Positions 1-64,000 of a DNA stretch of 64,000 nucleotides are shown piece by piece. Source of the DNA: Chitinispirillaceae bacterium (GTDB lineage: Bacteria > Fibrobacterota > Chitinivibrionia > Chitinivibrionales > Chitinispirillaceae); NCBI GenBank assembly GCA_016929595.1, contig JAFGIN010000055.1, positions 1 to 64,000 on the forward strand. The letters are read 5' to 3'. Positions within the stretch are counted from its first letter, which is position 1. Each line of letters begins with the position of its first letter. The translations under genes were made by a program, and so were the position numbers. The notes beneath the pieces were generated by a model. That model saw only the letters and a list, made by a program, of their open reading frames with translations. It had not been told where the DNA came from and ran no database searches.

Positions 1-65
1 AGAACATCGGGGTTTTCAAGTTCACAGGGGAATCCGTATAAGCCTTCATCAACTTTTAAAATCAT
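1..65 (-). CDS. 5' end of an unidentified gene (partial)
   Basis: A reading frame opens with ATG at 65 and runs leftward off the window. The 21 visible residues (MILKVDEGLYGFPCELENPD and onward) have ordinary coding composition and no stop. No strong Shine-Dalgarno precedes the ATG. It reads in the same direction as the ABC operon, about 140 bases after the ATPase stop, so it could be a further gene of that unit or an independent one. The fragment is too short to assign a family. Confidence 0.4.
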   Translation of the reverse strand, partial: MILKVDEGLYGFPCELENPDV

Positions 66-208
66 AACTACTTTAGCCTGCAACCCTTTTCTACGCTGGG
101 ATGATTTGGAGCATAGAAAGAGACGCAATTTTACTGGAGGCGGAGAGCTGGAGACATTTATGCTGGTATGGGAGAAGAAACGAAAAATTAATGCTTAATG
201 GAAGTAAT

Positions 209-1693
209 TTACGAGAGATAGTAAATGCACTCCTCGGTGACAAAATGCTCAAAGATCTCTTCATTGTGGGAAATCATAAGCAGTGCACTGCCGGTAGCAC
301 ATTTTTCTTCCAGTAGGTCCAATACTTTTCTGACACTTTTAAAATCGAGTCCGTTGAGCGGTTCATCAAGAATAATGAGATGTGGTGCCGGGACCAGAGT
401 GCGAAGGATATTAAGCCTCTGTTTTTGTCCGCCGCTGAGATAGGCAACTTTCTTTCTTAGAAAATCGTCAGTTACCGTGCCATCAAACAGTTCAGAAAGC
501 TTATTCTTTAGTAAAACGTTGTTTAACTTTTTCCCCGGTAGCCCGTCAAAGGTCTCTTTTACCGTTGCTTGTAGATTAAGGGATTCATCGGCGTGCTGAA
601 AAACCATACCCGCCCTGGTTCCCCAGATTTTTCTTGCCCAGATATTCTGAGATGATTTTTCATTCAATTTTATACCAGAGAGATTCATTGAGAATGAATC
701 GGCTTTATAGATTCCCATGATAATTTTGGCAAGAGTGGTTTTACCAACCCCACTTGGAGCTTTGACATAGGCGATGTCACCCCGTTTAATAACGAGTGGA
801 GCAACTTGAGTATGCTGTTTATCATCGTAAACTGTGTGCTTTTTACCGAAAATTGAAAAATGGGGATCTAAGGAGAGTACAACATTCTTTTTAAACATTC
901 CCTTATTCTGATTGTAGGGAGTTTCAAGCCATTTCAGATAATCTTCAGGAGTGAAATCATTGACAGCAACGGTGCCGCCTTTTACGCGTGTAAGTTCCTT
1001 GAAATGAACTCTGTTCACAAGCCGCTGATGAGAGCGGTATATTTCACTGATGATTGAATAATCATGGGTGATTATCTGAATCGTAAAAGGACGGGCAGCG
1101 AATTTTGCAAATAAAAGAGAAAGAAAAAGATTGCGATATCTATTATCAAGACTTCCCGTTGGTTCATCAAAAACAAAATATGAGGGTTCGTTAACAGGTG
1201 CATTATTTATGAGTGCATTTATTCTTTTAAACGCCATTGCAAGAAGTATTCTTTGTTTTTCCCCTCCGCTGGGACGATATGGCTTGGGATAAAGATCTAT
1301 CAGTTTGCGAACCGATTCATCTCCGGAGGTTTGCCATAGATACCGGAGGATCTCTGAGTCATCAGCACCTTCCAGACTACCTTCATTTAGCTGCTCTCTT
1401 ATTGTTAAGAGTGGATTTAAATGAGAAGACGGTTCCTGAAAAACAAAAAAACTATTGGCGCGAATAGATTTTGTCCATTCATCATTGCAATGATGTCCAT
1501 AGGTTTTATTGTTGATGATTATATCCAGACCGTCCGGATCCAGAAGGCCGTAGAGTGCTTTTGAAAGAACAGACTTCCCGATTCCTGATTCACCAAAAAG
1601 GAAGGTGATCTCATTCTGGTAAACAGGATACTGTGAAACTGAAACGAGTTTCCGGCCGCTTGAAGAGACTGAGATGGAATACCTTCGCTCCAT
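209..1693 (-). CDS. Fused double ATP-binding subunit of a peptide/nickel-type ABC transporter
   Basis: This is the energy-coupling ATPase of a DppD/DppF-like importer, with both nucleotide-binding domains on one chain of about 494 residues. Domain 1 has Walker A GESGIGKS (about residues 34-41), signature PSGGEKQR and Walker B VFDEPTGSLD. Domain 2 has Walker A APSGVGKT (about residue 310), signature LSGGQKQR and Walker B LILDEPLNGLD-like residues. Both sites look intact, so both halves should bind ATP. An upstream in-frame ATG at 1741 exists, but the ATG at 1693 overlaps the permease stop as TAATG, which is typical translational coupling, so I chose it. It is the last gene of the ABC operon. 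Fused DppDF proteins are known, so the fusion alone is not novel. The substrate cannot be read from the sequence. Confidence 0.9.
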   Translation of the reverse strand: MERRYSISVSSSGRKLVSVSQYPVYQNEITFLFGESGIGKSVLSKALYGLLDPDGLDIIINNKTYGHHCNDEWTKSIRANSFFVFQEPSSHLNPLLTIREQLNEGSLEGADDSEILRYLWQTSGDESVRKLIDLYPKPYRPSGGEKQRILLAMAFKRINALINNAPVNEPSYFVFDEPTGSLDNRYRNLFLSLLFAKFAARPFTIQIITHDYSIISEIYRSHQRLVNRVHFKELTRVKGGTVAVNDFTPEDYLKWLETPYNQNKGMFKKNVVLSLDPHFSIFGKKHTVYDDKQHTQVAPLVIKRGDIAYVKAPSGVGKTTLAKIIMGIYKADSFSMNLSGIKLNEKSSQNIWARKIWGTRAGMVFQHADESLNLQATVKETFDGLPGKKLNNVLLKNKLSELFDGTVTDDFLRKKVAYLSGGQKQRLNILRTLVPAPHLIILDEPLNGLDFKSVRKVLDLLEEKCATGSALLMISHNEEIFEHFVTEECIYYLS

Positions 1694-2565
1694 TACAACC
1701 GGTGCCTTTCTGCAAATCCATTCGAAATTGCATAAACACAATACAAAGAGAATACAATAAGAAACGCCACAGTGATTCCCTGAAGGTGCAATGTGAAGAG
1801 ATTGGTAATATATGATGGATTTGTAAATATCGATCCTATTGCAAGAATATCCTGCTTACTGTCAATTTTTGCAAGCAGACTCCCAAGTGTGGATGGTAGC
1901 ATCACAGAGTTAACATCTGATGACAAACCAACTGAAATGATGAAATCAACGCTACATTGAAGAAATACCGCGCTTCCGAAAATAGAGATCAGTTTATTAA
2001 ATATGTGAAGTCGACTGTTTTTCCATAAAATATGAAAGTTGATAATTCTGCTTTCAGAAATACCACAGACCCGCATCGCATTGTAGAAATCGAGCTTCTT
2101 GAAATGATCTATGCGCTCACGCATGAGATCGACAAGCTCTATCACAATAAACAGACTCATTGCTATTCCCATTGCGGGAAAAATGGTGAAACCCGACTTA
2201 AACGTTCCCCGGGTTGCCGCTTGCGCAATAATGACATATGCTATCAGAACACCAACGATCTGAGGTACTGAACGGATGATATTGAGAAAGAACATAAGCA
2301 TGAGAAAGGGAACTCTGTTTTTCATACGTTCAGTGAAGTTAAGTGCAATTGTAATCATCCATCCTAGAAACAGGGTAAAGACAGCAACGATAAAAGCAAT
2401 CGTGAAGGTATTGAAAAAACCGGTGATCACTTTATTGAAAGCAGGCTTGTTAAGAAAAACCATGTCCCAGATTCCAAGCGACAGGATGCCTGTTATCCAG
2501 ATCAGTGTCCAGAGCTGGTCTTTGGAATTATACAGTCGGGAGAAAAAATTAGTGTCAGTTTTCAT
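1693..2565 (-). CDS. ABC transporter permease, DppC-like position
   Basis: An inner-membrane permease of the binding-protein-dependent type, 290 residues. Several hydrophobic segments are visible (about residues 15-35, 45-70, 85-115, 130-145 and 260-280). An EAA-like cytoplasmic loop (AMRVCGISESRIINFHIL, about residues 163-180) is the expected ATPase contact site. The start overlaps the upstream permease by 11 bases and the stop overlaps the ATPase start by one base, so the three genes are translationally coupled. It should pair with the 359-residue permease to form the channel. Family assignment rests on the EAA-like loop, topology and operon position; substrate is unknown. Confidence 0.8.
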   Translation of the reverse strand: MKTDTNFFSRLYNSKDQLWTLIWITGILSLGIWDMVFLNKPAFNKVITGFFNTFTIAFIVAVFTLFLGWMITIALNFTERMKNRVPFLMLMFFLNIIRSVPQIVGVLIAYVIIAQAATRGTFKSGFTIFPAMGIAMSLFIVIELVDLMRERIDHFKKLDFYNAMRVCGISESRIINFHILWKNSRLHIFNKLISIFGSAVFLQCSVDFIISVGLSSDVNSVMLPSTLGSLLAKIDSKQDILAIGSIFTNPSYITNLFTLHLQGITVAFLIVFSLYCVYAISNGFAERHRL

Positions 2566-3634
2566 ATTTGAGACGTTCCCGGTGCATAAGATAATCGGTT
2601 ACAATATCGGTTGCTTTTACAGCATAAAAAATACCAAGAATAATAACGATAACAATATCATAGTTTTTATAAAGAATCTGGCGAAGCATCTCATAAGTAA
2701 GGTGGCCATGGATATTGAGTGCCATCTCTATGATAATCAGACCGGTAATGAGAAATGATGCCTGTTCCTTTATTGTCGCTATATATTGCATGTGAGCATT
2801 TCGATAGATGTGATCGAGAACGTGCCCTTTAAACCGTTTTCTGGGGTGCAGCAGGGCACCAAGTGGTATGCCGGAAGGTACATCAGTTTTCCAGCTGCAT
2901 GCAAGGTTTTTAACCAGCGCACTTTCCACATATCCTCTATGATATTCAATTTTCAGAAATGTGTAAAATTTGTTGGAATAGGTGATCAGAAGTCCATTTG
3001 AAAGAACTCCAAGAAGGATCATGAAGAATGTTGAATCGGTGTTAAATTCTGTACGGATAGAATAGGCGAGTACATACGCCGGAGAGAAAAGAACACCATA
3101 GGCAATAATTTTAAAAAGCTTTACCGGTATCGCTGCAAGTATCGATTTAACTGATCTGCCGGAATTATGAGAGGATGAAATCTGATCTATTGTGTTGCGA
3201 TGGCGAATGAAACGCCATAGGGCTAGAGTCTGTACTCCATAATAAGTAAGTAGCATGACAATAATGTAGGCGAAGATAAAATTCAGATACATTCCGGAAA
3301 GTGAGACTAATTTTTCAAAAGAGAGAGACTGCGCGACATGTGCTCTTTGCAGCTTTGTAGTGTATCGGGCCTTTTTGAGTTGTATCAGTTCAGAAAAAAG
3401 ACTGTCGTTGTGTTGTTTTTTGCCCGGATAAAAAATGTTCATGGCATCTTCTGCGAGCGCCTGCTGAAAAGCATCATTAATGTTGGATATTGGCATATCC
3501 AGTAAGGCATTAAGTTCCACATTTCTGGAGCTGGTCTCATTCTTCCGGTTTGAATTGAACAGTAAAAGAACGGCAATGAGAATTGATGTAACAAAAACAA
3601 TTCCGTAAAGATGTTCAAGTAGTTTATTTTTCAT
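2555..3634 (-). CDS. ABC transporter permease, DppB-like position
   Basis: An inner-membrane protein of 359 residues. It has one N-terminal membrane segment (about residues 9-26), then a periplasmic stretch of about 85 residues, then five or more membrane segments. That is the topology expected of DppB/OppB-type permeases with a large first periplasmic loop. A candidate EAA-like loop lies around YHRGYVESALVKNLACSWKT. The start is the only ATG near the end of the SH3-like gene, 10 bases after that gene's stop; the Shine-Dalgarno is weak (AAAAAGAC). Sequence similarity to the textbook family is not obvious by eye, so the call leans on operon context. Confidence 0.7.
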   Translation of the reverse strand: MKNKLLEHLYGIVFVTSILIAVLLLFNSNRKNETSSRNVELNALLDMPISNINDAFQQALAEDAMNIFYPGKKQHNDSLFSELIQLKKARYTTKLQRAHVAQSLSFEKLVSLSGMYLNFIFAYIIVMLLTYYGVQTLALWRFIRHRNTIDQISSSHNSGRSVKSILAAIPVKLFKIIAYGVLFSPAYVLAYSIRTEFNTDSTFFMILLGVLSNGLLITYSNKFYTFLKIEYHRGYVESALVKNLACSWKTDVPSGIPLGALLHPRKRFKGHVLDHIYRNAHMQYIATIKEQASFLITGLIIIEMALNIHGHLTYEMLRQILYKNYDIVIVIILGIFYAVKATDIVTDYLMHRERLKYEN

Positions 3635-3644
3635 GTCTTTTTGT

Positions 3645-4544
3645 TCATTGCTGCTTACGGGGGCGAATAGTTATCTCCCCGTTAACATACGATGCCTGAT
3701 ACTGTTTTCCAAGAAGAATATGTTCAAGATCCGAAACGATATAATGTGTACTCTTTTCAAGCTGCCTGTATATAGAAGAAGAACCTTTTAATATGCATCG
3801 AATAGTGTTACCTTCTACAGTCATAGACCAGTAGGGATGTGATCTGTTTTGAGAAGTTTTTGTATTGAACCAGGTAAAAATTGTATCATATTGAGCGTTC
3901 GCATAATCTAACCGGGCCTTGATTTTTTCGGAAATTTCCGTAATTACGAACTCTTTTACGGGAATAGAGTTTTGTTTCTGGTTTACCTCAAATACATTCG
4001 CATTACCCTGATACCACCCGTATTGGCCGCTCCCCGACAGCGGGATGCAGTACCAGAAACTGCCGGTGTTAAATATCCTGATAAGGGAAGATCCTTTTGA
4101 AACCGTAAAAGTGCGCGGACCTGAAGATTCTTTAATGTGAAGGGTGATGGAACGTTTAACTTTTACGGTATCATTTCTTACCGTGCATTTTCTGACGATT
4201 TTTTCCCAGGCTGTTTTTTTTCTGATTCTCTGGTGTTTTTCGTCTGTAAGTATGTAACAGGTCTTGTTGTTGTAAATGAAACGGCTCACATTGGTAATCT
4301 GGTCACCGAGCTGCTCACCAAGAGAAACAATCTGTAATGGGGAGTATGGTAAAAATGTTTTTTGATCAGACGCGCTGACCACTTGTTCAAACTCATTAAG
4401 AAATGTGTACACGGAAGGATTTTCAATGATGAGATAATCCGCTACTTTATTCTGACCGCAAATATCGCTAAAAAGCGAACAGAGCAATGCCAGCAAAAGC
4501 GAAAGCCGATATTTTTGAGTATGCCGTTGATGAATCTGGAGCAT
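3645..4544 (-). CDS. Secreted protein with SH3-like segment, in the ABC operon
   Basis: A protein of 299 residues with a probable signal peptide (hydrophobic stretch about residues 14-29, ending near CGQ). The middle (about residues 135-185) resembles a bacterial SH3 domain: a valine-containing strand, a KGSSL turn, FWYCIPL and then GQYGWYQG. The remainder is not recognised. SH3b domains usually bind peptides or cell wall. The gene lies between the solute-binding protein and the permeases of the ABC operon, so an accessory periplasmic role in peptide capture is possible, but that is inference. The start lacks a strong Shine-Dalgarno. Confidence 0.6.
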   Translation of the reverse strand: MLQIHQRHTQKYRLSLLLALLCSLFSDICGQNKVADYLIIENPSVYTFLNEFEQVVSASDQKTFLPYSPLQIVSLGEQLGDQITNVSRFIYNNKTCYILTDEKHQRIRKKTAWEKIVRKCTVRNDTVKVKRSITLHIKESSGPRTFTVSKGSSLIRIFNTGSFWYCIPLSGSGQYGWYQGNANVFEVNQKQNSIPVKEFVITEISEKIKARLDYANAQYDTIFTWFNTKTSQNRSHPYWSMTVEGNTIRCILKGSSSIYRQLEKSTHYIVSDLEHILLGKQYQASYVNGEITIRPRKQQ

Positions 4545-4565
4545 AGTTATTCGAAGTGTTCTTTT

Positions 4566-4599
4566 AAAATCTGCAGCATTTATAAATGCTGCAGATTAT
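4566..4599 (-). terminator. Hairpin inside the ABC operon
   Basis: A perfect 12-bp stem, ATCTGCAGCATT (4569-4580) with AATGCTGCAGAT (4585-4596), and a 4-base TATA loop. On the minus strand the stem is followed by only four T residues. It lies between the solute-binding-protein gene and the SH3-like gene. It could reduce transcription into the transporter genes or stabilise the upstream mRNA, giving more binding protein than permease, as is common in ABC operons. Confidence 0.6.
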
Positions 4600-4627
4600 C
4601 TGATCAAATTAAGTTAAATATGTTTTA

Positions 4628-6361
4628 TTACTTTTTCTTCCGTTCCTGCCACTTCTCAATTGTCGACAGCTGTGATGCAGTACCGTAAAGATCGATCGTT
4701 GTCTGATCGAACTGAGTACCGAAATAGGCCAGTGACGGAAGTGAGAAGAGCCAGCTTCCAAGAACAAGTTTCTGTTCCAGTTGATCAACGAGTTGAGCGT
4801 ACGCCTGCTTGTCACCGATTTCATGCGTTGACATAAAACCGTAGATGTGGGATAGCAACTGCTGAACATCTTCATAGTCATCGGTCTGCTCACTAAGATC
4901 AAGGCCGAAAAAGTTCTTGCGCTTGCTGAATGAAGAGGGATTGATAACCTGTTTCCCTTTGGCATCAACGGTTGTCTGGAGATTTATGCTGTAGGTTTCG
5001 AAATCGGGTTCTCTGAGGAAAATGTTGTAAAGATCAAAAAGAAAATTACTTCTATATCCACTGAACGCAACAAGTACAGCATCATAATTGCCGGAACCTA
5101 TCTCATCATTTTGAACTGCAGTTACTTTTATTTTACCACGGCCGATTGAAGGGTCATTGAGAATTTCGACCAGTTCAGCAAGTTCCTCACGAAAATCATA
5201 ATTGAGGCAGGTCTGAATTCTTACGGTGTCTGATAAAACGGAAAGATCGGGCTCTTCCTCGCGCTCAACCGGTACGACAATCTCTTCTTCGATGTAATAT
5301 GATGTCGTAGGAAATACGCTTTTGTTAAGATGTTCATCGTAATTGTCACCATCACCACGGTAATTTGCGATATGACGCTGCTGCTCGGTACCGATTCTGA
5401 AGAAACGATCCATAACTTTTCTGTTGTTTATAAGAGCTCGAAGTGCGGTACGCTGTTCCAGGGATAATCTGTTAACATTGAACAGTATTCCGAAGAAACA
5501 GGTGCTTATACTTGACTTGTAAAAAAACTTGTTCGTGTCTCCAAGAATAGGGGAGATACTGCCAAATGGTGTACTGAGCAGCGTGTTGATATTCTTGTTT
5601 TTAATTTCTGTTGAATAGGTGCTGTTGTCGATAAATGGTTTGAGAATAACTTTGGGAACAAAAGCACTATTATCTGGTGACTGGTGAAAGAAAATGCTGT
5701 TTTCGTAATTACCAGCTTCTATATACGGTCCGGTACCATTAGTATATGAAGGTGCTTCCATCTGGGAATCAAACGGAAGAAGCTTAAATGAGAGGACCTC
5801 TTTGATATCACCTTCTGTCCAGATGCGGTCTCCTCTGAACTGAAAGGTAATCTCATCATTTTCATCCGGTCCTATAAAATCAAAATCAGGTATTGCCTGA
5901 GAAACAAGGATGAAGTCCGGTGAGATGCTTCCGAGTTTCTGGATTCTACTTAAAGTAAATTTAAGGTCTTTTGCCGTAAACTCAACCGCCTGTGCATCGG
6001 ATATGGCAATCTTATCCTTTTCCATAGCAACACTGTAACTTGAGTGCCATTTGCGTTTAGGTTTAAGTCTTATTTTAACTTTTGACTTAGCATCGATTTC
6101 GATGAATTCACCAAGGCCATCCTCATAGACAATACCACTTGGGTTTGCACTGACATTAAAGATACCATCAAAAACAACCTCGTCGAGTTTGTCCGCAACG
6201 GGTATAGAACTTGGTACATGAGGGTCTATACGCGGCTGTTGATGAGCAATATACGGGATAACAATACGGTTACTGAGATTTTTTGCAAAAAGAAAGTAAT
6301 AGGCAGCACCTGCACCTGCTACGACAAGTACTGACAATATGATAATAATAGCTTTTTTCAT
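4628..6361 (-). CDS. Membrane-anchored solute-binding protein of the ABC transporter (SBP_bac_5-like)
   Basis: The extracytoplasmic substrate receptor of the transporter, 577 residues. The N-terminus is a strong hydrophobic segment (about residues 4-26) with no lipobox cysteine, so it is either cleaved or retained as a membrane anchor. The body has the shape of a family 5 (peptide/nickel) binding protein: an early segment ending in a DGIF-type motif, a KRKWHSS stretch where the family has its RxxxWHDG-like motif, AVEFTAKDLKFTLSRI (family: TADDVxxTxxR), and a TGPY motif near residue 210. The ATG at 6361 has AGGAG six bases upstream. Between this gene and the lipoprotein gene there are only 27 bases, so they are co-transcribed. 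Confidence 0.75.
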   Translation of the reverse strand: MKKAIIIILSVLVVAGAGAAYYFLFAKNLSNRIVIPYIAHQQPRIDPHVPSSIPVADKLDEVVFDGIFNVSANPSGIVYEDGLGEFIEIDAKSKVKIRLKPKRKWHSSYSVAMEKDKIAISDAQAVEFTAKDLKFTLSRIQKLGSISPDFILVSQAIPDFDFIGPDENDEITFQFRGDRIWTEGDIKEVLSFKLLPFDSQMEAPSYTNGTGPYIEAGNYENSIFFHQSPDNSAFVPKVILKPFIDNSTYSTEIKNKNINTLLSTPFGSISPILGDTNKFFYKSSISTCFFGILFNVNRLSLEQRTALRALINNRKVMDRFFRIGTEQQRHIANYRGDGDNYDEHLNKSVFPTTSYYIEEEIVVPVEREEEPDLSVLSDTVRIQTCLNYDFREELAELVEILNDPSIGRGKIKVTAVQNDEIGSGNYDAVLVAFSGYRSNFLFDLYNIFLREPDFETYSINLQTTVDAKGKQVINPSSFSKRKNFFGLDLSEQTDDYEDVQQLLSHIYGFMSTHEIGDKQAYAQLVDQLEQKLVLGSWLFSLPSLAYFGTQFDQTTIDLYGTASQLSTIEKWQERKKK

Positions 6362-6388
6362 GAAAACTCCTGAGAAAATCGAAATGGA

Positions 6389-8779
6389 TCAGTTTTTCTT
6401 GATAATAGGTTTTTGAACCATGACACTTAAACTGTGAACTTTGAATGATGGATGAGAAAAGCTGATCTCAAGGACATTGCCTTTCCCTTTATTCATCTGA
6501 ACCGGACTAATCTGACATTCATAATTATTTGATGCGCTTGGTGCAGTGATTGAGAATCGCCCTTCATTTTTTAACAATTTCTTATTCAGGGTGATTTTAT
6601 CGTACCATTGCTCTGATGCAGCATTCTCTGCGACTTCTTTAGGAAGCTTTATATTAATGTCATACACCGGGAAATTTGCTTCAGTTTCAATATCGATTAT
6701 AAAACGGACGAGATATTTATTTTTCCCTCTTCTACTGTTAGTAACAGGAAGTGCAAACACTCTCCGGTAGTCTTTAGGCTTGACTATCCATTTTGCGGAA
6801 TTGGGGTCACATTCATAAATTCTCTGTTTAATTTTCTTATCCGGCCCTTTTTTATTACCCTCATAGTATTTGCCATGAGTGACTATTGCACGTGCTTTAA
6901 GTACTCCATTATCATTTGGTTTTTTTGTAAATTCGTCAAAGAGAAGTTTGATAGCTTTAGCCGGAAACTCATCTTTACGCATATTTTTAAGGTCATTAAT
7001 CAATGCTTCTTTTCTAGCCGCAAGTTCATTACGGGATCCCGAAGAAAAAGTTACATTGTATGCCGGTAGAAAAACCGAATCCTTGTACAGGGAGTCAACG
7101 TTGTTAAGTTGTCCAATGTTTGCCTCGAGGAATTTGTTAATTCTAGAACGTGAAACTATGTCGATTTTTGTATAGAGTGAATCCTCAAGTTCTTCAACGA
7201 GACCCTTTTTCAATGGAATAATCTGCGATGGGTTAAGGAAATTTATATCATCATGAAGTTTGCGCAGTAAATCTTCAGATGTGTTCCATCGCTGAAGATT
7301 GAGAGCGTTTTCAATTTCACCACCCTGCTGTTCAATAGACATTTTATCCAGAGCACGATATTTATCAAGAAGGAAGGTAAGATGCTGGTTTTGTTTGAGC
7401 ATTCCAAGCATTGAAGAGTAAGACTTCTGGTCTTTTAGGGTATTTAATTGAGGAACCAGAGCTTCGGCTTGTTGATACATTGTAACTGTTGAATCGAGTT
7501 TCAATGAGAATGATGTGATATCCTGTTTAAGCAGCAATGCACAACGATACGCCTGATATTTTCCAGACGCTTCTTCGGGCATTCGTTGAAAAGACGATTT
7601 GATCAAAGATGCATTTTTGGTGATTGGTGTAAAAAAGTTATTATCAGGCATATTCGCAAGTTTTTTAATCAGATTCTCTGTTGTGGCCAGGGAATCTTTC
7701 GCCCTTTGCAGCAATGTACTTCGTGCATCATAATCTTTCGTAAATTTGGTAAGAGCTTTGTATTCAGGAGATGCGGCAATGCCTGCTAACTCACACAGAT
7801 TTTCAACCCGATACAATGGGCCAAGCATGTACACTTCCTGATCGAAAGGACGGGAATCTTCCTTACCGCTGAGACGCTGGTCATAAAAGGGTGGTATTTC
7901 ACCTAATCGTTTTCCAATAACACTTTGTGCTTCCGAAAAGATTGTACTTGGGTAAGAATCCTTTTTCTGGAAGAAATCGATAAAAATATCCACTGATTTA
8001 ACCAGTTCTGCCGGATTTCCACGACTTGCAGCTTCCTTACCGAAAAAATTTAATGTTAGAGCGTAACTGTTTTGAAAGCGTAACTCCTCTTCAAGATCTT
8101 TCTTTAACGTTTTATAGTTTTCATAAGCTTTATCTGTAGAATTAACTATTGATGAGGGGAAAATATCTTCAATCGCCAGAAGTTCCTTTAACAGATTTTC
8201 AAGTTCACCGGTATGATTCTTTACGGTATCGGCGACATGAAAGTAGTTGATACCCTCCAGGTGAGAGCCTCCACCAATAGAATTATAAGCGGTTCTGTCC
8301 ACACGGTTCTTTGCAAGGATGTCAAGAAATTCGGAGTGTTTCGTTTCAAACTTCTGACGCCATTGCGGAGTGTATCGATAATTTACAGAGAATTTTATTT
8401 CCTGAGGTATCTTGTCTATCAATAGGTAGTAACCAGTATTGTTTTTCATTACCGGATAGATACTCAGTGTGTCTGCCGCTGACTCATCGGTAATAGAACC
8501 ATCATATGTTTTCTTATCAATCAGTTTGGACGTTAAAACAGAGTTAAACTGTTTTTTTGAAGGAACATCCAGAACAAGATAAAAATTATCTTCCTGTGGT
8601 GAGGGAAACTGAATGAAATATTTCTTCTCCTTTTTCAGAACAAAATCGTTCTTTCCATTTTTAAGCTCAATGTAGCCAGCTTCAGCAGGAGAGAGTGCCG
8701 GTTTAGGTTGAAGTTGCTTGTATGCAGAGCATCCTGCAAAAAAAAGTGCGGCACTAAACACCAAATAACGAAACTTCAT
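6389..8779 (-). CDS. Large lipoprotein of unknown function heading the ABC operon
   Basis: A protein of 796 residues. It begins with a lipoprotein signal (hydrophobic run then FAGC, cysteine at about residue 17), so it is membrane-tethered on the outside of the inner membrane or in the outer membrane. Residues about 190-620 are rich in Leu, Lys and Glu and look alpha-helical, possibly coiled coil; the last 170 residues look beta-rich (YLVRFIIDIETEANFPVYDI region). I recognise no family. GGGGG lies seven bases before the ATG at 8779; a TTG three bases further upstream is an alternative. It is the first gene of the unit, with the divergent promoter region 8783-9023 in front. A scaffold or substrate-delivery role is only a guess. 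Confidence 0.65.
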   Translation of the reverse strand: MKFRYLVFSAALFFAGCSAYKQLQPKPALSPAEAGYIELKNGKNDFVLKKEKKYFIQFPSPQEDNFYLVLDVPSKKQFNSVLTSKLIDKKTYDGSITDESAADTLSIYPVMKNNTGYYLLIDKIPQEIKFSVNYRYTPQWRQKFETKHSEFLDILAKNRVDRTAYNSIGGGSHLEGINYFHVADTVKNHTGELENLLKELLAIEDIFPSSIVNSTDKAYENYKTLKKDLEEELRFQNSYALTLNFFGKEAASRGNPAELVKSVDIFIDFFQKKDSYPSTIFSEAQSVIGKRLGEIPPFYDQRLSGKEDSRPFDQEVYMLGPLYRVENLCELAGIAASPEYKALTKFTKDYDARSTLLQRAKDSLATTENLIKKLANMPDNNFFTPITKNASLIKSSFQRMPEEASGKYQAYRCALLLKQDITSFSLKLDSTVTMYQQAEALVPQLNTLKDQKSYSSMLGMLKQNQHLTFLLDKYRALDKMSIEQQGGEIENALNLQRWNTSEDLLRKLHDDINFLNPSQIIPLKKGLVEELEDSLYTKIDIVSRSRINKFLEANIGQLNNVDSLYKDSVFLPAYNVTFSSGSRNELAARKEALINDLKNMRKDEFPAKAIKLLFDEFTKKPNDNGVLKARAIVTHGKYYEGNKKGPDKKIKQRIYECDPNSAKWIVKPKDYRRVFALPVTNSRRGKNKYLVRFIIDIETEANFPVYDINIKLPKEVAENAASEQWYDKITLNKKLLKNEGRFSITAPSASNNYECQISPVQMNKGKGNVLEISFSHPSFKVHSLSVMVQKPIIKKN

Positions 8780-9023
8780 CAATGTACCCCCTTTAAGGTG
8801 TGATGTAAAACAACAGAATATTAAATATAATGACTGGTTATAATGATGGGCATGATTTTTGGATTAAAATACAACATCCTGCTACGTTTTTCAATTTTTT
8901 ATCTGCAGATTTTCATATTCGGAGATACCGGCTCTTTTTATCCATTGATTTTTCGCCAGCTTCCGGGTATACTGAGAAATTAATATCAGGATATGTTGTA
9001 GTACCATCCGGGGAACTAATTAG

Positions 9024-9515
9024 ATGGATAAAAACTTTGAGATTAAACGTCAGCAAATGATGAAGGAACTTTCCAGACGCAAAAGAGAGAGTGTGGTTAA
9101 CAGAAAAATTGCTACTATGCAGAAGCTGAATAATGAGCGGTCCTCAATATCTATGGTGGAGCACCCTGAAAAGAAAAAAATTGCGGTTTATGGAGCAGAT
9201 TGTTTTTTTTTGAAAAATTTCCTTAATACATTAAGAATTACCAATGAAATAGTGTATCATTCAGATGTTGAAAAACTGATTGAAATGGTTCTGGATGGTG
9301 ATATCGAAAACATAGCAATTGACCTGGATGAACCAACCGATTGGAGAAAATCTGTTGATGTTTTTACAACTGTTAAAACGCTAAAACCAGATTCGATATT
9401 TTATGTCTGTACAAAAGATCCTGAATGGGTACAGGCAAAAACGCTCGAAAAGCAGGGTGGGGTGATCGTAAAAAAACCGGTGGATTTTGATTACCTTTAC
9501 AGGACTTTAAAATAA
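9024..9515 (+). CDS. Degenerate response-regulator receiver-like protein
   Basis: A protein of 163 residues. The first 45 residues are charged and likely helical (many Arg, Lys, Glu). The rest resembles a CheY-like fold: KKIAVYGADCFFLKNFL where the first strand and helix would be, IDLDEP where the phosphoacceptor strand would be, FYVCTKD where the conserved Thr/Ser strand lies, and VKKPVDFDYLYRTL, matching the conserved Lys-Pro segment. The usual pair of acidic residues after strand 1 is missing, so phosphorylation is doubtful; it may be a pseudo-receiver. GGGGAA sits seven bases before the start. Its stop overlaps the convergent glycosyltransferase by nine bases. Confidence 0.6.
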   Translation: MDKNFEIKRQQMMKELSRRKRESVVNRKIATMQKLNNERSSISMVEHPEKKKIAVYGADCFFLKNFLNTLRITNEIVYHSDVEKLIEMVLDGDIENIAIDLDEPTDWRKSVDVFTTVKTLKPDSIFYVCTKDPEWVQAKTLEKQGGVIVKKPVDFDYLYRTLK

Positions 9516-10835
9516 TGTGTTTGTATGATTCATTACACTGTAATAAGTCAGTTCATGACGTTGCGCCAGTGCCGGAAGACTGAAGTTTTTTTCTACAAAT
9601 TTTCTGCCGGCTGATCCCATCTGTGTTTTTAATTGTGGATTATTAATAAGTAATTCAATTTTTGAGGCAAGTTTTGCTATGGCACCTTGCTCAATAAGAA
9701 AACCTGTTTCATTGTCAATCAGGGCTTCAGGGGTTCCTCCGTTTCGATATGCTACCGGTGCAATCTCCATAGCCTGAGCTTCAAGCAATACCCTTCCACA
9801 CCCTTCCTGATATGATGGTAATGCGACAATATCAGATATCGAATACCACCGTCGTAATGTACTTTGATCGACCTGTTCTTTAAATTCTACCTGATTTTGA
9901 AGGTTGTGTTCATATGTAAATTTGATGAGATTTTCTTTATATTCTTTTGAATCAACTCTACCAACAAAAACAAGATGAATGATCCTGCCATTTTTTCTCA
10001 ACATATGAGCCGCTTTCAAAAGGTCCATATGCCCTTTTGATGGTTCGACACGAGCGGGGAGAAGTGCAACCGGATTGCCTGAATTGAAATTGTCAGGAGA
10101 TGTGGCAAGTGACTTCCGGAAAAATGAGGTGTCAATCCCATTGGAAAGGTTTACAAAACGGTTGCGTATGTAGCGGGGTATATTTTGCCCTGAAACACCA
10201 GCCGCCATCGTTGCAAAATGGAGTTGTTCACGAATAGGAATATAGTTCAACCACCGGTTATTAAAATGATTTATTACAAGCACTGGGATTGAGTGTTGCC
10301 GGGCAGCCTGCAAAAGGAGCAGACTGTCTTTGCTACCTGCGAAATGGTTTACCACAAGATCAACAGAACTTCGTGTAAAAATTTTTTGAATAACAACATC
10401 CATATGTTCAAATGCCCGGAATTTCTTTTCATATAATTTGCGTTTGCTATCCCCAAGTATTCTGATTTGAGTAGTGTATAGCATGAATTTAAGGGCATCT
10501 GTAACGTTTGTGGCAGATGAATGTCGTGAAAATGCCAGCAATTTTTTCTGTAAAGAATGAATACTGTTTGCCGGTGCGTGCCGATTATGTCCAGGTATGG
10601 ATGAAAGTGGAATTTTTAAAAGAGTACCTTTTCCAAAACTTACCGATTCAGTGGAGCGAGAGCTATTTGAAAGCATATAAATCTGAATTATATTCATTGC
10701 ATTACGCTTAAGCAGTTCCCTGTTAAGATATTCCAGATGATTCTCTACTCCGGCACCTTCAGTGTATGCATGGCTGAATCTAACTATTGTCTTACCGTCA
10801 AGACTTCCTTCAGATGCTCGTATGATCGGGTTCAT
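9507..10835 (-). CDS. Glycosyltransferase family 4 (group 1) protein
   Basis: A cytoplasmic or membrane-associated glycosyltransferase of 442 residues, GT-B fold, probably using a nucleotide-sugar donor. The N-terminal acceptor half has the glycine-rich start (EGAGVENHLEYLNRELL). The C-terminal donor half contains LLPARVEPSKGHMDLLKA, VFVGRVDS and the EX7E-type motif in PSYQEGCGRVLLEAQAMEIA, followed by NGGTPEALIDNETGFLI. These are the standard GT4 signatures. Acceptor and product cannot be predicted: no polysaccharide cluster surrounds it. It stands alone on the minus strand with a long AT-rich upstream region. Confidence 0.88.
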   Translation of the reverse strand: MNPIIRASEGSLDGKTIVRFSHAYTEGAGVENHLEYLNRELLKRNAMNIIQIYMLSNSSRSTESVSFGKGTLLKIPLSSIPGHNRHAPANSIHSLQKKLLAFSRHSSATNVTDALKFMLYTTQIRILGDSKRKLYEKKFRAFEHMDVVIQKIFTRSSVDLVVNHFAGSKDSLLLLQAARQHSIPVLVINHFNNRWLNYIPIREQLHFATMAAGVSGQNIPRYIRNRFVNLSNGIDTSFFRKSLATSPDNFNSGNPVALLPARVEPSKGHMDLLKAAHMLRKNGRIIHLVFVGRVDSKEYKENLIKFTYEHNLQNQVEFKEQVDQSTLRRWYSISDIVALPSYQEGCGRVLLEAQAMEIAPVAYRNGGTPEALIDNETGFLIEQGAIAKLASKIELLINNPQLKTQMGSAGRKFVEKNFSLPALAQRHELTYYSVMNHTNTLF

Positions 10836-11241
10836 ATTTTTTCTAATACTGCATAAATCATACCTTCATAAAAAATTGATCGTGGTGTGATTATAAGCAC
10901 ATTGTTAATAATAGTGAGAAAAATTTCACCGCAGTATTTCAAAAGGTTGAACATTTTTTTTATGAAAGTTCTGAGATAAACAAGATATTGTGATGAATGC
11001 TTCAATTATCAGCTACAAATTGATTTCATGAAAAGATAATTGTGATAAAAAGCATTTAAGGCACAATTAATGCTTATAGACACCATGAATACAAAAGATG
11101 GTTGCAATCCGGCATTAATAATAATAAAATCTTGGTGACTGCTGGTTATTATTTCTCACTGTATTTCATTAGAAAAGTTGTCTACTGCTTAATTTGCAGG
11201 GATTATACTTTTACTTTCGTTTTTAAAAGGTTCTGATTTCT
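10836..11241 (+). other. AT-rich intergenic region
   Basis: About 400 bases between divergently oriented genes. No open frame with coding character, tRNA or convincing structured RNA was seen. It should hold the promoters of the glycosyltransferase (minus) and of the 265-aa protein (plus), but I could not find a good two-box promoter. Confidence 0.5.
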
Positions 11242-12039
11242 ATGGGTGTTGGTGTACAGGATAATAATAGAAAACTGTTTTACAACAAATTGAGTGAAAA
11301 TAACAGTTCTGATATATCTATTTTAAATGTTCCGAAAATCAAAAAAAATCACAAAGGTCATACAGTTCATAAACCATTACCCGACAATCTTTCAGGAAAA
11401 CTTAAAGCGTTTAAAGATTCTTTGAATACTATTGTGTTTCAGACTGCAGATGCAATACTGGACGATTTTATTCGATATTCAATCGAGCAACAGAATGTCG
11501 TGGTATCAAAAGAGCGATGTGCATTTGAGTTGCTTTCGATAGGAGTATTCTGGAATAATTATTCGGGTGCTTCTCAGATTTGCAGCAAAACGGCTATCTC
11601 TGCCGTTGAGTTTCTCTACAAAGAAAGCGAGAAGACTCAATGGCTTAAAGTAGCTTTGGAGCCGATACGTGGGGCATTAAGCACGCTTTTTCTTATCCCA
11701 TATGTTTTTTCTTCATCAATTGTATCTCCGGAATTCGATTACGCTACATTTATTCATTTGATAAAGTGGTTAAATGCTGTAGGTAGTTATAATGAAGAGA
11801 TCATGTTTTTTTCTGTGTGGGCCGATTTTATTAAAAGAAAAGATCAGGAGGAGATCGAAGCGTTATTGCGAAAAGCGGCTTTTATCGGCCAGTGGTTCGA
11901 AATTCACTCACGTAAAACACTTGACCCCAAAACTGATCATAACGAAAACAGAACCCTGAGTACTGAAAATAATAGAGCGATTAATCTTTTCAGGTGTCGT
12001 AAAGAAACAGAATGTTTCCGGAAGCTGATTGCTGTTTAA
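11242..12039 (+). CDS. Hypothetical cytoplasmic protein, possibly C-terminally truncated
   Basis: A 265-residue protein with no signal peptide. An AAAGG Shine-Dalgarno lies about 11 bases upstream. After a basic N-terminus, residues about 60-225 look helical, including FELLSIGVFWNNYSGAS and a long helix-rich middle. That ELL-x-(I/L)G-x-(F/L)W pattern reminds me of the N-terminal helical region that precedes a metal-binding DUF116 domain in some proteins, and the present protein stops about where such a domain would begin. The last 30 residues (after about residue 235) look like low-quality sequence. The link is weak and unverified; the safe call is unknown function. Confidence 0.55.
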   Translation: MGVGVQDNNRKLFYNKLSENNSSDISILNVPKIKKNHKGHTVHKPLPDNLSGKLKAFKDSLNTIVFQTADAILDDFIRYSIEQQNVVVSKERCAFELLSIGVFWNNYSGASQICSKTAISAVEFLYKESEKTQWLKVALEPIRGALSTLFLIPYVFSSSIVSPEFDYATFIHLIKWLNAVGSYNEEIMFFSVWADFIKRKDQEEIEALLRKAAFIGQWFEIHSRKTLDPKTDHNENRTLSTENNRAINLFRCRKETECFRKLIAV

Positions 12040-12359
12040 AAAATGATATATTATAACCCGAAAAATACACAATAGTTTGATATTGCAATAGTTATCAAAA
12101 ATGTTTAAAGTTTTACTTTTATCTCTTTTTATATTCTCGCCAGGAGTATTTTGAAATACTAAAACCACAATGGCTGAACTTCAGTTGCTGCACTCTTTAA
12201 GCTCATAAACAAACTTCTTTTTTTATTGCATCAAAAACCCAGTTTGTTAAAAGTTGCAAACTTTTATGCTAAGTCGAGCAGAAACTAGTTACTATTTAAT
12301 TGCCTATAAACAAAACCGATGATAGAATTAAATTCAAATCTAAAATTATTTGAGTATCA
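12040..12359 (+). other. Intergenic region without recognised genes
   Basis: About 320 AT-rich bases. A weak hairpin is present at about 12241-12264 (AGTTTG pairing with CAAACT, followed by TTTT), which could be a terminator. I found no reading frame that would continue the preceding truncated-looking protein. Confidence 0.4.
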
Positions 12360-13142
12360 ATGAAAAAAACGGAGCATGAAACACAGGATGGATCGGTGAG
12401 CAGAAAATATCTCTTTTTCCTGATAATTATTTTTCACATGTTTTCTATTCAGGCGAGCAACGATTTTGAGCTTCAAAAAAGAAAACCGTATGATATTTCA
12501 TTACCCTATCTGACCTATTTAACTGATTCGGAAAGCGGCTCATTTGAGGTTTTTGTCGCGCATGAAGGTTCTCGTGAGGGGTGGGGTATTGGTACCGGAA
12601 ATGATCGCTACGTTAAAGATTCAAAAAAGATGAGGTTGGATCACACCTATCGAGAGCTTCCATCTCAAGCTATATTTATCAGTAACTTCGAAGCATCAGT
12701 GTTGGCAGATGTCTGTAAAATGCTCTCTGAGGTATTGGTAGATTTCGAAAAAGATTTAAAATCAAAACGCTGGGACAAGTGTCTATTTTTAGACGCTTAT
12801 TTTCCTAATTTTTTAAAACGATTCCATTATCTGTTATCAGCAGCACTCGCAAGTGACGATGCTTTACCTGCAGTTACAAAAGTTAATGATACACTTTTTG
12901 ATTGTTCTGAGAATTCGATAAAAAGTGACAGAAGGATTAACGTCTGGAAATCGGATAGCAGCAAATATATAAAATTAAGAATTGTAACTAAAGAGTTTAC
13001 CTATCTTTTAAACAAGTGGCGATCAGATGTGCTTCTCAACGCACAGAGAGATCCCTGGGAAAATAAGACAGAAAAACTATTTTCGGTGTATGAATTGTTT
13101 ATTCAATTATATTTCAATCTACCTCAGCAGTGTAAAAGTTGA
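12360..13142 (+). CDS. Putative secreted protein of unknown function
   Basis: A 260-residue protein with a hydrophobic segment at about residues 18-32 (LFFLIIIFHMFSIQ) after a charged N-terminus, consistent with a signal peptide cut near QAS. The mature part is mixed alpha/beta with several aromatic residues and four cysteines; no family is recognised. The ATG at 12360 has no good Shine-Dalgarno, but no better start exists downstream before the hydrophobic segment. It is in the same direction as the envelope operon, separated from it by a promoter region. Confidence 0.5.
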   Translation: MKKTEHETQDGSVSRKYLFFLIIIFHMFSIQASNDFELQKRKPYDISLPYLTYLTDSESGSFEVFVAHEGSREGWGIGTGNDRYVKDSKKMRLDHTYRELPSQAIFISNFEASVLADVCKMLSEVLVDFEKDLKSKRWDKCLFLDAYFPNFLKRFHYLLSAALASDDALPAVTKVNDTLFDCSENSIKSDRRINVWKSDSSKYIKLRIVTKEFTYLLNKWRSDVLLNAQRDPWENKTEKLFSVYELFIQLYFNLPQQCKS

Positions 13143-13212
13143 TCTGTAAGCAATTGTTTTTACATCAGTTATGCATTAGTCTTTTAAAAAAAATTCACTC
13201 TTTACAAACTCA

Positions 13213-13244
13213 ACCTTGACTCCAGTTCAAGGTACGTATACAAT
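13213..13244 (+). promoter_or_regulatory. Sigma70-type promoter with a palindromic operator-like site
   Basis: TTGACT (13216-13221) and TACAAT (13239-13244) are separated by exactly 17 bases. The -35 box lies inside a dyad: ACCTTGA (13213-13219) and TCAAGGT (13227-13233) are perfect inverted repeats, 7 bases apart. Its position, upstream of the large envelope gene by about 87 bases, suggests regulated expression of the 13331-21800 operon. The dyad resembles sites bound by dimeric regulators such as MerR-family proteins, but no such regulator is in the window. Confidence 0.55.
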
Positions 13245-13330
13245 TATAGTGATCTTCATGCTCTACACTGATAAGTCGTAAGTGTAATAAGCTGATTCAA
13301 TGTCAGATCTTACTTGTGAAGGTACTATTG

Positions 13331-16300
13331 ATGCATTATCTGAATTTTAATGCTCGTGTGGTCTTTTTTTATGTAGTGATATTAAACATTTCTGCATCAG
13401 CTTTTCCTATATACTGGACTGGAGGAAGTGGTGATGGTTTATGGAGCACACCAGGTAACTGGGCAACTGGTAGTTTACCGCATGATACCGCCACTGTGCA
13501 ATTCAATGCATCATCATCAAGTAACTGTACACTTGATATAGATGTTCATCTTGATACTCTGCAACTTACCCCTGAATACACCGGTCGATTTGTAATGAAG
13601 AAAAAACTGCATATAAGAGGAATATTTGAATTTTCTACAGTTGAATGCATCTCTGCAACAATGTCTGATACACTTGTTTTCACCGGAAATGGTACACAGA
13701 ATATTACTGGCAAACCTGGTTTTGTTTATCCTGTCATAGTAAAGGAGGGTACCGGAACTCTTGCAGTAATTTCAACCGGTTTCAGATCACACGGATTTGT
13801 TCTGAAAAACGGTATTTTGCACAACAACGCAGCCTTCAATGATACTGTCGGAGATTTTATCTGTACTGGTGGTCAACTGAGTCTCAATTTCGGTTCAATC
13901 AAAATCAGTGGGGTCGCAAATTTTGAAGGCATTCAGGATTTCTCAGACAATTCTGGAGTTATATACCTTAGCAGTGTTGTGTCTCAGAATCTGATCCCTA
14001 ATCCAAATGTAATTTTTCCAGAAATAGATGCCCGCAGTTACCAGTTGCATATTAATGGGGACCGGCTGAGAACCAGTAAACTGACCGTCGATTCCGGCAT
14101 GGTATTCCTTGATGCGGCAATCTGCGCTGATTCATTGAATGTCAATTATGAAGGGAAATTGGCATTCGATACGAATAGTAATCATAAAGATACCATAGGT
14201 ATGATAGATGGAACTGGTACACTGGTTTTTGGAAATAATCCTCTTCACATTTCAAGAGATGCGAACTTCGCGTTATTTGACACTATATACGGAACAGCTG
14301 TTATAGAGCTCGATCCTGTCGTGAACAGTGTCTTCAGATCAAAAGACAATTTTGTTTTCGACAGGATACAAAAGACTGGTACTTCAACAATAACGGTAGA
14401 AAACAGTAGTCTGCGGACCAGGTATCTTTCTGTTTATGGTGGTACTTTCGATTGGGGTACATCGTATAATGACTCTATTTATGATACACTTTTCCTGAAA
14501 AATGCACTTATGAAACTGGGAAGTAATGCTGTCATGTTCCGCTCATTGATTGACAGCAACAGTATCATCGATTTTAATTATGGCTTTCTTGAACGGTTTG
14601 GAAATGATGGCGTCATTGATTTGGGAACAGCACAGAGCTTTTCATATATCTATCAGGGTTTAAGCTTTAGAGGGGCAGCGGGTGCAACAACAAAAATTAC
14701 ATCGCCATTGAATTGCCAGATGCCTCCTGTACAGGTTAACGATAGTGGTTTAATTGAAGTTGCGGGTAATTTTAACGGTTCATCAATAATGATGAATGCC
14801 GGAAACTGGAACTGGGGTACTAATTTTACCCATGCGGTTCGTGGTATTTCAGTGTACGGTGGAAGAATGATATTTGGAAATACTGTGGTCATTATGGATT
14901 CTGGAAATATTGACATTGGGAATGCAGCTGAAATATTAAAAGGAACGGCGACACTACAATTAAATGCTAAAACGGCTTATCAGATGATTATTTCACAATC
15001 AGATTCTGTTCTTCCAAACATTCTGAAAACTGATACATCGGAATTAATGATCAATTCTCAACTTAAATGTCATTCCTTCACACAAACAGCAGGAAAAACA
15101 ATTTTTTCCGGATTTGGTATTACTGCTGATTCCAGCATTATATTTGAAAATGTTGATTCCTTAATGAATATGGGAGGAATTACATTTGAGGCTGGCAAAT
15201 CGATTACATTTTCCGGATCAGAAGAAAAACCACTTTATTGCAACCCGGAATCAGGATGGTTTGTAAATGCAGCTGAAAGCCTTCAGGCACATAATGTGAT
15301 ATTCAAAAATTGTAGTGCCATTGGAATTGCAGGAAAAGCCTACGGATTATCAGTGGATTCCGGTGGAAACAGTAACTGGACATTCAATCCTGATGATTAT
15401 CCTCCTGATAACGATCTTATACTGCATTTGACAGCTCTTGACACAGGTAAGATACGAATTTCATGGAATCCATCAGTTAGCGATTCTAACGATGCAATGC
15501 GTGTCGGAATACGATACAGCAATACATTAATGCCAGAGTCAATGGATGATGAAAACACGGTACTACTGGAGTATTTCCCATTGACCGATACTTGTGACAC
15601 GGTAGAAAATTTGAATGCACATACTACCTATTATTTTGCAGCTGCAGTCTCAGATTCATCAGGGAACTGGTCTGATTTCACTGAAAGTTCATCAATGTCA
15701 GTACGCACGAAAGCAATTGCACCGCAGGTTATCGATCCTCCGGCTATAATTCATTCGCGGGAATTAACATTATCATGGATAACTCCCCCTGGCTTGACAA
15801 CCGGTGATGCTTTATTTATACATATTAATGATGTGGGAGACTCATCATCCAGAATTTTTGCTCAATATTCAATCGAAACTCCTTCGACCACAATTTTGTT
15901 ACCACCAGAGGAAGGCTTGTACAGATATATTCTGTCTACTTCACATGACTCTGCCGGATTTTACTACCCTGAAGATGCATATATCGATACAGTACAATTT
16001 GTTATCGATCCTCCTGTACTTCAAATGGTAAGTGATACCGTTTATACTGCTACTCCGGCAGTTAGCTGGACAGTACCTGAAGGATTCACTGCTTCAGATA
16101 CGATTTTCATTTACACTGATACTGTAAATGGAGCTTCCAGCTGGGTCTTAAATGGATGGTATACAGGAGACACGAATTCACATATATTTACGTTCAGTAA
16201 TACCGGAACGTATAAAATCATGATTTCAACAAACTGGGACAAAACTGGAAAGATAAATCAGGATAATATTGCAATTGATACGATACATATACTAAGCCCC

Positions 16301-19300
16301 GATAATAAAGCACCGAAACTTTCCATCGATATTTCAGATAGCATAGTCATAAAATCGATGCCACCTGAAATTACCGGAACAGCGTATGATACGACCTCTG
16401 GAGTAGTATCATTAAGTATTCTTATTAATAAAAAAAGGGATACAACATACTGGAACGGCACATTTTGGCAGAAGGACATTTTCTGGATACCTCTCCAGAA
16501 TCAACGAATGTGGAATTATAGTACATTTGCAATAAACTGCGACGAGGGAATGCATTGTATAAAAATCGCAGCGACAGATAGTGTCGGAAATACAGGGTAC
16601 GATACAACATTTTTATTCATAGATACCTCAGCCCCGCTTATTACAAAATTATTTGACAATGAGGATACAGCCGGGAGTTGGAACGGGCTGATCTCCGGGG
16701 AGGCTATTGACTCATTTTCAATGATAAAACAGATCAGTGTATCGGTAAAAAATGATTCCGGTATGTACTATGATGGATCTGGATGGTCAACACAGGAATA
16801 TTTTCATGTTTGTGACGGAACATTAAACTGGTCGAGGCAGATAGATGTCACACATTTAAATAGTGGAAACTATTCTGTCTCTATTGTAGCAACAGATACC
16901 ATTGGAAACAGTACTGCATCCCCGGTAATTAAAACGTTCCGGTATTATACCAGTTTTGATGATACTACTATAGATAACTCCGCTCCTCAGATGGAAATCC
17001 ATACAGATACAACTGTTTCAGAGGGGTGGGTTTTGATTCGTCAGCTATATGCATCAGATCCGGATAATGACAGTTTTGTGTTCAGATTAAAAAACCAAAA
17101 AGATGGGATGAGCATTGATAAAAATGTATTCAGATGGACGCCGCGCAACAGTGATGTCGGTATAGATACTGTAGTTGTTGAATGCACGGATATCTGGAAG
17201 GCGGCATCTTTTGATACTTTTACTGTTACAGTTAACAATGTTCCAGAGTCTCCGGTAGCATCATACGAAGGTGCGTATGATGTTTTTGAAGATAGCGGTT
17301 ATAGTGGTACTGTTACTGTTATCGATCCGGATATATTTGATACGATAACAATGAGTATTGTTAAGAAACCTGCATGGATAACTATTTCGGGTAATAAACT
17401 GACGGGTGTACCAACCAATCAGGATGTTGGTGTACACCAGGTAGAACTAACATTTACCGATAGAGACTCATTAAGTGATACACTTTCTTTTAAGATTAAT
17501 GTTATCAATACAAATGATGAACCGGTCATCATTACTGGAACCATGCCTGATACCCTGGTGGAAAAAATTAAGTATTCTTTTGAAATTAAAATTACTGATG
17601 ATGATGATGGTGATTCGATTAAGGTAAAAAATTCCCTAAGCTATAGCTGGATAAAAATAAATACTTTAAAATCTACTGGAAAAGGTAATGAATGGGTTGC
17701 ATCAGTTACCTTTTCACCAGCTCAAAAAGACACTGGTACACATGAGATAAAATTTGAAATTGCAGATCGCTTCGGGGGAAAAACTTATTATTTAAAGAAA
17801 ATGACTATTACCGATGCAGATGATCCACCCGAAAAACCTTTATTGGTAAGGAAAATAGCGGTTGGTGCAGCACAGTACGCAGTAAGCGCTATTGATGACA
17901 GAGACAAGCTTCTTATATTTAGTGTTAAAATGAAATCACTGAATAATGACAGCATGATTTATGCTGACAGTTCGGTTTGCTTACTATATCAGTTCTATCC
18001 GCTTTCTGATGGGAAATATCAGTTCAGTGCATTTGCTGTTGATGGAAGTGGTCTGAAATCTGAAAATGCCGTAGATACAGTGATAATTGCTGGTTCATCT
18101 GTGCATATTTTCAAAGATACCAATTGGGAAATGGCTGCGGTTCCATCAAAAAGTTTGAATGTTGAAAAATTTAAGAATAGCAGCTATCTTCTCCACTGGG
18201 ATGAATCAGGAACCGAAAAACAGGTCTATTCATTTTACAAAAAGAAAGACGAGATTTTTCTGATTGAGCCATCAGAGGCTTACTGGAGAAAAGGCATATC
18301 AGGCGATACAATTAAATTGAGCCCGTCCGATTTCATTGATGAACCGGTTATCGTTAAGCTTCATAAGACAGAGTCCGGGTGGAATCAGATATCTTCACCT
18401 TTTCCATATCCTGTGTCATGGTCATGCAAATCTGATATACTATGGAAATGGAATTCCAGTACAAATGATTACGAGGAGGTGCAGAATGTGCTTGAACCGT
18501 GGTGCGGGTATTGGGTTTGTGTTGATTCTGCTACAGAGGTACCATTAAGCCCGTTACCAGTGTTCAGTACCGGATCGTTAGCAAAATTAAGAAAACCTCA
18601 TTATTTGAATAAAAACAACTGGATGCTTCAGGTCTCCCTTCGGGCAACAGGGGGCAATGACATCGATAATAAATTTGGTTTGAATCGCAATGCCAGTGAT
18701 CAGCTTGATGACTTAGACAGACCGGAACCCCCGGGAATCGATGGAAGGCCTGTATTGTATTTTAAACATGATGACATGAAAAACAGTTCACGTAACGAAT
18801 TTGCAAGCGATATACGGAAGAGTTGGAAATCAGTCAATATTTTTGAGTTTGCGCTACAAGGAACACAAGAAATAAAAACCGGCACTCTGAATTTCAGCGG
18901 TCTTGAAAATGGAACTGGTTTATACGTTTTCACAAAAATTGGTGATTCAATTTTTCAGGTTGAGCAGTCTGATTCCTATTCTGTTCATCTCTCCAAGGAT
19001 ATTTCATACCAGACTGTTTTTGTAACTGATAATCCAGGTTTCCTGAATTCTTTTCCATTACATTTCAGAATGGGAAATCCATACCCCAATCCATTCTGCC
19101 CAACCACCAGAATCAATTATACATTACCTTATCGGTGGGGAAATGATGGAAGAATCAATCTTAATCCTTATAAAGTTTCGATTGAGATATTTGATATAAT
19201 GGGAAGAAAATTAAAAACCATAGTGTATAGGAAAATGGTTCCAGGTAACTACACAATGATGTGGGATGGAAAGATGCAAAATGGACGAATTGCTGCATCA

Positions 19301-19369
19301 GGTAAATATTTCTGTGTTTTAAAAGCGGATAATATCAGATATAATCGAAATCTGACATTGATGAAGTAG
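13331..19369 (+). CDS. Very large secreted multidomain protein with C-terminal FlgD/sorting-type domain
   Basis: A cell-surface or secreted protein of about 2012 residues. The signal peptide lies at about residues 5-25 (VVFFYVVILNISASA). It is followed by a WTGGSGDGLWSTPGNW motif, typical of large beta-solenoid surface proteins, and a long region of repeated beta strands to about residue 680. A fibronectin type III-like domain follows from about 686, then further Fn3/Ig-like units, and two cadherin/putative-Ig-like modules at about 1216 and 1306 (SDPDNDSFVFRL; TNQDVGVHQVELTF). The last 100 residues (from about 1913: GNPYPNPF, then VSIEIFDIMGRKLKT and DGKMQNGRIAASGKYF) are a FlgD-like/type-A sorting domain of the kind found in type 9-secreted proteins. 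The ATG at 13331 has GAAGG eight bases upstream and is preferred over a GTG at 13316. It is in an operon with the FecR protein four bases downstream. Confidence 0.82.
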   Translation: MHYLNFNARVVFFYVVILNISASAFPIYWTGGSGDGLWSTPGNWATGSLPHDTATVQFNASSSSNCTLDIDVHLDTLQLTPEYTGRFVMKKKLHIRGIFEFSTVECISATMSDTLVFTGNGTQNITGKPGFVYPVIVKEGTGTLAVISTGFRSHGFVLKNGILHNNAAFNDTVGDFICTGGQLSLNFGSIKISGVANFEGIQDFSDNSGVIYLSSVVSQNLIPNPNVIFPEIDARSYQLHINGDRLRTSKLTVDSGMVFLDAAICADSLNVNYEGKLAFDTNSNHKDTIGMIDGTGTLVFGNNPLHISRDANFALFDTIYGTAVIELDPVVNSVFRSKDNFVFDRIQKTGTSTITVENSSLRTRYLSVYGGTFDWGTSYNDSIYDTLFLKNALMKLGSNAVMFRSLIDSNSIIDFNYGFLERFGNDGVIDLGTAQSFSYIYQGLSFRGAAGATTKITSPLNCQMPPVQVNDSGLIEVAGNFNGSSIMMNAGNWNWGTNFTHAVRGISVYGGRMIFGNTVVIMDSGNIDIGNAAEILKGTATLQLNAKTAYQMIISQSDSVLPNILKTDTSELMINSQLKCHSFTQTAGKTIFSGFGITADSSIIFENVDSLMNMGGITFEAGKSITFSGSEEKPLYCNPESGWFVNAAESLQAHNVIFKNCSAIGIAGKAYGLSVDSGGNSNWTFNPDDYPPDNDLILHLTALDTGKIRISWNPSVSDSNDAMRVGIRYSNTLMPESMDDENTVLLEYFPLTDTCDTVENLNAHTTYYFAAAVSDSSGNWSDFTESSSMSVRTKAIAPQVIDPPAIIHSRELTLSWITPPGLTTGDALFIHINDVGDSSSRIFAQYSIETPSTTILLPPEEGLYRYILSTSHDSAGFYYPEDAYIDTVQFVIDPPVLQMVSDTVYTATPAVSWTVPEGFTASDTIFIYTDTVNGASSWVLNGWYTGDTNSHIFTFSNTGTYKIMISTNWDKTGKINQDNIAIDTIHILSPDNKAPKLSIDISDSIVIKSMPPEITGTAYDTTSGVVSLSILINKKRDTTYWNGTFWQKDIFWIPLQNQRMWNYSTFAINCDEGMHCIKIAATDSVGNTGYDTTFLFIDTSAPLITKLFDNEDTAGSWNGLISGEAIDSFSMIKQISVSVKNDSGMYYDGSGWSTQEYFHVCDGTLNWSRQIDVTHLNSGNYSVSIVATDTIGNSTASPVIKTFRYYTSFDDTTIDNSAPQMEIHTDTTVSEGWVLIRQLYASDPDNDSFVFRLKNQKDGMSIDKNVFRWTPRNSDVGIDTVVVECTDIWKAASFDTFTVTVNNVPESPVASYEGAYDVFEDSGYSGTVTVIDPDIFDTITMSIVKKPAWITISGNKLTGVPTNQDVGVHQVELTFTDRDSLSDTLSFKINVINTNDEPVIITGTMPDTLVEKIKYSFEIKITDDDDGDSIKVKNSLSYSWIKINTLKSTGKGNEWVASVTFSPAQKDTGTHEIKFEIADRFGGKTYYLKKMTITDADDPPEKPLLVRKIAVGAAQYAVSAIDDRDKLLIFSVKMKSLNNDSMIYADSSVCLLYQFYPLSDGKYQFSAFAVDGSGLKSENAVDTVIIAGSSVHIFKDTNWEMAAVPSKSLNVEKFKNSSYLLHWDESGTEKQVYSFYKKKDEIFLIEPSEAYWRKGISGDTIKLSPSDFIDEPVIVKLHKTESGWNQISSPFPYPVSWSCKSDILWKWNSSTNDYEEVQNVLEPWCGYWVCVDSATEVPLSPLPVFSTGSLAKLRKPHYLNKNNWMLQVSLRATGGNDIDNKFGLNRNASDQLDDLDRPEPPGIDGRPVLYFKHDDMKNSSRNEFASDIRKSWKSVNIFEFALQGTQEIKTGTLNFSGLENGTGLYVFTKIGDSIFQVEQSDSYSVHLSKDISYQTVFVTDNPGFLNSFPLHFRMGNPYPNPFCPTTRINYTLPYRWGNDGRINLNPYKVSIEIFDIMGRKLKTIVYRKMVPGNYTMMWDGKMQNGRIAASGKYFCVLKADNIRYNRNLTLMK

Positions 19370-19373
19370 GTGT

Positions 19374-21800
19374 ATGTTTATAATGAGAACAAATGAATTC
19401 TTTACTATTGTTATTTTTGTATTTGTTTTTATGTGCAGTATTTCAGAGGCCCAATCCACTGACCAGGGCGCTAAAATTACCCAGCTGGTTGGAAAGGTAG
19501 AGATAAGATCCCACGAGAAGGCAACCTGGAAAAATGCCAGGGCTGGTATGCCGGTGCGACAAAGCTGGGATATTCGCACGTATCTCGAATCAAGTGCCGA
19601 AATAACCTTTGAGACTGGTACAGTATTAAGAACTGGTGAAAATACAGTCGTTTCACTGTCTCAATTAAGTAAAAATGAAAAAGCCGGTACTACACAAACC
19701 ACTGTTAAAATGTTGACTGGACAGATGTGGGCAAACGTTAAAAAGATTTCAAATTCAAATTCCAGAATGGATTTTGAAACACCAACAGCCGTTGCCTCAA
19801 TAAGAGGAACAAGAATAGGCATTGAAGTAAAAAAGGATAGAACACGAATCGATGTATTTGAGGGACTTGTGGCTGTACGTAAACGCAATTCAAATCAGAC
19901 TGTATCAGTAAGCCCGAATTTCAGAGCGGTGATCGAAAATAATTCAAGCAACATAACGGTTGTTGAGTTTAAAGATATAAAAACCGATGAAACAACAGGT
20001 AATCTGACGACACCAGTTGATCCATTCTCAACTGCAGTTAGTTTACCAGACAGTACTACCGGTTCTCCCGTAATGGTTCCTGATAGCAGTACCTCCGGCA
20101 ATCAAAAGGAAATTATGAAAAATGATTCCATACATGTAAGAGATAGTATAAATAAGATCAATACGGACACGGTAGATCTCAAGAACACCAGTTCAGTTCA
20201 GCAGGATGTTAACAGCTCAGTTTCTCTGCAGATTGTGTCGCCAGTATCGGGAAGTGTTGTTTTGGAAACTCCGGTTATACTGCGTGGTAAAACCAAACCT
20301 GGAGCAACTGTAAAAATTAATGATAAAACAGTTGAAACCGGATCAGATGGCATCTTTGCTGAGATGCTTGATCTCAAACCTGGAGAAAATTCATTCAATG
20401 TTGACGCATTAATAAATGGAAAACATGTTAATCAGCGGTGTACGTATGAATATCATCCGAAACTGGAACTTTCCGTGCAAAATATAGAGAATAACATGGA
20501 AGTATCATCAAAAAATATTAAACTTGACATATCGGTTAGCGAAAATGCAGAATTTTCAATAAATGGAAAAACAGGGGAGGAGAATGTTACGCTTGCAGAG
20601 GGAAAAAATACGATAGTTGTCGAAGCGTGGGATGATTGGAATGCACGGATTGTACAACAGTATCTGGTAATGTACAAACCTTCAGTAACCTTTTCTCTCA
20701 ACGTAGTATCACCATTATCCGGACAGAAAATCAAGGAGCCATTCATACAGGTAACCGGAAGTACCACAGCCGGAGCAAAAGTATATGTCAACGATATCTC
20801 GGTTCGTGTTGGAAGAGAAGGTTTTTTCAGTTCACGTATACCTGTTGCTGATGAGCCACAATCTTATGTAATGGAAATAAGAGCGGAATATAACGGAGAA
20901 GAACAGGTTTTGGAGCGCACTGTGGTGTATGAACCGGTAAAGGAAAAGTTGAAACTGGAAATAATCGCACCTCAAAAAGGTCAGGTTATCAATCGCAAAT
21001 CTATACGGTGCGCCGGAAAAACATCTTCACAGACACAAGTATGGCTTAACAGCAGAGTTGTGCCCGTTATGGCAAATGGTACATTTTCCTATGATTTTCC
21101 GATCCAGGAGGAAAATATTGGATACTATACACTTGATGTTACTGCAAGGAATGCTGATCAGGAGATAACGAAATCGATTGATGTAATGATAAACGGTAAA
21201 TCAAGTCAGGTAAACACGAGTATCCCGCAGTGTATTGTACAGTCAAATGGCCGACAGGCAGTGAGAACACCCAACATGATTATTCAGGCACTGGATCGTA
21301 CACCTGATGAAAATTTAATGATAGAGATTAAGAATAACGGATTTTCGGAGGTAATCACAACCGAATCAGGAAAAAACGAACAATATTCCCTGCTTGAAGG
21401 AAAAAACCAGTATTCAGTTTTTGTAAAGGATATGGCTTTAAATACCTCAAATACAGTTTCCGGATCGATCTATTATCTTCCGGGACCACTGTATGTGTCA
21501 TTCATCGAACCTCCATCCAGTCAAATGGTTGTGAGCGGAGTTCCACCAATGCCCGGCAAAAAAGGTTTGAAACCTTTTCGTGTAGTGATTGAAATTGAAG
21601 ATGGGATCGGTACAGTTCCTGAAACGATAAAGTATTGCAAACTCATCAGTAATGGTCAGACATTTCTTCTACGCAACAACAATGACTATATTTACAAGGG
21701 TGATATACCGATCGTAAGGGGGAACAACTACTATACTGTATTTGTCGAGGATCTGGCCGGGAATACAATAAGTACCAGACTTGAGATAACTATCGAATAG
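19374..21800 (+). CDS. Secreted FecR-domain protein with Ig-like repeats
   Basis: A protein of about 808 residues. It starts with a signal peptide (FFTIVIFVFVFMCSISEAQ). A FecR domain at about residues 30-190 (ITQLVGKVEI; TGTVLRTGENTVVSL; ETPTAVASIRGTRIGIEV; VFEGLVAVRK) is followed by a Ser/Thr-rich linker (about 210-280). Repeated Ig-like modules come next (start VSPVSGSVVLETPVILRG at about 285, VSPLSGQKIKEPF at about 445, IAPQKGQVINRKS at about 525), each with a PGA or TAGA turn and a K/VxVND strand. FecR domains outside iron-sensing sigma systems occur in secreted proteins and are thought to bind ligand or cell wall; here no sigma factor is adjacent. The start four bases after the preceding stop implies one operon. 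A second family member with the same layout is at 39789-42014. Confidence 0.82.
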   Translation: MFIMRTNEFFTIVIFVFVFMCSISEAQSTDQGAKITQLVGKVEIRSHEKATWKNARAGMPVRQSWDIRTYLESSAEITFETGTVLRTGENTVVSLSQLSKNEKAGTTQTTVKMLTGQMWANVKKISNSNSRMDFETPTAVASIRGTRIGIEVKKDRTRIDVFEGLVAVRKRNSNQTVSVSPNFRAVIENNSSNITVVEFKDIKTDETTGNLTTPVDPFSTAVSLPDSTTGSPVMVPDSSTSGNQKEIMKNDSIHVRDSINKINTDTVDLKNTSSVQQDVNSSVSLQIVSPVSGSVVLETPVILRGKTKPGATVKINDKTVETGSDGIFAEMLDLKPGENSFNVDALINGKHVNQRCTYEYHPKLELSVQNIENNMEVSSKNIKLDISVSENAEFSINGKTGEENVTLAEGKNTIVVEAWDDWNARIVQQYLVMYKPSVTFSLNVVSPLSGQKIKEPFIQVTGSTTAGAKVYVNDISVRVGREGFFSSRIPVADEPQSYVMEIRAEYNGEEQVLERTVVYEPVKEKLKLEIIAPQKGQVINRKSIRCAGKTSSQTQVWLNSRVVPVMANGTFSYDFPIQEENIGYYTLDVTARNADQEITKSIDVMINGKSSQVNTSIPQCIVQSNGRQAVRTPNMIIQALDRTPDENLMIEIKNNGFSEVITTESGKNEQYSLLEGKNQYSVFVKDMALNTSNTVSGSIYYLPGPLYVSFIEPPSSQMVVSGVPPMPGKKGLKPFRVVIEIEDGIGTVPETIKYCKLISNGQTFLLRNNNDYIYKGDIPIVRGNNYYTVFVEDLAGNTISTRLEITIE

Positions 21801-21805
21801 AGCTA

Positions 21806-22585
21806 TCAGCCGACAATGTTCTTACTTTCCTCCCATAACCGATCCATCTCTTCAAAAGATGTCTGGTAAATTGTTTTGCCCGATTCTTCAACTTTACTTT
21901 CTATATAACGGAAACGGCGTTCGAATTTTCTGGTTGTAAATCTCAGAGCGTCCTCAGCACTGATTGAATGATGGCGGGCAACATTTACGAGTGCAAAAAT
22001 GATATCGCCAAGTTCTTCTGAGGCATGCTCATTATCGCCACTGAGCACTGCTTCACGGAATTCACTGAACTCTTCCTCTACTTTATCGAGTGCCGGTCGA
22101 ACATCCTTCCAGTCAAAACCTACCTTTGCAACCCTCCGCTGAACTTTCTCTGCACGAAACAGGGCAGGAAGAGCTGCGGGAATATCATCAACAAGTGACT
22201 TACGATGTTCTTTACCTTTCTCACTTTTTTTAATAGCTTCCCAGTTATGAAGAACTTCACGGGATGACGAAACTTTTGTATCGGCGAACACATGCGGATG
22301 CCGTCGAATCAGTTTTTCTGAGATGTCATTTGCAACATCATCTAATGTAAATCTATTGCTTTCTGTTCCCAGTTGCGCATGAAAAACAACCTGGAGTAGC
22401 AGATCACCAAGTTCCTCTTTCATCTTATACGTATCATTTTCATCGACAGCTTCGAAAAATTCATACATTTCATCAAGAAAACCAGATAAAAGTGACTTGT
22501 GATTTTGTTCTCTGTCCCAGGGACACCCTTGAGGTGAACGCAATTTCGCGACAATTTCAACCAGACGATTCAGTGCATCACTCAT
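21806..22585 (-). CDS. mazG: MazG-type nucleoside triphosphate pyrophosphohydrolase
   Basis: A cytoplasmic enzyme of 259 residues that hydrolyses NTPs to NMP and pyrophosphate, used as a house-cleaning enzyme. The first MazG domain shows LRSPQGCPWDREQNHKSL and EMYEFFEAVDENDTYKMKEELGDLLLQVVFHA, with the EExxD-type acidic metal ligands of the family. The second half has KVEEEFSEFREAVL followed by EELGDIIFALVNVARH, matching the second MazG domain. The length is typical. GGAGC lies about ten bases before the ATG. It is 24 bases downstream of tsaC/Sua5 on the same strand, so probably one transcript. It is convergent with the FecR gene, five bases apart. Confidence 0.95.
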   Translation of the reverse strand: MSDALNRLVEIVAKLRSPQGCPWDREQNHKSLLSGFLDEMYEFFEAVDENDTYKMKEELGDLLLQVVFHAQLGTESNRFTLDDVANDISEKLIRRHPHVFADTKVSSSREVLHNWEAIKKSEKGKEHRKSLVDDIPAALPALFRAEKVQRRVAKVGFDWKDVRPALDKVEEEFSEFREAVLSGDNEHASEELGDIIFALVNVARHHSISAEDALRFTTRKFERRFRYIESKVEESGKTIYQTSFEEMDRLWEESKNIVG

Positions 22586-22609
22586 TTTTAATCAGCTCCA
22601 ATTATCAGG

Positions 22610-23218
22610 TTACTCGTTCCAGACACCCTTACCCTGCCGAAGCATTAACGGAGTATCATCAGTCAAATCAATAATAGTAGATCCTGATGGATCATCAAGA
22701 AGACCAATATCAAGCATTATATCGACTTCATGAAGCACTGCAAGCTTCACCTCTTCGGGATCGCCTCGGAGCCCTCCAGGCAGTTTAATCGATGTGTTTG
22801 CAATGGGTTCACCCATTTTTGATACAAGGTCGAGGGTTACTTTGCATGATGGAATCCTTATGCCTACGGTTTTACGTTTTGGACAGATCTTCTTTGGCAC
22901 CATCATAGTTGCGGGTAATACAAAGGTGTATGGTCCGGGAAGGTATCGTTTCATAATGCGGTAACTGTTATTTGAAATTCGGGAATATTGAGCTGCCTGT
23001 GAAAAATCGCAGCAGAGGAAAGAAAAAAGACGTTTCTTATCCTTTTCAAGAATGTGGCTGATTTTGTCGATTCCGTGAGCATTGGTTACACACGCACCCA
23101 TTCCATATACTGTATCTGTCGGATAAACGGCTATGCCGCCTTTTTCTTTTAAAATTGAAGCAGCGGTGTCGATATACCGATGTTGAGGATTTTGCTTGTG
23201 AATGTTATAAATTATCAT
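22610..23218 (-). CDS. L-threonylcarbamoyladenylate synthase family (Sua5/YciO/YrdC)
   Basis: A YrdC-like protein of about 202 residues that in characterised members makes threonylcarbamoyl-AMP from threonine, bicarbonate and ATP for t6A37 tRNA modification. Diagnostic stretches are GIAVYPTDTVYGMGACV, KRLFSFLCCDFSQAAQYS, LPGPYTFVLPAT, TVGIRIPSC and PIANTSIKLPGG. The family resembles the YciO branch, so exact activity is less certain than for TsaC. Of several possible starts I chose the ATG at 23218, which puts the conserved domain at the usual distance from the N-terminus; upstream ATGs at 23236 and 23326 overlap the divergent symporter region. It is probably co-transcribed with mazG. Confidence 0.88.
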   Translation of the reverse strand: MIIYNIHKQNPQHRYIDTAASILKEKGGIAVYPTDTVYGMGACVTNAHGIDKISHILEKDKKRLFSFLCCDFSQAAQYSRISNNSYRIMKRYLPGPYTFVLPATMMVPKKICPKRKTVGIRIPSCKVTLDLVSKMGEPIANTSIKLPGGLRGDPEEVKLAVLHEVDIMLDIGLLDDPSGSTIIDLTDDTPLMLRQGKGVWNE

Positions 23219-23346
23219 AACTGTCGAAATATACATCCAGGTTTTGTTGCAAACATCTAAATGATTGATTATACAATTGTTTACCGGTTTTGTATATAAG
23301 TTTTCTGAACATGATGGTATATTCAAAAAGATTACCAGGAGGGTTT

Positions 23347-24750
23347 ATGGAACAGATTGAATCGATTCTTATGAAAGTAAATGATCTTGTCTGGGGACCT
23401 GTGATGCTGATGCTGTTACTTGGTACCCATATATTTCTCACTTTTCGTTTGGGGTGGATACAGCGTTTTGTATTTAAAGGAATTCGACTTTCTGTTGAGC
23501 GGAAAAAGGATGGGGGTGGAGATGGAGATATCAGTCAGTTTGGCGCCCTTATGACCGCACTGGCTGCTACAATCGGAACCGGAAATATTGTTGGTGTTGC
23601 AACTGCGATTGCAGCGGGGGGGCCGGGAGCTGTATTCTGGATGTGGATCACCGGTGTTTTCGGGATAGCTACTAAATACAGCGAGGCACTGTTGTCGGTT
23701 AAATACAGGATTACTACCAAATCTGGACAGATGGCTGGTGGCCCGATGTATGTCCTGGAACGGGGAGTTAAATGCAGATGGCTCGGAATACTTTTCGCCT
23801 TATTCACAGCCATTGCAGCATTTGGAATCGGAAATACCGTACAATCAAATTCAATCTCTCATATGCTTAATGAAAGCTATTCTGTTCCGATGTGGATCAC
23901 GGGAATTATTCTCACAATTCTGACTGCACTGGTGATTCTTGGTGGTATAAAGTCAATTGCCAGAACTTGTGAGAAATTCGTACCCGTGATGTCGATCATT
24001 TACATCCTCGGTTGTATAATACTGTTGTGTATGCACTACCAGGATATCATTCCTGCAATAGTGAAGATAATGACAGGTGCGTTCAGTGGTCAGGCAGCTG
24101 TTGGAGGTTTTTTAGGTGCAGGTATGAAACAGGCAATGCTCTACGGTGTTAAACGTGGACTCTTTTCAAATGAGTCAGGTATGGGAAGTGCACCGATTGT
24201 TGCGGCTGCAGCTCAGACTAAAGATCCTGTCAGGCAGGCGCTGGTTTCTTCAACAGGTACATTCTGGGATACGGTAGTGATCTGTGCTGTGACCGGTGTT
24301 ACCATCGTTGCATCAGGAGCCTGGACGCATGGGCTCAATGGCGCAGCGTTAACCAAGGGGGCATTTAGCGGCTTATCATTGTTTGGCCCTGCAATGTTGA
24401 CATTCGGATTACTCACCTTCGTTTTTTCTACAATTCTTGGCTGGTCTTACTACGGTGAGAAAGCGGCGGAATACCTTTTCGGACATAAAGTGCTGTTACC
24501 ATATCGTCTGCTCTGGATTGCTGCTGTGATGATAGGTGCAGTAGTAAATGTACCTATAGTCTGGTCGTTTGCAGATATCACCAATGCTCTCATGGCTATT
24601 CCTAATTTGATATCATTGATACTACTCAGTGGCGTTATTGCTGCAGAAACCAGGCATTATTTCTCTAATGAAAAGAAGGGGGAAGGGATTGGTAATGTTA
24701 GCGTTAAAGACGCGAAAGTTGTGGAAACCGGCAATACCAGTGGTGCTTAA
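23347..24750 (+). CDS. AGCS-family sodium/alanine symporter
   Basis: An inner-membrane transporter of 467 residues coupling sodium to uptake of alanine or glycine. Family motifs are visible: QFGALMTALAATIGTGNIVGVATAIAAGGPGA (here seen as separate conserved glycine/threonine positions), GPMYVLERG, and the GLFSNESGMGSAPIVAAAA motif in the middle. About ten hydrophobic segments are present. AGGAGG, five bases before the ATG at 23347, is the best Shine-Dalgarno in this area and fixes the start; the frame is open further upstream to 23290 but without support. Its stop overlaps the convergent recD-like gene. No glycine riboswitch was found in the leader. Confidence 0.95.
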   Translation: MEQIESILMKVNDLVWGPVMLMLLLGTHIFLTFRLGWIQRFVFKGIRLSVERKKDGGGDGDISQFGALMTALAATIGTGNIVGVATAIAAGGPGAVFWMWITGVFGIATKYSEALLSVKYRITTKSGQMAGGPMYVLERGVKCRWLGILFALFTAIAAFGIGNTVQSNSISHMLNESYSVPMWITGIILTILTALVILGGIKSIARTCEKFVPVMSIIYILGCIILLCMHYQDIIPAIVKIMTGAFSGQAAVGGFLGAGMKQAMLYGVKRGLFSNESGMGSAPIVAAAAQTKDPVRQALVSSTGTFWDTVVICAVTGVTIVASGAWTHGLNGAALTKGAFSGLSLFGPAMLTFGLLTFVFSTILGWSYYGEKAAEYLFGHKVLLPYRLLWIAAVMIGAVVNVPIVWSFADITNALMAIPNLISLILLSGVIAAETRHYFSNEKKGEGIGNVSVKDAKVVETGNTSGA

Positions 24751-26564
24751 GATTGATTGGTTACCCTTTCTTTTTGCCTGCTATTACTAACCATTACCTG
24801 TTGACTTATTTCCGCGAATCTCCGGATCAATCCGGAATGTCTTCTTGTCGTTCGTTCAATCCCACTTTTAAGAATCTGCATTTCACCCATGATTAAAATC
24901 CCGTCTCGGGAGCGTGTAACAGCAGTATAGATCAGCTCACGTGCGACAAGTGGTGTGCCGACAGGAGGGAGAATAAATACGGTATTTAAAAACTCTGAGC
25001 CCTGAGATTTATGTACAGTGATCGCAAATGCAACTTCCCACGATGGTAACGAATTCAGATTGATCGATTTTACAGTGTTCCCGGTTGATTTGAAAAAGGC
25101 ATAATAACGGGAATTCTGTTTAAACAGTATTCCCGTATCACCATTAAAAAGATTATTCCGGTAATCATTCCCGGTGATCATTACAGGCATACCATTAAAA
25201 AGGTGGCTATTATCGTAGCCTGTGCAGAGTGATTTGCAGGTATCAGCAAGGAACTGGTTTATATAAGTCGCACCCCATTGTCCACGACGAAGCGCGGTCA
25301 GTATGCGAAATTTATCCAGAAGCATGAGCGCCGTTTCTGGTTCTCTGAGCTGGGAAAGTTCTTCGATCCATGGTTTTGATTCTGATACAAGTTCTCTGCG
25401 TAGTGTTTGAATATCTGAAACTGTTTTAAAGCTGCATGTTGAACAGCTGTTAAGAATAGTCAATACTTCAGGTCCAGCTCCATTGTTGACAGCCTCTGCA
25501 AGGCGCCCTATTCCTGAGTCTTTGCTGAAACGAAAACTTTTTCTTAATGTTATTACTGGTGATATAATGGACTGGGCACCATTTTCCGCAAAAGTTGCAG
25601 CAGCGGTGGTGTCTGAAAAATTGAAATTACAAACATCGGTAAGAACAGATCCTGCTTCAACCGATGCAAGTTGGTCCTTATCGCCAAGCAGGATAAGCCT
25701 GCATTTCTCGGGTATTGCCTCAAGAAGCTTTGCCATCAAAGCAATATCAACCATCGATGCTTCATCAATAATGATCAGATCATAGGGAAGGGGGAGATGT
25801 CTGGTGTACCTGAACGTGACTGAACCGGGTATGGTTCCCAGCAAACGATGAATAGTCATTGTCCCGGTTGGTAATCTGGTTCTGGTTTCATTGTCAAGGT
25901 TCAGAATACTTAGTGCTGCTTGTAACGATTCGCCAAGACGCATGGCAGCTTTACCTGTGGGTGCAGCCAGTGCGATCTTGAAGGTGAGAGCACTATTAAG
26001 CTGTAGAAGAACGGATACTATCCGTGCAACGGTGCTGGTCTTACCGGTACCCGGTCCTCCGGCAATGACCGTAAACCTGTTACGGACAGCTGAAATAATG
26101 GCATCACACTGGTATTGATCAAGTGGTATACTGCCGGTAATTTTGTCAATACATTCCTGAACCGCGGATTCTTTGAATGGATTCTGACAGAGACCCGTTT
26201 TTTTCAAAATCGCTTCAGCGGTAACCTGTTCATATCTCCAGTATCGGTATACGCAGATTTTTGATGCTTCCAGTATGAGTGGTATGTAGTCTCCAGGGCG
26301 ACCAGCTACTCCTGAAATTGTAAGATCGTTAATCCATCGTTTAATGTGCGGAAATTGACCTGTGGTATCAGGTTTTTCAAATGAGACAAACTCCTTCTCA
26401 GCAAAATCGGTCAGATCACACCAGATATGCCCATCCTGGAGTACATTTGAGCAAAGCGCAGCAGCAAGATAAACGCTCTCTGAGGGCACCGTTGCTTTTG
26501 AATTTAAAAACCGGGCGAAATAATGGTCAAATGGTTCAAAAGTGATAGCTGTTGATGATTTCAT
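24747..26564 (-). CDS. recD: RecD-like helicase (exodeoxyribonuclease V alpha subunit family)
   Basis: A superfamily 1 DNA helicase of 605 residues. Motif I is GGPGTGKTSTVARI (about residue 167), followed by APTGKAAMRLGESL, the DEAS box (IIDEASMVDIALMAKLL), LLGDKDQLASVEAGSVL, and the C-terminal VTVHKSQGSEF-like motif (AITVHKSQGSEF) with LIYTAVTRSRDGILIMG. The length fits RecD of RecBCD. RecB and RecC are not in the window, so the complex cannot be confirmed; a RecD2-like solo role is the alternative, though RecD2 proteins are usually longer. No strong Shine-Dalgarno. The upstream 300 bases appear to be non-coding. Confidence 0.9.
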   Translation of the reverse strand: MKSSTAITFEPFDHYFARFLNSKATVPSESVYLAAALCSNVLQDGHIWCDLTDFAEKEFVSFEKPDTTGQFPHIKRWINDLTISGVAGRPGDYIPLILEASKICVYRYWRYEQVTAEAILKKTGLCQNPFKESAVQECIDKITGSIPLDQYQCDAIISAVRNRFTVIAGGPGTGKTSTVARIVSVLLQLNSALTFKIALAAPTGKAAMRLGESLQAALSILNLDNETRTRLPTGTMTIHRLLGTIPGSVTFRYTRHLPLPYDLIIIDEASMVDIALMAKLLEAIPEKCRLILLGDKDQLASVEAGSVLTDVCNFNFSDTTAAATFAENGAQSIISPVITLRKSFRFSKDSGIGRLAEAVNNGAGPEVLTILNSCSTCSFKTVSDIQTLRRELVSESKPWIEELSQLREPETALMLLDKFRILTALRRGQWGATYINQFLADTCKSLCTGYDNSHLFNGMPVMITGNDYRNNLFNGDTGILFKQNSRYYAFFKSTGNTVKSINLNSLPSWEVAFAITVHKSQGSEFLNTVFILPPVGTPLVARELIYTAVTRSRDGILIMGEMQILKSGIERTTRRHSGLIRRFAEISQQVMVSNSRQKERVTNQS

Positions 26565-26874
26565 GGAATTACTCTAAAAAATAATAAATTATGTTTATAA
26601 TCAGAATAAATATAGTAACTGCAGATGAACTACACACCCTGGAATACCAAAGTCCTGCGGGGCCAGCGACAATTTCGCAGGTGATTTTTTCATAGTGTCT
26701 GTTTTACCTTCAGAATAAACATTATTGTCAGCTTTAAGAAAATCCTGCAGTTCTTCAGGTACTTCCTGATATTATTTACACTTCAGTAGCCAACTTTATA
26801 TTCACATTCAAAGCTGTATGTTTTTTTGATGGTCGGTCAAATCTGAAAAGTATTACAAACAAAACAGTATGTAA

Positions 26875-27032
26875 TTCTACAACGTTAAATACCTAAATCG
26901 CATCAAAAAGGTCATTGAGCGGAGCGGTGCATTGAGCGAAGCCGAAAGGTCGAAATGACAAGCGTGATTTGCTTAAAACGCTTCGTCTCGACTCCGCTCG
27001 ACGACCGGAACAGTAATGTTAACGTTGTAGAA
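26875..27032. mobile_element. MITE-like element with perfect terminal inverted repeats
   Basis: A 158-bp non-coding element. TTCTACAACGTTAA (26875-26888) and TTAACGTTGTAGAA (27019-27032) are perfect 14-bp inverted repeats. The element is flanked on both sides by GTAA (26871-26874 and 27033-27036), a candidate 4-bp target duplication. The interior is self-complementary in part: GGTCATTGAGCGGAG (from 26910) pairs imperfectly with the GACTCCGCTCGACGACC stretch ending at 27006, and ATTGAGCG(G/A)AGC occurs twice, 18 bases apart. It carries no open frame, so it would need a transposase in trans. A 16-nt core is repeated at the 3' end of jetA (54473-54488). Sequence from 26565 to 26874 and 27037 to 27235 holds no recognised gene. 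Confidence 0.75.
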
Positions 27033-27252
27033 GTAATATCTACTTGTTATAAAATTATAGTATATTTTGTACTGTTGTCATCTGAAAAAAACTGAACGAA
27101 CCTGGGTTCACAAGGATAAGAGGATATGCTTCTTCAGGCAATCTCTGTGCTTTTTTGCATCAATATTTAAAATTACACAGAAAAAAATCAGCGGAACCAG
27201 GGCGGTTTGATAGTTATTACTTTACATGGCAAATGAAAGGAGGAGATCTGCA

Positions 27253-27288
27253 ATGGTTATAAAAAAAATGACACCAGGATATATCTGA
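27253..27288 (+). CDS. Possible leader peptide upstream of the DUF6345-type gene
   Basis: A tiny frame, MVIKKMTPGYI then TGA. It is preceded by AAAGGAGGAG (27236-27245) with a seven-base spacer, the strongest ribosome-binding site in the region. A second short frame starts at 27312 (AGAGGG upstream) and runs out of frame across the start of the next gene, ending at 27377. Such arrangements can be attenuator leaders or translational couplers. It may equally be chance or the truncated start of a lost gene. Confidence 0.35.
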   Translation: MVIKKMTPGYI

Positions 27289-27351
27289 TGTAAACTTGTA
27301 AGAGGGCTTATATGTCATATTTACGATCATTTTTTGAAATGGAGTTTTATA

Positions 27352-28182
27352 ATGAAACAGAAAATTGTAATGATTAATTTTTTTTCTATTATTCTTTTGC
27401 TGACTTTGACAGTAAATGCAATACCGCCTTTTCTCTGGTATTCTACTTACAGTATTGAAAATTATGTAGGAAACGGATGTGCTTGCGATACAATAAAGTC
27501 TGGTGGAATGACGTGGATTTCATGCCCCTATCTTGAAATGTCGCACGATGAAGCTGAAGCATTTCACAACGCCCTGGTCAATCTTAGTATAGGTAACTGT
27601 AACCGCCGTTATTTCAGAAAGGATAATGACGTAACTGCTGCACTCTGGGCTGGAGACAATGCTGAAATAAATGGTGTTGATTTCTTTTTTTATAGTGGAC
27701 ACGGGTCCGGATTCGGGCCGCATCTTGGTTGTAATTCAACATATGAGATAACCTGCAGTGATATAAGATTTAAAGGAAGTGGTTACCTCAAATGGGTTCA
27801 GGGGTGTGCATGTCTGTGGTTTTGTCCACCACAATATGCGAATGGTATAGGTGAATTTTCCCGATGGTTCAGCAGTTTTCAAGGTGTGCACACAGTTCAG
27901 GGACATCGTGCCATTACTTATGAATCTGAGAATCCACAGGCTTTAATGAATGATTTCTGGAATGACTGGGTTAATGAGGGTAAATCTATAGATAATGCAT
28001 GGAAATCATCACAGATAGAATTTATCTATCAGGGTTCTGGCCTACCTGGTCTCATGCCTGCAACAATGGCTGCAAATGAAACCTATGCATATGAGACCTG
28101 GGCATCTGCCAGTGACGCTGCCGCTCCAGCCGGGGCCTTCTGGTTTTCCTGGAGACAAACCGGAAACCCTGAGTACGAGTAA
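27352..28182 (+). CDS. Secreted caspase-fold-like protein (DUF6345 type)
   Basis: A protein of 276 residues with a signal peptide (about residues 7-24, IVMINFFSIILLLTLTVNA). The body has a DFFFYSGHGSGFGPH stretch (candidate catalytic His of a caspase/C25-like dyad) and, about 35 residues on, WVQGCACLWFCP (candidate Cys). This H-then-C arrangement and the later SSFQGVHTVQGHR and IDNAWKSS motifs match the DUF6345 family, whose fold is caspase-like; activity is not established. It may be a peptidase that acts outside the cell. GGAG, eight bases before the ATG at 27352, supports the start over a TTG at 27334. It is followed after 43 bases by a second secreted protein and probably shares its transcript. 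Confidence 0.68.
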   Translation: MKQKIVMINFFSIILLLTLTVNAIPPFLWYSTYSIENYVGNGCACDTIKSGGMTWISCPYLEMSHDEAEAFHNALVNLSIGNCNRRYFRKDNDVTAALWAGDNAEINGVDFFFYSGHGSGFGPHLGCNSTYEITCSDIRFKGSGYLKWVQGCACLWFCPPQYANGIGEFSRWFSSFQGVHTVQGHRAITYESENPQALMNDFWNDWVNEGKSIDNAWKSSQIEFIYQGSGLPGLMPATMAANETYAYETWASASDAAAPAGAFWFSWRQTGNPEYE

Positions 28183-28225
28183 TAATGTTGTAGTACTAAA
28201 TCATATTTTACCAAAGGAGTATAAA

Positions 28226-29173
28226 ATGAAAAATATTGTAGTAAAAATTGTTCTGATAATCGAATTATCTGTAATGTTTTCTTACGGGGCGCAACTGGAA
28301 TTATCAGAAAATGTCCAGAAAATTCTTGAAAAAAAGATTCAATACGATCGTACAGAGTCAACCGACTTTTCAGATACTGCTGTCATCGGGAAAGAGGAGA
28401 TTAAGGGAAGGCCTGTTGTATATGAAGTTATCAAGGCAAAAAAGGACGAAAAAGTAATGCAACATTATTGTAGGAATGTATCGTTACCACAAAATGTTCT
28501 TTTTAATGCTGCTAAAGGTGCGTATTGTTATAATAACATTGACTTACAAAAAGTTCCACTGAAATCAGGAAGCATAAAGATGCAAAGCATTTTGAAAAAA
28601 AATGCACATATTATTATGGAACAATTACTTGGGAAAGATCAGGCTGCACGATTTGTCTTCGCCAATGAAGAAACAGATTATGTGAAGTTCAATGATAATG
28701 AGGATGCGATACTTTTAGAAAAAACCTATAGGTTCACACGCAAACTAAATGGACGACATATACTTGACAACACATCGTACGTCAAGCTCTCCTTCTCAGC
28801 GAATAACAACCTCTCTGCATTTGAAATAGTCAACCCAGAGATCATTCCGCTCAGGAACGTCAAAAGGCTTATAAAAAGCGAAGCTTCTAAAATCCGTTTG
28901 ACAGAATTTGCTGCCAGAAAAGAGACCGCAATAAGAAATGGTCCGGAAAGAAGCGAAAAGATTGGAGTTACAGTGATAAAAACTGAGAAGGTGTTTGATA
29001 CATATCTGTCGAAAATGTCGGGAGAAAAAAAACTTCTTCTCCCTACTATCTCTTTTTATTCAGATTTCCATCTCAGAAATGGAGAGAACTTTCAGAATTG
29101 GACACATTTTTGTCTGGATGCAGATTATGTACCTGACATAAACAAAAGCTTCATTATAGATTTCGGCAGATAG
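28226..29173 (+). CDS. Secreted protein of unknown function paired with the DUF6345-type gene
   Basis: A protein of 315 residues with a signal peptide (VVKIVLIIELSVMFSYGAQ). AAAGGAG five bases before the ATG at 28226 fixes the start; the longer frame from 28076 overlaps the previous gene and is discarded. The middle contains EKTYRFTRKLNGRHILDNTS followed by SYVKLSFSANNNLSAFEI, a pattern like the PepSY/FTP propeptide domains that inhibit and help fold secreted peptidases (arginine, N-G, then alternating strands). That suggests a pro-region or inhibitor encoded as a separate gene for the caspase-fold neighbour. The inference is from pattern and adjacency only. A strong hairpin follows 17 bases after the stop. 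Confidence 0.55.
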   Translation: MKNIVVKIVLIIELSVMFSYGAQLELSENVQKILEKKIQYDRTESTDFSDTAVIGKEEIKGRPVVYEVIKAKKDEKVMQHYCRNVSLPQNVLFNAAKGAYCYNNIDLQKVPLKSGSIKMQSILKKNAHIIMEQLLGKDQAARFVFANEETDYVKFNDNEDAILLEKTYRFTRKLNGRHILDNTSYVKLSFSANNNLSAFEIVNPEIIPLRNVKRLIKSEASKIRLTEFAARKETAIRNGPERSEKIGVTVIKTEKVFDTYLSKMSGEKKLLLPTISFYSDFHLRNGENFQNWTHFCLDADYVPDINKSFIIDFGR

Positions 29174-29189
29174 CAAACTTCAGTCTGAC

Positions 29190-29223
29190 GGAGATACAGA
29201 AAAAAAGTTGTTTCTGTATCTCC
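29190..29223 (+). terminator. Strong hairpin after the DUF6345/partner pair
   Basis: A 13-bp perfect stem, GGAGATACAGAAA (29190-29202) with TTTCTGTATCTCC (29211-29223), 8-base loop, beginning 17 bases after the stop. No T run follows, so it may act as an RNA-stability element or a weak terminator. It separates this pair from the TIGR02147 regulator gene. Confidence 0.55.
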
Positions 29224-29342
29224 CGCATAATCTTAATTCAGACAAGCTGAAGTGTTACCACTTTATGCTAGCACTTTTTATTATAATTGTTTTGGATTTA
29301 TGACAGACCTCAATTTAGATTAGAGATGGATGAGGTTTGATT

Positions 29343-30173
29343 ATGCTTAGTATTTATGCTTATATCGATTATAAAAAGTACCTGGTAGACTATATTGCTG
29401 CAAAAAAGCTTCAGAATGCCAAATATTCCTGCAGAATGTTTTCGGTGCATCTTGGAATAAGTGCTGCTACTCTCGTTCGTATTCTAAATGGAAAAAGAAA
29501 TCTCAGCAGAACACTGTTACCAGTTTTTATTAAAAATCTGAAACTTTCAGATGAAGCAGCTGAGTATTTTTCATTAATGGTCGAGTTTGCTCATGTAAAA
29601 GGAATTCAAAGTAAAAACAGACTGTATCAGGAGCTTCTCGATCGAAGGAGCAGTCGAATAAAAAAGATTAATCCAAAACACTATTCACTTTTTGAAAAAT
29701 GGCATCTGCTGGCATTGAGAGAAATTATTGATATTACAGGTGATGCGAATAATTACAAATTTATAGCGCGCAGGCTGCGTCCTTCTGTTAGAGCTACAGA
29801 GATTAAAAAGGACATAAACGTTCTTAAAAATCTGGGGATCATCGCTGACGATGAAGATGGACTCGGTTATTCAACCGATAAAATGCTCTCAACGGGAGAA
29901 ACATGGGAAAATGTTGTTATTCAGAAATATCAGAGTGATATGATCAGAATGGCAGACAGTGCATTGCTGAATTATCCGAAATCAGAGCGTGATATTTCAA
30001 CGATGACTGTGGGTTTAAGCTCCGATGATGTTATAAAAGCTAGAGAAATATTAAAACGGGCACGTCAGGAGATAATGACACTTGCCGAAGAGGCTAAAGA
30101 CAGGGAGTATGTTTATCAGATAAATTTTCAGCTATTCCCATTGAGTAATTCTCTGCTGAAAGGTCAGAATTAA
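29343..30173 (+). CDS. TIGR02147 family (DUF4423-type) putative transcriptional regulator
   Basis: A protein of 276 residues. The N-terminal 70 residues form a helix-turn-helix-like region (FSVHLGISAATLVRILNGKRNLS) typical of this family, abundant in Fibrobacter. It is followed by helical KWHLLALREIIDITGDANNYKFIARRL and a winged-helix-like segment (IKKDINVLKNLGIIADDEDG), then a conserved C-terminal region in which QIMTLAE-type helices end the protein (here ARQEIMTLAEEAKDREYVYQINFQLFPLS). GAGG lies seven bases before the ATG at 29343. The stop overlaps the start of the lipoprotein gene as TAATG, so the two are translationally coupled. The family is presumed DNA-binding; the target here is probably local. 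Confidence 0.85.
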   Translation: MLSIYAYIDYKKYLVDYIAAKKLQNAKYSCRMFSVHLGISAATLVRILNGKRNLSRTLLPVFIKNLKLSDEAAEYFSLMVEFAHVKGIQSKNRLYQELLDRRSSRIKKINPKHYSLFEKWHLLALREIIDITGDANNYKFIARRLRPSVRATEIKKDINVLKNLGIIADDEDGLGYSTDKMLSTGETWENVVIQKYQSDMIRMADSALLNYPKSERDISTMTVGLSSDDVIKAREILKRARQEIMTLAEEAKDREYVYQINFQLFPLSNSLLKGQN

Positions 30174-30877
30174 TGGATAACAACATTATTAAATTGACCG
30201 TTTTTTTGTTAGTAAGTGCAATAACAATACAATTTGTTTCTTGCACAGTACAGAGCGCAGGAGGAGTAGAGACAACCAACGGAATAACTTATGCAATAAA
30301 GGGTAATCAGATCTCGGGATTTGCTCCAGCCGGTTCTGAAATTATCCTGTGTAACTCAGAGTATAAATCAACCATCTCCTTTGATCCATTGGCAAAATCA
30401 TTTATTGAAACTGTCATTGCTGATGATGATGAAACATTCAGGTTCAACCTCCCTGTGGATGGAATCTACAACATTATAGGAAGAAACCGCAACTTTGACA
30501 ACGGTGTAATTATTAAAAAGATTCATATTGATAGATCTGACACCTGCGAATCTTCCTTGTCACCAATATACGAATACAAGCAACTTGGTTCAATAACAGG
30601 AAAAGTTTATGTTGAAAATGAATATGATAGTACCTGCGAAGCATTGGTGTCTGTTGTCGGAACAGGTTTAAGCTGCCATACAGACAGCGGTGGTGCTTAC
30701 ATTATCGATAAGATTCCTGCTGGCACATACATAGTGTATGCGTCGACCAGGAGGAAATCATCAAAACCTGCCGGAACAGACGATTACTGTTCGGTTTCTG
30801 TGGATAATATAACAGTCGAAAATTATGGATTTACAAATAATGTAGATCTGAAGTTTAACAATTTGACGAGCGATTAA
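30173..30877 (+). CDS. Lipoprotein with carboxypeptidase-regulatory-like domain
   Basis: A protein of 234 residues with a lipoprotein signal (hydrophobic run then FVSC, cysteine at about residue 24). The middle is beta-rich with alternating strands (residues about 40-110). The C-terminal half has a carboxypeptidase regulatory-like or transthyretin-like fold (LGSITGKVYVENEYDS, CHTDSGGAYIIDKIPAGTYIVYAS). Translation is coupled to the TIGR02147 regulator (AAAGG nine bases upstream; start ATG overlaps the stop). Regulator-plus-lipoprotein pairs of this sort are common in this phylum and look like a transmembrane-signal module without a known signal. Function is unknown. Confidence 0.75.
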   Translation: MDNNIIKLTVFLLVSAITIQFVSCTVQSAGGVETTNGITYAIKGNQISGFAPAGSEIILCNSEYKSTISFDPLAKSFIETVIADDDETFRFNLPVDGIYNIIGRNRNFDNGVIIKKIHIDRSDTCESSLSPIYEYKQLGSITGKVYVENEYDSTCEALVSVVGTGLSCHTDSGGAYIIDKIPAGTYIVYASTRRKSSKPAGTDDYCSVSVDNITVENYGFTNNVDLKFNNLTSD

Positions 30878-31013
30878 CATGGCTAAATATTTTTACACAC
30901 TTTAAAACCGCCTGGTACCCGCCAGTCATCACATGAATTAAATTCCCGGACTCATTATCCGGGGCCCAGACTTGATGTTCTCCAAATACCTTATGTCACA
31001 AAGAGTCCTGGGT

Positions 31014-31039
31014 AGGGGGGTAATACCCCCCTTTTTTTT
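31014..31039 (+). terminator. Intrinsic terminator after the regulator/lipoprotein operon
   Basis: A stem of GGGGGGT (31015-31021) with ACCCCCC (31025-31031) and a three-base loop, followed by eight T residues. It lies about 140 bases downstream of the lipoprotein stop and 20 bases from the convergent glgA stop, and it may serve both strands. Confidence 0.85.
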
Positions 31040-31051
31040 ATACTTATATGG

Positions 31052-32524
31052 CTATTTATGACGCACATATTCATATATAGATGTATACTGTTCTCCTGGG
31101 TTTTTCCATGAAAAATCGTAGCGCATTCCGTGTATCATAATACGCCGGAAATCATCGGGAAAATCATGCCACAGACTTATCGCTCTGGATATAGCCGAAT
31201 CCATGGCTTGAGGATCGTTCTGGTGAAAAACGAAACCGTTTCGTTGATCAAATGATCTGTCAGAATAATCTTTATCGAACACAGTGTCAACCAGTCCTCC
31301 GATAGCCCGCACGACTGGAACAGTTCCGTACTTCAGGCCAATCATTTGGGTAAGGCCGCACGGTTCATAAGTACTTGGCACTATTATCAGGTCTGCACCA
31401 GCATAAATCAGATGTGATAATTCTTCATTAAACCCTAGTTCAATATGGCAGTCAGGACTTTCATTGAGTTCATTTTTCAGATGGGCGAACATTTCACCAA
31501 TAGAGTGCTCGGGACTTAAACCAAGTAAAACGAATTGCGCACCATGGTTAAGAGAATAAAATATCGCATGGCGGATAAGATGCACACCTTTCTGTGCATC
31601 AAGTCTCCCCACATAAGCGACTATGGGCTTATAATCCTTCCGGAGCCAGAATCTGTTGCGCAAAGACTCTTTATTACCGTATTTTGCGTCGATATTGTTT
31701 ACTGAAAATTTAACAGGTAAAAAACGATCGATTTCAGGGTTCCAGACGTCGTAATCAATTCCGTTGAGTATGCCTGTGAATTTTCCCTGGTGCACTTCAA
31801 GAGTATGCTGCAACCCAAATCCCTGATCAGTGTTTCGTACTTCCCAGGCATGTTGAGGAGAAACGGTGGTAACAAAATTAGCATAGACAATGCCTGCTTT
31901 CATGAAGTTTATGCCAAAGGGATTAAAGTTGTCCCGGATCTGTTCATAATTAAAATAGTACTCGGGCCTGTTGAGTCCGGTTGCAAAAAGAGTATCAACA
32001 CCTCCAAGACCTTGATGTTTAAAATTGTGAATCGTATAGCAGACCCGCTGGTTTTCCATACCGTGATGTTTATAAATTTCAAAGAGCATCACCGGAACAA
32101 GTCCGGTCTGCCAGTCATGACAATGGATGATATCAGGTCGTTTGTTTGTTTTAAGTATAAATTCAAGTGCAGCTTTACTGAAAAATGCAAATCTCATGAA
32201 ATCATCATTTGTACCGTAGAAAGTACGCCGATTGAAAAAATTGTCATCAGAATGGGGGTCTATGAAGAAGCATCTACGATTATGTACTTCGCCATAAAGA
32301 ACTGAGCAGTGTATGGATGCGTTATACCATGGAACCCACAGGTCAGGCATAATTACACTAAGTCCCCAGATCTGATCATAGCGCATTATGTCGTATTTTG
32401 GCAGTACAATCTCTACTGTATTACCGCGGATTTCGAGCTCTCGGCTAAGACCTGTGACAACATCTGCAAGACCGCCGACCTTGGCTACCGGTGCCAGTTC
32501 TGTGGTTACCTGAATGATGTACAT
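31052..32524 (-). CDS. glgA: Glycogen (starch) synthase
   Basis: A cytoplasmic GT5 enzyme of 490 residues that extends alpha-1,4-glucan from ADP-glucose or UDP-glucose. The N-terminus is the family standard (TTELAPVAKVGGLADVVTGL, carrying the KVGGLADV donor-binding loop). Other motifs are DIIHCHDWQTGLVPVML, FATGLNRPEYY, VSPQHAWEV, GILNGIDYDVWNPEID, and near the C-terminus ADLIIVPSTYEPCGLTQMIGLKYGTVPVVRAIGGL, with the EPCGLTQ sequence at the catalytic acid site. AGGGAT sits nine bases before the ATG. Typical length and no break. Genes for branching enzyme or pyrophosphorylase are not nearby. Confidence 0.96.
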   Translation of the reverse strand: MYIIQVTTELAPVAKVGGLADVVTGLSRELEIRGNTVEIVLPKYDIMRYDQIWGLSVIMPDLWVPWYNASIHCSVLYGEVHNRRCFFIDPHSDDNFFNRRTFYGTNDDFMRFAFFSKAALEFILKTNKRPDIIHCHDWQTGLVPVMLFEIYKHHGMENQRVCYTIHNFKHQGLGGVDTLFATGLNRPEYYFNYEQIRDNFNPFGINFMKAGIVYANFVTTVSPQHAWEVRNTDQGFGLQHTLEVHQGKFTGILNGIDYDVWNPEIDRFLPVKFSVNNIDAKYGNKESLRNRFWLRKDYKPIVAYVGRLDAQKGVHLIRHAIFYSLNHGAQFVLLGLSPEHSIGEMFAHLKNELNESPDCHIELGFNEELSHLIYAGADLIIVPSTYEPCGLTQMIGLKYGTVPVVRAIGGLVDTVFDKDYSDRSFDQRNGFVFHQNDPQAMDSAISRAISLWHDFPDDFRRIMIHGMRYDFSWKNPGEQYTSIYEYVRHK

Positions 32525-33095
32525 GGTTGTTAGATCCCTTAAAAACTGGAGGAGTGAAGAGTAACCGATAGAAACACATATTGGTTTCTACTCATATATA
32601 ACTGCAAAATTTGCACCGTACTCAATTTATGGAATCAGCTCTAAAGGGTGTTGTACATCGATAATAACCAAGATAAAAACACAGAATTTTTGTCAGCTGG
32701 AAAATGTAAACGATGGAAAATTCAGCTGAAATAATTTTTATCCCGTTTTTAAGCTTAGCTAAAAAAACGGGATATTCTTTAGATTCTTTATCAGGGGTGT
32801 TTTTTAAGTGATCTAATTTCAATCTGTTAGTAGGGAATAGATATTTTACATATATTAGTTTACATAATATCTATTATGCGACATTCTTTATATGTGGCAT
32901 ATATAGGTGTGATATTATTAACTTTAAAAGTTCAAAAAAAACTTCATTGAATTCTATCAGAATACGAATTTTTTTATTATATTGGTATGCGGAACAAAAG
33001 GTGTGCTAAATTGTAATCAAAATTAATTATATTAGATATAATGCATCTGTAGGTTTTTGCTGAAGGCCATTTAATCGCTTTAAAGGATCTCAACA
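32525..33095. other. Intergenic region upstream of glgA and the fibro-slime gene
   Basis: About 570 AT-rich bases holding the divergent promoters. A hairpin with an 11-bp stem ATCCCGTTTTT (32740-32750) and AAAAACGGGAT (32763-32773) lies here; it lacks a clear T run on the relevant strand. A TATAAT box at 33037-33042 is a candidate -10 for the fibro-slime gene, but no good -35 sits at the right distance. No coding frame was recognised. Confidence 0.45.
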
Positions 33096-36000
33096 ATGAA
33101 AATTACAACGCCGTGTAACGCTGTATCGCTAATCGTAAAATCTTTTGGGCTCGGGTTGGTTATTTTTTCGTCGCTCTTTGGAGCGCAGAACATTATTGTA
33201 CAAGCTGATACTTTTCCAGATACCATCTTCATTCCTGTTACCTTTTATGATTTTCACCCGAACAGAACAAACGATTTTCAAATGTGTCAGAATCCTGGTG
33301 GTGCAACACCAACTAACAATAACCCTTATGGCAGCCAGGAAGCTCTTGGAATGGTAGAAAATCGAATTTCTCAAGATCGAAAACCTGTGATGGCTTCCAA
33401 CGCATGTAAAAGTCAGGTAGCATCATTTCCTTGCGCATGTAATCTCGATAATTGGTTCAAGCCGTCAGGAATTGGCAGCTCGACGGTTGAATTTAAAGCT
33501 TTTGATACAACTGTTAATAATCTGAATACAAAAATATGGCGCTGGACAGGACTGACCAGAAGTACCACGTACTCCACAGCAAACGATGTCTTCTGGGTTG
33601 GACCAGAATGGAATGCTAATGATAATGGTGCAAATCTGGTTTATTACAGTGCCCTACCCTTCGTTCTTGACGATCCACAAACCGGTGTATACAAGTTTGA
33701 CAGAAGAAGAAATCAGGATCAAAACAATCCGTTTTTCTGGCTCGACAATAAAGGTTTTGGAACAGAACCGTCTGGTTCAGGTCATAACTTTGCTTTTACC
33801 ATGGAATTGCATCATGAATTTACCTATCGTGGAAATGAAGTTTTCGATTTTTCGGGTGATGATGATGTCTGGGTATTCATAAACGATCGCCTCGCCCTCG
33901 ATATAGGTGGTGTTCACAATGAGATGAGAGGCGGATTTGAGTTAAGCGAAATCGCTGAAGAGTTTGAACTTGAAATTGGGGATAAATATTATCTGGATGT
34001 TTTTTATGCTGAGCGTCACACAACCGAATCAAACTGTTATATTACGACAAATTTAATTCGGCCACAAGTCGATACGTTCTTTCTAACTGTTGACAAAGAA
34101 ACACTCTGTCCAGGAAAGCAGGTTACAATTATTGGCAATGTGTTAAATAAAGAGGGAAAACATATGCCTCAAGTTGAAGACTCGATAGAATGGAAAATTA
34201 TACCGGATAAAGACAGTGATCCCAATGACAAATTACTTGAAACTAAAGGTAAATCGGTACGTCTTACAGCTACTAAAGCCTGGAGAACCATAAATGTGCA
34301 AGCTTCAGCGTTTGATCCTTATACGCCGGATAACGTGCTTCGTGGTATAGTGCCTATTTACGTTGTACCTTGCGAGCCGCACCACATTGTTATTGAGGGG
34401 TCAGACAAGCCGGAAAAATGGGGCGATCATCCACTTCCATCCGTTACCATCGGACCTTCAGAAAATGAATGGACTCAGACCTACGCAGTTCTCAGAGACC
34501 CCTTTGAAAATCTGTACGACACGATTACGAAGTTTACCGATAAAGTTACTACAAATTGGGAATCAGGAGATCCCTCTGTGGTAACAGCTACAGGAGAAAC
34601 AGGCCGTGCTTACCATGGAATCGTAACAAGGGTTGCTGATAGTGGTCAAACCATTCTTATAGCTTCCGATGGCAATCTCATTCCAGATACTGTAGATGTA
34701 GAACTTTCAGTATTTTATATAGTAAGGTTAAGGCTTGTAGATACAAAAACAGGTAAAGTTGTTGACACTCTAAGAATATGGACTAACGATATTGGAGATT
34801 ATAGAATAGAAGGATTGAAATCAACCGCTAAAGATGATCCTGGTAATCCATCATCGTGGGTGGTAACTCCCGGGAAAGTTGATCTTTTAGACACACTTAA
34901 ATCCGCGGAGCCATTACAGGATTTCGGTACTACATGGAAATATAGTCCTACAAATCATGGAGTTGGTCGGGTTGTACTTACAAATCCCAGAGACTCAAAG
35001 ACCGAAACCACTGTCATCCCTGTCTTTGTATCTCTTTCACCTCCAGAGATTTATCTGAACATAGTAACCCCGGCCAGCAAACGGATCGCAGGTGATACAA
35101 TTCTGGTAGAAATATCAATTAAAAACGATGATGGTTACATACCAATCCCCTACTGTTTTGGTGGTCAGAATGCTGATATTAAAGATTCGATTGCATATTT
35201 TGATAACCTGGGCCGTGGTGGAAATGATAGACCGGAACCTTACACTATTGTAGAAAATAAAGTGTTGCTGAATTTCGATAACGAAAAATACAAAAATCAT
35301 CAGTGCTTTGAAAATGGAAGAGATACATTCGGTGTTGTACTATTTTATGCGCCATTTGAGCCTGAAAAAGACAGTAATCATGTCATTTCGGCCTATGCAG
35401 GTTCCTTATTTGCTGAAACTGATAGGTTTAAACTTCTACCCGGACCTCTTAACAGGCTAAGTTTTGAAAACAGTAACTATGAACCGTATCGTGATACTAT
35501 CTTCATGAATCCTGATGATGCAACCTTTGGAACATATTCAGTCGGTTACGATAAGTATGGTAACAGAATCGGAAGAGAACCGGCAACCGAATGGAGTGTT
35601 ACCGGGGATCTTGACCCTTCTAAACTTTCAGTAAAATTTGGAGAAAGTAACACCTATCGTACGCTTAATGAAAGAGATGGTATGATTGGAAAACTGGTTG
35701 GTGAAGCAAAAGGTAAAAACGATGCCCTTATTCACACTGACCTTCCTATTGTAGTGAGGACTCCCCCATCAAAACCAGTTTCAGCTTTCACAAGGGATAT
35801 ATCAGGAAATGGTTACCTGGATAGGATCGATGTTGTGTTTAACAAAAAAACCGCATTTTCTCTTGATGATGGAAATATATCGATTGCCAATATAAGTACC
35901 AGTACCACATTTCCAATCGACAGCATCGTTCCCGCAGATGATGGAGACACTCTCTATTACATTTATCTGAAGGAAGTTACAACATTAAATGCTCAGACTG

Positions 36001-36875
36001 GCTGGACACCACAGCTGATGCTCTCCAACTTTTCAACAATTGAAAATATTCCCGGTCAGGTAATCAGTGATGGTGCTGCGCCAGTGGTATGGAGTGCAAA
36101 AGTTGATTTGAAAAACTCAAGGGATCCTAAAAAAGCTGTTGTTACCATAGTTTTAAGTGAACGGGTGGAAACCAGTGGCAGCCAGAACCTGGCAACGGTT
36201 GAAACAAACCCAGGAGATGTTTTCAAAATCTGGGAAAAAGTGAATGATGAATTTGTTCAGGATGATCTGCTTTCCGAAATTGAAAACTTTAATAGAATTG
36301 ATGGTGAATCCTTCGAATTTACCATGAAAAACGGTAAGGAGATTACAAATAATAATTACGTTAACATCTACTGGAGTAACAGGCTCATTGCCGATGAAAA
36401 AGGAAATTTTACCAACGAGAACAATCAGAAGGTGCCACTGGTTATAATTGGTCAATACACAAATATAAAAATCCTGCCTAATCCGGCAAGGCCCACAACG
36501 ACATTCGGTACACCCGGAAAACTGGATCTTACAGACATGTCAAGAATTGATGCGTACAATATTGTCAAGAATGGCGGTGCAATCATCAGGCTGGGTATTC
36601 TGAAATCAGATTCAACTAAATTAAAACTGACCTTAAAGGTTTATGATGTTGCTGGTAATCAGGTTATATCAGCAAAAAAAGATGATGTTTTCAAAGAACG
36701 CAGTAAAGAGCCAGACTCGTCGAATATGATGTACCTGCATTATGCATGGAACCTTACCAATGCAAAAGGGATGAAAATAGCTCCGGGACATTACAGAGTC
36801 ATTGCCTGGCTTGATTACAGTAATCCAGCATACAAGGATGAAAAGCATTCTGTTGGACTAGGTGTAAAGAAATAA
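33096..36875 (+). CDS. Fibro-slime domain surface protein with FlgD-like C-terminus
   Basis: A secreted protein of 1259 residues; signal peptide at about residues 8-30 (AVSLIVKSFGLGLVIFSSLFGAQ). Residues about 45-325 are a fibro-slime (PA14-like) domain: FYDFHPNRTNDFQ, LDNKGFG, FDFSGDDDVWVFINDRLALD, DIGGVHNEMRGGFEL and YLDVFYAERHTTESNC, a carbohydrate-binding beta-sandwich typical of Fibrobacter surface proteins. Next comes a long region of repeated Ig-like beta modules. The last 130 residues (ILPNPARP, LTLKVYDVAGNQVISA, AWNLTNAKGMKIAPGHYRVIAWL) form a FlgD-like domain like that of the 2012-residue protein. AAAGGAT lies before the ATG. Likely role: adhesion to polysaccharide; this is inferred. 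Confidence 0.88.
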   Translation: MKITTPCNAVSLIVKSFGLGLVIFSSLFGAQNIIVQADTFPDTIFIPVTFYDFHPNRTNDFQMCQNPGGATPTNNNPYGSQEALGMVENRISQDRKPVMASNACKSQVASFPCACNLDNWFKPSGIGSSTVEFKAFDTTVNNLNTKIWRWTGLTRSTTYSTANDVFWVGPEWNANDNGANLVYYSALPFVLDDPQTGVYKFDRRRNQDQNNPFFWLDNKGFGTEPSGSGHNFAFTMELHHEFTYRGNEVFDFSGDDDVWVFINDRLALDIGGVHNEMRGGFELSEIAEEFELEIGDKYYLDVFYAERHTTESNCYITTNLIRPQVDTFFLTVDKETLCPGKQVTIIGNVLNKEGKHMPQVEDSIEWKIIPDKDSDPNDKLLETKGKSVRLTATKAWRTINVQASAFDPYTPDNVLRGIVPIYVVPCEPHHIVIEGSDKPEKWGDHPLPSVTIGPSENEWTQTYAVLRDPFENLYDTITKFTDKVTTNWESGDPSVVTATGETGRAYHGIVTRVADSGQTILIASDGNLIPDTVDVELSVFYIVRLRLVDTKTGKVVDTLRIWTNDIGDYRIEGLKSTAKDDPGNPSSWVVTPGKVDLLDTLKSAEPLQDFGTTWKYSPTNHGVGRVVLTNPRDSKTETTVIPVFVSLSPPEIYLNIVTPASKRIAGDTILVEISIKNDDGYIPIPYCFGGQNADIKDSIAYFDNLGRGGNDRPEPYTIVENKVLLNFDNEKYKNHQCFENGRDTFGVVLFYAPFEPEKDSNHVISAYAGSLFAETDRFKLLPGPLNRLSFENSNYEPYRDTIFMNPDDATFGTYSVGYDKYGNRIGREPATEWSVTGDLDPSKLSVKFGESNTYRTLNERDGMIGKLVGEAKGKNDALIHTDLPIVVRTPPSKPVSAFTRDISGNGYLDRIDVVFNKKTAFSLDDGNISIANISTSTTFPIDSIVPADDGDTLYYIYLKEVTTLNAQTGWTPQLMLSNFSTIENIPGQVISDGAAPVVWSAKVDLKNSRDPKKAVVTIVLSERVETSGSQNLATVETNPGDVFKIWEKVNDEFVQDDLLSEIENFNRIDGESFEFTMKNGKEITNNNYVNIYWSNRLIADEKGNFTNENNQKVPLVIIGQYTNIKILPNPARPTTTFGTPGKLDLTDMSRIDAYNIVKNGGAIIRLGILKSDSTKLKLTLKVYDVAGNQVISAKKDDVFKERSKEPDSSNMMYLHYAWNLTNAKGMKIAPGHYRVIAWLDYSNPAYKDEKHSVGLGVKK

Positions 36876-36899
36876 ATCCGGTTTTATTTATATGATTCA

Positions 36900-36936
36900 A
36901 AAAGGGTGGATTCGTAATCGGATCCACCCTTTTTAT
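36900..36936 (+). terminator. Intrinsic terminator of the fibro-slime gene
   Basis: A perfect 12-bp stem AAAAGGGTGGAT (36900-36911) and ATCCACCCTTTT (36922-36933), loop 10 bases, followed by T-rich sequence. It is 24 bases after the stop. The stem also begins with A residues, so it may act on both strands and end transcription of the convergent barrel gene. Confidence 0.88.
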
Positions 36937-36981
36937 TTAGTAGAATAATAATAATACAAAGCAGATCGCGTAGATAAACAT

Positions 36982-39780
36982 TCAAAATAACCAGGTCGAA
37001 TGAAGACCGATCATATATAGTTTATAGTTCTCAATTGATGCTGCTGATTCATCATAACTGATCTCGTATCGTCCTTTTAATGAAAAGGACAGTTTCGGAG
37101 TAGCAGAAAATTTTGTTTCCAGTTCTGCACCATAAGTGTGGTTCTCTATATGACTCCAGTATCCCGACAAAGAATCAACGTTATATTCTCTGTCATTTTT
37201 TTGCGTAAAATCGCCCATGAGTATGCACGAAAGTTTTCGGGGTATAATCGTGACGTTTAGATTTTCTCCAAATCTGTAAGCAATAGAACGTAAAGAGTCA
37301 CGATTCTCAGATTTTCTGGAAACCCGGAAAGTTGTTTTACTTCTTAAAATTTTTTTAATTTTAAAAGAAATCCATCCGCTGATCTGATTATGAATCCGAT
37401 CATTTATATCCTCTCGTGTTTCATCAGGATGATCTGAAATATCATTATCATACAGAAAATGGTACCTTAAACTGAATGCTATATTATTATTAAACGACTG
37501 TTTTCCTTCAATGCTGATCATATTATTTACAGAACGGTCATTATACTCTGATGTAAAACTGCTGTCAATGGTTTCAACTCTCTCTGAAGAGGGGGTGTTT
37601 TCATATTGCATCGTGTAACTTGCATTGAATGATGGTTTATTTTCACCCGGGAATGAGTATTCTCCATTAAAATTAACCGTATGATAATCATCGGGAGATT
37701 GAGACACCGAGGTTCTTTCATACTCATAGCTTCCTGATGCATATACGTTTTCGAGGAACTGTTTTTCACCATTGATACCGATAGATCGACGATCGTTTTC
37801 GAGGTATGGATTTCCTGCTGAAAAGTACGATGTGCCGATCTGAAGAAATCTCGCTTCTATAATATACCCATTTACTGTCGAACGAGCCCCGGCCGTGGCG
37901 GCGTAATGATCTTTGAATTTGTCTCTATTAAAAAGCGAAAAAACTTCTGGTATGGATTTCTCGATCTGAGCATTGTACCAGGCAATTTTTTTCTTATCTT
38001 CACCAAGGACAGTATCGTGTGAACCAACATCTACTTCAGCAAATACTTCAATTTTTTCATCTATCAGATTAATATTACCTTCAATGCAACCGGTCTGTGA
38101 TTGTACCGGCTCAGGTGCTTCAATATCATCAATGGACTTTCTGAATAATGGCTTATCAACCTGATCGTGAGCAATAATTCCTTTAATTTTAATAGATGAA
38201 TTTTTTGCCGGGCGTATAGTTGCAGAAGCGATATAGGTTATCTGCTGCCGAATCGACATACCAGTATCAACAGTATCGCTTATAATATTAAGTTCCCTGT
38301 CTCCTGCATCTTTGGGGATCTCAGACTCTCCTGCGGCAAGTTTAATATCGATCCGATCCATTCCACCCCCCATTTTCAAGAAGCTTCCTGTATATTTTAA
38401 TCCAGTCATCTGCCTGCCTGAAATTGAAGTTTCGCCGCCGCTCTCAAAAAAATCCCCGATTATTACCGTGTGTGGTTTACTAGAAAGAGAAAGGTTGAAC
38501 ATGTTTTTACCAAGATAATTACTTTTTGAAAGCCAGTCGTTTCCATACATGTCTACAAGAAGATTGATATCAACTACGCCTCGTTTTCCATTACCAAAGA
38601 GCTGAATTTCGGGTTGCAAACCAGAATACCGTCGATCAGACTGTTCGCCTATATATTTTTGCTGATACCGTATACTGTCATCGAGTGGATGATGTTTTGT
38701 GTGTGGCTTATAATAAGAAAACCCTGTTGTCACATTACCGATAAAACTGACGTTTGGTTCCTGCGGTGCGCTCAGTGCTGAAAATCCGGGTGTGAATTTT
38801 TTACGTTCTCCATCAGTTGTTGACTTTGTAGTAGCAATTGATTTCACGACTTGTGGATCTTTTAAAAATGTATAAATCTCTTTGTTGTCAGTTACTTTCA
38901 GATCCAGACCGTTACCAAAAACCATTTCACGGGTTTTCCTTGGAATATTCTGATTCGATATGACACCAAAACGGTTTTTAGTAATATCAGCAGCTACAAT
39001 TGTAACAGCATTGTCCTTTGATACCACCAGACCGTTACTGTTATTTGAAATAACTCCGTTTGTCAATTGCAGTGTGGCAAATGTATCACATGCGATTGCT
39101 GTGATATTTTCTTTGATTGTCAGACTGTCTGCATTTACAACTCCATTTGGACGAATGTTAAGTGCAACAAGATGTCCCCCGGTAAAAATTGTAGATGAAA
39201 GAGATGCTTCTGCATTTTTAACAACCAGTCCGCTTATTGAGTTTTTTTCAAATAATGAATGCCGTATGAGTACCGAGCCGTTCTCAACAACAACACCATA
39301 ATTCGAATGCCGGATAATACAATGTTCAAACAGAGATCCGCTCCTGCTTCGGCAGTATATTCTGTCCCAATCCCACGGCTTCGGTGATGTGCGTGCCGAC
39401 ATAAAAATTACCGGCTCTTCTTTCGTACCTTTAGCGATTATTTGTCCAAAAACGGTGATTGTAGTGTATTCTCCACCAATATAGACAACACAACCCGGTC
39501 CAAGCTCAAGAGATTGGCCAACAGGTATAACGACATTTCCTTTGATAAAAAGGGAGCCATCGTTTTTTGTGAAATTTCCAAAAAGAATACCTTCCGGTAG
39601 CTCTATGCTCTCTTTAAGTTCGGGAAGATACCTGTTCGGGTATGTCAATAAAGTGTCCTCACTCTGAGTACTATCAGATGTTTCAGAGAAGACCATACCA
39701 TGAAATGCGAAGATAAGACTTGAAACGGTCGCACAGTATACAAAACGATTCACAAACTTCATGCCTTCCGTGTAAAACAT
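36982..39780 (-). CDS. Secreted beta-helix protein with predicted C-terminal outer-membrane beta-barrel
   Basis: A protein of up to 932 residues. A signal peptide is visible (FVYCATVSSLIFAFHGMVFS). Residues about 60-300 form a right-handed beta-helix (repeating strands such as GSLFEHCIIRHSNYGVVVENG, VLIRHSLFEKNSISGLVV, LTNGVISNNSNGLVV). Residues about 340-932 alternate polar and aromatic residues in strands, ending in an aromatic, GLHSTWLF, which resembles the barrel-terminal signal recognised by the BAM complex. The gene follows the FecR gene after an eight-base gap. The ATG at 39780 has AGGAG immediately before it; an ATG at 39762, six codons on, begins a cleaner signal peptide and is an alternative. 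Barrel and helix on one chain suggest surface display of the helix. Confidence 0.65.
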   Translation of the reverse strand: MFYTEGMKFVNRFVYCATVSSLIFAFHGMVFSETSDSTQSEDTLLTYPNRYLPELKESIELPEGILFGNFTKNDGSLFIKGNVVIPVGQSLELGPGCVVYIGGEYTTITVFGQIIAKGTKEEPVIFMSARTSPKPWDWDRIYCRSRSGSLFEHCIIRHSNYGVVVENGSVLIRHSLFEKNSISGLVVKNAEASLSSTIFTGGHLVALNIRPNGVVNADSLTIKENITAIACDTFATLQLTNGVISNNSNGLVVSKDNAVTIVAADITKNRFGVISNQNIPRKTREMVFGNGLDLKVTDNKEIYTFLKDPQVVKSIATTKSTTDGERKKFTPGFSALSAPQEPNVSFIGNVTTGFSYYKPHTKHHPLDDSIRYQQKYIGEQSDRRYSGLQPEIQLFGNGKRGVVDINLLVDMYGNDWLSKSNYLGKNMFNLSLSSKPHTVIIGDFFESGGETSISGRQMTGLKYTGSFLKMGGGMDRIDIKLAAGESEIPKDAGDRELNIISDTVDTGMSIRQQITYIASATIRPAKNSSIKIKGIIAHDQVDKPLFRKSIDDIEAPEPVQSQTGCIEGNINLIDEKIEVFAEVDVGSHDTVLGEDKKKIAWYNAQIEKSIPEVFSLFNRDKFKDHYAATAGARSTVNGYIIEARFLQIGTSYFSAGNPYLENDRRSIGINGEKQFLENVYASGSYEYERTSVSQSPDDYHTVNFNGEYSFPGENKPSFNASYTMQYENTPSSERVETIDSSFTSEYNDRSVNNMISIEGKQSFNNNIAFSLRYHFLYDNDISDHPDETREDINDRIHNQISGWISFKIKKILRSKTTFRVSRKSENRDSLRSIAYRFGENLNVTIIPRKLSCILMGDFTQKNDREYNVDSLSGYWSHIENHTYGAELETKFSATPKLSFSLKGRYEISYDESAASIENYKLYMIGLHSTWLF

Positions 39781-39788
39781 TCTCCTGA

Positions 39789-42014
39789 TTACCTGACTAC
39801 AACCTGTACGGTTTTAGTTTTGATTTTCTTCCTGAGATCTTCAATGGAAATATCGAAGTTATTGGTTTTATGATTTTTCAACTTCATATCGATTGAAAAG
39901 TAATTATCGGTAAATGTTTTTTTTGTCTGAACTTCTCCCGTTAATTTGTTTACAACAGTAACAAGTGAAATCAGCCGCATATCATTATCGGGCAGGTTTT
40001 CAATTGAAAAATCCAATGTATACACAGGCTCATAGGTATTATCAGGAGCTGAAGGCGGCAGGTATAACACATCAACGGCTTTGTTGATTTTTATCATCCA
40101 GTCTATAGTACCAAACCAGGTGATACTCTGAGAAATAGTCTGGGAACTGTTGCCTGCTTTATCGACGGCCTGAAACGTATAGGTGTGCAGACCCGCTTGC
40201 AACGGAATTGAAAAGCTTGAATTCGGTGTACCTTTTTCTGACTCTTTGTGCCCATCAACGGTATAAAAAAGTGTTATTTCATCTTCGGGAGTTCGATCAT
40301 AAACCGTAACGGAAATTTGATTACTTTCACTAATCTGAGGTAACATTGCCTGAATCTGAGGTCTTAAGATGTCAATGGGTTTTTTATAATATACGGTTCG
40401 TGTTTCAGTCTTCGTCATCATTCCATACGTTATTTCAAAATCAAGCTCGATCTCCCCTTCCTCATCAGGAATTATCGCTGTACCAGAAAAAATACCGGTT
40501 GAAGTAACATTCACAGGTCGTCCCAGAACTGAAACCTTTGCACCTGCAGGCAGTACCTCTCCCTTAATAAGAAGGGTTGTGGAATTTACGGTCTGTTCAT
40601 TTTGAGGTGATCTGAGATTAAAACGGTATTCAGGCTGGAAGATAATATTTCTTGAAATAGTACTGTATTGACCATCCCGAGAAGCTTCGAATTCAAGCAT
40701 AATTTCACCGTCTTCATTCGGGATGGGAATTTGTCCGCTGAAAGTTCCACTTGCACTGACCGGTATACGAATTGACATTGCTGTTACTTCTGCACCCTGA
40801 GATACGGTTCCACTTACCGGAATTGTAGTTTTTGAGAATACCTGTCCTTCAAAAGGTGTTTTTACATCGAAGTTCAATTCAACAGTTTTCACACTGATTG
40901 TTCTGGTGATTGTTTGTTGATTTTCACCATTTTCAGCCATAATGGTTATTTCATAATCCGTGGATTGCATAGGCGGCGCATTTATGGTTATTTTAAACTG
41001 GCCGGAAGATGAAACCGGAACCGCTTTATTATTGATGATGACTGTTGCAGTTGAAGGGTTTACAGTGCCACTAACTGATACTGGCGCACCTGGTTTGACT
41101 TCTAAGCGTTCTGCAGGTGACGTTACACTTAATCGCATTTGTGGTCTGGTTTCCTCATTCATGATACTATCACGTGATAGCGGTTCCTTCTCTGATGCAT
41201 TTTCAACGGTATCGATATCACTGTCATCGAATTTTCCGGTCCTGTTCTTAATAACTGGTAAGCTGTCCGTTGTAACTGTTTTTAAAAGCGAATCTGATCC
41301 TTCAATAATTATAGAATTCAGTTTCATCAGTGATGAGTCATTTACAATGGGAATACTGTCTTTTTTGAGAGTATCAATCAAGCCAGTTTCTTTATACAGT
41401 TGTGCTCCCGTTGGCTTTTCTTCAATTTTTTGAACTGTAATGGATTTTTGGCCTTTATTTATTGAAGTCATTTGATTATCTTTTATCTCGACTCCTTTTT
41501 TTGCTCCATGAGGAGTGACGACAACAGTACCTTCGTACACTTTTACAACAGTTTTTTCCTTATTTACTTCGAAACCGACAACGGTACCTCTTATAGCAGC
41601 TGTAGCAGTGGGAGTTTCAAATTCAAATTTGGAATTCGTATTAACGAGTTTTTTTACATTCGCAATGACATTTCCATTCATAATTTTCATTCTGGTGTTT
41701 TCCATGTCGCCTCTTGAAACCATTTTGTCCAATTCGAGTGAGGAATTTTCACCAAGTTTAATGATGGTACCCTCTGAAGTCTCCAATTCCAGCTCTGATT
41801 CAATAAATGTTCGTAATGCGTCACGTTCTTTAATTGGCATATTAACCCGGGCATTAACCCAGTTTATTGTACCGGTTCTTCGAATATTGGCAGTACCGAC
41901 AATGCTTACGATCTTAGCTGTTCTCGAAGATGTCCGGGGCTGAGCATCTGTGGGGAATTGAATAATGAATAGAAAAAGGAGCAGGAAAATCTGTAGTCTG
42001 AAAAATGTGTACAT
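39789..42014 (-). CDS. Second FecR-domain secreted protein
   Basis: A protein of 741 residues with a signal peptide (FFRLQIFLLLFLFIIQFPTDA). A FecR domain at about residues 30-195 closely parallels that of 19374-21800 (AKIVSIVGTANI; LGENSSLELDKM; FETPTATAAIRGTVVGFEV; VYEGTVVVTPHG). A linker and then Ig-like repeats follow (VTSPAERLEVKPGAPVSVSG; VKTPFEGQVFSKTTIPVSG; LRSPQNEQTVNSTTLLIKG). The C-terminal part has an Ig-like domain ending AGNSSQTI. The start at 42014 (ATG) has GGGG five bases upstream and is chosen over GTG at 42020. The barrel gene follows after eight bases. Paralogy with the 19374 gene is seen directly in domain order. Confidence 0.82.
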   Translation of the reverse strand: MYTFFRLQIFLLLFLFIIQFPTDAQPRTSSRTAKIVSIVGTANIRRTGTINWVNARVNMPIKERDALRTFIESELELETSEGTIIKLGENSSLELDKMVSRGDMENTRMKIMNGNVIANVKKLVNTNSKFEFETPTATAAIRGTVVGFEVNKEKTVVKVYEGTVVVTPHGAKKGVEIKDNQMTSINKGQKSITVQKIEEKPTGAQLYKETGLIDTLKKDSIPIVNDSSLMKLNSIIIEGSDSLLKTVTTDSLPVIKNRTGKFDDSDIDTVENASEKEPLSRDSIMNEETRPQMRLSVTSPAERLEVKPGAPVSVSGTVNPSTATVIINNKAVPVSSSGQFKITINAPPMQSTDYEITIMAENGENQQTITRTISVKTVELNFDVKTPFEGQVFSKTTIPVSGTVSQGAEVTAMSIRIPVSASGTFSGQIPIPNEDGEIMLEFEASRDGQYSTISRNIIFQPEYRFNLRSPQNEQTVNSTTLLIKGEVLPAGAKVSVLGRPVNVTSTGIFSGTAIIPDEEGEIELDFEITYGMMTKTETRTVYYKKPIDILRPQIQAMLPQISESNQISVTVYDRTPEDEITLFYTVDGHKESEKGTPNSSFSIPLQAGLHTYTFQAVDKAGNSSQTISQSITWFGTIDWMIKINKAVDVLYLPPSAPDNTYEPVYTLDFSIENLPDNDMRLISLVTVVNKLTGEVQTKKTFTDNYFSIDMKLKNHKTNNFDISIEDLRKKIKTKTVQVVVR

Positions 42015-42060
42015 AATCACCCCGAAGTGTAATTTTAAGCGAGAAATGCTATCTGCCGAT

Positions 42061-42089
42061 TTGTAATTTTTGATTAAATTGATTATATT
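42061..42089 (+). promoter_or_regulatory. Candidate promoter for ybeY
   Basis: TTGTAA (42061-42066) and TATATT (42084-42089) are 17 bases apart, in the AT-rich spacer between the divergent FecR gene and ybeY, about 115 bases before the ybeY start. Consensus match is moderate and the region is AT-rich, so chance is possible. Confidence 0.4.
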
Positions 42090-42205
42090 TACAGGCTTTG
42101 AGGTCTATGTTACTACCGAAACCGTTAATCAACATAATCTTATATTGAATAATATTACTACACATTGTACAACTAAGGTAAAAAGTCAGTCAATCAGTTT
42201 TGGAA

Positions 42206-42634
42206 ATGATAAACAAGTCACCAGTAACCCTGATTCATAAGTACCGGACACTCCCCTGCCCAGATCGTGAAATTCTATTGTTATGCAGAAAACTGTATCG
42301 CGGTGAGAGAATTTCATTTGAACAAAAGACAGACATTATACTCTGTTCGGATTACTTTATAAAAAAACTCAACAGAGATTACCGTGGTAAAGATTATGCT
42401 ACAGATGTGCTTTCTTTTTCATTCAATGAACCTGACTATCTTGGAGAGATCTATATTTCATTACAACGTGTAAAAGTGCAGGCACGACGGTTTGGGATTT
42501 CTTACAACGATGAAGTTCTACGATTGCTTGTGCATGGAATGTTTCATCTTTTAGGATACGACCATCAATCAATAGTGCAACGAAACGAAATGGAAGAAAA
42601 AGAGTTGCGTTATTTTAACGTGCAATTTCTTTGA
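42206..42634 (+). CDS. ybeY: YbeY rRNA maturation endonuclease
   Basis: A small metalloprotein of about 142 residues required for 16S rRNA 3'-end maturation and ribosome quality control. The signature HGMFHLLGYDH near the C-terminus (His 110, 114 and 120 from this start) supplies the zinc ligands, and the N-terminal side shows RDYRGKDYATDVLSF, the family's NxxYRGxDxxTDVLSF motif. A TTG at 42200 would give two more residues; I chose the ATG at 42206. It is followed by the CNNM-type gene 77 bases downstream, a known arrangement for this family. Confidence 0.95.
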   Translation: MINKSPVTLIHKYRTLPCPDREILLLCRKLYRGERISFEQKTDIILCSDYFIKKLNRDYRGKDYATDVLSFSFNEPDYLGEIYISLQRVKVQARRFGISYNDEVLRLLVHGMFHLLGYDHQSIVQRNEMEEKELRYFNVQFL

Positions 42635-42711
42635 CATTTCAACACACAGTTTTGAAATTTTATTGTATACTGAATTTTTTCACAAATCTATTTTAATTCC
42701 AGGGAGGAATT

Positions 42712-44016
42712 TTGGACAGCAGCCCCACGGCAATTTATCTGATAACCGGAATTGTTGCATCATATCTGGTTTCATTGTTTTTTTCATGCGTAAAAATTGT
42801 GTTCCTGTCGATGGGTAATGCCGGACCGTCGTCTGATAACGAAGATCAGAAGTTATACAGTCTCGAAGTGGAAAACATATTTAAAAACCGATCGATGTTG
42901 AGCTGTACTGTTTCGATTGGTAAAACCATTGCCAATTCATCGTTCTCTGTTTTTGTTTTTCTGCTGATTACCAGGTATCTTGAAGCTCAATCGATCACCT
43001 GGCAGATCGTTTTATCCGTACTCATATCATTTTTTTCTCTGAGTCTTTTAGGACATGAAATCCCACGTGCTATTGCGTTAAAGCATTATCGTTTCTTCTT
43101 TAACCCGTTTTTTATTCTTTATAAAATTTTTCACCTCTTGTTGTATCCGTTTTCCATACTTTTCACATCTATTCATAAATCGATTCTTGGCTTCTTGAAA
43201 TACAACGAAAAATATGCGTTTCTAACGGATGAAGAAAAAGCAAGAATCACAGAAACTGATGATTCCGAATCTCTTGATGAAGAAGAGAGAGAGATGATCA
43301 GAAGTATTTTTGATCTTGGTGATACAACAGTTGATGAGATTATGGTACCTCGCATAGATGTCAAAGCGTTACCAATAAATTCAGACCTTGATTCTGTTCT
43401 AAAAATGGTGCGTGAGGAGAGTCATAGCAGAATACCAGTTTTCAAAGAAACCATCGATTCGATAATCGGAATACTTTACACAAAGGACATTATAAGCTGG
43501 CTATCTGAACACGAACCGCAGGAGTGGGATCTCGGCAAGATTATTAAAAAAGCTCATTATGTCCCTGTGGGAAAAAAGGTTAACGATCTGATGGGTGAGT
43601 TCAAACTGAAACATATACACATTGCAATTGTTGTTGATGAATATGGTGGGACAGCAGGTGTAGTGACAATGGAAGATATTCTTGAAGAGATCGTTGGAGA
43701 TATTCAAGATGAATATGACGAAGAAGAGCAGGAGATTATCAAAGTATCAGAAAGTACTTATATGGTTGACCCACATATAGATCTGCATGATCTTAACGAG
43801 ACTCTCAAGCTCAATCTTGAACTTAAAGATTCCTATTACAATACTTTGAGCGGTCTTATTTATCATGAATACGGTGATGTACCCCAGGAAGGCACCCAGC
43901 TGGAACTGGAATATGTAAAAATTACTATCACAAAGATGGATAATCAGAGAATTGCCAAAGTTAAGATCGATATATCTGCCACCAATAAAAAAGAGTCTGA
44001 ATCTGACAGCTTCTAG
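42712..44016 (+). CDS. CNNM/CorC-HlyC family protein (DUF21, CBS pair, transporter-associated domain)
   Basis: A membrane protein of 434 residues. An N-terminal DUF21 membrane domain (about residues 1-150, four hydrophobic segments) is followed by LDEEEREMIRSIFDLGDTTVDEIMVPRIDV, which starts a CBS pair (EESHSRIPVFKETIDSIIGILYTKD and HIAIVVDEYGGTAGVVTMEDILEEIVGDI), and a C-terminal CorC_HlyC domain. These proteins are linked to magnesium and cobalt efflux in some members. The start is TTG at 42712, four to five bases after GGAGG, a strong site without a better ATG. Location after ybeY is conserved in many bacteria. Confidence 0.92.
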   Translation: MDSSPTAIYLITGIVASYLVSLFFSCVKIVFLSMGNAGPSSDNEDQKLYSLEVENIFKNRSMLSCTVSIGKTIANSSFSVFVFLLITRYLEAQSITWQIVLSVLISFFSLSLLGHEIPRAIALKHYRFFFNPFFILYKIFHLLLYPFSILFTSIHKSILGFLKYNEKYAFLTDEEKARITETDDSESLDEEEREMIRSIFDLGDTTVDEIMVPRIDVKALPINSDLDSVLKMVREESHSRIPVFKETIDSIIGILYTKDIISWLSEHEPQEWDLGKIIKKAHYVPVGKKVNDLMGEFKLKHIHIAIVVDEYGGTAGVVTMEDILEEIVGDIQDEYDEEEQEIIKVSESTYMVDPHIDLHDLNETLKLNLELKDSYYNTLSGLIYHEYGDVPQEGTQLELEYVKITITKMDNQRIAKVKIDISATNKKESESDSF

Positions 44017-44108
44017 CCACAAGACGTTTGCAGGTTAGCTGGCAAATTACTATTTTTTGAACTTTCAATTTTACAATCTCATTTTTGTTTAATTTGAGGA
44101 GGCGGGAC

Positions 44109-44897
44109 GTGAATATTGTCGTCTGCATTAAACAGGTACCTGGTACTACACAGGTCAGAATAAATCCTGAAACTGGTACTCTAATTCGTGATGGTGTTGA
44201 AGCTGTCGTAAATCCCTTTGATGAGTATGCTATTGAAGAGGCAATAAGAATTAAAGAGCGAGTTGGTGGAACGGTTAAAATCGTTACCATGGGTCCGCCT
44301 CAGGCTGAATCCGTATTACGAAGCGCCATTGCGCTTGGAGCGGACGAGGGATATCTCATTTCTGATCGTGCATTCGCCGGTTCGGATACGTGGGCAACAT
44401 CATACACACTTTCCGGTGCGATCCGGACACTGGGAAAAATTGATCTGATCATTTGTGGAAAGCAGGCCATAGATGGTGATACTGCTCAGGTGGGGCCTGG
44501 TGTTGCAGAGATGCTTGGATTACCTTTTGTTGCCTGGGTAAGAAAGATCGAAGAGATAAACGATTCAAAAATAAAAGTTGAACGCATGATGGAGGAAGGC
44601 TACGATGTTGTTGAAATGCCCCTTCCCGGCCTTATTACGGTTGTAAAAGAGATAAATACTCCCCGGATGGCATCACTTAAAGGAAAAATGCGTGCTAAAA
44701 GCGCTAAAATCAATGTATTAAATGCAACATCCATAGTTGTTGATCCGTCAAGGATCGGTTTGAAGGGAAGTCCGACACAGGTTCTTCGTTCGTTTGTCCC
44801 CGAAAGAAAAACCGGTGGAGAAAAAATTAGCGGTGAAGTTCCAGTTCTTGTTGAGAAAATTGTGTCAACAGTAATCGATCTTGGTGTGATCAAGTAA
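44109..44897 (+). CDS. etfB: Electron transfer flavoprotein beta subunit
   Basis: A protein of 262 residues, soluble, forming an FAD/AMP (or two FAD) heterodimer with the alpha subunit. Motifs are NIVVCIKQVPGTTQV, INPFDEYAIEEAI (seen as VNPFDEYAIEEAI), GADEGYLISD, ICGKQAIDGDTAQVGPGVAEMLG and LPFVAWV, all standard for EtfB. The start is GTG at 44109 with GAGGAGG upstream; the frame extends to 44085 but without a plausible N-terminus. Fourteen bases separate it from etfA, so it is one operon. Partner dehydrogenases are not in the window. Confidence 0.95.
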   Translation: MNIVVCIKQVPGTTQVRINPETGTLIRDGVEAVVNPFDEYAIEEAIRIKERVGGTVKIVTMGPPQAESVLRSAIALGADEGYLISDRAFAGSDTWATSYTLSGAIRTLGKIDLIICGKQAIDGDTAQVGPGVAEMLGLPFVAWVRKIEEINDSKIKVERMMEEGYDVVEMPLPGLITVVKEINTPRMASLKGKMRAKSAKINVLNATSIVVDPSRIGLKGSPTQVLRSFVPERKTGGEKISGEVPVLVEKIVSTVIDLGVIK

Positions 44898-44911
44898 GGA
44901 GAGCCACAAAC

Positions 44912-46114
44912 ATGGGTATTAAAGTAGATATAGAAAAGTGTATTGGATGTAAATTATGTGTGCGCTCCTGTGCACAGAACGCAATAGAAGTTGTTAATGG
45001 TAAGGCTTTTATCGATACATCAAAATGTAACCTCTGTGCAGCCTGCGTTGAAGCGTGTAAAAAATATCAGGCAATTACTATTACAAAGGAAGCACGTACT
45101 GATGCAATCGATCTGAGTGAGTTTTCAAATGTTGCAGTTTTTATCGAACAGCATGATGGCAAGGTTGCCGGAGTATCATATGAAATGCTTGGTGAGGGTA
45201 GAAAGCTTGCCGATCAGCTCGGTGAAAAGCTTATAGCGGTTCTTCTGGGTAATGAGATGCAACAAGCTGCAGAAGAGTTGATCAAGTATGGCGCAGACAA
45301 GGTTTATTATGTTGATGATGCGAATCTTACAACGTTTAAAGATGATACATATGCCCACCTGATAACTCAGTTTGTCAACAATGAAAAGCCATCAATTTTT
45401 CTTGCCGGAGCAACAGCTATCGGAAGATCATTCATTCCAAAAATTGCAGCTACGGTATGGGGTGGCCTTGTTGCTGACTGTACTAAACTTGAAGTAGACC
45501 CGGAAAAAAAGTTGCTGCTTGGAACACGACCTGCTTTTGGTGGCAATCTTATGGCAACGATTATCTGTCCGCATCATCGCCCGCAGATGGCAACGGTCAG
45601 ACATAAGGTAATGAAAGCAGCTGTAAAAGATGAGCACAGGACCGGGGAACTGGTTGTTCACAAAGTCGCTCCTGGTACTATCAATGAACGCACAACAATT
45701 GTTGATATCGTAAAAACTGTAGAATCAACGATTAACATTACTGAAGCTGATATTATTGTCTCTGGTGGACGCGGTATGGGAAAACCGGAGAATTTTGCAT
45801 TAATCCGCGAGTTAGCTGAGGTTCTCGGTGCAGCCGTGGGTGCAAGCCGCGCTGCGGTTGACAGTGGCTGGATACCCTATGCTCATCAGGTAGGCCAAAC
45901 CGGTAAGACTGTTTGTCCAAAACTCTATATTGCTTGTGGTATCAGTGGTTCTGTTCAGCACATGGCAGGGATGCAGTCATCGGATTTTATAATCGCAATT
46001 AATAAAGATCCCAATGCAGATATCTTTCAAATTGCAAATTTAGGCATTGTCGGTGATGTGATGGAAGTTCTGCCGGAACTTACAAAAGCATTCAGGGCAA
46101 AATCAGGTAAATAA
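44912..46114 (+). CDS. etfA: Electron transfer flavoprotein alpha subunit with fused two-cluster ferredoxin
   Basis: A protein of 400 residues. Residues 1-60 carry two 4Fe-4S motifs (CIGCKLCVRSC and CNLCAACVEAC), which standard EtfA lacks. Then comes the EtfA domain: NVAVFIEQHDGKV, GADKVYYVDD, FLAGATAIGRSFIPKIAA, TRPAFGGNLMATIICP, and the FAD-binding C-terminus (VSGGRGMGKPENFALI, GAAVGASRAAVDSGWIPYAHQVGQTGKTV, YIACGISGSVQHMAGM). This fused form is found in strict anaerobes, where it serves flavin-based electron bifurcation in lactate or acyl-CoA metabolism. The role here is inferred from the architecture. hisG follows 27 bases later. Confidence 0.95.
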   Translation: MGIKVDIEKCIGCKLCVRSCAQNAIEVVNGKAFIDTSKCNLCAACVEACKKYQAITITKEARTDAIDLSEFSNVAVFIEQHDGKVAGVSYEMLGEGRKLADQLGEKLIAVLLGNEMQQAAEELIKYGADKVYYVDDANLTTFKDDTYAHLITQFVNNEKPSIFLAGATAIGRSFIPKIAATVWGGLVADCTKLEVDPEKKLLLGTRPAFGGNLMATIICPHHRPQMATVRHKVMKAAVKDEHRTGELVVHKVAPGTINERTTIVDIVKTVESTINITEADIIVSGGRGMGKPENFALIRELAEVLGAAVGASRAAVDSGWIPYAHQVGQTGKTVCPKLYIACGISGSVQHMAGMQSSDFIIAINKDPNADIFQIANLGIVGDVMEVLPELTKAFRAKSGK

Positions 46115-46141
46115 TTAATTATTGTTAACATACGGGGTATT

Positions 46142-47011
46142 ATGAAACTGTCGTTAGGGTTACCAAAAGGAAGTCTGGAAGAATCCACTATCAACCTTTT
46201 TCGGAAGGCTGGAATTAAAATCGGCAAAAGCGAACGTTCCTATTATCCGACTAGTGATGACTGCGAACTGGATCTGATTGTAATGCGGCCCCAGGAAATA
46301 CCTCGTTATGTCGAACAAGGGATTATTGATGCAGGTATTACAGGTCAGGATTGGACCGCTGAAAATAATGTTGATGTCGTTGAGATAACGGAACTTCGGT
46401 ACAGTAAAAGTACTAGAAGAAAATGCCGCTGGGTACTGGCTGTTCCAGAGGACTCTCCGTTTACAAAAGCTGAGGATCTTGCCGGTAAGCGTGTTGCTAC
46501 CGAACTAGTAGAAACTACAAAGCGTTACTTTCAGAAAAAAAATGTATCTGTTGATGTCGAATTTTCCTGGGGAGCAACCGAAGTAAAACCTCCACGTCTG
46601 GTTGATGCAATCGTGGATATCACCGAGACCGGCTCTTCCCTGAGAGCTAACAGACTTAAAATAATCGATACACTAATGGAAACCTGCACGGTAATCATTG
46701 CCAATCATAATGCAGTGAAGGATGATTTCAAGCGTAACAAGCTGGAAAATATCAAGATGCTGCTTCAGGGGGCTCTTGATGCTGAAAGTTTTGTGGGGCT
46801 TAAATGTAATGTTGAGGAATCAAACCTTGAGACGGTGATTAAAGTTTTACCATCATTGCATAATCCAACTATTTCGCACCTTTATGAAAAAGGGTGGTTT
46901 GCAGTTGAAACGATACTGAATGCTCAGGAGACAAAACATATTATTCCCAGATTGAAACGATCTGGAGCCTCCGGAATCGTTGAATACCCGATAAGTAAAA
47001 TCATTCCCTGA
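46142..47011 (+). CDS. hisG: ATP phosphoribosyltransferase, long form
   Basis: A cytoplasmic enzyme of 289 residues that joins ATP and PRPP in the first step of histidine synthesis. Motifs are LGLPKGSLEESTINLF, DAGITGQDWTAE, KRVATELVETTKRYF, and the PRPP-site segment VDAIVDITETGSSLRANRL. The 85-residue C-terminal extension (LLQGALDAESFVGLKCNVEES onwards) is the regulatory domain of the long form, which binds histidine and does not need HisZ. It is separated from other his genes; it lies 27 bases after etfA, so it may ride on that transcript, although an intrinsic terminator is present only after hisG. Confidence 0.95.
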   Translation: MKLSLGLPKGSLEESTINLFRKAGIKIGKSERSYYPTSDDCELDLIVMRPQEIPRYVEQGIIDAGITGQDWTAENNVDVVEITELRYSKSTRRKCRWVLAVPEDSPFTKAEDLAGKRVATELVETTKRYFQKKNVSVDVEFSWGATEVKPPRLVDAIVDITETGSSLRANRLKIIDTLMETCTVIIANHNAVKDDFKRNKLENIKMLLQGALDAESFVGLKCNVEESNLETVIKVLPSLHNPTISHLYEKGWFAVETILNAQETKHIIPRLKRSGASGIVEYPISKIIP

Positions 47012-47024
47012 TAAATTCAATCAG

Positions 47025-47057
47025 AACCTGGTTCTTCAAGATCCGAAGAGCCAGGTT
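47025..47057. terminator. Bidirectional hairpin between hisG and cheY-like genes
   Basis: A 13-bp stem, AACCTGGTTCTTC (47025-47037) with GAAGAGCCAGGTT (47045-47057), with a single T-G wobble and 7-base loop. It lies 14 bases after hisG and ends at the first base of the convergent cheY-like stop codon. Short T-rich sequence flanks only weakly, so its efficiency is uncertain. Confidence 0.65.
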
Positions 47058-47413
47058 TAAATGCCTAACTTTTCTTTCAGAGCGTCCGGTGTAAAAGGTT
47101 TTACCAGGTAATTGTTTGCACCTGATTTCAGAGCCTCAACAACCCGTGTTTTTTCCGATTCTGATGTGCACATAATCACTTTTACATTTTTAAACGAATT
47201 GTCTGCCCGAACTTTTTTTAAAAATGTCAGCCCATCCATCACAGGCATGTTCCAATCAAGCATTATAAGGTCGATCGGCATATTCTCCTGCAGTTTTCTA
47301 TATGCCTCCTCCCCATCGCCAGCTTCTACGATATCGTTTATTCCGAGCCCTTGTATCTGGGTTTTCTGTATACGTCTCATAGTGACAGAATCGTCTACCA
47401 GCAGAACTTTCAT
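47057..47413 (-). CDS. CheY-like single-domain response regulator
   Basis: A stand-alone receiver domain of 118 residues. The key residues are intact: acidic pair Asp7 and Asp8, phosphoacceptor Asp53 (IMLDWNMPVMDG), Thr83 (MCTSES) and Lys105 (YLVKPF). It should be phosphorylated by a histidine kinase and act by protein-protein contact. GAGGAG about ten bases before the start. The cheX gene lies 21 bases upstream and the HDOD gene further up, all on the minus strand, so this is the third gene of a signalling operon. The DWNMPVMDG form is typical of chemotaxis CheY. Confidence 0.95.
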   Translation of the reverse strand: MKVLLVDDSVTMRRIQKTQIQGLGINDIVEAGDGEEAYRKLQENMPIDLIMLDWNMPVMDGLTFLKKVRADNSFKNVKVIMCTSESEKTRVVEALKSGANNYLVKPFTPDALKEKLGI

Positions 47414-47434
47414 AGGGATCTGACTCCTCTTGTA

Positions 47435-47893
47435 TTATTTTGTTTTTAAAGATACTTCCATTGCAAAGATGCCAAACATACTTGTAAATGGGACAACTAT
47501 GGTTGATGCACCACTCTGGCCTGCCAGTACATGTGCTTTTCCAATGATTACATTCGGAAGTGATATTGACAAGTTAAACTTTGAGAGATCTTTTTTCGCA
47601 TTTCCGGCAATAATGTTTGCAAATTCTCCTATTGCATCTATTAAATCTGGTGATTTTTCACTTACCTGTACCCCAAGCATTTTACCAACAAATTTAATAG
47701 CTACATCGTTTGGGAAACTCAATGAGATGGAACCTTGAGCTTCTCCTGAAAGTCCAATGACACCAGAAATATCATATGCCGGATAGGGTTCCTTTTTCAG
47801 TTGGGGAGCCATCGGTTCTGTTTTGATGCTCAGCATCGTTTGAAAACATTCAATTGTCGCGGTTACGAAAGGATTGATATACGAAACATCCAT
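47435..47893 (-). CDS. cheX: CheX-like CheY phosphatase
   Basis: A protein of 152 residues. The CheC/CheX signature is visible as AIGEFANIIAGNAK (the E and N pair that positions the attacking water), with YDISGVIGLSGEAQGSISLSFP before it. CheX dephosphorylates CheY-P and usually dimerises. It lies 21 bases upstream of the CheY-like gene, in agreement with such a pairing. GGAAA lies five bases before the ATG. Confidence 0.92.
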   Translation of the reverse strand: MDVSYINPFVTATIECFQTMLSIKTEPMAPQLKKEPYPAYDISGVIGLSGEAQGSISLSFPNDVAIKFVGKMLGVQVSEKSPDLIDAIGEFANIIAGNAKKDLSKFNLSISLPNVIIGKAHVLAGQSGASTIVVPFTSMFGIFAMEVSLKTK

Positions 47894-48000
47894 TTTATTT
47901 CCAATCTCTGACCGGGTAATTTCTTAATGACCAGTTATCATTTCATAATATCATATTTTGATCACTTAATGCAAGATTTGAGATAATTATTTAATCTGGT

Positions 48001-48894
48001 TTAAATGGTTCTTAATTGTGAAGAAATAGAACTTTCCGAGTCAAGTGCAGTTACAAGGTCTGAACGTTCGACCTCATACTCTGCAAGGTTCATGAATCGT
48101 GACGCTATCTCGGGGCTTAGATGAAGTATCTCCATTGCCATTCTGTTCCCGTAGGGAATACTTCCTTCAAAATGTCCCAACCCCGAGTTACACAGTATAT
48201 ACTCAGAGAGATACGTAGCTGATGAAATAAGTGAAAAATTTTGTGGTGCGCTTTCTGGTTGGTGATGATAACGCACCCCGCCCACAATCTGGAGATCTAA
48301 TTTCCACAATTCGAGAAGTGCAGATCCAAACAAGGCGTGGTTTTCACCATTACACAACTCTTTTTCAGCTTCAAGAAAAGAGACCTCTTTTTCAAAAGCA
48401 AATTTTATGATCTTTTCAAACTCAGCATGAAAATACTGATCGTATATAAGAATACCAATATCATGAAAAAGTCCTGAAAGAAATAATATATGACTATCGA
48501 TTGAGCTTAAATTATTATTAACATTAGCACTACCGGACATCTCACAGAGATAAGCTGCAGCCAGCGAATGTCGCCAGAATTGCTTATAATTCAAAAGATC
48601 AGAAGTTCTGGAAAATTTTTTGATCATGCTGATTGCAAGAGCTATGTGGCCTACCTCATTGAATCCGATTCGTGTTACAGCCAGTTTAATCGAACTTATT
48701 TTTTTTTCCGGTGAGTAAAATGAGGAGTTGGCAACCTTTAAAATTTTTGCCGAAAGTGCTGGATCCTGCTCTATCAGTTTTGCCAATATTGTTGCATCAC
48801 TCTCATCTGAGTAGATAAGAGCCCTGATTTTGAGTGCCATTTCCGGCAGTGTTGGCAACTCCTGTATCTTAGAAAGTCTCTGAAGTACATTCAT
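48001..48894 (-). CDS. HDOD-domain signalling protein
   Basis: A protein of 297 residues made largely of a single HDOD domain (about residues 8-220). Motifs: LPTLPEMALKIRALI, DPALSAKILKVANSSFYSP, ISSIKLAVTRIGFNEV, FWRHSLAAAYLCEM, and LFHDIGILIYD where HD-domain proteins have the HD pair (the pair is present here as HD). HDOD domains lack nucleotide cyclase or confirmed phosphohydrolase activity and act in signalling. GGGAGA nine bases before the ATG. First gene of the HDOD-CheX-CheY set. Cellular role is unknown. Confidence 0.9.
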   Translation of the reverse strand: MNVLQRLSKIQELPTLPEMALKIRALIYSDESDATILAKLIEQDPALSAKILKVANSSFYSPEKKISSIKLAVTRIGFNEVGHIALAISMIKKFSRTSDLLNYKQFWRHSLAAAYLCEMSGSANVNNNLSSIDSHILFLSGLFHDIGILIYDQYFHAEFEKIIKFAFEKEVSFLEAEKELCNGENHALFGSALLELWKLDLQIVGGVRYHHQPESAPQNFSLISSATYLSEYILCNSGLGHFEGSIPYGNRMAMEILHLSPEIASRFMNLAEYEVERSDLVTALDSESSISSQLRTI

Positions 48895-49515
48895 TCTAAA
48901 AATCTCCCTGATCAGAGATTGTAATTCTATCTATGACCCAGTGTCGAGTATTTTTCGAATTATTTAATTACTAATAGATCTCAATCGCAGGTATAGAGTT
49001 ATACTGGTAATTTAAATCGATCCCTTATTTAAATATCTTAACATTCTCCCTTAAAGAAAGACACGCTTTTTTCATATTTTTCATGTTAATAGCCATCAAC
49101 ACACCCAGCATCGCCAGAATTGATTCATTTATTGTGTACTATTAAAAAACAAAATTATCTCATGTTAATAGTTTGCACATGTAATCTTAAACTACGTCAG
49201 GATTCCAGTGCTGCAAAACTACGATACTTATCTATAAGCACATTCAACCTGGTGAACATGTTGTCACCTGGAATGGAGAAAATATTCTATCCGGAATGTT
49301 TGTGCTTAGAACAATTATAAACGGTATAATAGAAAAAAGTCATTCCTTTTCCAGATAACAGAGATATTCAATTGAATAGATGAATATAAAATGCCGCTTG
49401 AGTCTTCTGGAAAAAGTGGGTAAACTTTTGCGGCATTTCTCATTCTGCTCATCTGTTTGATCCTAATGCCTGGGAAATGAGCGAAATTGCATTATTTGAC
49501 AGCTGGTACCTGTTT
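48895..49515. other. Intergenic region with a large hairpin
   Basis: About 620 bases with no supported gene. At 49389-49438 AAATGCCGC pairs perfectly with GCGGCATTT around a 32-base loop that itself contains a second hairpin (AAAAGT and ACTTTT around GGGTAA). It lies 78 bases past the stop of the DUF1877 gene and could be its terminator or a small structured RNA. The upstream part, near 48900-49100, is the promoter region of the HDOD gene. Confidence 0.45.
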
Positions 49516-50193
49516 TTATGCAGCATAAGCAGGAACACTCATAGTGCACAGGTTTGTGCTGTTGATCCATATCAGAAGACCCAGATTATGTGTTGCAGCT
49601 CTTTCGACGGTAGATCTCATTAACTCATATTTACCACGTATATAGGCGCGATTTTCATCATCAGCATAAAAACGATACCAGATTTCGGGGTATATTTTTT
49701 TCCTTGTCAAATTATCTGCATCGTAAAAAGTCATAAACAAATCTGGTGTAAGGCTCGAAAGATAGCGGTTTATTTCTTTAACGTTTATGGATTCGATTAC
49801 TCTTGCCGGACCGAAACCAACATCGATACATCCAACATCCTCACCACCCGCGAGTAGAAAATTCATTGGGAAATCACCATCATAGACATTATCAGTTAAC
49901 ATGAAATGTATTGCGTGCCATGCTGTTTCCAGGTTGCACGTATGCTTATATTCGTGCTCTATGCAAGCAGGAGTACTATCTTCAATGTCATCGTCTTTTT
50001 TAAGAAATCCGGAGATTCCTGCGGTTTTAAACAATTGACCTATAAAACCACTGATAGATTGGCTTTTGATTTTTACTGTATCACAAATCAGAGGGTTATC
50101 TGGCTCTAAAGTTTTCCATATGAGAGATGGCTTTTTTAACAGGTGATATATTTTTTCATCTGTTATCGATTGGAGGTTAAGAGTAAGGCTCAT
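49516..50193 (-). CDS. DUF1877 (YfbM-like) family protein
   Basis: A protein of 225 residues. Family features: ETAWHAIHFMLTDN, a GG followed by aromatic-lacking GCIDVGFGPARVIE, and VKEINRYLSSLTPDLF. The last 30 residues (GLLIWINSTNLCTMSVPAYAA) look divergent. YfbM-like proteins have no established function. AAAGGC about 12 bases before the ATG. It is alone on its strand, with a structured region downstream and a 344-base upstream gap. Confidence 0.8.
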   Translation of the reverse strand: MSLTLNLQSITDEKIYHLLKKPSLIWKTLEPDNPLICDTVKIKSQSISGFIGQLFKTAGISGFLKKDDDIEDSTPACIEHEYKHTCNLETAWHAIHFMLTDNVYDGDFPMNFLLAGGEDVGCIDVGFGPARVIESINVKEINRYLSSLTPDLFMTFYDADNLTRKKIYPEIWYRFYADDENRAYIRGKYELMRSTVERAATHNLGLLIWINSTNLCTMSVPAYAA

Positions 50194-50537
50194 AGTAGAT
50201 ACTGCCTTTCATTCCATTCGCACAGGTGTCGGATGGTTTGATTAAAGTTGAAAATGGGGATGATTTTTGCAACGCGACATGAGAAACATAACATACTCAC
50301 TATCTGATATAAAGTTTATAACCAGCACTATTAAATCAGAAACAGAGTACACAATAAAAATACTAAAAGTTATTCGTGAAGCAAGTGTTTTGAGATAATT
50401 CTGAAAAGAATAAAACAATAATTTTCTACAATTCATGTAAATCATACTGTTACAGAATTGCTATACATTCTGTAACAGTGAAAGAAGTTTTGGAATTGAG
50501 TGGTTAAATTAAAAAAACATGATGAACTGACTGCCAC
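50194..50537. other. Intergenic region with a perfect inverted repeat
   Basis: About 344 bases with no gene. ACTGTTACAGAAT (50446-50458) and ATTCTGTAACAGT (50467-50479) form a 13-bp perfect inverted repeat with an 8-base loop, about 60 bases after the diadenylate cyclase stop and 250 bases before the DUF1877 start. No T run follows. It may end the cyclase transcript or be an operator for the DUF1877 gene. Confidence 0.5.
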
Positions 50538-51995
50538 CTAATCTTTACATATAGAAATTACGGCTTTGACATTCCTATCCTCTTCTTCATTAAGGAATTG
50601 GGTCCCTGAAGGTAAAACCAGTTTTAAACGGGTACTGGTTGTATGGTCGGAAAGTTGATCGAGTTTGAATGGTTCTGTGTAGATTTCTGAAACTCGTGTT
50701 TTTTTGTGACCAGATGGAACCAGCAGCTTAATAGTTGGTGGCTGTAGTTTAATTTCTCCTAATTGATACCCATCTTTTACTTCACCGACAGTCCTGCATT
50801 TAACGGGGACATCAACCGGTGTAAAATGTAGAGAAATAAAGGTAATCTTACGAGGACTTATCTTCTCAACTTTAATTCCACGTGGTAGGTTGATATGGTG
50901 TTTTTCAATTTTGAGAGACTGCTCTCCGTTTGTAATAGATTCCATATCAAGAGATACAACCAGAGCTTTTGGATCAAAATTAAAAGCACGTTCAATGCCA
51001 GATACTGAAATCTGAACTGATGTGGGATTTTGATTTTCAATGAGGAGATATTTTGGAAGATTACGGCATTCGACAGGTACTGTAAATGTACGATTAACGA
51101 GTTCAACCTTGAACGCCAGCACCATCCAGAAAAGAATTGCAAAACCAATTGATGCAAGTTTCATCGGCATGTTATTGGTCACCCACGTATGCTTCTTTGT
51201 AACCCTGGGTTCCGGAAATATCTTACGGTAAAATCCAGAGAGTCTTTCCTGAAGAGTATGGGAGGACACCTGGTTAAGATGTCCGCTCTCTGCAATGCTA
51301 ATTACACCTCTTTCTTCAGATACAACAATAATCATTGCATCAGAGCGTTCAGACAAACCCAATGCAGCTGTGTGACGGGTCCCGGTATTCCCGACCTCAG
51401 CACTATTGTGGGATAATGGCAGCCGTACTCCAAAGTGTTCAATTCGATCAGCCTCCACGATAACCGCACCATCATGGCTGGGAGTCGCCGGATGAAAAAT
51501 GCTGTAAAGAAGCGGCATGCTTATCCGTCCATTGAGAGAGATTCCACCACTGAGATGCCGATCTAATGAATCCCGGCCTTTTATAACGATAAGTGCACCA
51601 ATCCGGTCCCTTGCAAGATTTGCTGCAGACTCAACAAGGCTGTCGATCGTTTTTGTTGAGGCGACAAGGGCATGTTTGGAGTTGTAGATGCTCCAGGAGG
51701 AGATCTGTTCAATAGCCATGCGTAAATCTTCCTGAAAGATCAGCACCAATGCCACCAGTGCTGCTGTCAACCCCGCTTTAAAGAGCATCGAAGTGAGATA
51801 CATGCTGAACAGATGAGCGCATGAGTAAAGTACCACAACCGACACCAGTGCGATAATCGCCGAACGTGATGCCCTCTTTTTAATCCATGTCAAAACAAAA
51901 TAAAGTATGACAGCTATAACCATTATATCGAAAAGATCTGCAAATCTGAAATAAAGAAATGTTTTATTTAAAAACGAAACAAAATTATTAAACAT
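50538..51995 (-). CDS. Fused diadenylate cyclase (CdaA-like) and YbbR-domain (CdaR-like) protein
   Basis: A membrane protein of 485 residues. Three N-terminal membrane segments (about residues 20-86) are followed by a DAC domain (about 105-245) that makes cyclic di-AMP from ATP: DGAVIVE at 175-181 and GTRHTAALGLSE at about 205-216. The canonical RHR motif appears as RHT (residues 207-209, 51369-51377). A fourth membrane segment (about 277-298) then leads to two YbbR-like domains (about 305-470), which in other bacteria form the separate CdaR regulator encoded next to cdaA. So enzyme and regulator are one chain here. AAGGAC about ten bases before the start. Enzyme family is clear; activity with RHT is uncertain. 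Confidence 0.88.
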   Translation of the reverse strand: MFNNFVSFLNKTFLYFRFADLFDIMVIAVILYFVLTWIKKRASRSAIIALVSVVVLYSCAHLFSMYLTSMLFKAGLTAALVALVLIFQEDLRMAIEQISSWSIYNSKHALVASTKTIDSLVESAANLARDRIGALIVIKGRDSLDRHLSGGISLNGRISMPLLYSIFHPATPSHDGAVIVEADRIEHFGVRLPLSHNSAEVGNTGTRHTAALGLSERSDAMIIVVSEERGVISIAESGHLNQVSSHTLQERLSGFYRKIFPEPRVTKKHTWVTNNMPMKLASIGFAILFWMVLAFKVELVNRTFTVPVECRNLPKYLLIENQNPTSVQISVSGIERAFNFDPKALVVSLDMESITNGEQSLKIEKHHINLPRGIKVEKISPRKITFISLHFTPVDVPVKCRTVGEVKDGYQLGEIKLQPPTIKLLVPSGHKKTRVSEIYTEPFKLDQLSDHTTSTRLKLVLPSGTQFLNEEEDRNVKAVISICKD

Positions 51996-52120
51996 AGCGT
52001 GTAGTCCTTGCGTCTTTACAGAGATATATTACCAGACCTGATAAGTATACTTTTTTCCATACAAGTTTTCTGCATAATGTATCCTTTCAATGGTAACTAA
52101 ACTATAAAGGAATTTAAATT

Positions 52121-52642
52121 ATGAAAATTGCTGCCGCTAACAACATAGTTCTTGTTGGAATGCCTGGTGCAGGAAAAAGCACTGCTGGAGTAATTCTGGC
52201 GAAAGAACTCTGCCGTGATTTTATCGATACTGATGTTTTAATCCAGACGATCGAAAAAGTCTCTCTACAGCATATCATTGATACAAGAGGATACCTCGAA
52301 CTTCGGGCTATTGAAGAGCGAACAATCATGGGGGTTGAATGCAGAAACCATATTATAGCAACAGGAGGAAGCGCTGTATACAGTGAACCAGCAATGCTTC
52401 ATCTGAAAAAAAATGGTGTTATCGTATTTTTAGAGATCACCTTTAAAGAGATACTCCGGAGAATTTCAAATTTCGCGACTCGCGGTCTGGCTCGCCGTGA
52501 AGATCAAACGCTTGAAGATCTCTTTGCTGAAAGGGCTCAATTGTATCGAAAATATGCGGATATAACAGTTTTCAGTGACGGTAAATCACAGAAAGATGTT
52601 GTTGAAGAAATTATGAACAATGTGGTTCAGTACAATTTTTAA
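52121..52642 (+). CDS. aroK: Shikimate kinase
   Basis: A cytoplasmic kinase of 173 residues that phosphorylates shikimate in aromatic amino acid synthesis. Motifs: Walker A MPGAGKST near residues 14-21; DTDVLIQ; FxxxxGxxxFR-like ELRAIEERTI; and ATGGSAVYSEPAM, the shikimate-binding GG loop; plus the lid-like SNFATRGLARREDQTLEDLFAERAQLY. Length is standard. AAAGGAA about nine bases upstream. Alone on its strand before the Wadjet operon; 288 bases separate it from jetA. Confidence 0.95.
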   Translation: MKIAAANNIVLVGMPGAGKSTAGVILAKELCRDFIDTDVLIQTIEKVSLQHIIDTRGYLELRAIEERTIMGVECRNHIIATGGSAVYSEPAMLHLKKNGVIVFLEITFKEILRRISNFATRGLARREDQTLEDLFAERAQLYRKYADITVFSDGKSQKDVVEEIMNNVVQYNF

Positions 52643-52686
52643 AGTGTTTTTTCATTCGTTTGGTATTGCAAATGGTATACAGTGTA

Positions 52687-52706
52687 GCACGGTATTGATA
52701 CCGTGC
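52687..52706. promoter_or_regulatory. Perfect palindrome upstream of the Wadjet operon
   Basis: GCACGGTAT and ATACCGTGC, 9 bp each, with a TG centre. It lies about 230 bases before jetA and 45 bases after aroK. It may be an operator for the defence operon or the hairpin of an aroK terminator; no T run follows. The rest of 52643-52930 shows no gene. Confidence 0.45.
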
Positions 52707-52933
52707 CGTAAATCATTGAGAATGCAAAGTACTGCTTTCCATAAGATTAACCTGACGTACTGTTCAAATTCATACATCAGCTTTTGAGTTGTGGATGAAT
52801 CACCGCCCCCGGTATTTTTCTACTTGTGTACGAAATGAGTGGATACAAAGGAGTTCTTTTAATACCCCTGACGCAATTGTATTTTCTGACTTTCATTAAT
52901 CCACCAGCCAGACAGAAAAAACGGAGCTGATTG

Positions 52934-54481
52934 ATGCAACACTCTTTTCAGGAAAAGCAGACTCAGGGGCGTGCCCTGCTATCGGAAAATGCTGTTACTG
53001 CTTTTGAGGAGGGATTTTGTTCTCATCTTCTTTCCGGACGTAATACAAATCTTGGAAACCTTCTCGGGTCGGAACGGGCACTTTTTTACCTTCATATTGC
53101 CTACCGGATGCTTCTGTTCCGCCGTGAGCACGAACTGGAACCGCTTCATGAGGATCTCTACCGGGCGGTTCGTGATGCCCAGCAAACTGTAAATGGCGGG
53201 TCCTATCCACCCGAGCTGTATGGATCTGATATAAATAACCTTCACGAGTGGAAACTTATAACTATTCGCCTCGAAAAGGAGCGCATCAAAGGATATAAGG
53301 ATACAAGGCGGACAAAATACCGTTACGGTCTTACTGATGAAACGATCCGCTTTCTTGTCTGGCTTGAGGAGCGGCTTCAGGATGATATCGAGGAGAATGT
53401 CACTGATGCCCGGGATCTGCTGGAAGAAGTTGCCGGAACAATCAAAGAATTGCGACGGTTCCTTCACAGCCTGCAGAATCAGAATCGGGATCCTGACGGG
53501 AATGAGGCCCGGCGGATACTCTACCAGATTAACAAACTGGATCAATTATCGCATGATATCGGAGCGACACTCAGTGAATTCAATGCACGCCTGCTTGGCT
53601 TTTTAGTGTGTGACTATGATATTGGTAATTTACGTGAGTTACTTAATTCACTAAATCTGTATATTGAAAAATATCTGAGCAGAATAGGCATGGTACGCGA
53701 AACCCTTCTGCCTGAACTGAAAAAGATCAACAGTGCAAAAGCACGGGAAAAAATCCAGGTTGCAAAGAAAATCATGGATCAGGAGCGACTTTCTGCACCA
53801 CGGGAGTTCAGAGCCCGATCTGAAAGTGCTGACCCGATGGAAGTTCCATCAATTTTAATCCGCTTTTATAAAAATAATGGTGTTCTTGATGTGATTTGCC
53901 ACAGAATAAACGAATCTGCACTTCGGGTATGGCGCCGGATGTCGACGCATCTTAAAGAGCTTGAGAGAAAGAGCCACCGTATCGATGATCTTCGTGCACG
54001 TATGGCAGAGCTTGCCTCAAAACCTGATGATTATATTCCTGTTGACTGGATGGTACAGCTTCTTTCCTGGGGACATATGCGTGGAGATATGCATCAATGG
54101 GATGAACATGAGCTTGCAGATCCGCCCCGCCCCAGAAAGGGTTCATGGAAACAGCACCGCAGTCCGGTCCTGTATCTTGAAGCTGCAAAACCCGGTGAAG
54201 GGGTGGCGTTAAGCATGGAGCAGACCAGGCTTAATTTACTAAAAGAATGGATTCAGTCGCGTATTGCAAGTGGTGGCAACTGGAAATTTTCTGATGGACC
54301 TTATGCTGATCTGTCTGATTTTCAAAAAGTAATTGAACTTGCCCGTGCCGGTATGCTGGGAAATGGTAAAAAACTCAAGTCAATCGACTATTCCCTTACC
54401 CCGCTTGAAAACCAGACCGTATTGCAGACTGAAAAGCTGTCAATTCGTTGCAATGATATGGAATTGCGTACCGGTCATTGA
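52934..54481 (+). CDS. jetA: JetA, MukF-like kleisin of a Wadjet system
   Basis: A protein of 515 residues. It starts with helical winged-helix-like sequence (GSERALFYLHIAYRMLLFRREHELEPLHEDL), has YRYGLTDETIRFLVWLEERL, then a long helical central region, and a C-terminal winged-helix-like part. Kleisin JetA bridges the two JetC heads and binds JetB. Assignment rests mainly on size, helical character and position before jetB-jetC-jetD. The ATG at 52934 has GGAG seven bases upstream, preferred over TTG at 52931. The last codons (Thr-Gly-His) and the stop are within a repeat-derived hairpin. Base composition appears richer in G and C than most flanking genes, suggesting transfer. Subtype is not certain. 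Confidence 0.82.
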   Translation: MQHSFQEKQTQGRALLSENAVTAFEEGFCSHLLSGRNTNLGNLLGSERALFYLHIAYRMLLFRREHELEPLHEDLYRAVRDAQQTVNGGSYPPELYGSDINNLHEWKLITIRLEKERIKGYKDTRRTKYRYGLTDETIRFLVWLEERLQDDIEENVTDARDLLEEVAGTIKELRRFLHSLQNQNRDPDGNEARRILYQINKLDQLSHDIGATLSEFNARLLGFLVCDYDIGNLRELLNSLNLYIEKYLSRIGMVRETLLPELKKINSAKAREKIQVAKKIMDQERLSAPREFRARSESADPMEVPSILIRFYKNNGVLDVICHRINESALRVWRRMSTHLKELERKSHRIDDLRARMAELASKPDDYIPVDWMVQLLSWGHMRGDMHQWDEHELADPPRPRKGSWKQHRSPVLYLEAAKPGEGVALSMEQTRLNLLKEWIQSRIASGGNWKFSDGPYADLSDFQKVIELARAGMLGNGKKLKSIDYSLTPLENQTVLQTEKLSIRCNDMELRTGH

Positions 54482-54505
54482 GCGGAGCCGAAACGACCGG
54501 TTTTT
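54471..54505 (+). repeat. Hairpin at the jetA stop sharing a 16-nt core with the 26.9-kb MITE-like element
   Basis: CCGGTC (54471-54476) and GACCGG (54495-54500) are inverted repeats, extended by partial pairing inward, and are followed by TTTTT. The 16 bases 54473-54488 (GGTCATTGAGCGGAGC) are identical to 26910-26925. The jetA stop codon TGA (54479-54481) is inside the repeat. The structure looks like an intrinsic terminator placed 40 bases before jetB. Confidence 0.7.
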
Positions 54506-54541
54506 GAAATTTTAACTGTACATAAGTAAGGAAACTATACT

Positions 54542-55282
54542 ATGTCCGATCCGCATCTATGGGATCAATTGCTTTCACGAAATAGTGAACGGGTAAAAAC
54601 GGTTTTGAACATTTTACTGGAAAGCCCCTATTTCTACCGTGAAGACAATGAACCTGCCTTCAATTTTCTTAAACGTCACCGAAGCGAGTTTGTCTCGTTT
54701 TTCCACTCTTTTTTCGGATGGATTCTTGTGATCGATACCAAATGCGCGAGAGTCTACAAAGAGAAGTGGTACAATGCCAGTATAACCGAATCCAACAGAG
54801 ATCTGTTCAATTTTACCAAACGCGATGAATGCATCGCATTCATGATGATACTTGAGTTCTTTGAACATCAGCTGGATGAAAACGATATGACCATCGAGGA
54901 ACGTGAGAATCTGAAATTCCGTTTCGGTGATCTGCTTGAATTCTGTACTCACCGTTTTGTCGAACTGTATGAACATGGTTCTGAAAAGTATACCCATGAG
55001 TATGTAAGGGCAAGAATATTACGGCAAGTGTTTCCTGTACTTGAGCGGTATCGTTTTTTAAAAAAAATGCAACCACCTCAGGGTGAATCGATTACCGAAG
55101 AACAGGCTATCTTTGAAGCGCTTCCGGCGATGTACCATTATAATTCAGGATACCTCCACCATCATTTCGATGAGATACGCTCAATTGCTGAAAGTACCGC
55201 TTCTGATAATGAAGATAGTACTGAAACGGCAAGCAGTGATGATACAGAAAATGAACCCACCAGTGACAGGAACGTTATATGA
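54542..55282 (+). CDS. jetB: JetB, MukE-like KITE subunit of a Wadjet system
   Basis: A protein of 246 residues. Two tandem winged-helix-like regions are suggested (residues about 20-180), including LLESPYFYREDNEPAFNFLKRHR, and a hydrophobic-core FFGWILVIDTKCARVYKE. This matches the size and features of the KITE subunit of Wadjet (DUF4194-like). A Glu/Asp/Ser/Thr-rich tail (about residues 215-246) is probably disordered. AAGGAA about nine bases before the ATG. The end overlaps jetC (ATGA), so translation is coupled. JetB docks on JetA. Confidence 0.85.
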   Translation: MSDPHLWDQLLSRNSERVKTVLNILLESPYFYREDNEPAFNFLKRHRSEFVSFFHSFFGWILVIDTKCARVYKEKWYNASITESNRDLFNFTKRDECIAFMMILEFFEHQLDENDMTIEERENLKFRFGDLLEFCTHRFVELYEHGSEKYTHEYVRARILRQVFPVLERYRFLKKMQPPQGESITEEQAIFEALPAMYHYNSGYLHHHFDEIRSIAESTASDNEDSTETASSDDTENEPTSDRNVI

Positions 55283-58200
55283 TCGGAGAAGCTGCCGGAT
55301 ACCGTATAAAACGCATAAGACTTGTCAATTTTCACAATGTTACTAATGCGACTATCGAAGTTAATGGGCATCTGTTTTTACTCGGCGATAACGGCTCTGG
55401 TAAGACTACAATTCTGGATGCTGTACATTACGTTCTTACCGGCGGTGGCAACCTCATGGAATTTAACTCTGCCGCACGGATGGCCGGAAGCAGGCAGGAT
55501 GGACGAAGGGTTCAGGGGATTGTCCTGCGCTATAATGTTGACACCGGTCCGATGAATCCTGCCGGTGGAGTCAGCTATGCTGCACTGGAATTGATTGATG
55601 ACCAGAATAACATATTGACGATAGGTGTCGGTTTGTCTGCTTATTCCATGGAGGAGCGGGTTCAGCGTTGGGGTATTATAATCTCTGCACCGCTTGAAAG
55701 TGTTCCATGGATCACTGAAGAAGACGGTCGGGTAAAGGTGACCGAGCAGAAGCTGATGCGTGATGCGTTTTTGTCAAAGGGTGCATTTTATACCATTGGA
55801 GCTTACGAAAAGGAACTTGCCCGCAGAATTTTCAACAATGAAGAGATATTTGCCGAAACCTGCCGTTTTTTGACCATGGGAAAAGCTTACCGGGAAATAG
55901 CATCTTCCGCGGCTGATTATCACCATCTTTTTAAAACACTGCTTCCGGAACCTAAGACTGATCTTTTCGAACGCATTATCGAATCATTAAAAACCCTTGA
56001 CGAAGCAAATCAGCTTCTCGAAGATATGGATAAAAAACTCCAGTACCTGTCATCTCTTGAAGAGCAGGTGAAAATTATCGGTGATCAGCGTGAAAACATC
56101 GCACGATACGGCTGGTTGAAAATCCATTTTGAGCGTAACAGTATCAGTAAACGAATCAGCGGTATCGATAGTGAACTTGAGCAGATTAAGCAACAGAAAA
56201 TAGAGATTAGCCGGCAAATTTCTTCATGCCATGATCAGCAGGTAGCGTTGCAGCGACGGATCGATGATCTGCGGAGTGCAGACAGCGCCGGCCTGGTCCG
56301 TCAGGAAAAAGAGCTCGCGCAGGATATCGCTTCGCGAGAAAGTAATCTGGAGTTTCTTGAACAGACGCTCACTGACACATCTGTGCTAGTTGACGCTGCA
56401 GAAAAGCAGCGCGATCGCCTTAAAACCGATCTGTGTGTTCAGATCAATACGATGTCTGATGCAATAAAGGATGCATCATCTCTTGAACCACAGCTTTGTG
56501 CCCAGCGGGTCTCATCACTGGAACGTTTTGTATTATCAGAACATATCACCGATGAAATCCACTCTTTGACCGTTGATGACATTTGCGCCAGAATCGAAGA
56601 CCATCTGAGAGATTTCCATAGAGAATATGATAAATTGCATGAGCAGCATGAAACACTCAGGCTTGAATGTGATGAGTTTCGTAACGAACGTGAACAATTG
56701 CTTGATGCAGATGCGTTGAAACCATCAGTCGCTGGCCTTGGGAACGTGCTCAGCGCGCTCACCGATGCAGGAATTGACTTCAAATTATTATATGAACAGC
56801 TTGAGTGGAGTGAACAACTCGATGCCGATACCCGTTCATCTGTAGAGGAGTGTATCGGTATTGACATATTATCTATCATAATGGTGGAGCAAAGAGACCG
56901 TGAAATAGCAAACAGGATAGTGTTTGAAACTGCCCCATCGGTAAAGATCTACTCGTTGCAGGAACACTCCGATGATATTCCTGACTGGATTCGAACTGCG
57001 TTCGACCTTCGCACCACACACCCGGATGCTCTAAGATGTCTTGCCATTGAAATGCACTCGCACAAACAGCCATTTGTCGAAAAAATCGATGGAAGAAACA
57101 TTCTATCGTTCCGGGCTCACCGTCAAAGATTGACAGGTGAATGCTCCAGCTGGATCGGGCAGGAACAGCGCAGAAAAGCGCTCCAGATGCGTATTGCAGA
57201 GCTTAACGATAAGATCACAGAGCTGGATGAAGAATGCAGAAGCTTACAAAACAGAATCACCGGCTGCGACCGCAGCATAAAATCAGCCGTTCAGACTCGT
57301 GATAAAATTGTTATTGGCATGAGAACTGTCTTTGCCCTTTCCGAAGAGCTCAAAAGGGCTGTTCAGGAATATTTTTTGAGGAAAGAGGCGTTCGATAAGG
57401 ATAACCGCAGGTACAGTGAAAGCCGCGACGAGTGCGACCGGATGAAGGCACGTCACGAAACACTTCTGGATATGATCAAACGTGAAGGACTTGAGGATCT
57501 TGAGCGGCGTATAAGTTTGCTCAACGATGAGATGATCATCCTCGATGAAACGTACCGGAATGATGTTCGTGAAGAGGGGATGCTTCAAGGACGGTTCGAT
57601 TTCCTTCAGAATGAAAAAAATAATTGTGAAGCACGGGACAGAGACCTCAAAAATGAAATGATCACTTTTGAGAATAAAATCGGTTTGATCGTTGAGCCTC
57701 GTCCTGCAGATATTCCACATTATATTCTCAGAACAAAACTTGGTGCATCGTTCAAAAATGCTGAAAGTATCGAAATTGCAACCCGCGACGCACAAAGAAA
57801 GGAATCTACTGCAATCGGCAGCCTCAACGAAAAACTGCGCGATCCCCGCTTTGGCTCTATTTTTGGATTCAACTATGATGAAAATGAGAACAAACTTACG
57901 GATAGACGGGAACGGCTGATTACCGATCTGACCGTTTCAGAGCGCATTGCTATTGATGAGCAGCGGCAGGTTATCAATGAAAAAACTGCTGAGTTGTTCA
58001 AAAAAATAATTGTCAATGAAATGGTTTCATTTTTTGCCGGCCATCTCTCGCGACTTGAACAGATGGTACGTACAATAAATGATCTCCTGTCACAACGGAC
58101 CTTTGGAACGACCCGTTACCGCCTGGAACTGCAGAAAGAGGAACGGTTTGCACCATTCATTGAAGCGGTCAGGAGATTCAATCCCTTTTCTACCGGAAGT

Positions 58201-58764
58201 GAAGACGCGCTCAGACAGTTTATTGATGATCACCGTGATGAGATTATCAACTCCGAGATTGAATCTGTTCCACCGGTGCTTGATTACCGCAACTGGTACA
58301 CCTATCATCTGCGTATGTTTACATCCAATGATGATGGTATACTGATCGATCGTCGTACCAAAAGTGTCGGTTCAGGAGGTGAGCAGGCGGTACCTAACTA
58401 TCTTACAATTCTGACCATTGCCCAGTTTCTTTTCAAAGGCAATGCTGTCAAGCTCTGTACACTTCTGTTCGATGAGGCTTTTTATGGTATCGATGCAGGA
58501 CGTCGTGATCAATTGCTTGGATTTGCCAGTGATATCGGTTTACAGCTCATGGTGGCATCCCCGGATCAGGATGGTGTCAGAAAAGAGATTCCCAGCTCGA
58601 CAACTCTTCTTGTCGTGAAAGATTCCGGTTACAATGTTCATCTGTATCCATTTCATTATGAAAATCAGTCCGAAAAGCAGATCAATCTTTTTGATGATCC
58701 TGAAAAAGATAATCAGGAAGTACAATTTGGAGAAGAGCTTGGATTTGAAACCGACCGGGTGTGA
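55279..58764 (+). CDS. jetC: JetC, SMC-like ATPase of a Wadjet system
   Basis: A protein of 1161 residues. The N-terminal head has Walker A GDNGSGKTT (residues 36-44) in LLGDNGSGKTTILDAVHY. A long coiled coil spans about residues 220-940 (many Glu, Arg and Leu heptads, with a hinge-like globular section about 475-650). The C-terminal head has the ABC signature VGSGGEQAV (about residue 1030), and Walker B LLFDEAFYGID (about residue 1063). JetC extrudes DNA loops and thereby measures plasmid size; it is a MukB/SbcC relative. The start overlaps jetB and the stop overlaps jetD. All ATPase elements appear intact. Confidence 0.95.
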   Translation: MIGEAAGYRIKRIRLVNFHNVTNATIEVNGHLFLLGDNGSGKTTILDAVHYVLTGGGNLMEFNSAARMAGSRQDGRRVQGIVLRYNVDTGPMNPAGGVSYAALELIDDQNNILTIGVGLSAYSMEERVQRWGIIISAPLESVPWITEEDGRVKVTEQKLMRDAFLSKGAFYTIGAYEKELARRIFNNEEIFAETCRFLTMGKAYREIASSAADYHHLFKTLLPEPKTDLFERIIESLKTLDEANQLLEDMDKKLQYLSSLEEQVKIIGDQRENIARYGWLKIHFERNSISKRISGIDSELEQIKQQKIEISRQISSCHDQQVALQRRIDDLRSADSAGLVRQEKELAQDIASRESNLEFLEQTLTDTSVLVDAAEKQRDRLKTDLCVQINTMSDAIKDASSLEPQLCAQRVSSLERFVLSEHITDEIHSLTVDDICARIEDHLRDFHREYDKLHEQHETLRLECDEFRNEREQLLDADALKPSVAGLGNVLSALTDAGIDFKLLYEQLEWSEQLDADTRSSVEECIGIDILSIIMVEQRDREIANRIVFETAPSVKIYSLQEHSDDIPDWIRTAFDLRTTHPDALRCLAIEMHSHKQPFVEKIDGRNILSFRAHRQRLTGECSSWIGQEQRRKALQMRIAELNDKITELDEECRSLQNRITGCDRSIKSAVQTRDKIVIGMRTVFALSEELKRAVQEYFLRKEAFDKDNRRYSESRDECDRMKARHETLLDMIKREGLEDLERRISLLNDEMIILDETYRNDVREEGMLQGRFDFLQNEKNNCEARDRDLKNEMITFENKIGLIVEPRPADIPHYILRTKLGASFKNAESIEIATRDAQRKESTAIGSLNEKLRDPRFGSIFGFNYDENENKLTDRRERLITDLTVSERIAIDEQRQVINEKTAELFKKIIVNEMVSFFAGHLSRLEQMVRTINDLLSQRTFGTTRYRLELQKEERFAPFIEAVRRFNPFSTGSEDALRQFIDDHRDEIINSEIESVPPVLDYRNWYTYHLRMFTSNDDGILIDRRTKSVGSGGEQAVPNYLTILTIAQFLFKGNAVKLCTLLFDEAFYGIDAGRRDQLLGFASDIGLQLMVASPDQDGVRKEIPSSTTLLVVKDSGYNVHLYPFHYENQSEKQINLFDDPEKDNQEVQFGEELGFETDRV

Positions 58765-60056
58765 CCATTATGAATTCGAAGGAGCACTTCACTTTTTGCC
58801 TTAAAAAATACCCTGATAGTATCACCTATTGCCAGTTATTATGCAGTGCCTGGAAAAAATATGGTAGAATGCCGGAACGCCTTACGCTCAAATCGAATTC
58901 AATAGCAATTGAACATAGTTTAGTTGAAATGTTCGGGCGTCGTTCTCTGAATCTGTCAAGAAATGGAACAGTTACGCTTATCACATCAAGGTTGTTCGAA
59001 CATTCATCAAAAGAGGATATTGAACAATGGATAAAGGACCTCCACGAAACAGCAGGAATACCGTTTACAAGAAAAATATCCAATGAGGAGATCTCTGCGG
59101 GATACGATGTTGCTGTTCAAAAATGGAAATTGATGTTTCCTGAGTTGTCTACCCTTTCACCATTACTAACTCCTTCGTACAATAAACCCCCTGATGAACT
59201 GCTCAATTTCTGGATTGTGGCTGCAGAAATTGTGAGATTCCTGGAAAATAATTCAGATGCAATTACCGTATCTGATCTCGGAGCACGGTTCTGCTCAGAT
59301 AGTAAAGCCCTTCGTGGTGGAGAACTTATTTCTACCGTGACAGACTGGCTCGTATTCCTGGATACTGGATTGCAGGTAAATACCTCTGAACTCGATTCTG
59401 CATTCAAAAAAAGTCTCAGGCAGCAATCACTTGAGTTGCATGGAGTAGTAGAAAACCGCTGTGTAGTACCGGTAGCTGTATTTGGACCGCTTCTGGTACA
59501 TAAATACGGGCAGGTTATCGATCATGTAAAGAAAATGTGGAGTATGGGTGAATCTGCACTGCTTTCACTGGATAATCTGCAGAATGCAGATCGAATCGAA
59601 ATCCCGGATAATTATCCTGTATACTTATGTGAAAACGAAAGTCCCTTTGCCAACCTGATACGACAGAAACATCAGGGCGTTTTGATCTATACAAAAGGCT
59701 TCCCGAATGCAGCTGTTTGTGCATTGTATAAATTGATTACGTCTCAATACCCTGCGATTGAAAGGTTTCACTGGGGTGATACTGATCTTGCCGGTTTGCA
59801 GATAGCAGCTATTTTTAACAAGATTGCACCACTGAGATTATGGCGTTGCGACATTGATGATGTTATGCGGTATAAAGATTCTTTGATTAAGATTGGGAAA
59901 GATGAAAAGGAACGGATTGTGATGTTTCTGGATAATAATCCACATTTTCCATTCAGAGATGTTCTTTCTTTTACCTGCGAATACGGGTGGCTTGAGCAGG
60001 AACGTTTTACGGTAAAGTTGCCAAAATACCACCACTCCGAAGATTTAAACAAATAA
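58761..60056 (+). CDS. jetD: JetD, Toprim nuclease subunit of a Wadjet system
   Basis: A protein of about 431 residues. The C-terminal Toprim domain begins with FPNAAVCALYKLI and includes the acidic loop HWGDTDLAGLQI (about residue 337) that would bind metal; the FHWGDTDLxG pattern is the Wadjet DUF2220-type signature. The N-terminal half (about 1-200) is a helical, DNA-binding-like region. JetD cuts DNA once the motor is stalled on a small circle. The start could be GTG at 58761 (GTGA overlap with the jetC stop) or ATG at 58770, both without good Shine-Dalgarno. The stop is immediately adjacent to the convergent lipoprotein gene, with no spacer. Confidence 0.92.
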   Translation: MTIMNSKEHFTFCLKKYPDSITYCQLLCSAWKKYGRMPERLTLKSNSIAIEHSLVEMFGRRSLNLSRNGTVTLITSRLFEHSSKEDIEQWIKDLHETAGIPFTRKISNEEISAGYDVAVQKWKLMFPELSTLSPLLTPSYNKPPDELLNFWIVAAEIVRFLENNSDAITVSDLGARFCSDSKALRGGELISTVTDWLVFLDTGLQVNTSELDSAFKKSLRQQSLELHGVVENRCVVPVAVFGPLLVHKYGQVIDHVKKMWSMGESALLSLDNLQNADRIEIPDNYPVYLCENESPFANLIRQKHQGVLIYTKGFPNAAVCALYKLITSQYPAIERFHWGDTDLAGLQIAAIFNKIAPLRLWRCDIDDVMRYKDSLIKIGKDEKERIVMFLDNNPHFPFRDVLSFTCEYGWLEQERFTVKLPKYHHSEDLNK

Positions 60057-60890
60057 TCATTGTGCGCTTTTGTTGGTAATACCGTTTGACGTCTTACCGG
60101 ACAACCGCAGGTAACTTTCAGGTGAGAATTCGGATGTTAGTCTGGTTTTGCTCGATGGGCAGACCCAAAGCGTGAAATACCGGGGCTCGGGAGTCATTGA
60201 AAAATAACCGGTCAACAGATCAGAGAGTGTGGTTACATAGACTGTATCGGTTTGTGTAAAATCCACATCGACATTTAATTCTACCGTCGTTCCGTAACCG
60301 TTTTCAATTCTTTTGAAAAGCTGATACTCATCACTGTGAACGGATTCCCAGATAAATTTGATCTTCCCATCCACTTTTGACCCCGTGAGACTCGGTGTAC
60401 GTTCAAAAAATGGTGGCATTTTTGCATCGAACGTATGAGTACCGACATCCGGGGAGGTGAGTTTCACCGATATCGTCTGTCCTGAAGTAAGAGAGTCAAG
60501 GTTTCCTGAATACACACCTTTGTGAAATGTGTCTTCAACAAGGCACGTTAAATTAACGGTTATCGTTGCGCCGCTTATACCTGAAGAGAAGATCCGGTCA
60601 TCTTTTGTTAATTCTGCAGTTACTTTCCATATATTGTTCTTTTTGCTGGCGATATCAACGATGAAAAGTGGTTTGAAATCTTCGGTAGCAGTGTTTTTAT
60701 TGATAGTATCATCAACTATTGTGCCCTTATTATCATCAATTACCATACTTTCATCATCACTGACAAAAGGCTCGTTGTCAATTATAAATGATTCATCATT
60801 TTGCCAGTCATCATTATCTGCAGGATTATTACAGATACAAAAAACGGTTAAAAACATAACGCTTGCGCAAAAAAAAGAAAATTTAGTCAT
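60057..60890 (-). CDS. Hypothetical secreted or lipoprotein, convergent with jetD
   Basis: A protein of about 277 residues with an N-terminal hydrophobic run (about residues 4-20, FSFFCASVMFLTVFCICN); the lipobox is poor, so lipid attachment is uncertain. A highly acidic Asp/Glu-rich linker follows (residues about 25-70), then a beta-rich domain (FIVDIASKKNNIWKV region) and a fibronectin-like domain near GKIKFIWESVHSDEYQLFKRI. Family not recognised. AGGAGG lies near the start; of the tandem ATGs at 60893 and 60890 the second has the better spacing. It is tail-to-tail with the Wadjet operon and not obviously part of it. Confidence 0.6.
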   Translation of the reverse strand: MTKFSFFCASVMFLTVFCICNNPADNDDWQNDESFIIDNEPFVSDDESMVIDDNKGTIVDDTINKNTATEDFKPLFIVDIASKKNNIWKVTAELTKDDRIFSSGISGATITVNLTCLVEDTFHKGVYSGNLDSLTSGQTISVKLTSPDVGTHTFDAKMPPFFERTPSLTGSKVDGKIKFIWESVHSDEYQLFKRIENGYGTTVELNVDVDFTQTDTVYVTTLSDLLTGYFSMTPEPRYFTLWVCPSSKTRLTSEFSPESYLRLSGKTSNGITNKSAQ

Positions 60891-61375
60891 CATCGCCCTC
60901 CTGTATCACACTATCCAGGCTTCGTAATGAAAAATGTGATTTATTACTAGCTGCAACATAAAAGAACAGCTATTCTTATATTATAAATAGATTAAAGCTC
61001 TATAAAATTAAATAATGCTTCTGGAAAAGTAAATAGTAAATTACTCCTTATGTTATTCCCATTTGCAATGTGAAAGTCCCAACGAGCTATTTCCCTTATA
61101 TTACCCGGGTAGTGATATTCCTTATTTCCCTCCGGGGGCTAGTAAGTGGAACAAGATTTAAAATGTGTTTTTAAAAATCGCTTCAATAGCCACAGGTAGC
61201 TTTTTATCTTAACCGGCCAATAGTGTCCATTTTAAGTAATTTGATAATGCCATTCCAAAAACCGGGTATCCTTGATAATAATGGTATAATTACCGGCAGT
61301 TCCCTCAAAAGACGCACTATTACCGATCCCCTACTTGTTCACCTCTGAAGCTTTAAACCCTGAACGGTTACCATT
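60891..61375. other. Non-coding strip, possibly decayed mobile DNA
   Basis: About 480 bases without a gene. Minus-strand reading shows short repeats GGGAAATAAGG and GGGAAATAGC, and sequence like GGACTTTCAC and GGACACTATTGG that look like insertion-sequence end motifs. I cannot name an element and found no transposase frame. The strip borders broken genes on the right. Confidence 0.3.
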
Positions 61376-62072
61376 TTATGAATGAAATACTGGAATATTT
61401 ACTCGAAAATGTGTGCCCTCAGTCTCCGATGTCGAAAAACTAACTGTTCCATGGAGAAATTTTTCACATATCAATTTGGTTCCGAACGTTCCAAAACCTC
61501 TCCCGTTACCTGTTTTAGTAGAAAAGTATTGTTGAAATATACGTCGCTGAATTTCGGGATTGATAAAAGCACAATTGTTGACTGTGAATAGCATCTCTTC
61601 CCCCATTTTTTCAGCAACACAAATAACTTCTTCACCGGGTGAGGATGCTTCAAGTGCATTGATTAACAAATTCATGAGGACTCTAAACAAAAGAGAGTAG
61701 TCACTTTTAATTTCTGCATCAGATGATCTGTCCGTTATTAACAAGGTTTTACCCCCAGCAGCAGTGTGACTTTTTACCATATGTGGAACATCATACTGAT
61801 GTGCCACAACCGCCATCCTGTTCATGTGAATGAATACATTTGAGTACTTCTCCAGGTCTGAGTCCAAGGACTGTTTCTGGTGACTCAACATGTAAAAATT
61901 CGAGTAGTGATTTGTTTACTGCGATAATCTGTCGATGAACGTTAAGGATTGCAAGCAAACCAGCTCCTGCATTCAGGACTGCATCCATAACAGGATTGTT
62001 ACTGGCGTATAAGAATTGTTCTTTAATATCTTCATCTTTTAGCCGTTCAGGTGATGCGAAAAAAGAGTTCAT
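61376..62072 (-). pseudogene. Broken PAS-histidine kinase (lost phosphoacceptor region)
   Basis: The start ATG at 62072 has AGGAAA upstream. Residues about 35-90 are a PAS domain (AGAGLLAILNVHRQIIAVNKSLLEFL, LGLRPGEVLKCIH) ending in GGCGTS, where a TGA stops the frame (61791). Reading through gives a CSTYG stretch like the conserved CSTCG of this kinase family. A second frame (61376-61891) supplies the ATPase domain: FRVLMNLLINALEAS (N box), GFGTFGTKLICEKF and TEGTHFRVNIP. The family normally has about 150 residues between these blocks, including the phosphorylated His; here they are missing. So the gene has a stop, a frame change and an internal deletion. Confidence 0.72.
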
Positions 62073-62255
62073 AATAGATTTCCTGAAAGTGTATGATCGT
62101 GTGATATATTTGTATGGCAGAGGACAGTGGACGGCGTGTGTCACAAACTATCGACCGCATTCAGCAGGGGGGGGGATTGCATTTTAACAGAGATGGTTTT
62201 AAATTAGTATATGGATAATTTATTTGAAAAAACATTTTTCTCACAGGAGTAGTAT

Positions 62256-62549
62256 ATGCATTTTCAATTGCATCTTAGAGGCTGGGTAGCGTTTATTCTT
62301 ACCATAGTTGTTGGCCATGCATTTTCCCAGGTTCATAATTCAATGCAGGCTCGTTCTTACAGTTACTCCTCTACGACAGTAAAGTATCGTCTTTTTGTGC
62401 CCAAAAATTATGATCCGACTGAGAAGTATCCTCTGGTTGTAACCATGCATGGTGTGGGCGAGAGAGGCAACGATAATACCCGTCCTGTTTATCCCATTAT
62501 TCAAATAAATCATAGTCCAGACATTGTCCGAACGGTTGCCACCAACTGA
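62256..62549 (+). pseudogene. N-terminal fragment of a secreted alpha/beta hydrolase
   Basis: A frame of 97 residues with good Shine-Dalgarno (AGGAG) and a signal-like segment (WVAFILTIVVGHAFS). Residues about 43-72 (YRLFVPKNYDPTEKYPLVV then TMHGVGERGNDN) match the start of secreted esterases and phospholipases, including the oxyanion-hole HGxGE region. The rest of the enzyme, with the nucleophile serine and the catalytic Asp and His, is absent: the frame ends after DIVRTVATN. A terminator hairpin follows directly. It is most likely a deletion remnant. Confidence 0.6.
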
Positions 62550-62588
62550 GAATGTACCATATAATTACAATATGGTATTCCTTTTTTA
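62550..62588 (+). terminator. Intrinsic terminator after the hydrolase fragment
   Basis: TACCATAT (62555-62562) and ATATGGTA (62570-62577) form an 8-bp stem with outer GAAT and ATTC pairing, followed by CTTTTTTATA. Confidence 0.6.
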
Positions 62589-62668
62589 TATATCAGCTTG
62601 ATATATTGCGATGTTTCAGTTTGCCATATTTACATCACAATAAGTAATTGATCACAAAGCTATAAACT

Positions 62669-62809
62669 GCAGACGCTGCGGCGGATAAACAATTTGTTGA
62701 AGCTGAATTGCGTAGAGAAAGTCTTGAGCTTTCGGTATCATTACCAGTCGATAATGTTGAATTGCTTCACACCTTTCTGAATAAATATCTTGCGGTTCAC
62801 TATCCTTAA
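62669..62809 (+). pseudogene. C-terminal coding remnant, family unknown
   Basis: An open stretch of 46 residues ending at TAA (62807), read as ADAAADKQFVEAELRRESLE then LSVSLPVDNVELLHTFLNKY and so on. It has no start codon context and a stop just before it, yet its composition resembles coding sequence. Probably the tail of a gene lost by deletion. Could be chance. Confidence 0.3.
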
Positions 62810-62971
62810 TTGAAAGTAAAAAGGATGAATTTGTATGCGGCATGTGATTTGCGTGATGTCTAAGTTGATTTATTTACAGTATGATTACTATTACATAAAA
62901 GAATTCTTATATTATGGTACATGTATCATTTCACCTGACTATTTATTACACATTAACAGGAGTTTGAACTA

Positions 62972-64000
62972 TGTCAGATTTTCGCATGAGAAGGTTTATA
63001 CAACCGGTTCTGCTGGCATCAGCAGTAATTGGTAGTCCGCTTGCAGAATCTTTTACCGATGTTCACAATAACAGGTCTCTCGATGGATGGAATAGCTATG
63101 GTTCTCGTCAATGGTTTGAAGATGATTCCATTGCGTCACCGATGCCCAATAATGCATCATCTGGTTTTCTGATCAACAACAATATGTGCGGGGAAAACGG
63201 GACCCTGGAGGTAGTACTCAGGGCTGACCAGTGGAATGGACAGAAGGGAGGGGTTGTATTCAGATGGACATCCCCGGATTCATACTATTTTGTCACTTTC
63301 CAACCAGGAAACAGGTACAGTAATTATCTCAAATTTATTAAAAATTCAATGGATGCCAATTCTGCTTCGGCAGTGACAATTGCCAGCAACTTTCAGGCAG
63401 ATACAAAGATTACGCTTAAAGTTGAATTAAACGGTTCAACATTTAAATTCTACATCGATGATGATCTTAAAGGAACTGTTACTGATACCTCATTACCATC
63501 AGGTCAGGTTGGTTACGGGTATTCCGGGGAATGGAACGATTATATCGATTTCTACAGCATTAAATGGAGTGAACACACCCTGGGTCCACAATATTTAATT
63601 CTTGTAAGTAGTCAGTTGTATAGAACCGGGTCAATAATGGATGTTATTGCACAGTACCAACAGGATATCGCACAGGAGGGATGGCTTAGCGAAATTATTA
63701 CTGTAAGTAAAACATCCGATCCTTATGCGAATGCTATATGTCGCAATGAAAAAGAGTTGAAACAATTAATTTCTAATTATTACGTCAACGGCCTGAAAGG
63801 ATTTGTACTTGTTGGTTCACCAAATGATATACCGACAGCATATTGGCGTTACCATGAGAAGTCTGGTAATGACAGGGATCCATCAGATCTTTACTATGCA
63901 GATATGGATGAGTGGGTTGACCTTAATGGTGATTTAATTTATGAAACATTCTGTTCAATAAAGGATACGGAAGGAAAATGGGTGGAAGATATATCCAAAC
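62972..64000 (+). CDS. Gingipain-like (C25 type) secreted protein, N-terminal part
   Basis: At least 343 residues; runs off the window. The ATG has AGGAG eight bases upstream. A signal peptide (IQPVLLASAVIGSPLA) is followed by a laminin/concanavalin-like domain (about residues 25-200; FTDVHNNRSLDGWN, FRWTSPDSYYFVTFQPG, YIDFYSIKWSEHTLG). Next is the start of a C25-type peptidase region (about residue 205 onward): YLILVSSQLY, KGFVLVGSPNDIPTAYWR and DLYYADMDEWVDLNGD, the calcium-binding-like segment that precedes the catalytic His and Cys in gingipain relatives. The catalytic residues are beyond the end. Secreted peptidase activity is likely but unconfirmed. Confidence 0.75.

Follow-up and report, generated by a model that had tools for sequence, protein, structure and literature searches.

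What is the short segment with inverted ends that lies between two divergent genes of a Chitinispirillaceae bacterium, and which enzyme could have put it there? The window considered here, a stretch of 64,000 nucleotides, carries the segment at positions 26875..27032 (plus strand), in the gap between recD (TIGR01447; 24747-26564, minus strand) and a DUF6345 gene (27334-28182, plus strand). Its left terminal inverted repeat, TTCTACAACGTTAA (26875..26888, plus strand), has the IS701 pattern TTCTAC-NNN-GTTA; the right one (27019..27032, minus strand) is its exact reverse complement. The tetranucleotide GTAA stands on both sides, at 26871..26874 and at 27033..27036. No ORF of 80 aa or more overlaps the segment, which folds far better than its dinucleotide shuffles (z of -4.65 as RNA and -4.58 as DNA). 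An earlier note on this DNA had described a 158-bp, non-coding, partly self-complementary element with perfect 14-bp ends and GTAA flanks, encoding no transposase and adjoining the DUF6345 cluster; all of this is borne out, and the coordinates are exact.

The interior holds a palindrome, GTCATT...AATGAC, and a second one inverted relative to it, GTCGTC...GACGAC, around a conserved TCGRCTNCGCTC. In the window copy, the former (palindrome B; 26911..26959, minus strand) is split by an insert of ~25 bp that is missing from the copies on contigs C20 and C120, and the latter (palindrome A; 26982..27005, plus strand) reads TTCGTC-TCGACTCCGCTC-GACGAC. Judged by their sequence, these palindromes are REP-like elements.

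Taken by themselves, the ends carry limited weight. A perfect 14-bp inverted pair with a spacing of 60-300 bp was found in 4 of 60 first-order Markov windows (~7%); the view that such ends rarely occur by chance therefore holds only in a moderate form, and the decisive evidence is the recurrence of the element elsewhere. A further match resembling the terminal repeat, at 28183 in the window, is probably due to chance. The bacterium's own assembly, a draft of 6.6 Mb in 224 contigs that is 95% complete, yielded 49 matches to the 158-bp element, corresponding to ~25 related copies; these numbers come from a draft in which two halves at contig ends may be one copy. Six copies, those in the window and on contigs C12, C18, C71, C183 and C123, are 158-160 bp long; identity is 95-99% among them and 96-99% to their own consensus, which most half copies at contig ends match exactly. 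No fewer than 12 contigs break off within a copy, as would a short-read assembly at a repeat it cannot span. The whole-genome search that had been proposed for the ends and the unit thus gave a clear result, and the near-identity of the six copies upholds the suggestion of recent activity in this genome.

Apart from these, there is a second subfamily with the ends TTCTACATTGTTA, mostly 91-93 bp in length. Since longer copies with the same ends exist on contigs C17 and C32, the short form is read as an internal deletion; the 92-bp copies carry hybrid palindromes, and their sequence suggests that the deletion fused both inner palindromes into one. Intermediate forms are found on C20 (134 bp), C94 (122 bp), C103 (121 bp) and C167 (200 bp). 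Conservation across subfamilies with differing cores is highest in the terminal repeats. With one mismatch allowed, the end pattern occurs 50 times in the genome, and its unpaired occurrences are mostly 91-93-bp relatives or truncated ends. Contig C12 also harbours, at ~50200-50322 (loci L048 and L076), a 119-bp segment with the ends TTCTACAACGATG and CTAACGTTGTAGAA, an unrelated interior and flanks that do not match, which is possibly a different or decayed member of the family.

If the copies were inserted by a transposase, their flanks should record it. The 4 bases on either side of the 18 complete copies were compared, with right flanks re-dealt in the shuffles: 10 of the 18 have identical 4-bp flanks where 2.6 are expected, and none of 200,000 shuffles reached 10. 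The ten matching flanks are GTAA, CTAT, CTAA, TTAG (twice) and TTAA (five times), mostly conforming to YTAR, with Y at position 1, R at position 4 and TA in the centre; GTAA of the window copy departs from this consensus at its first base. Several of the 92-bp copies have flanks that do not match. This identity across complete copies makes the GTAA pair, noted earlier as a candidate, a true 4-bp target-site duplication. The agreement also exceeds chance when only the outer bases of the flanks are considered. An IS630/mariner MITE with a TA-only duplication was rejected on this ground, the outer bases matching far above shuffles, and on the absence of DDE_3. An empty site was sought by joining the flanks; in 24 genomes of the family, all from other genera, no match crossed the junction.

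The copies lie at unrelated sites, with different sequence flanking each. This bears on the reading of the segment as a conserved regulatory or structural element, such as a hairpin, terminator or small RNA, that does not move at all. Its strong fold is what such an element would show, but the window has no Rfam match, a terminator between divergent genes would serve neither of them, the flanks are unrelated from copy to copy, nearly all relatives are devoid of the segment, and a conserved position beside the same gene in other genera was not seen; this reading is thus extremely improbable. Bacterial MITEs are defined as multicopy elements of 70-300 bp with terminal inverted repeats and no coding capacity (PMC3733652). 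The element shares its size class, inverted ends, non-coding nature and multiple copies with RUP, NEMIS, ERIC and Nezha, and the general features of MITEs with those of Porphyromonas gingivalis (PMC4596501). Being short, non-coding and bounded by inverted ends, with ~25 copies at unrelated sites and 4-bp duplications, it is indeed a MITE, as had been proposed.

Which transposase family the MITE derives from can be approached through its target and its ends. RUP and ERIC use TA targets of the IS630 kind; the 158-bp MITE differs from them in its 4-bp YTAR-like targets and its IS701 ends. A YTAR-like target points to IS5 or IS701 as candidate parents: insertion of IS5 with duplication of YTAR has been reported (PMC10359306), and so have IS701 duplications of 4 or 5 bp (PMC8024623). 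The complete end pattern of the MITE is YTAR followed by TTCTAC-NNN-GTTA. Autonomous IS701 elements on plasmids, found by tblastn with an IS701 fragment from a relative of another genus in the same family (G008), have recognisable inverted ends in 17 of 18 cases, nearly all directly after YTAR; examples are CTAG before CACTACTTTGGCA, TTAG before CACTACAGTTGCA, CTAG before TACTACTGTGTCA and TTAA before TACTACTTTGTCA. In the insertion sequence on plasmid pTs417 of Candidatus Thiodictyon syntrophicum, CTAG-TTCTACTTTGTTA and TTAG-TTCTACTTTGTTA enclose a transposase that is assigned to IS701 by NF033540 (E 3.4e-88) and PF13546. The same arrangement, YTAR on both sides and ends of the form YNNNAC-NNN-..., is shared by the MITE, this element, the insertion sequence on Allochromatium tepidum pAt1, and ISBj6, ISAzs6, ISRm31 and IS1452. 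These IS701 elements are ~1.4-1.55 kb long and encode a DDE_5 transposase, whereas the MITE has 158 bp and encodes nothing.

A matrix built from plasmid IS701 ends only, without any MITE sequence, assigns ~15-20 bits to MITE ends of the TTCTACATTGTTA type, against ~10 for the highest-scoring of the window's 127,968 positions, among which the ends of the window copy rank 20-58. Their NNN is AAC, which is missing among the IS701 ends examined. Closer to the host, G008 holds a decayed IS701 transposase (locus L142, 1333-2340 on contig C483) with several stops and no recognisable right end. Its left end, TTCTACTGTGTTAGACTA, is preserved ~100 bp upstream of the remnant; TTCTACTGTGTTAGACTAAAAAGCAT, ~100 bp upstream of the transposase start, has a score that random sequence reaches at most ~0.7 times per Mb, and the similarity to the MITE end extends into the subterminal AAAA-AGCAT. 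In another relative (G001), an intact IS701 ORF has neither clear inverted repeats around it nor a MITE-type end.

Much the same evidence bears on a MITE of some other family with 4-bp duplications, the main candidate being the IS5 group, which likewise has a YTAR target. The ends fit those of IS701 instead, both by direct comparison and by the matrix, and the host genome lacks the transposases DDE_Tnp_1 and DDE_Tnp_1_2, on which grounds an IS4/IS5 origin was rejected; a parent of this sort is accordingly improbable. The ends of IS5 itself are not known to fit those of the MITE either.

Taken together, the segment is very probably a non-autonomous MITE of the IS701 family, presumably moved by an IS701 transposase acting in trans. 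Such an enzyme would recognise the TTCTAC-NNN-GTTA ends, excise or copy the element and insert it at a YTAR-like target with TA at its centre; repair of the 4-bp stagger would leave the duplication, here GTAA. The interior would be passive cargo, with its two inverted REP-like palindromes allowing the whole element to fold back.

This relatively simple picture is complicated by the helper. The host's draft, 95% complete, yielded no match to an IS701 transposase (DDE_5, PF13546), nor to DDE_3 (IS630), DDE_Tnp_1 (IS4/IS5) or DDE_Tnp_1_2 transposases; the search covered these four DDE families and Y1. No pair of ends 0.8-3 kb apart was seen around a transposase there. An autonomous relative in the same genome is usual for the parent of a MITE, although not required; here, it is by ends and target that the element is matched to a helper. 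The suggestion that a transposase with matching ends be sought thus led to none in this assembly, but to IS701 elements elsewhere with similar ends. The helper may have been lost after the burst, may lie in the unassembled part of the genome, being itself a repeated IS, or may have been present only transiently.

A search for the MITE ends in other genomes gave nearly as little. The family hardly occurs in the 167 further genomes of the phylum that were searched. Its one clear relative, in G016, is degraded; it shares the inner palindromes and has the ends TAG-TTCTACTTTGTTA, the TTCTACTTTGTTA of the pTs417 IS701 letter for letter. Single matches to the end pattern occur in G001 and G091; across the entire search, the reversed pattern used as a control produced five such matches. 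When ~85,000 species genomes were scanned for the exact ends, three hits came back, about the number expected by chance and all unrelated on inspection; a scan of viral contigs returned no match. Of copies in related genomes, the search thus brought to light the G016 relative and almost nothing else among the 167.

There remains the origin of the cargo. Single and tandem occurrences of the REP-like motif are found in the host genome and in many relatives. In 48 distinct copies, all six stem pairs change on both sides, with 51 cells against 15 in shuffles; the search pattern limited the set of copies, but put no link between the two sides of the stem. The host genome has 45 matches to the motif, roughly 25 of them inside MITE copies as inverted pairs. 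One solo palindrome, ACCGGTCATTGAGCGGAGCCGAAACGACCGGT (54474-54497, minus strand), sits at the junction of jetA and jetB in a Wadjet-like operon, where it overlaps the stop codon at the jetA 3' end; terminal repeats are missing, TTTTTG follows it, and its appearance is that of a hairpin or terminator within the operon. The earlier note had seen the core of the element reappear in the Wadjet operon; a related REP-like palindrome is indeed present there, but as a solo copy and not as a second MITE.

The motif also forms tandem arrays with units of ~37-40 bp (GGTCGTCGAGCGAAGTCGAGACG..., GGTCACCGAGCGGAGCCGAGGTGAGC...), on contigs C180 (30062-30237), C93 (19-192), C150 (15384-15491) and C113 (33593-33800); the array loci are L093, L094, L135 and L138, and several arrays are situated at contig ends. 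Among the relatives, the palindrome with its TCGRCTNCGCTC and covarying 6-bp stems occurs in G019, G022, G023, G003 and G055. It is abundant in some members of the family and phylum and absent from close neighbours, and no RAYT partner was found.

Pairs of inverted palindromes with solo copies elsewhere are also typical of REP/REPIN systems with GTAG- or CGTC-tagged palindromes (PMC3733652, PMC3116915). The segment could be mainly a REP/REPIN-type element that owes its spread to a RAYT (Y1) tyrosine transposase, with the terminal repeats incidental. The inverted core, the solo copies with covarying stems here and in relatives, and four Y1_Tnp genes in the genome would suit this reading; yet neither REP nor terminal repeat lies near any of the four Y1_Tnp loci, and RAYT mobilisation was rejected on that account. 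Paired terminal repeats with 4-bp duplications are not what movement by a RAYT would predict, and these repeats, best conserved among subfamilies whose cores differ, also speak against it. Here, in contrast to REP/REPIN, the palindromes sit within an element that has terminal repeats and target duplications, and no RAYT adjoins; a REPIN spread in this way is very improbable. The assignment to an IS701-family MITE may nonetheless be combined with the REP-like nature of its core: it is conceivable, if somewhat short of probable, that the MITE served as a vehicle amplifying a REP-like palindrome for which this genome shows no transposase of its own. If this were true, a DDE-transposase MITE, and not a RAYT, would have multiplied a REP pair.

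A full-text search of open-access papers found no described IS701-derived MITE. The element adds a family of MITEs whose parent, IS701, is assigned, in the poorly studied phylum Fibrobacterota; a TIGR02147 protein and the composition of the phylum among the genomes compared are in keeping with this placement. Its copies account for part of the fragmentation of the draft assembly. A recently multiplied element in a genome with no recognisable helper makes the question of the helper a testable one, and the element may illustrate a possible route by which a DDE transposase spreads REP-like palindromes.
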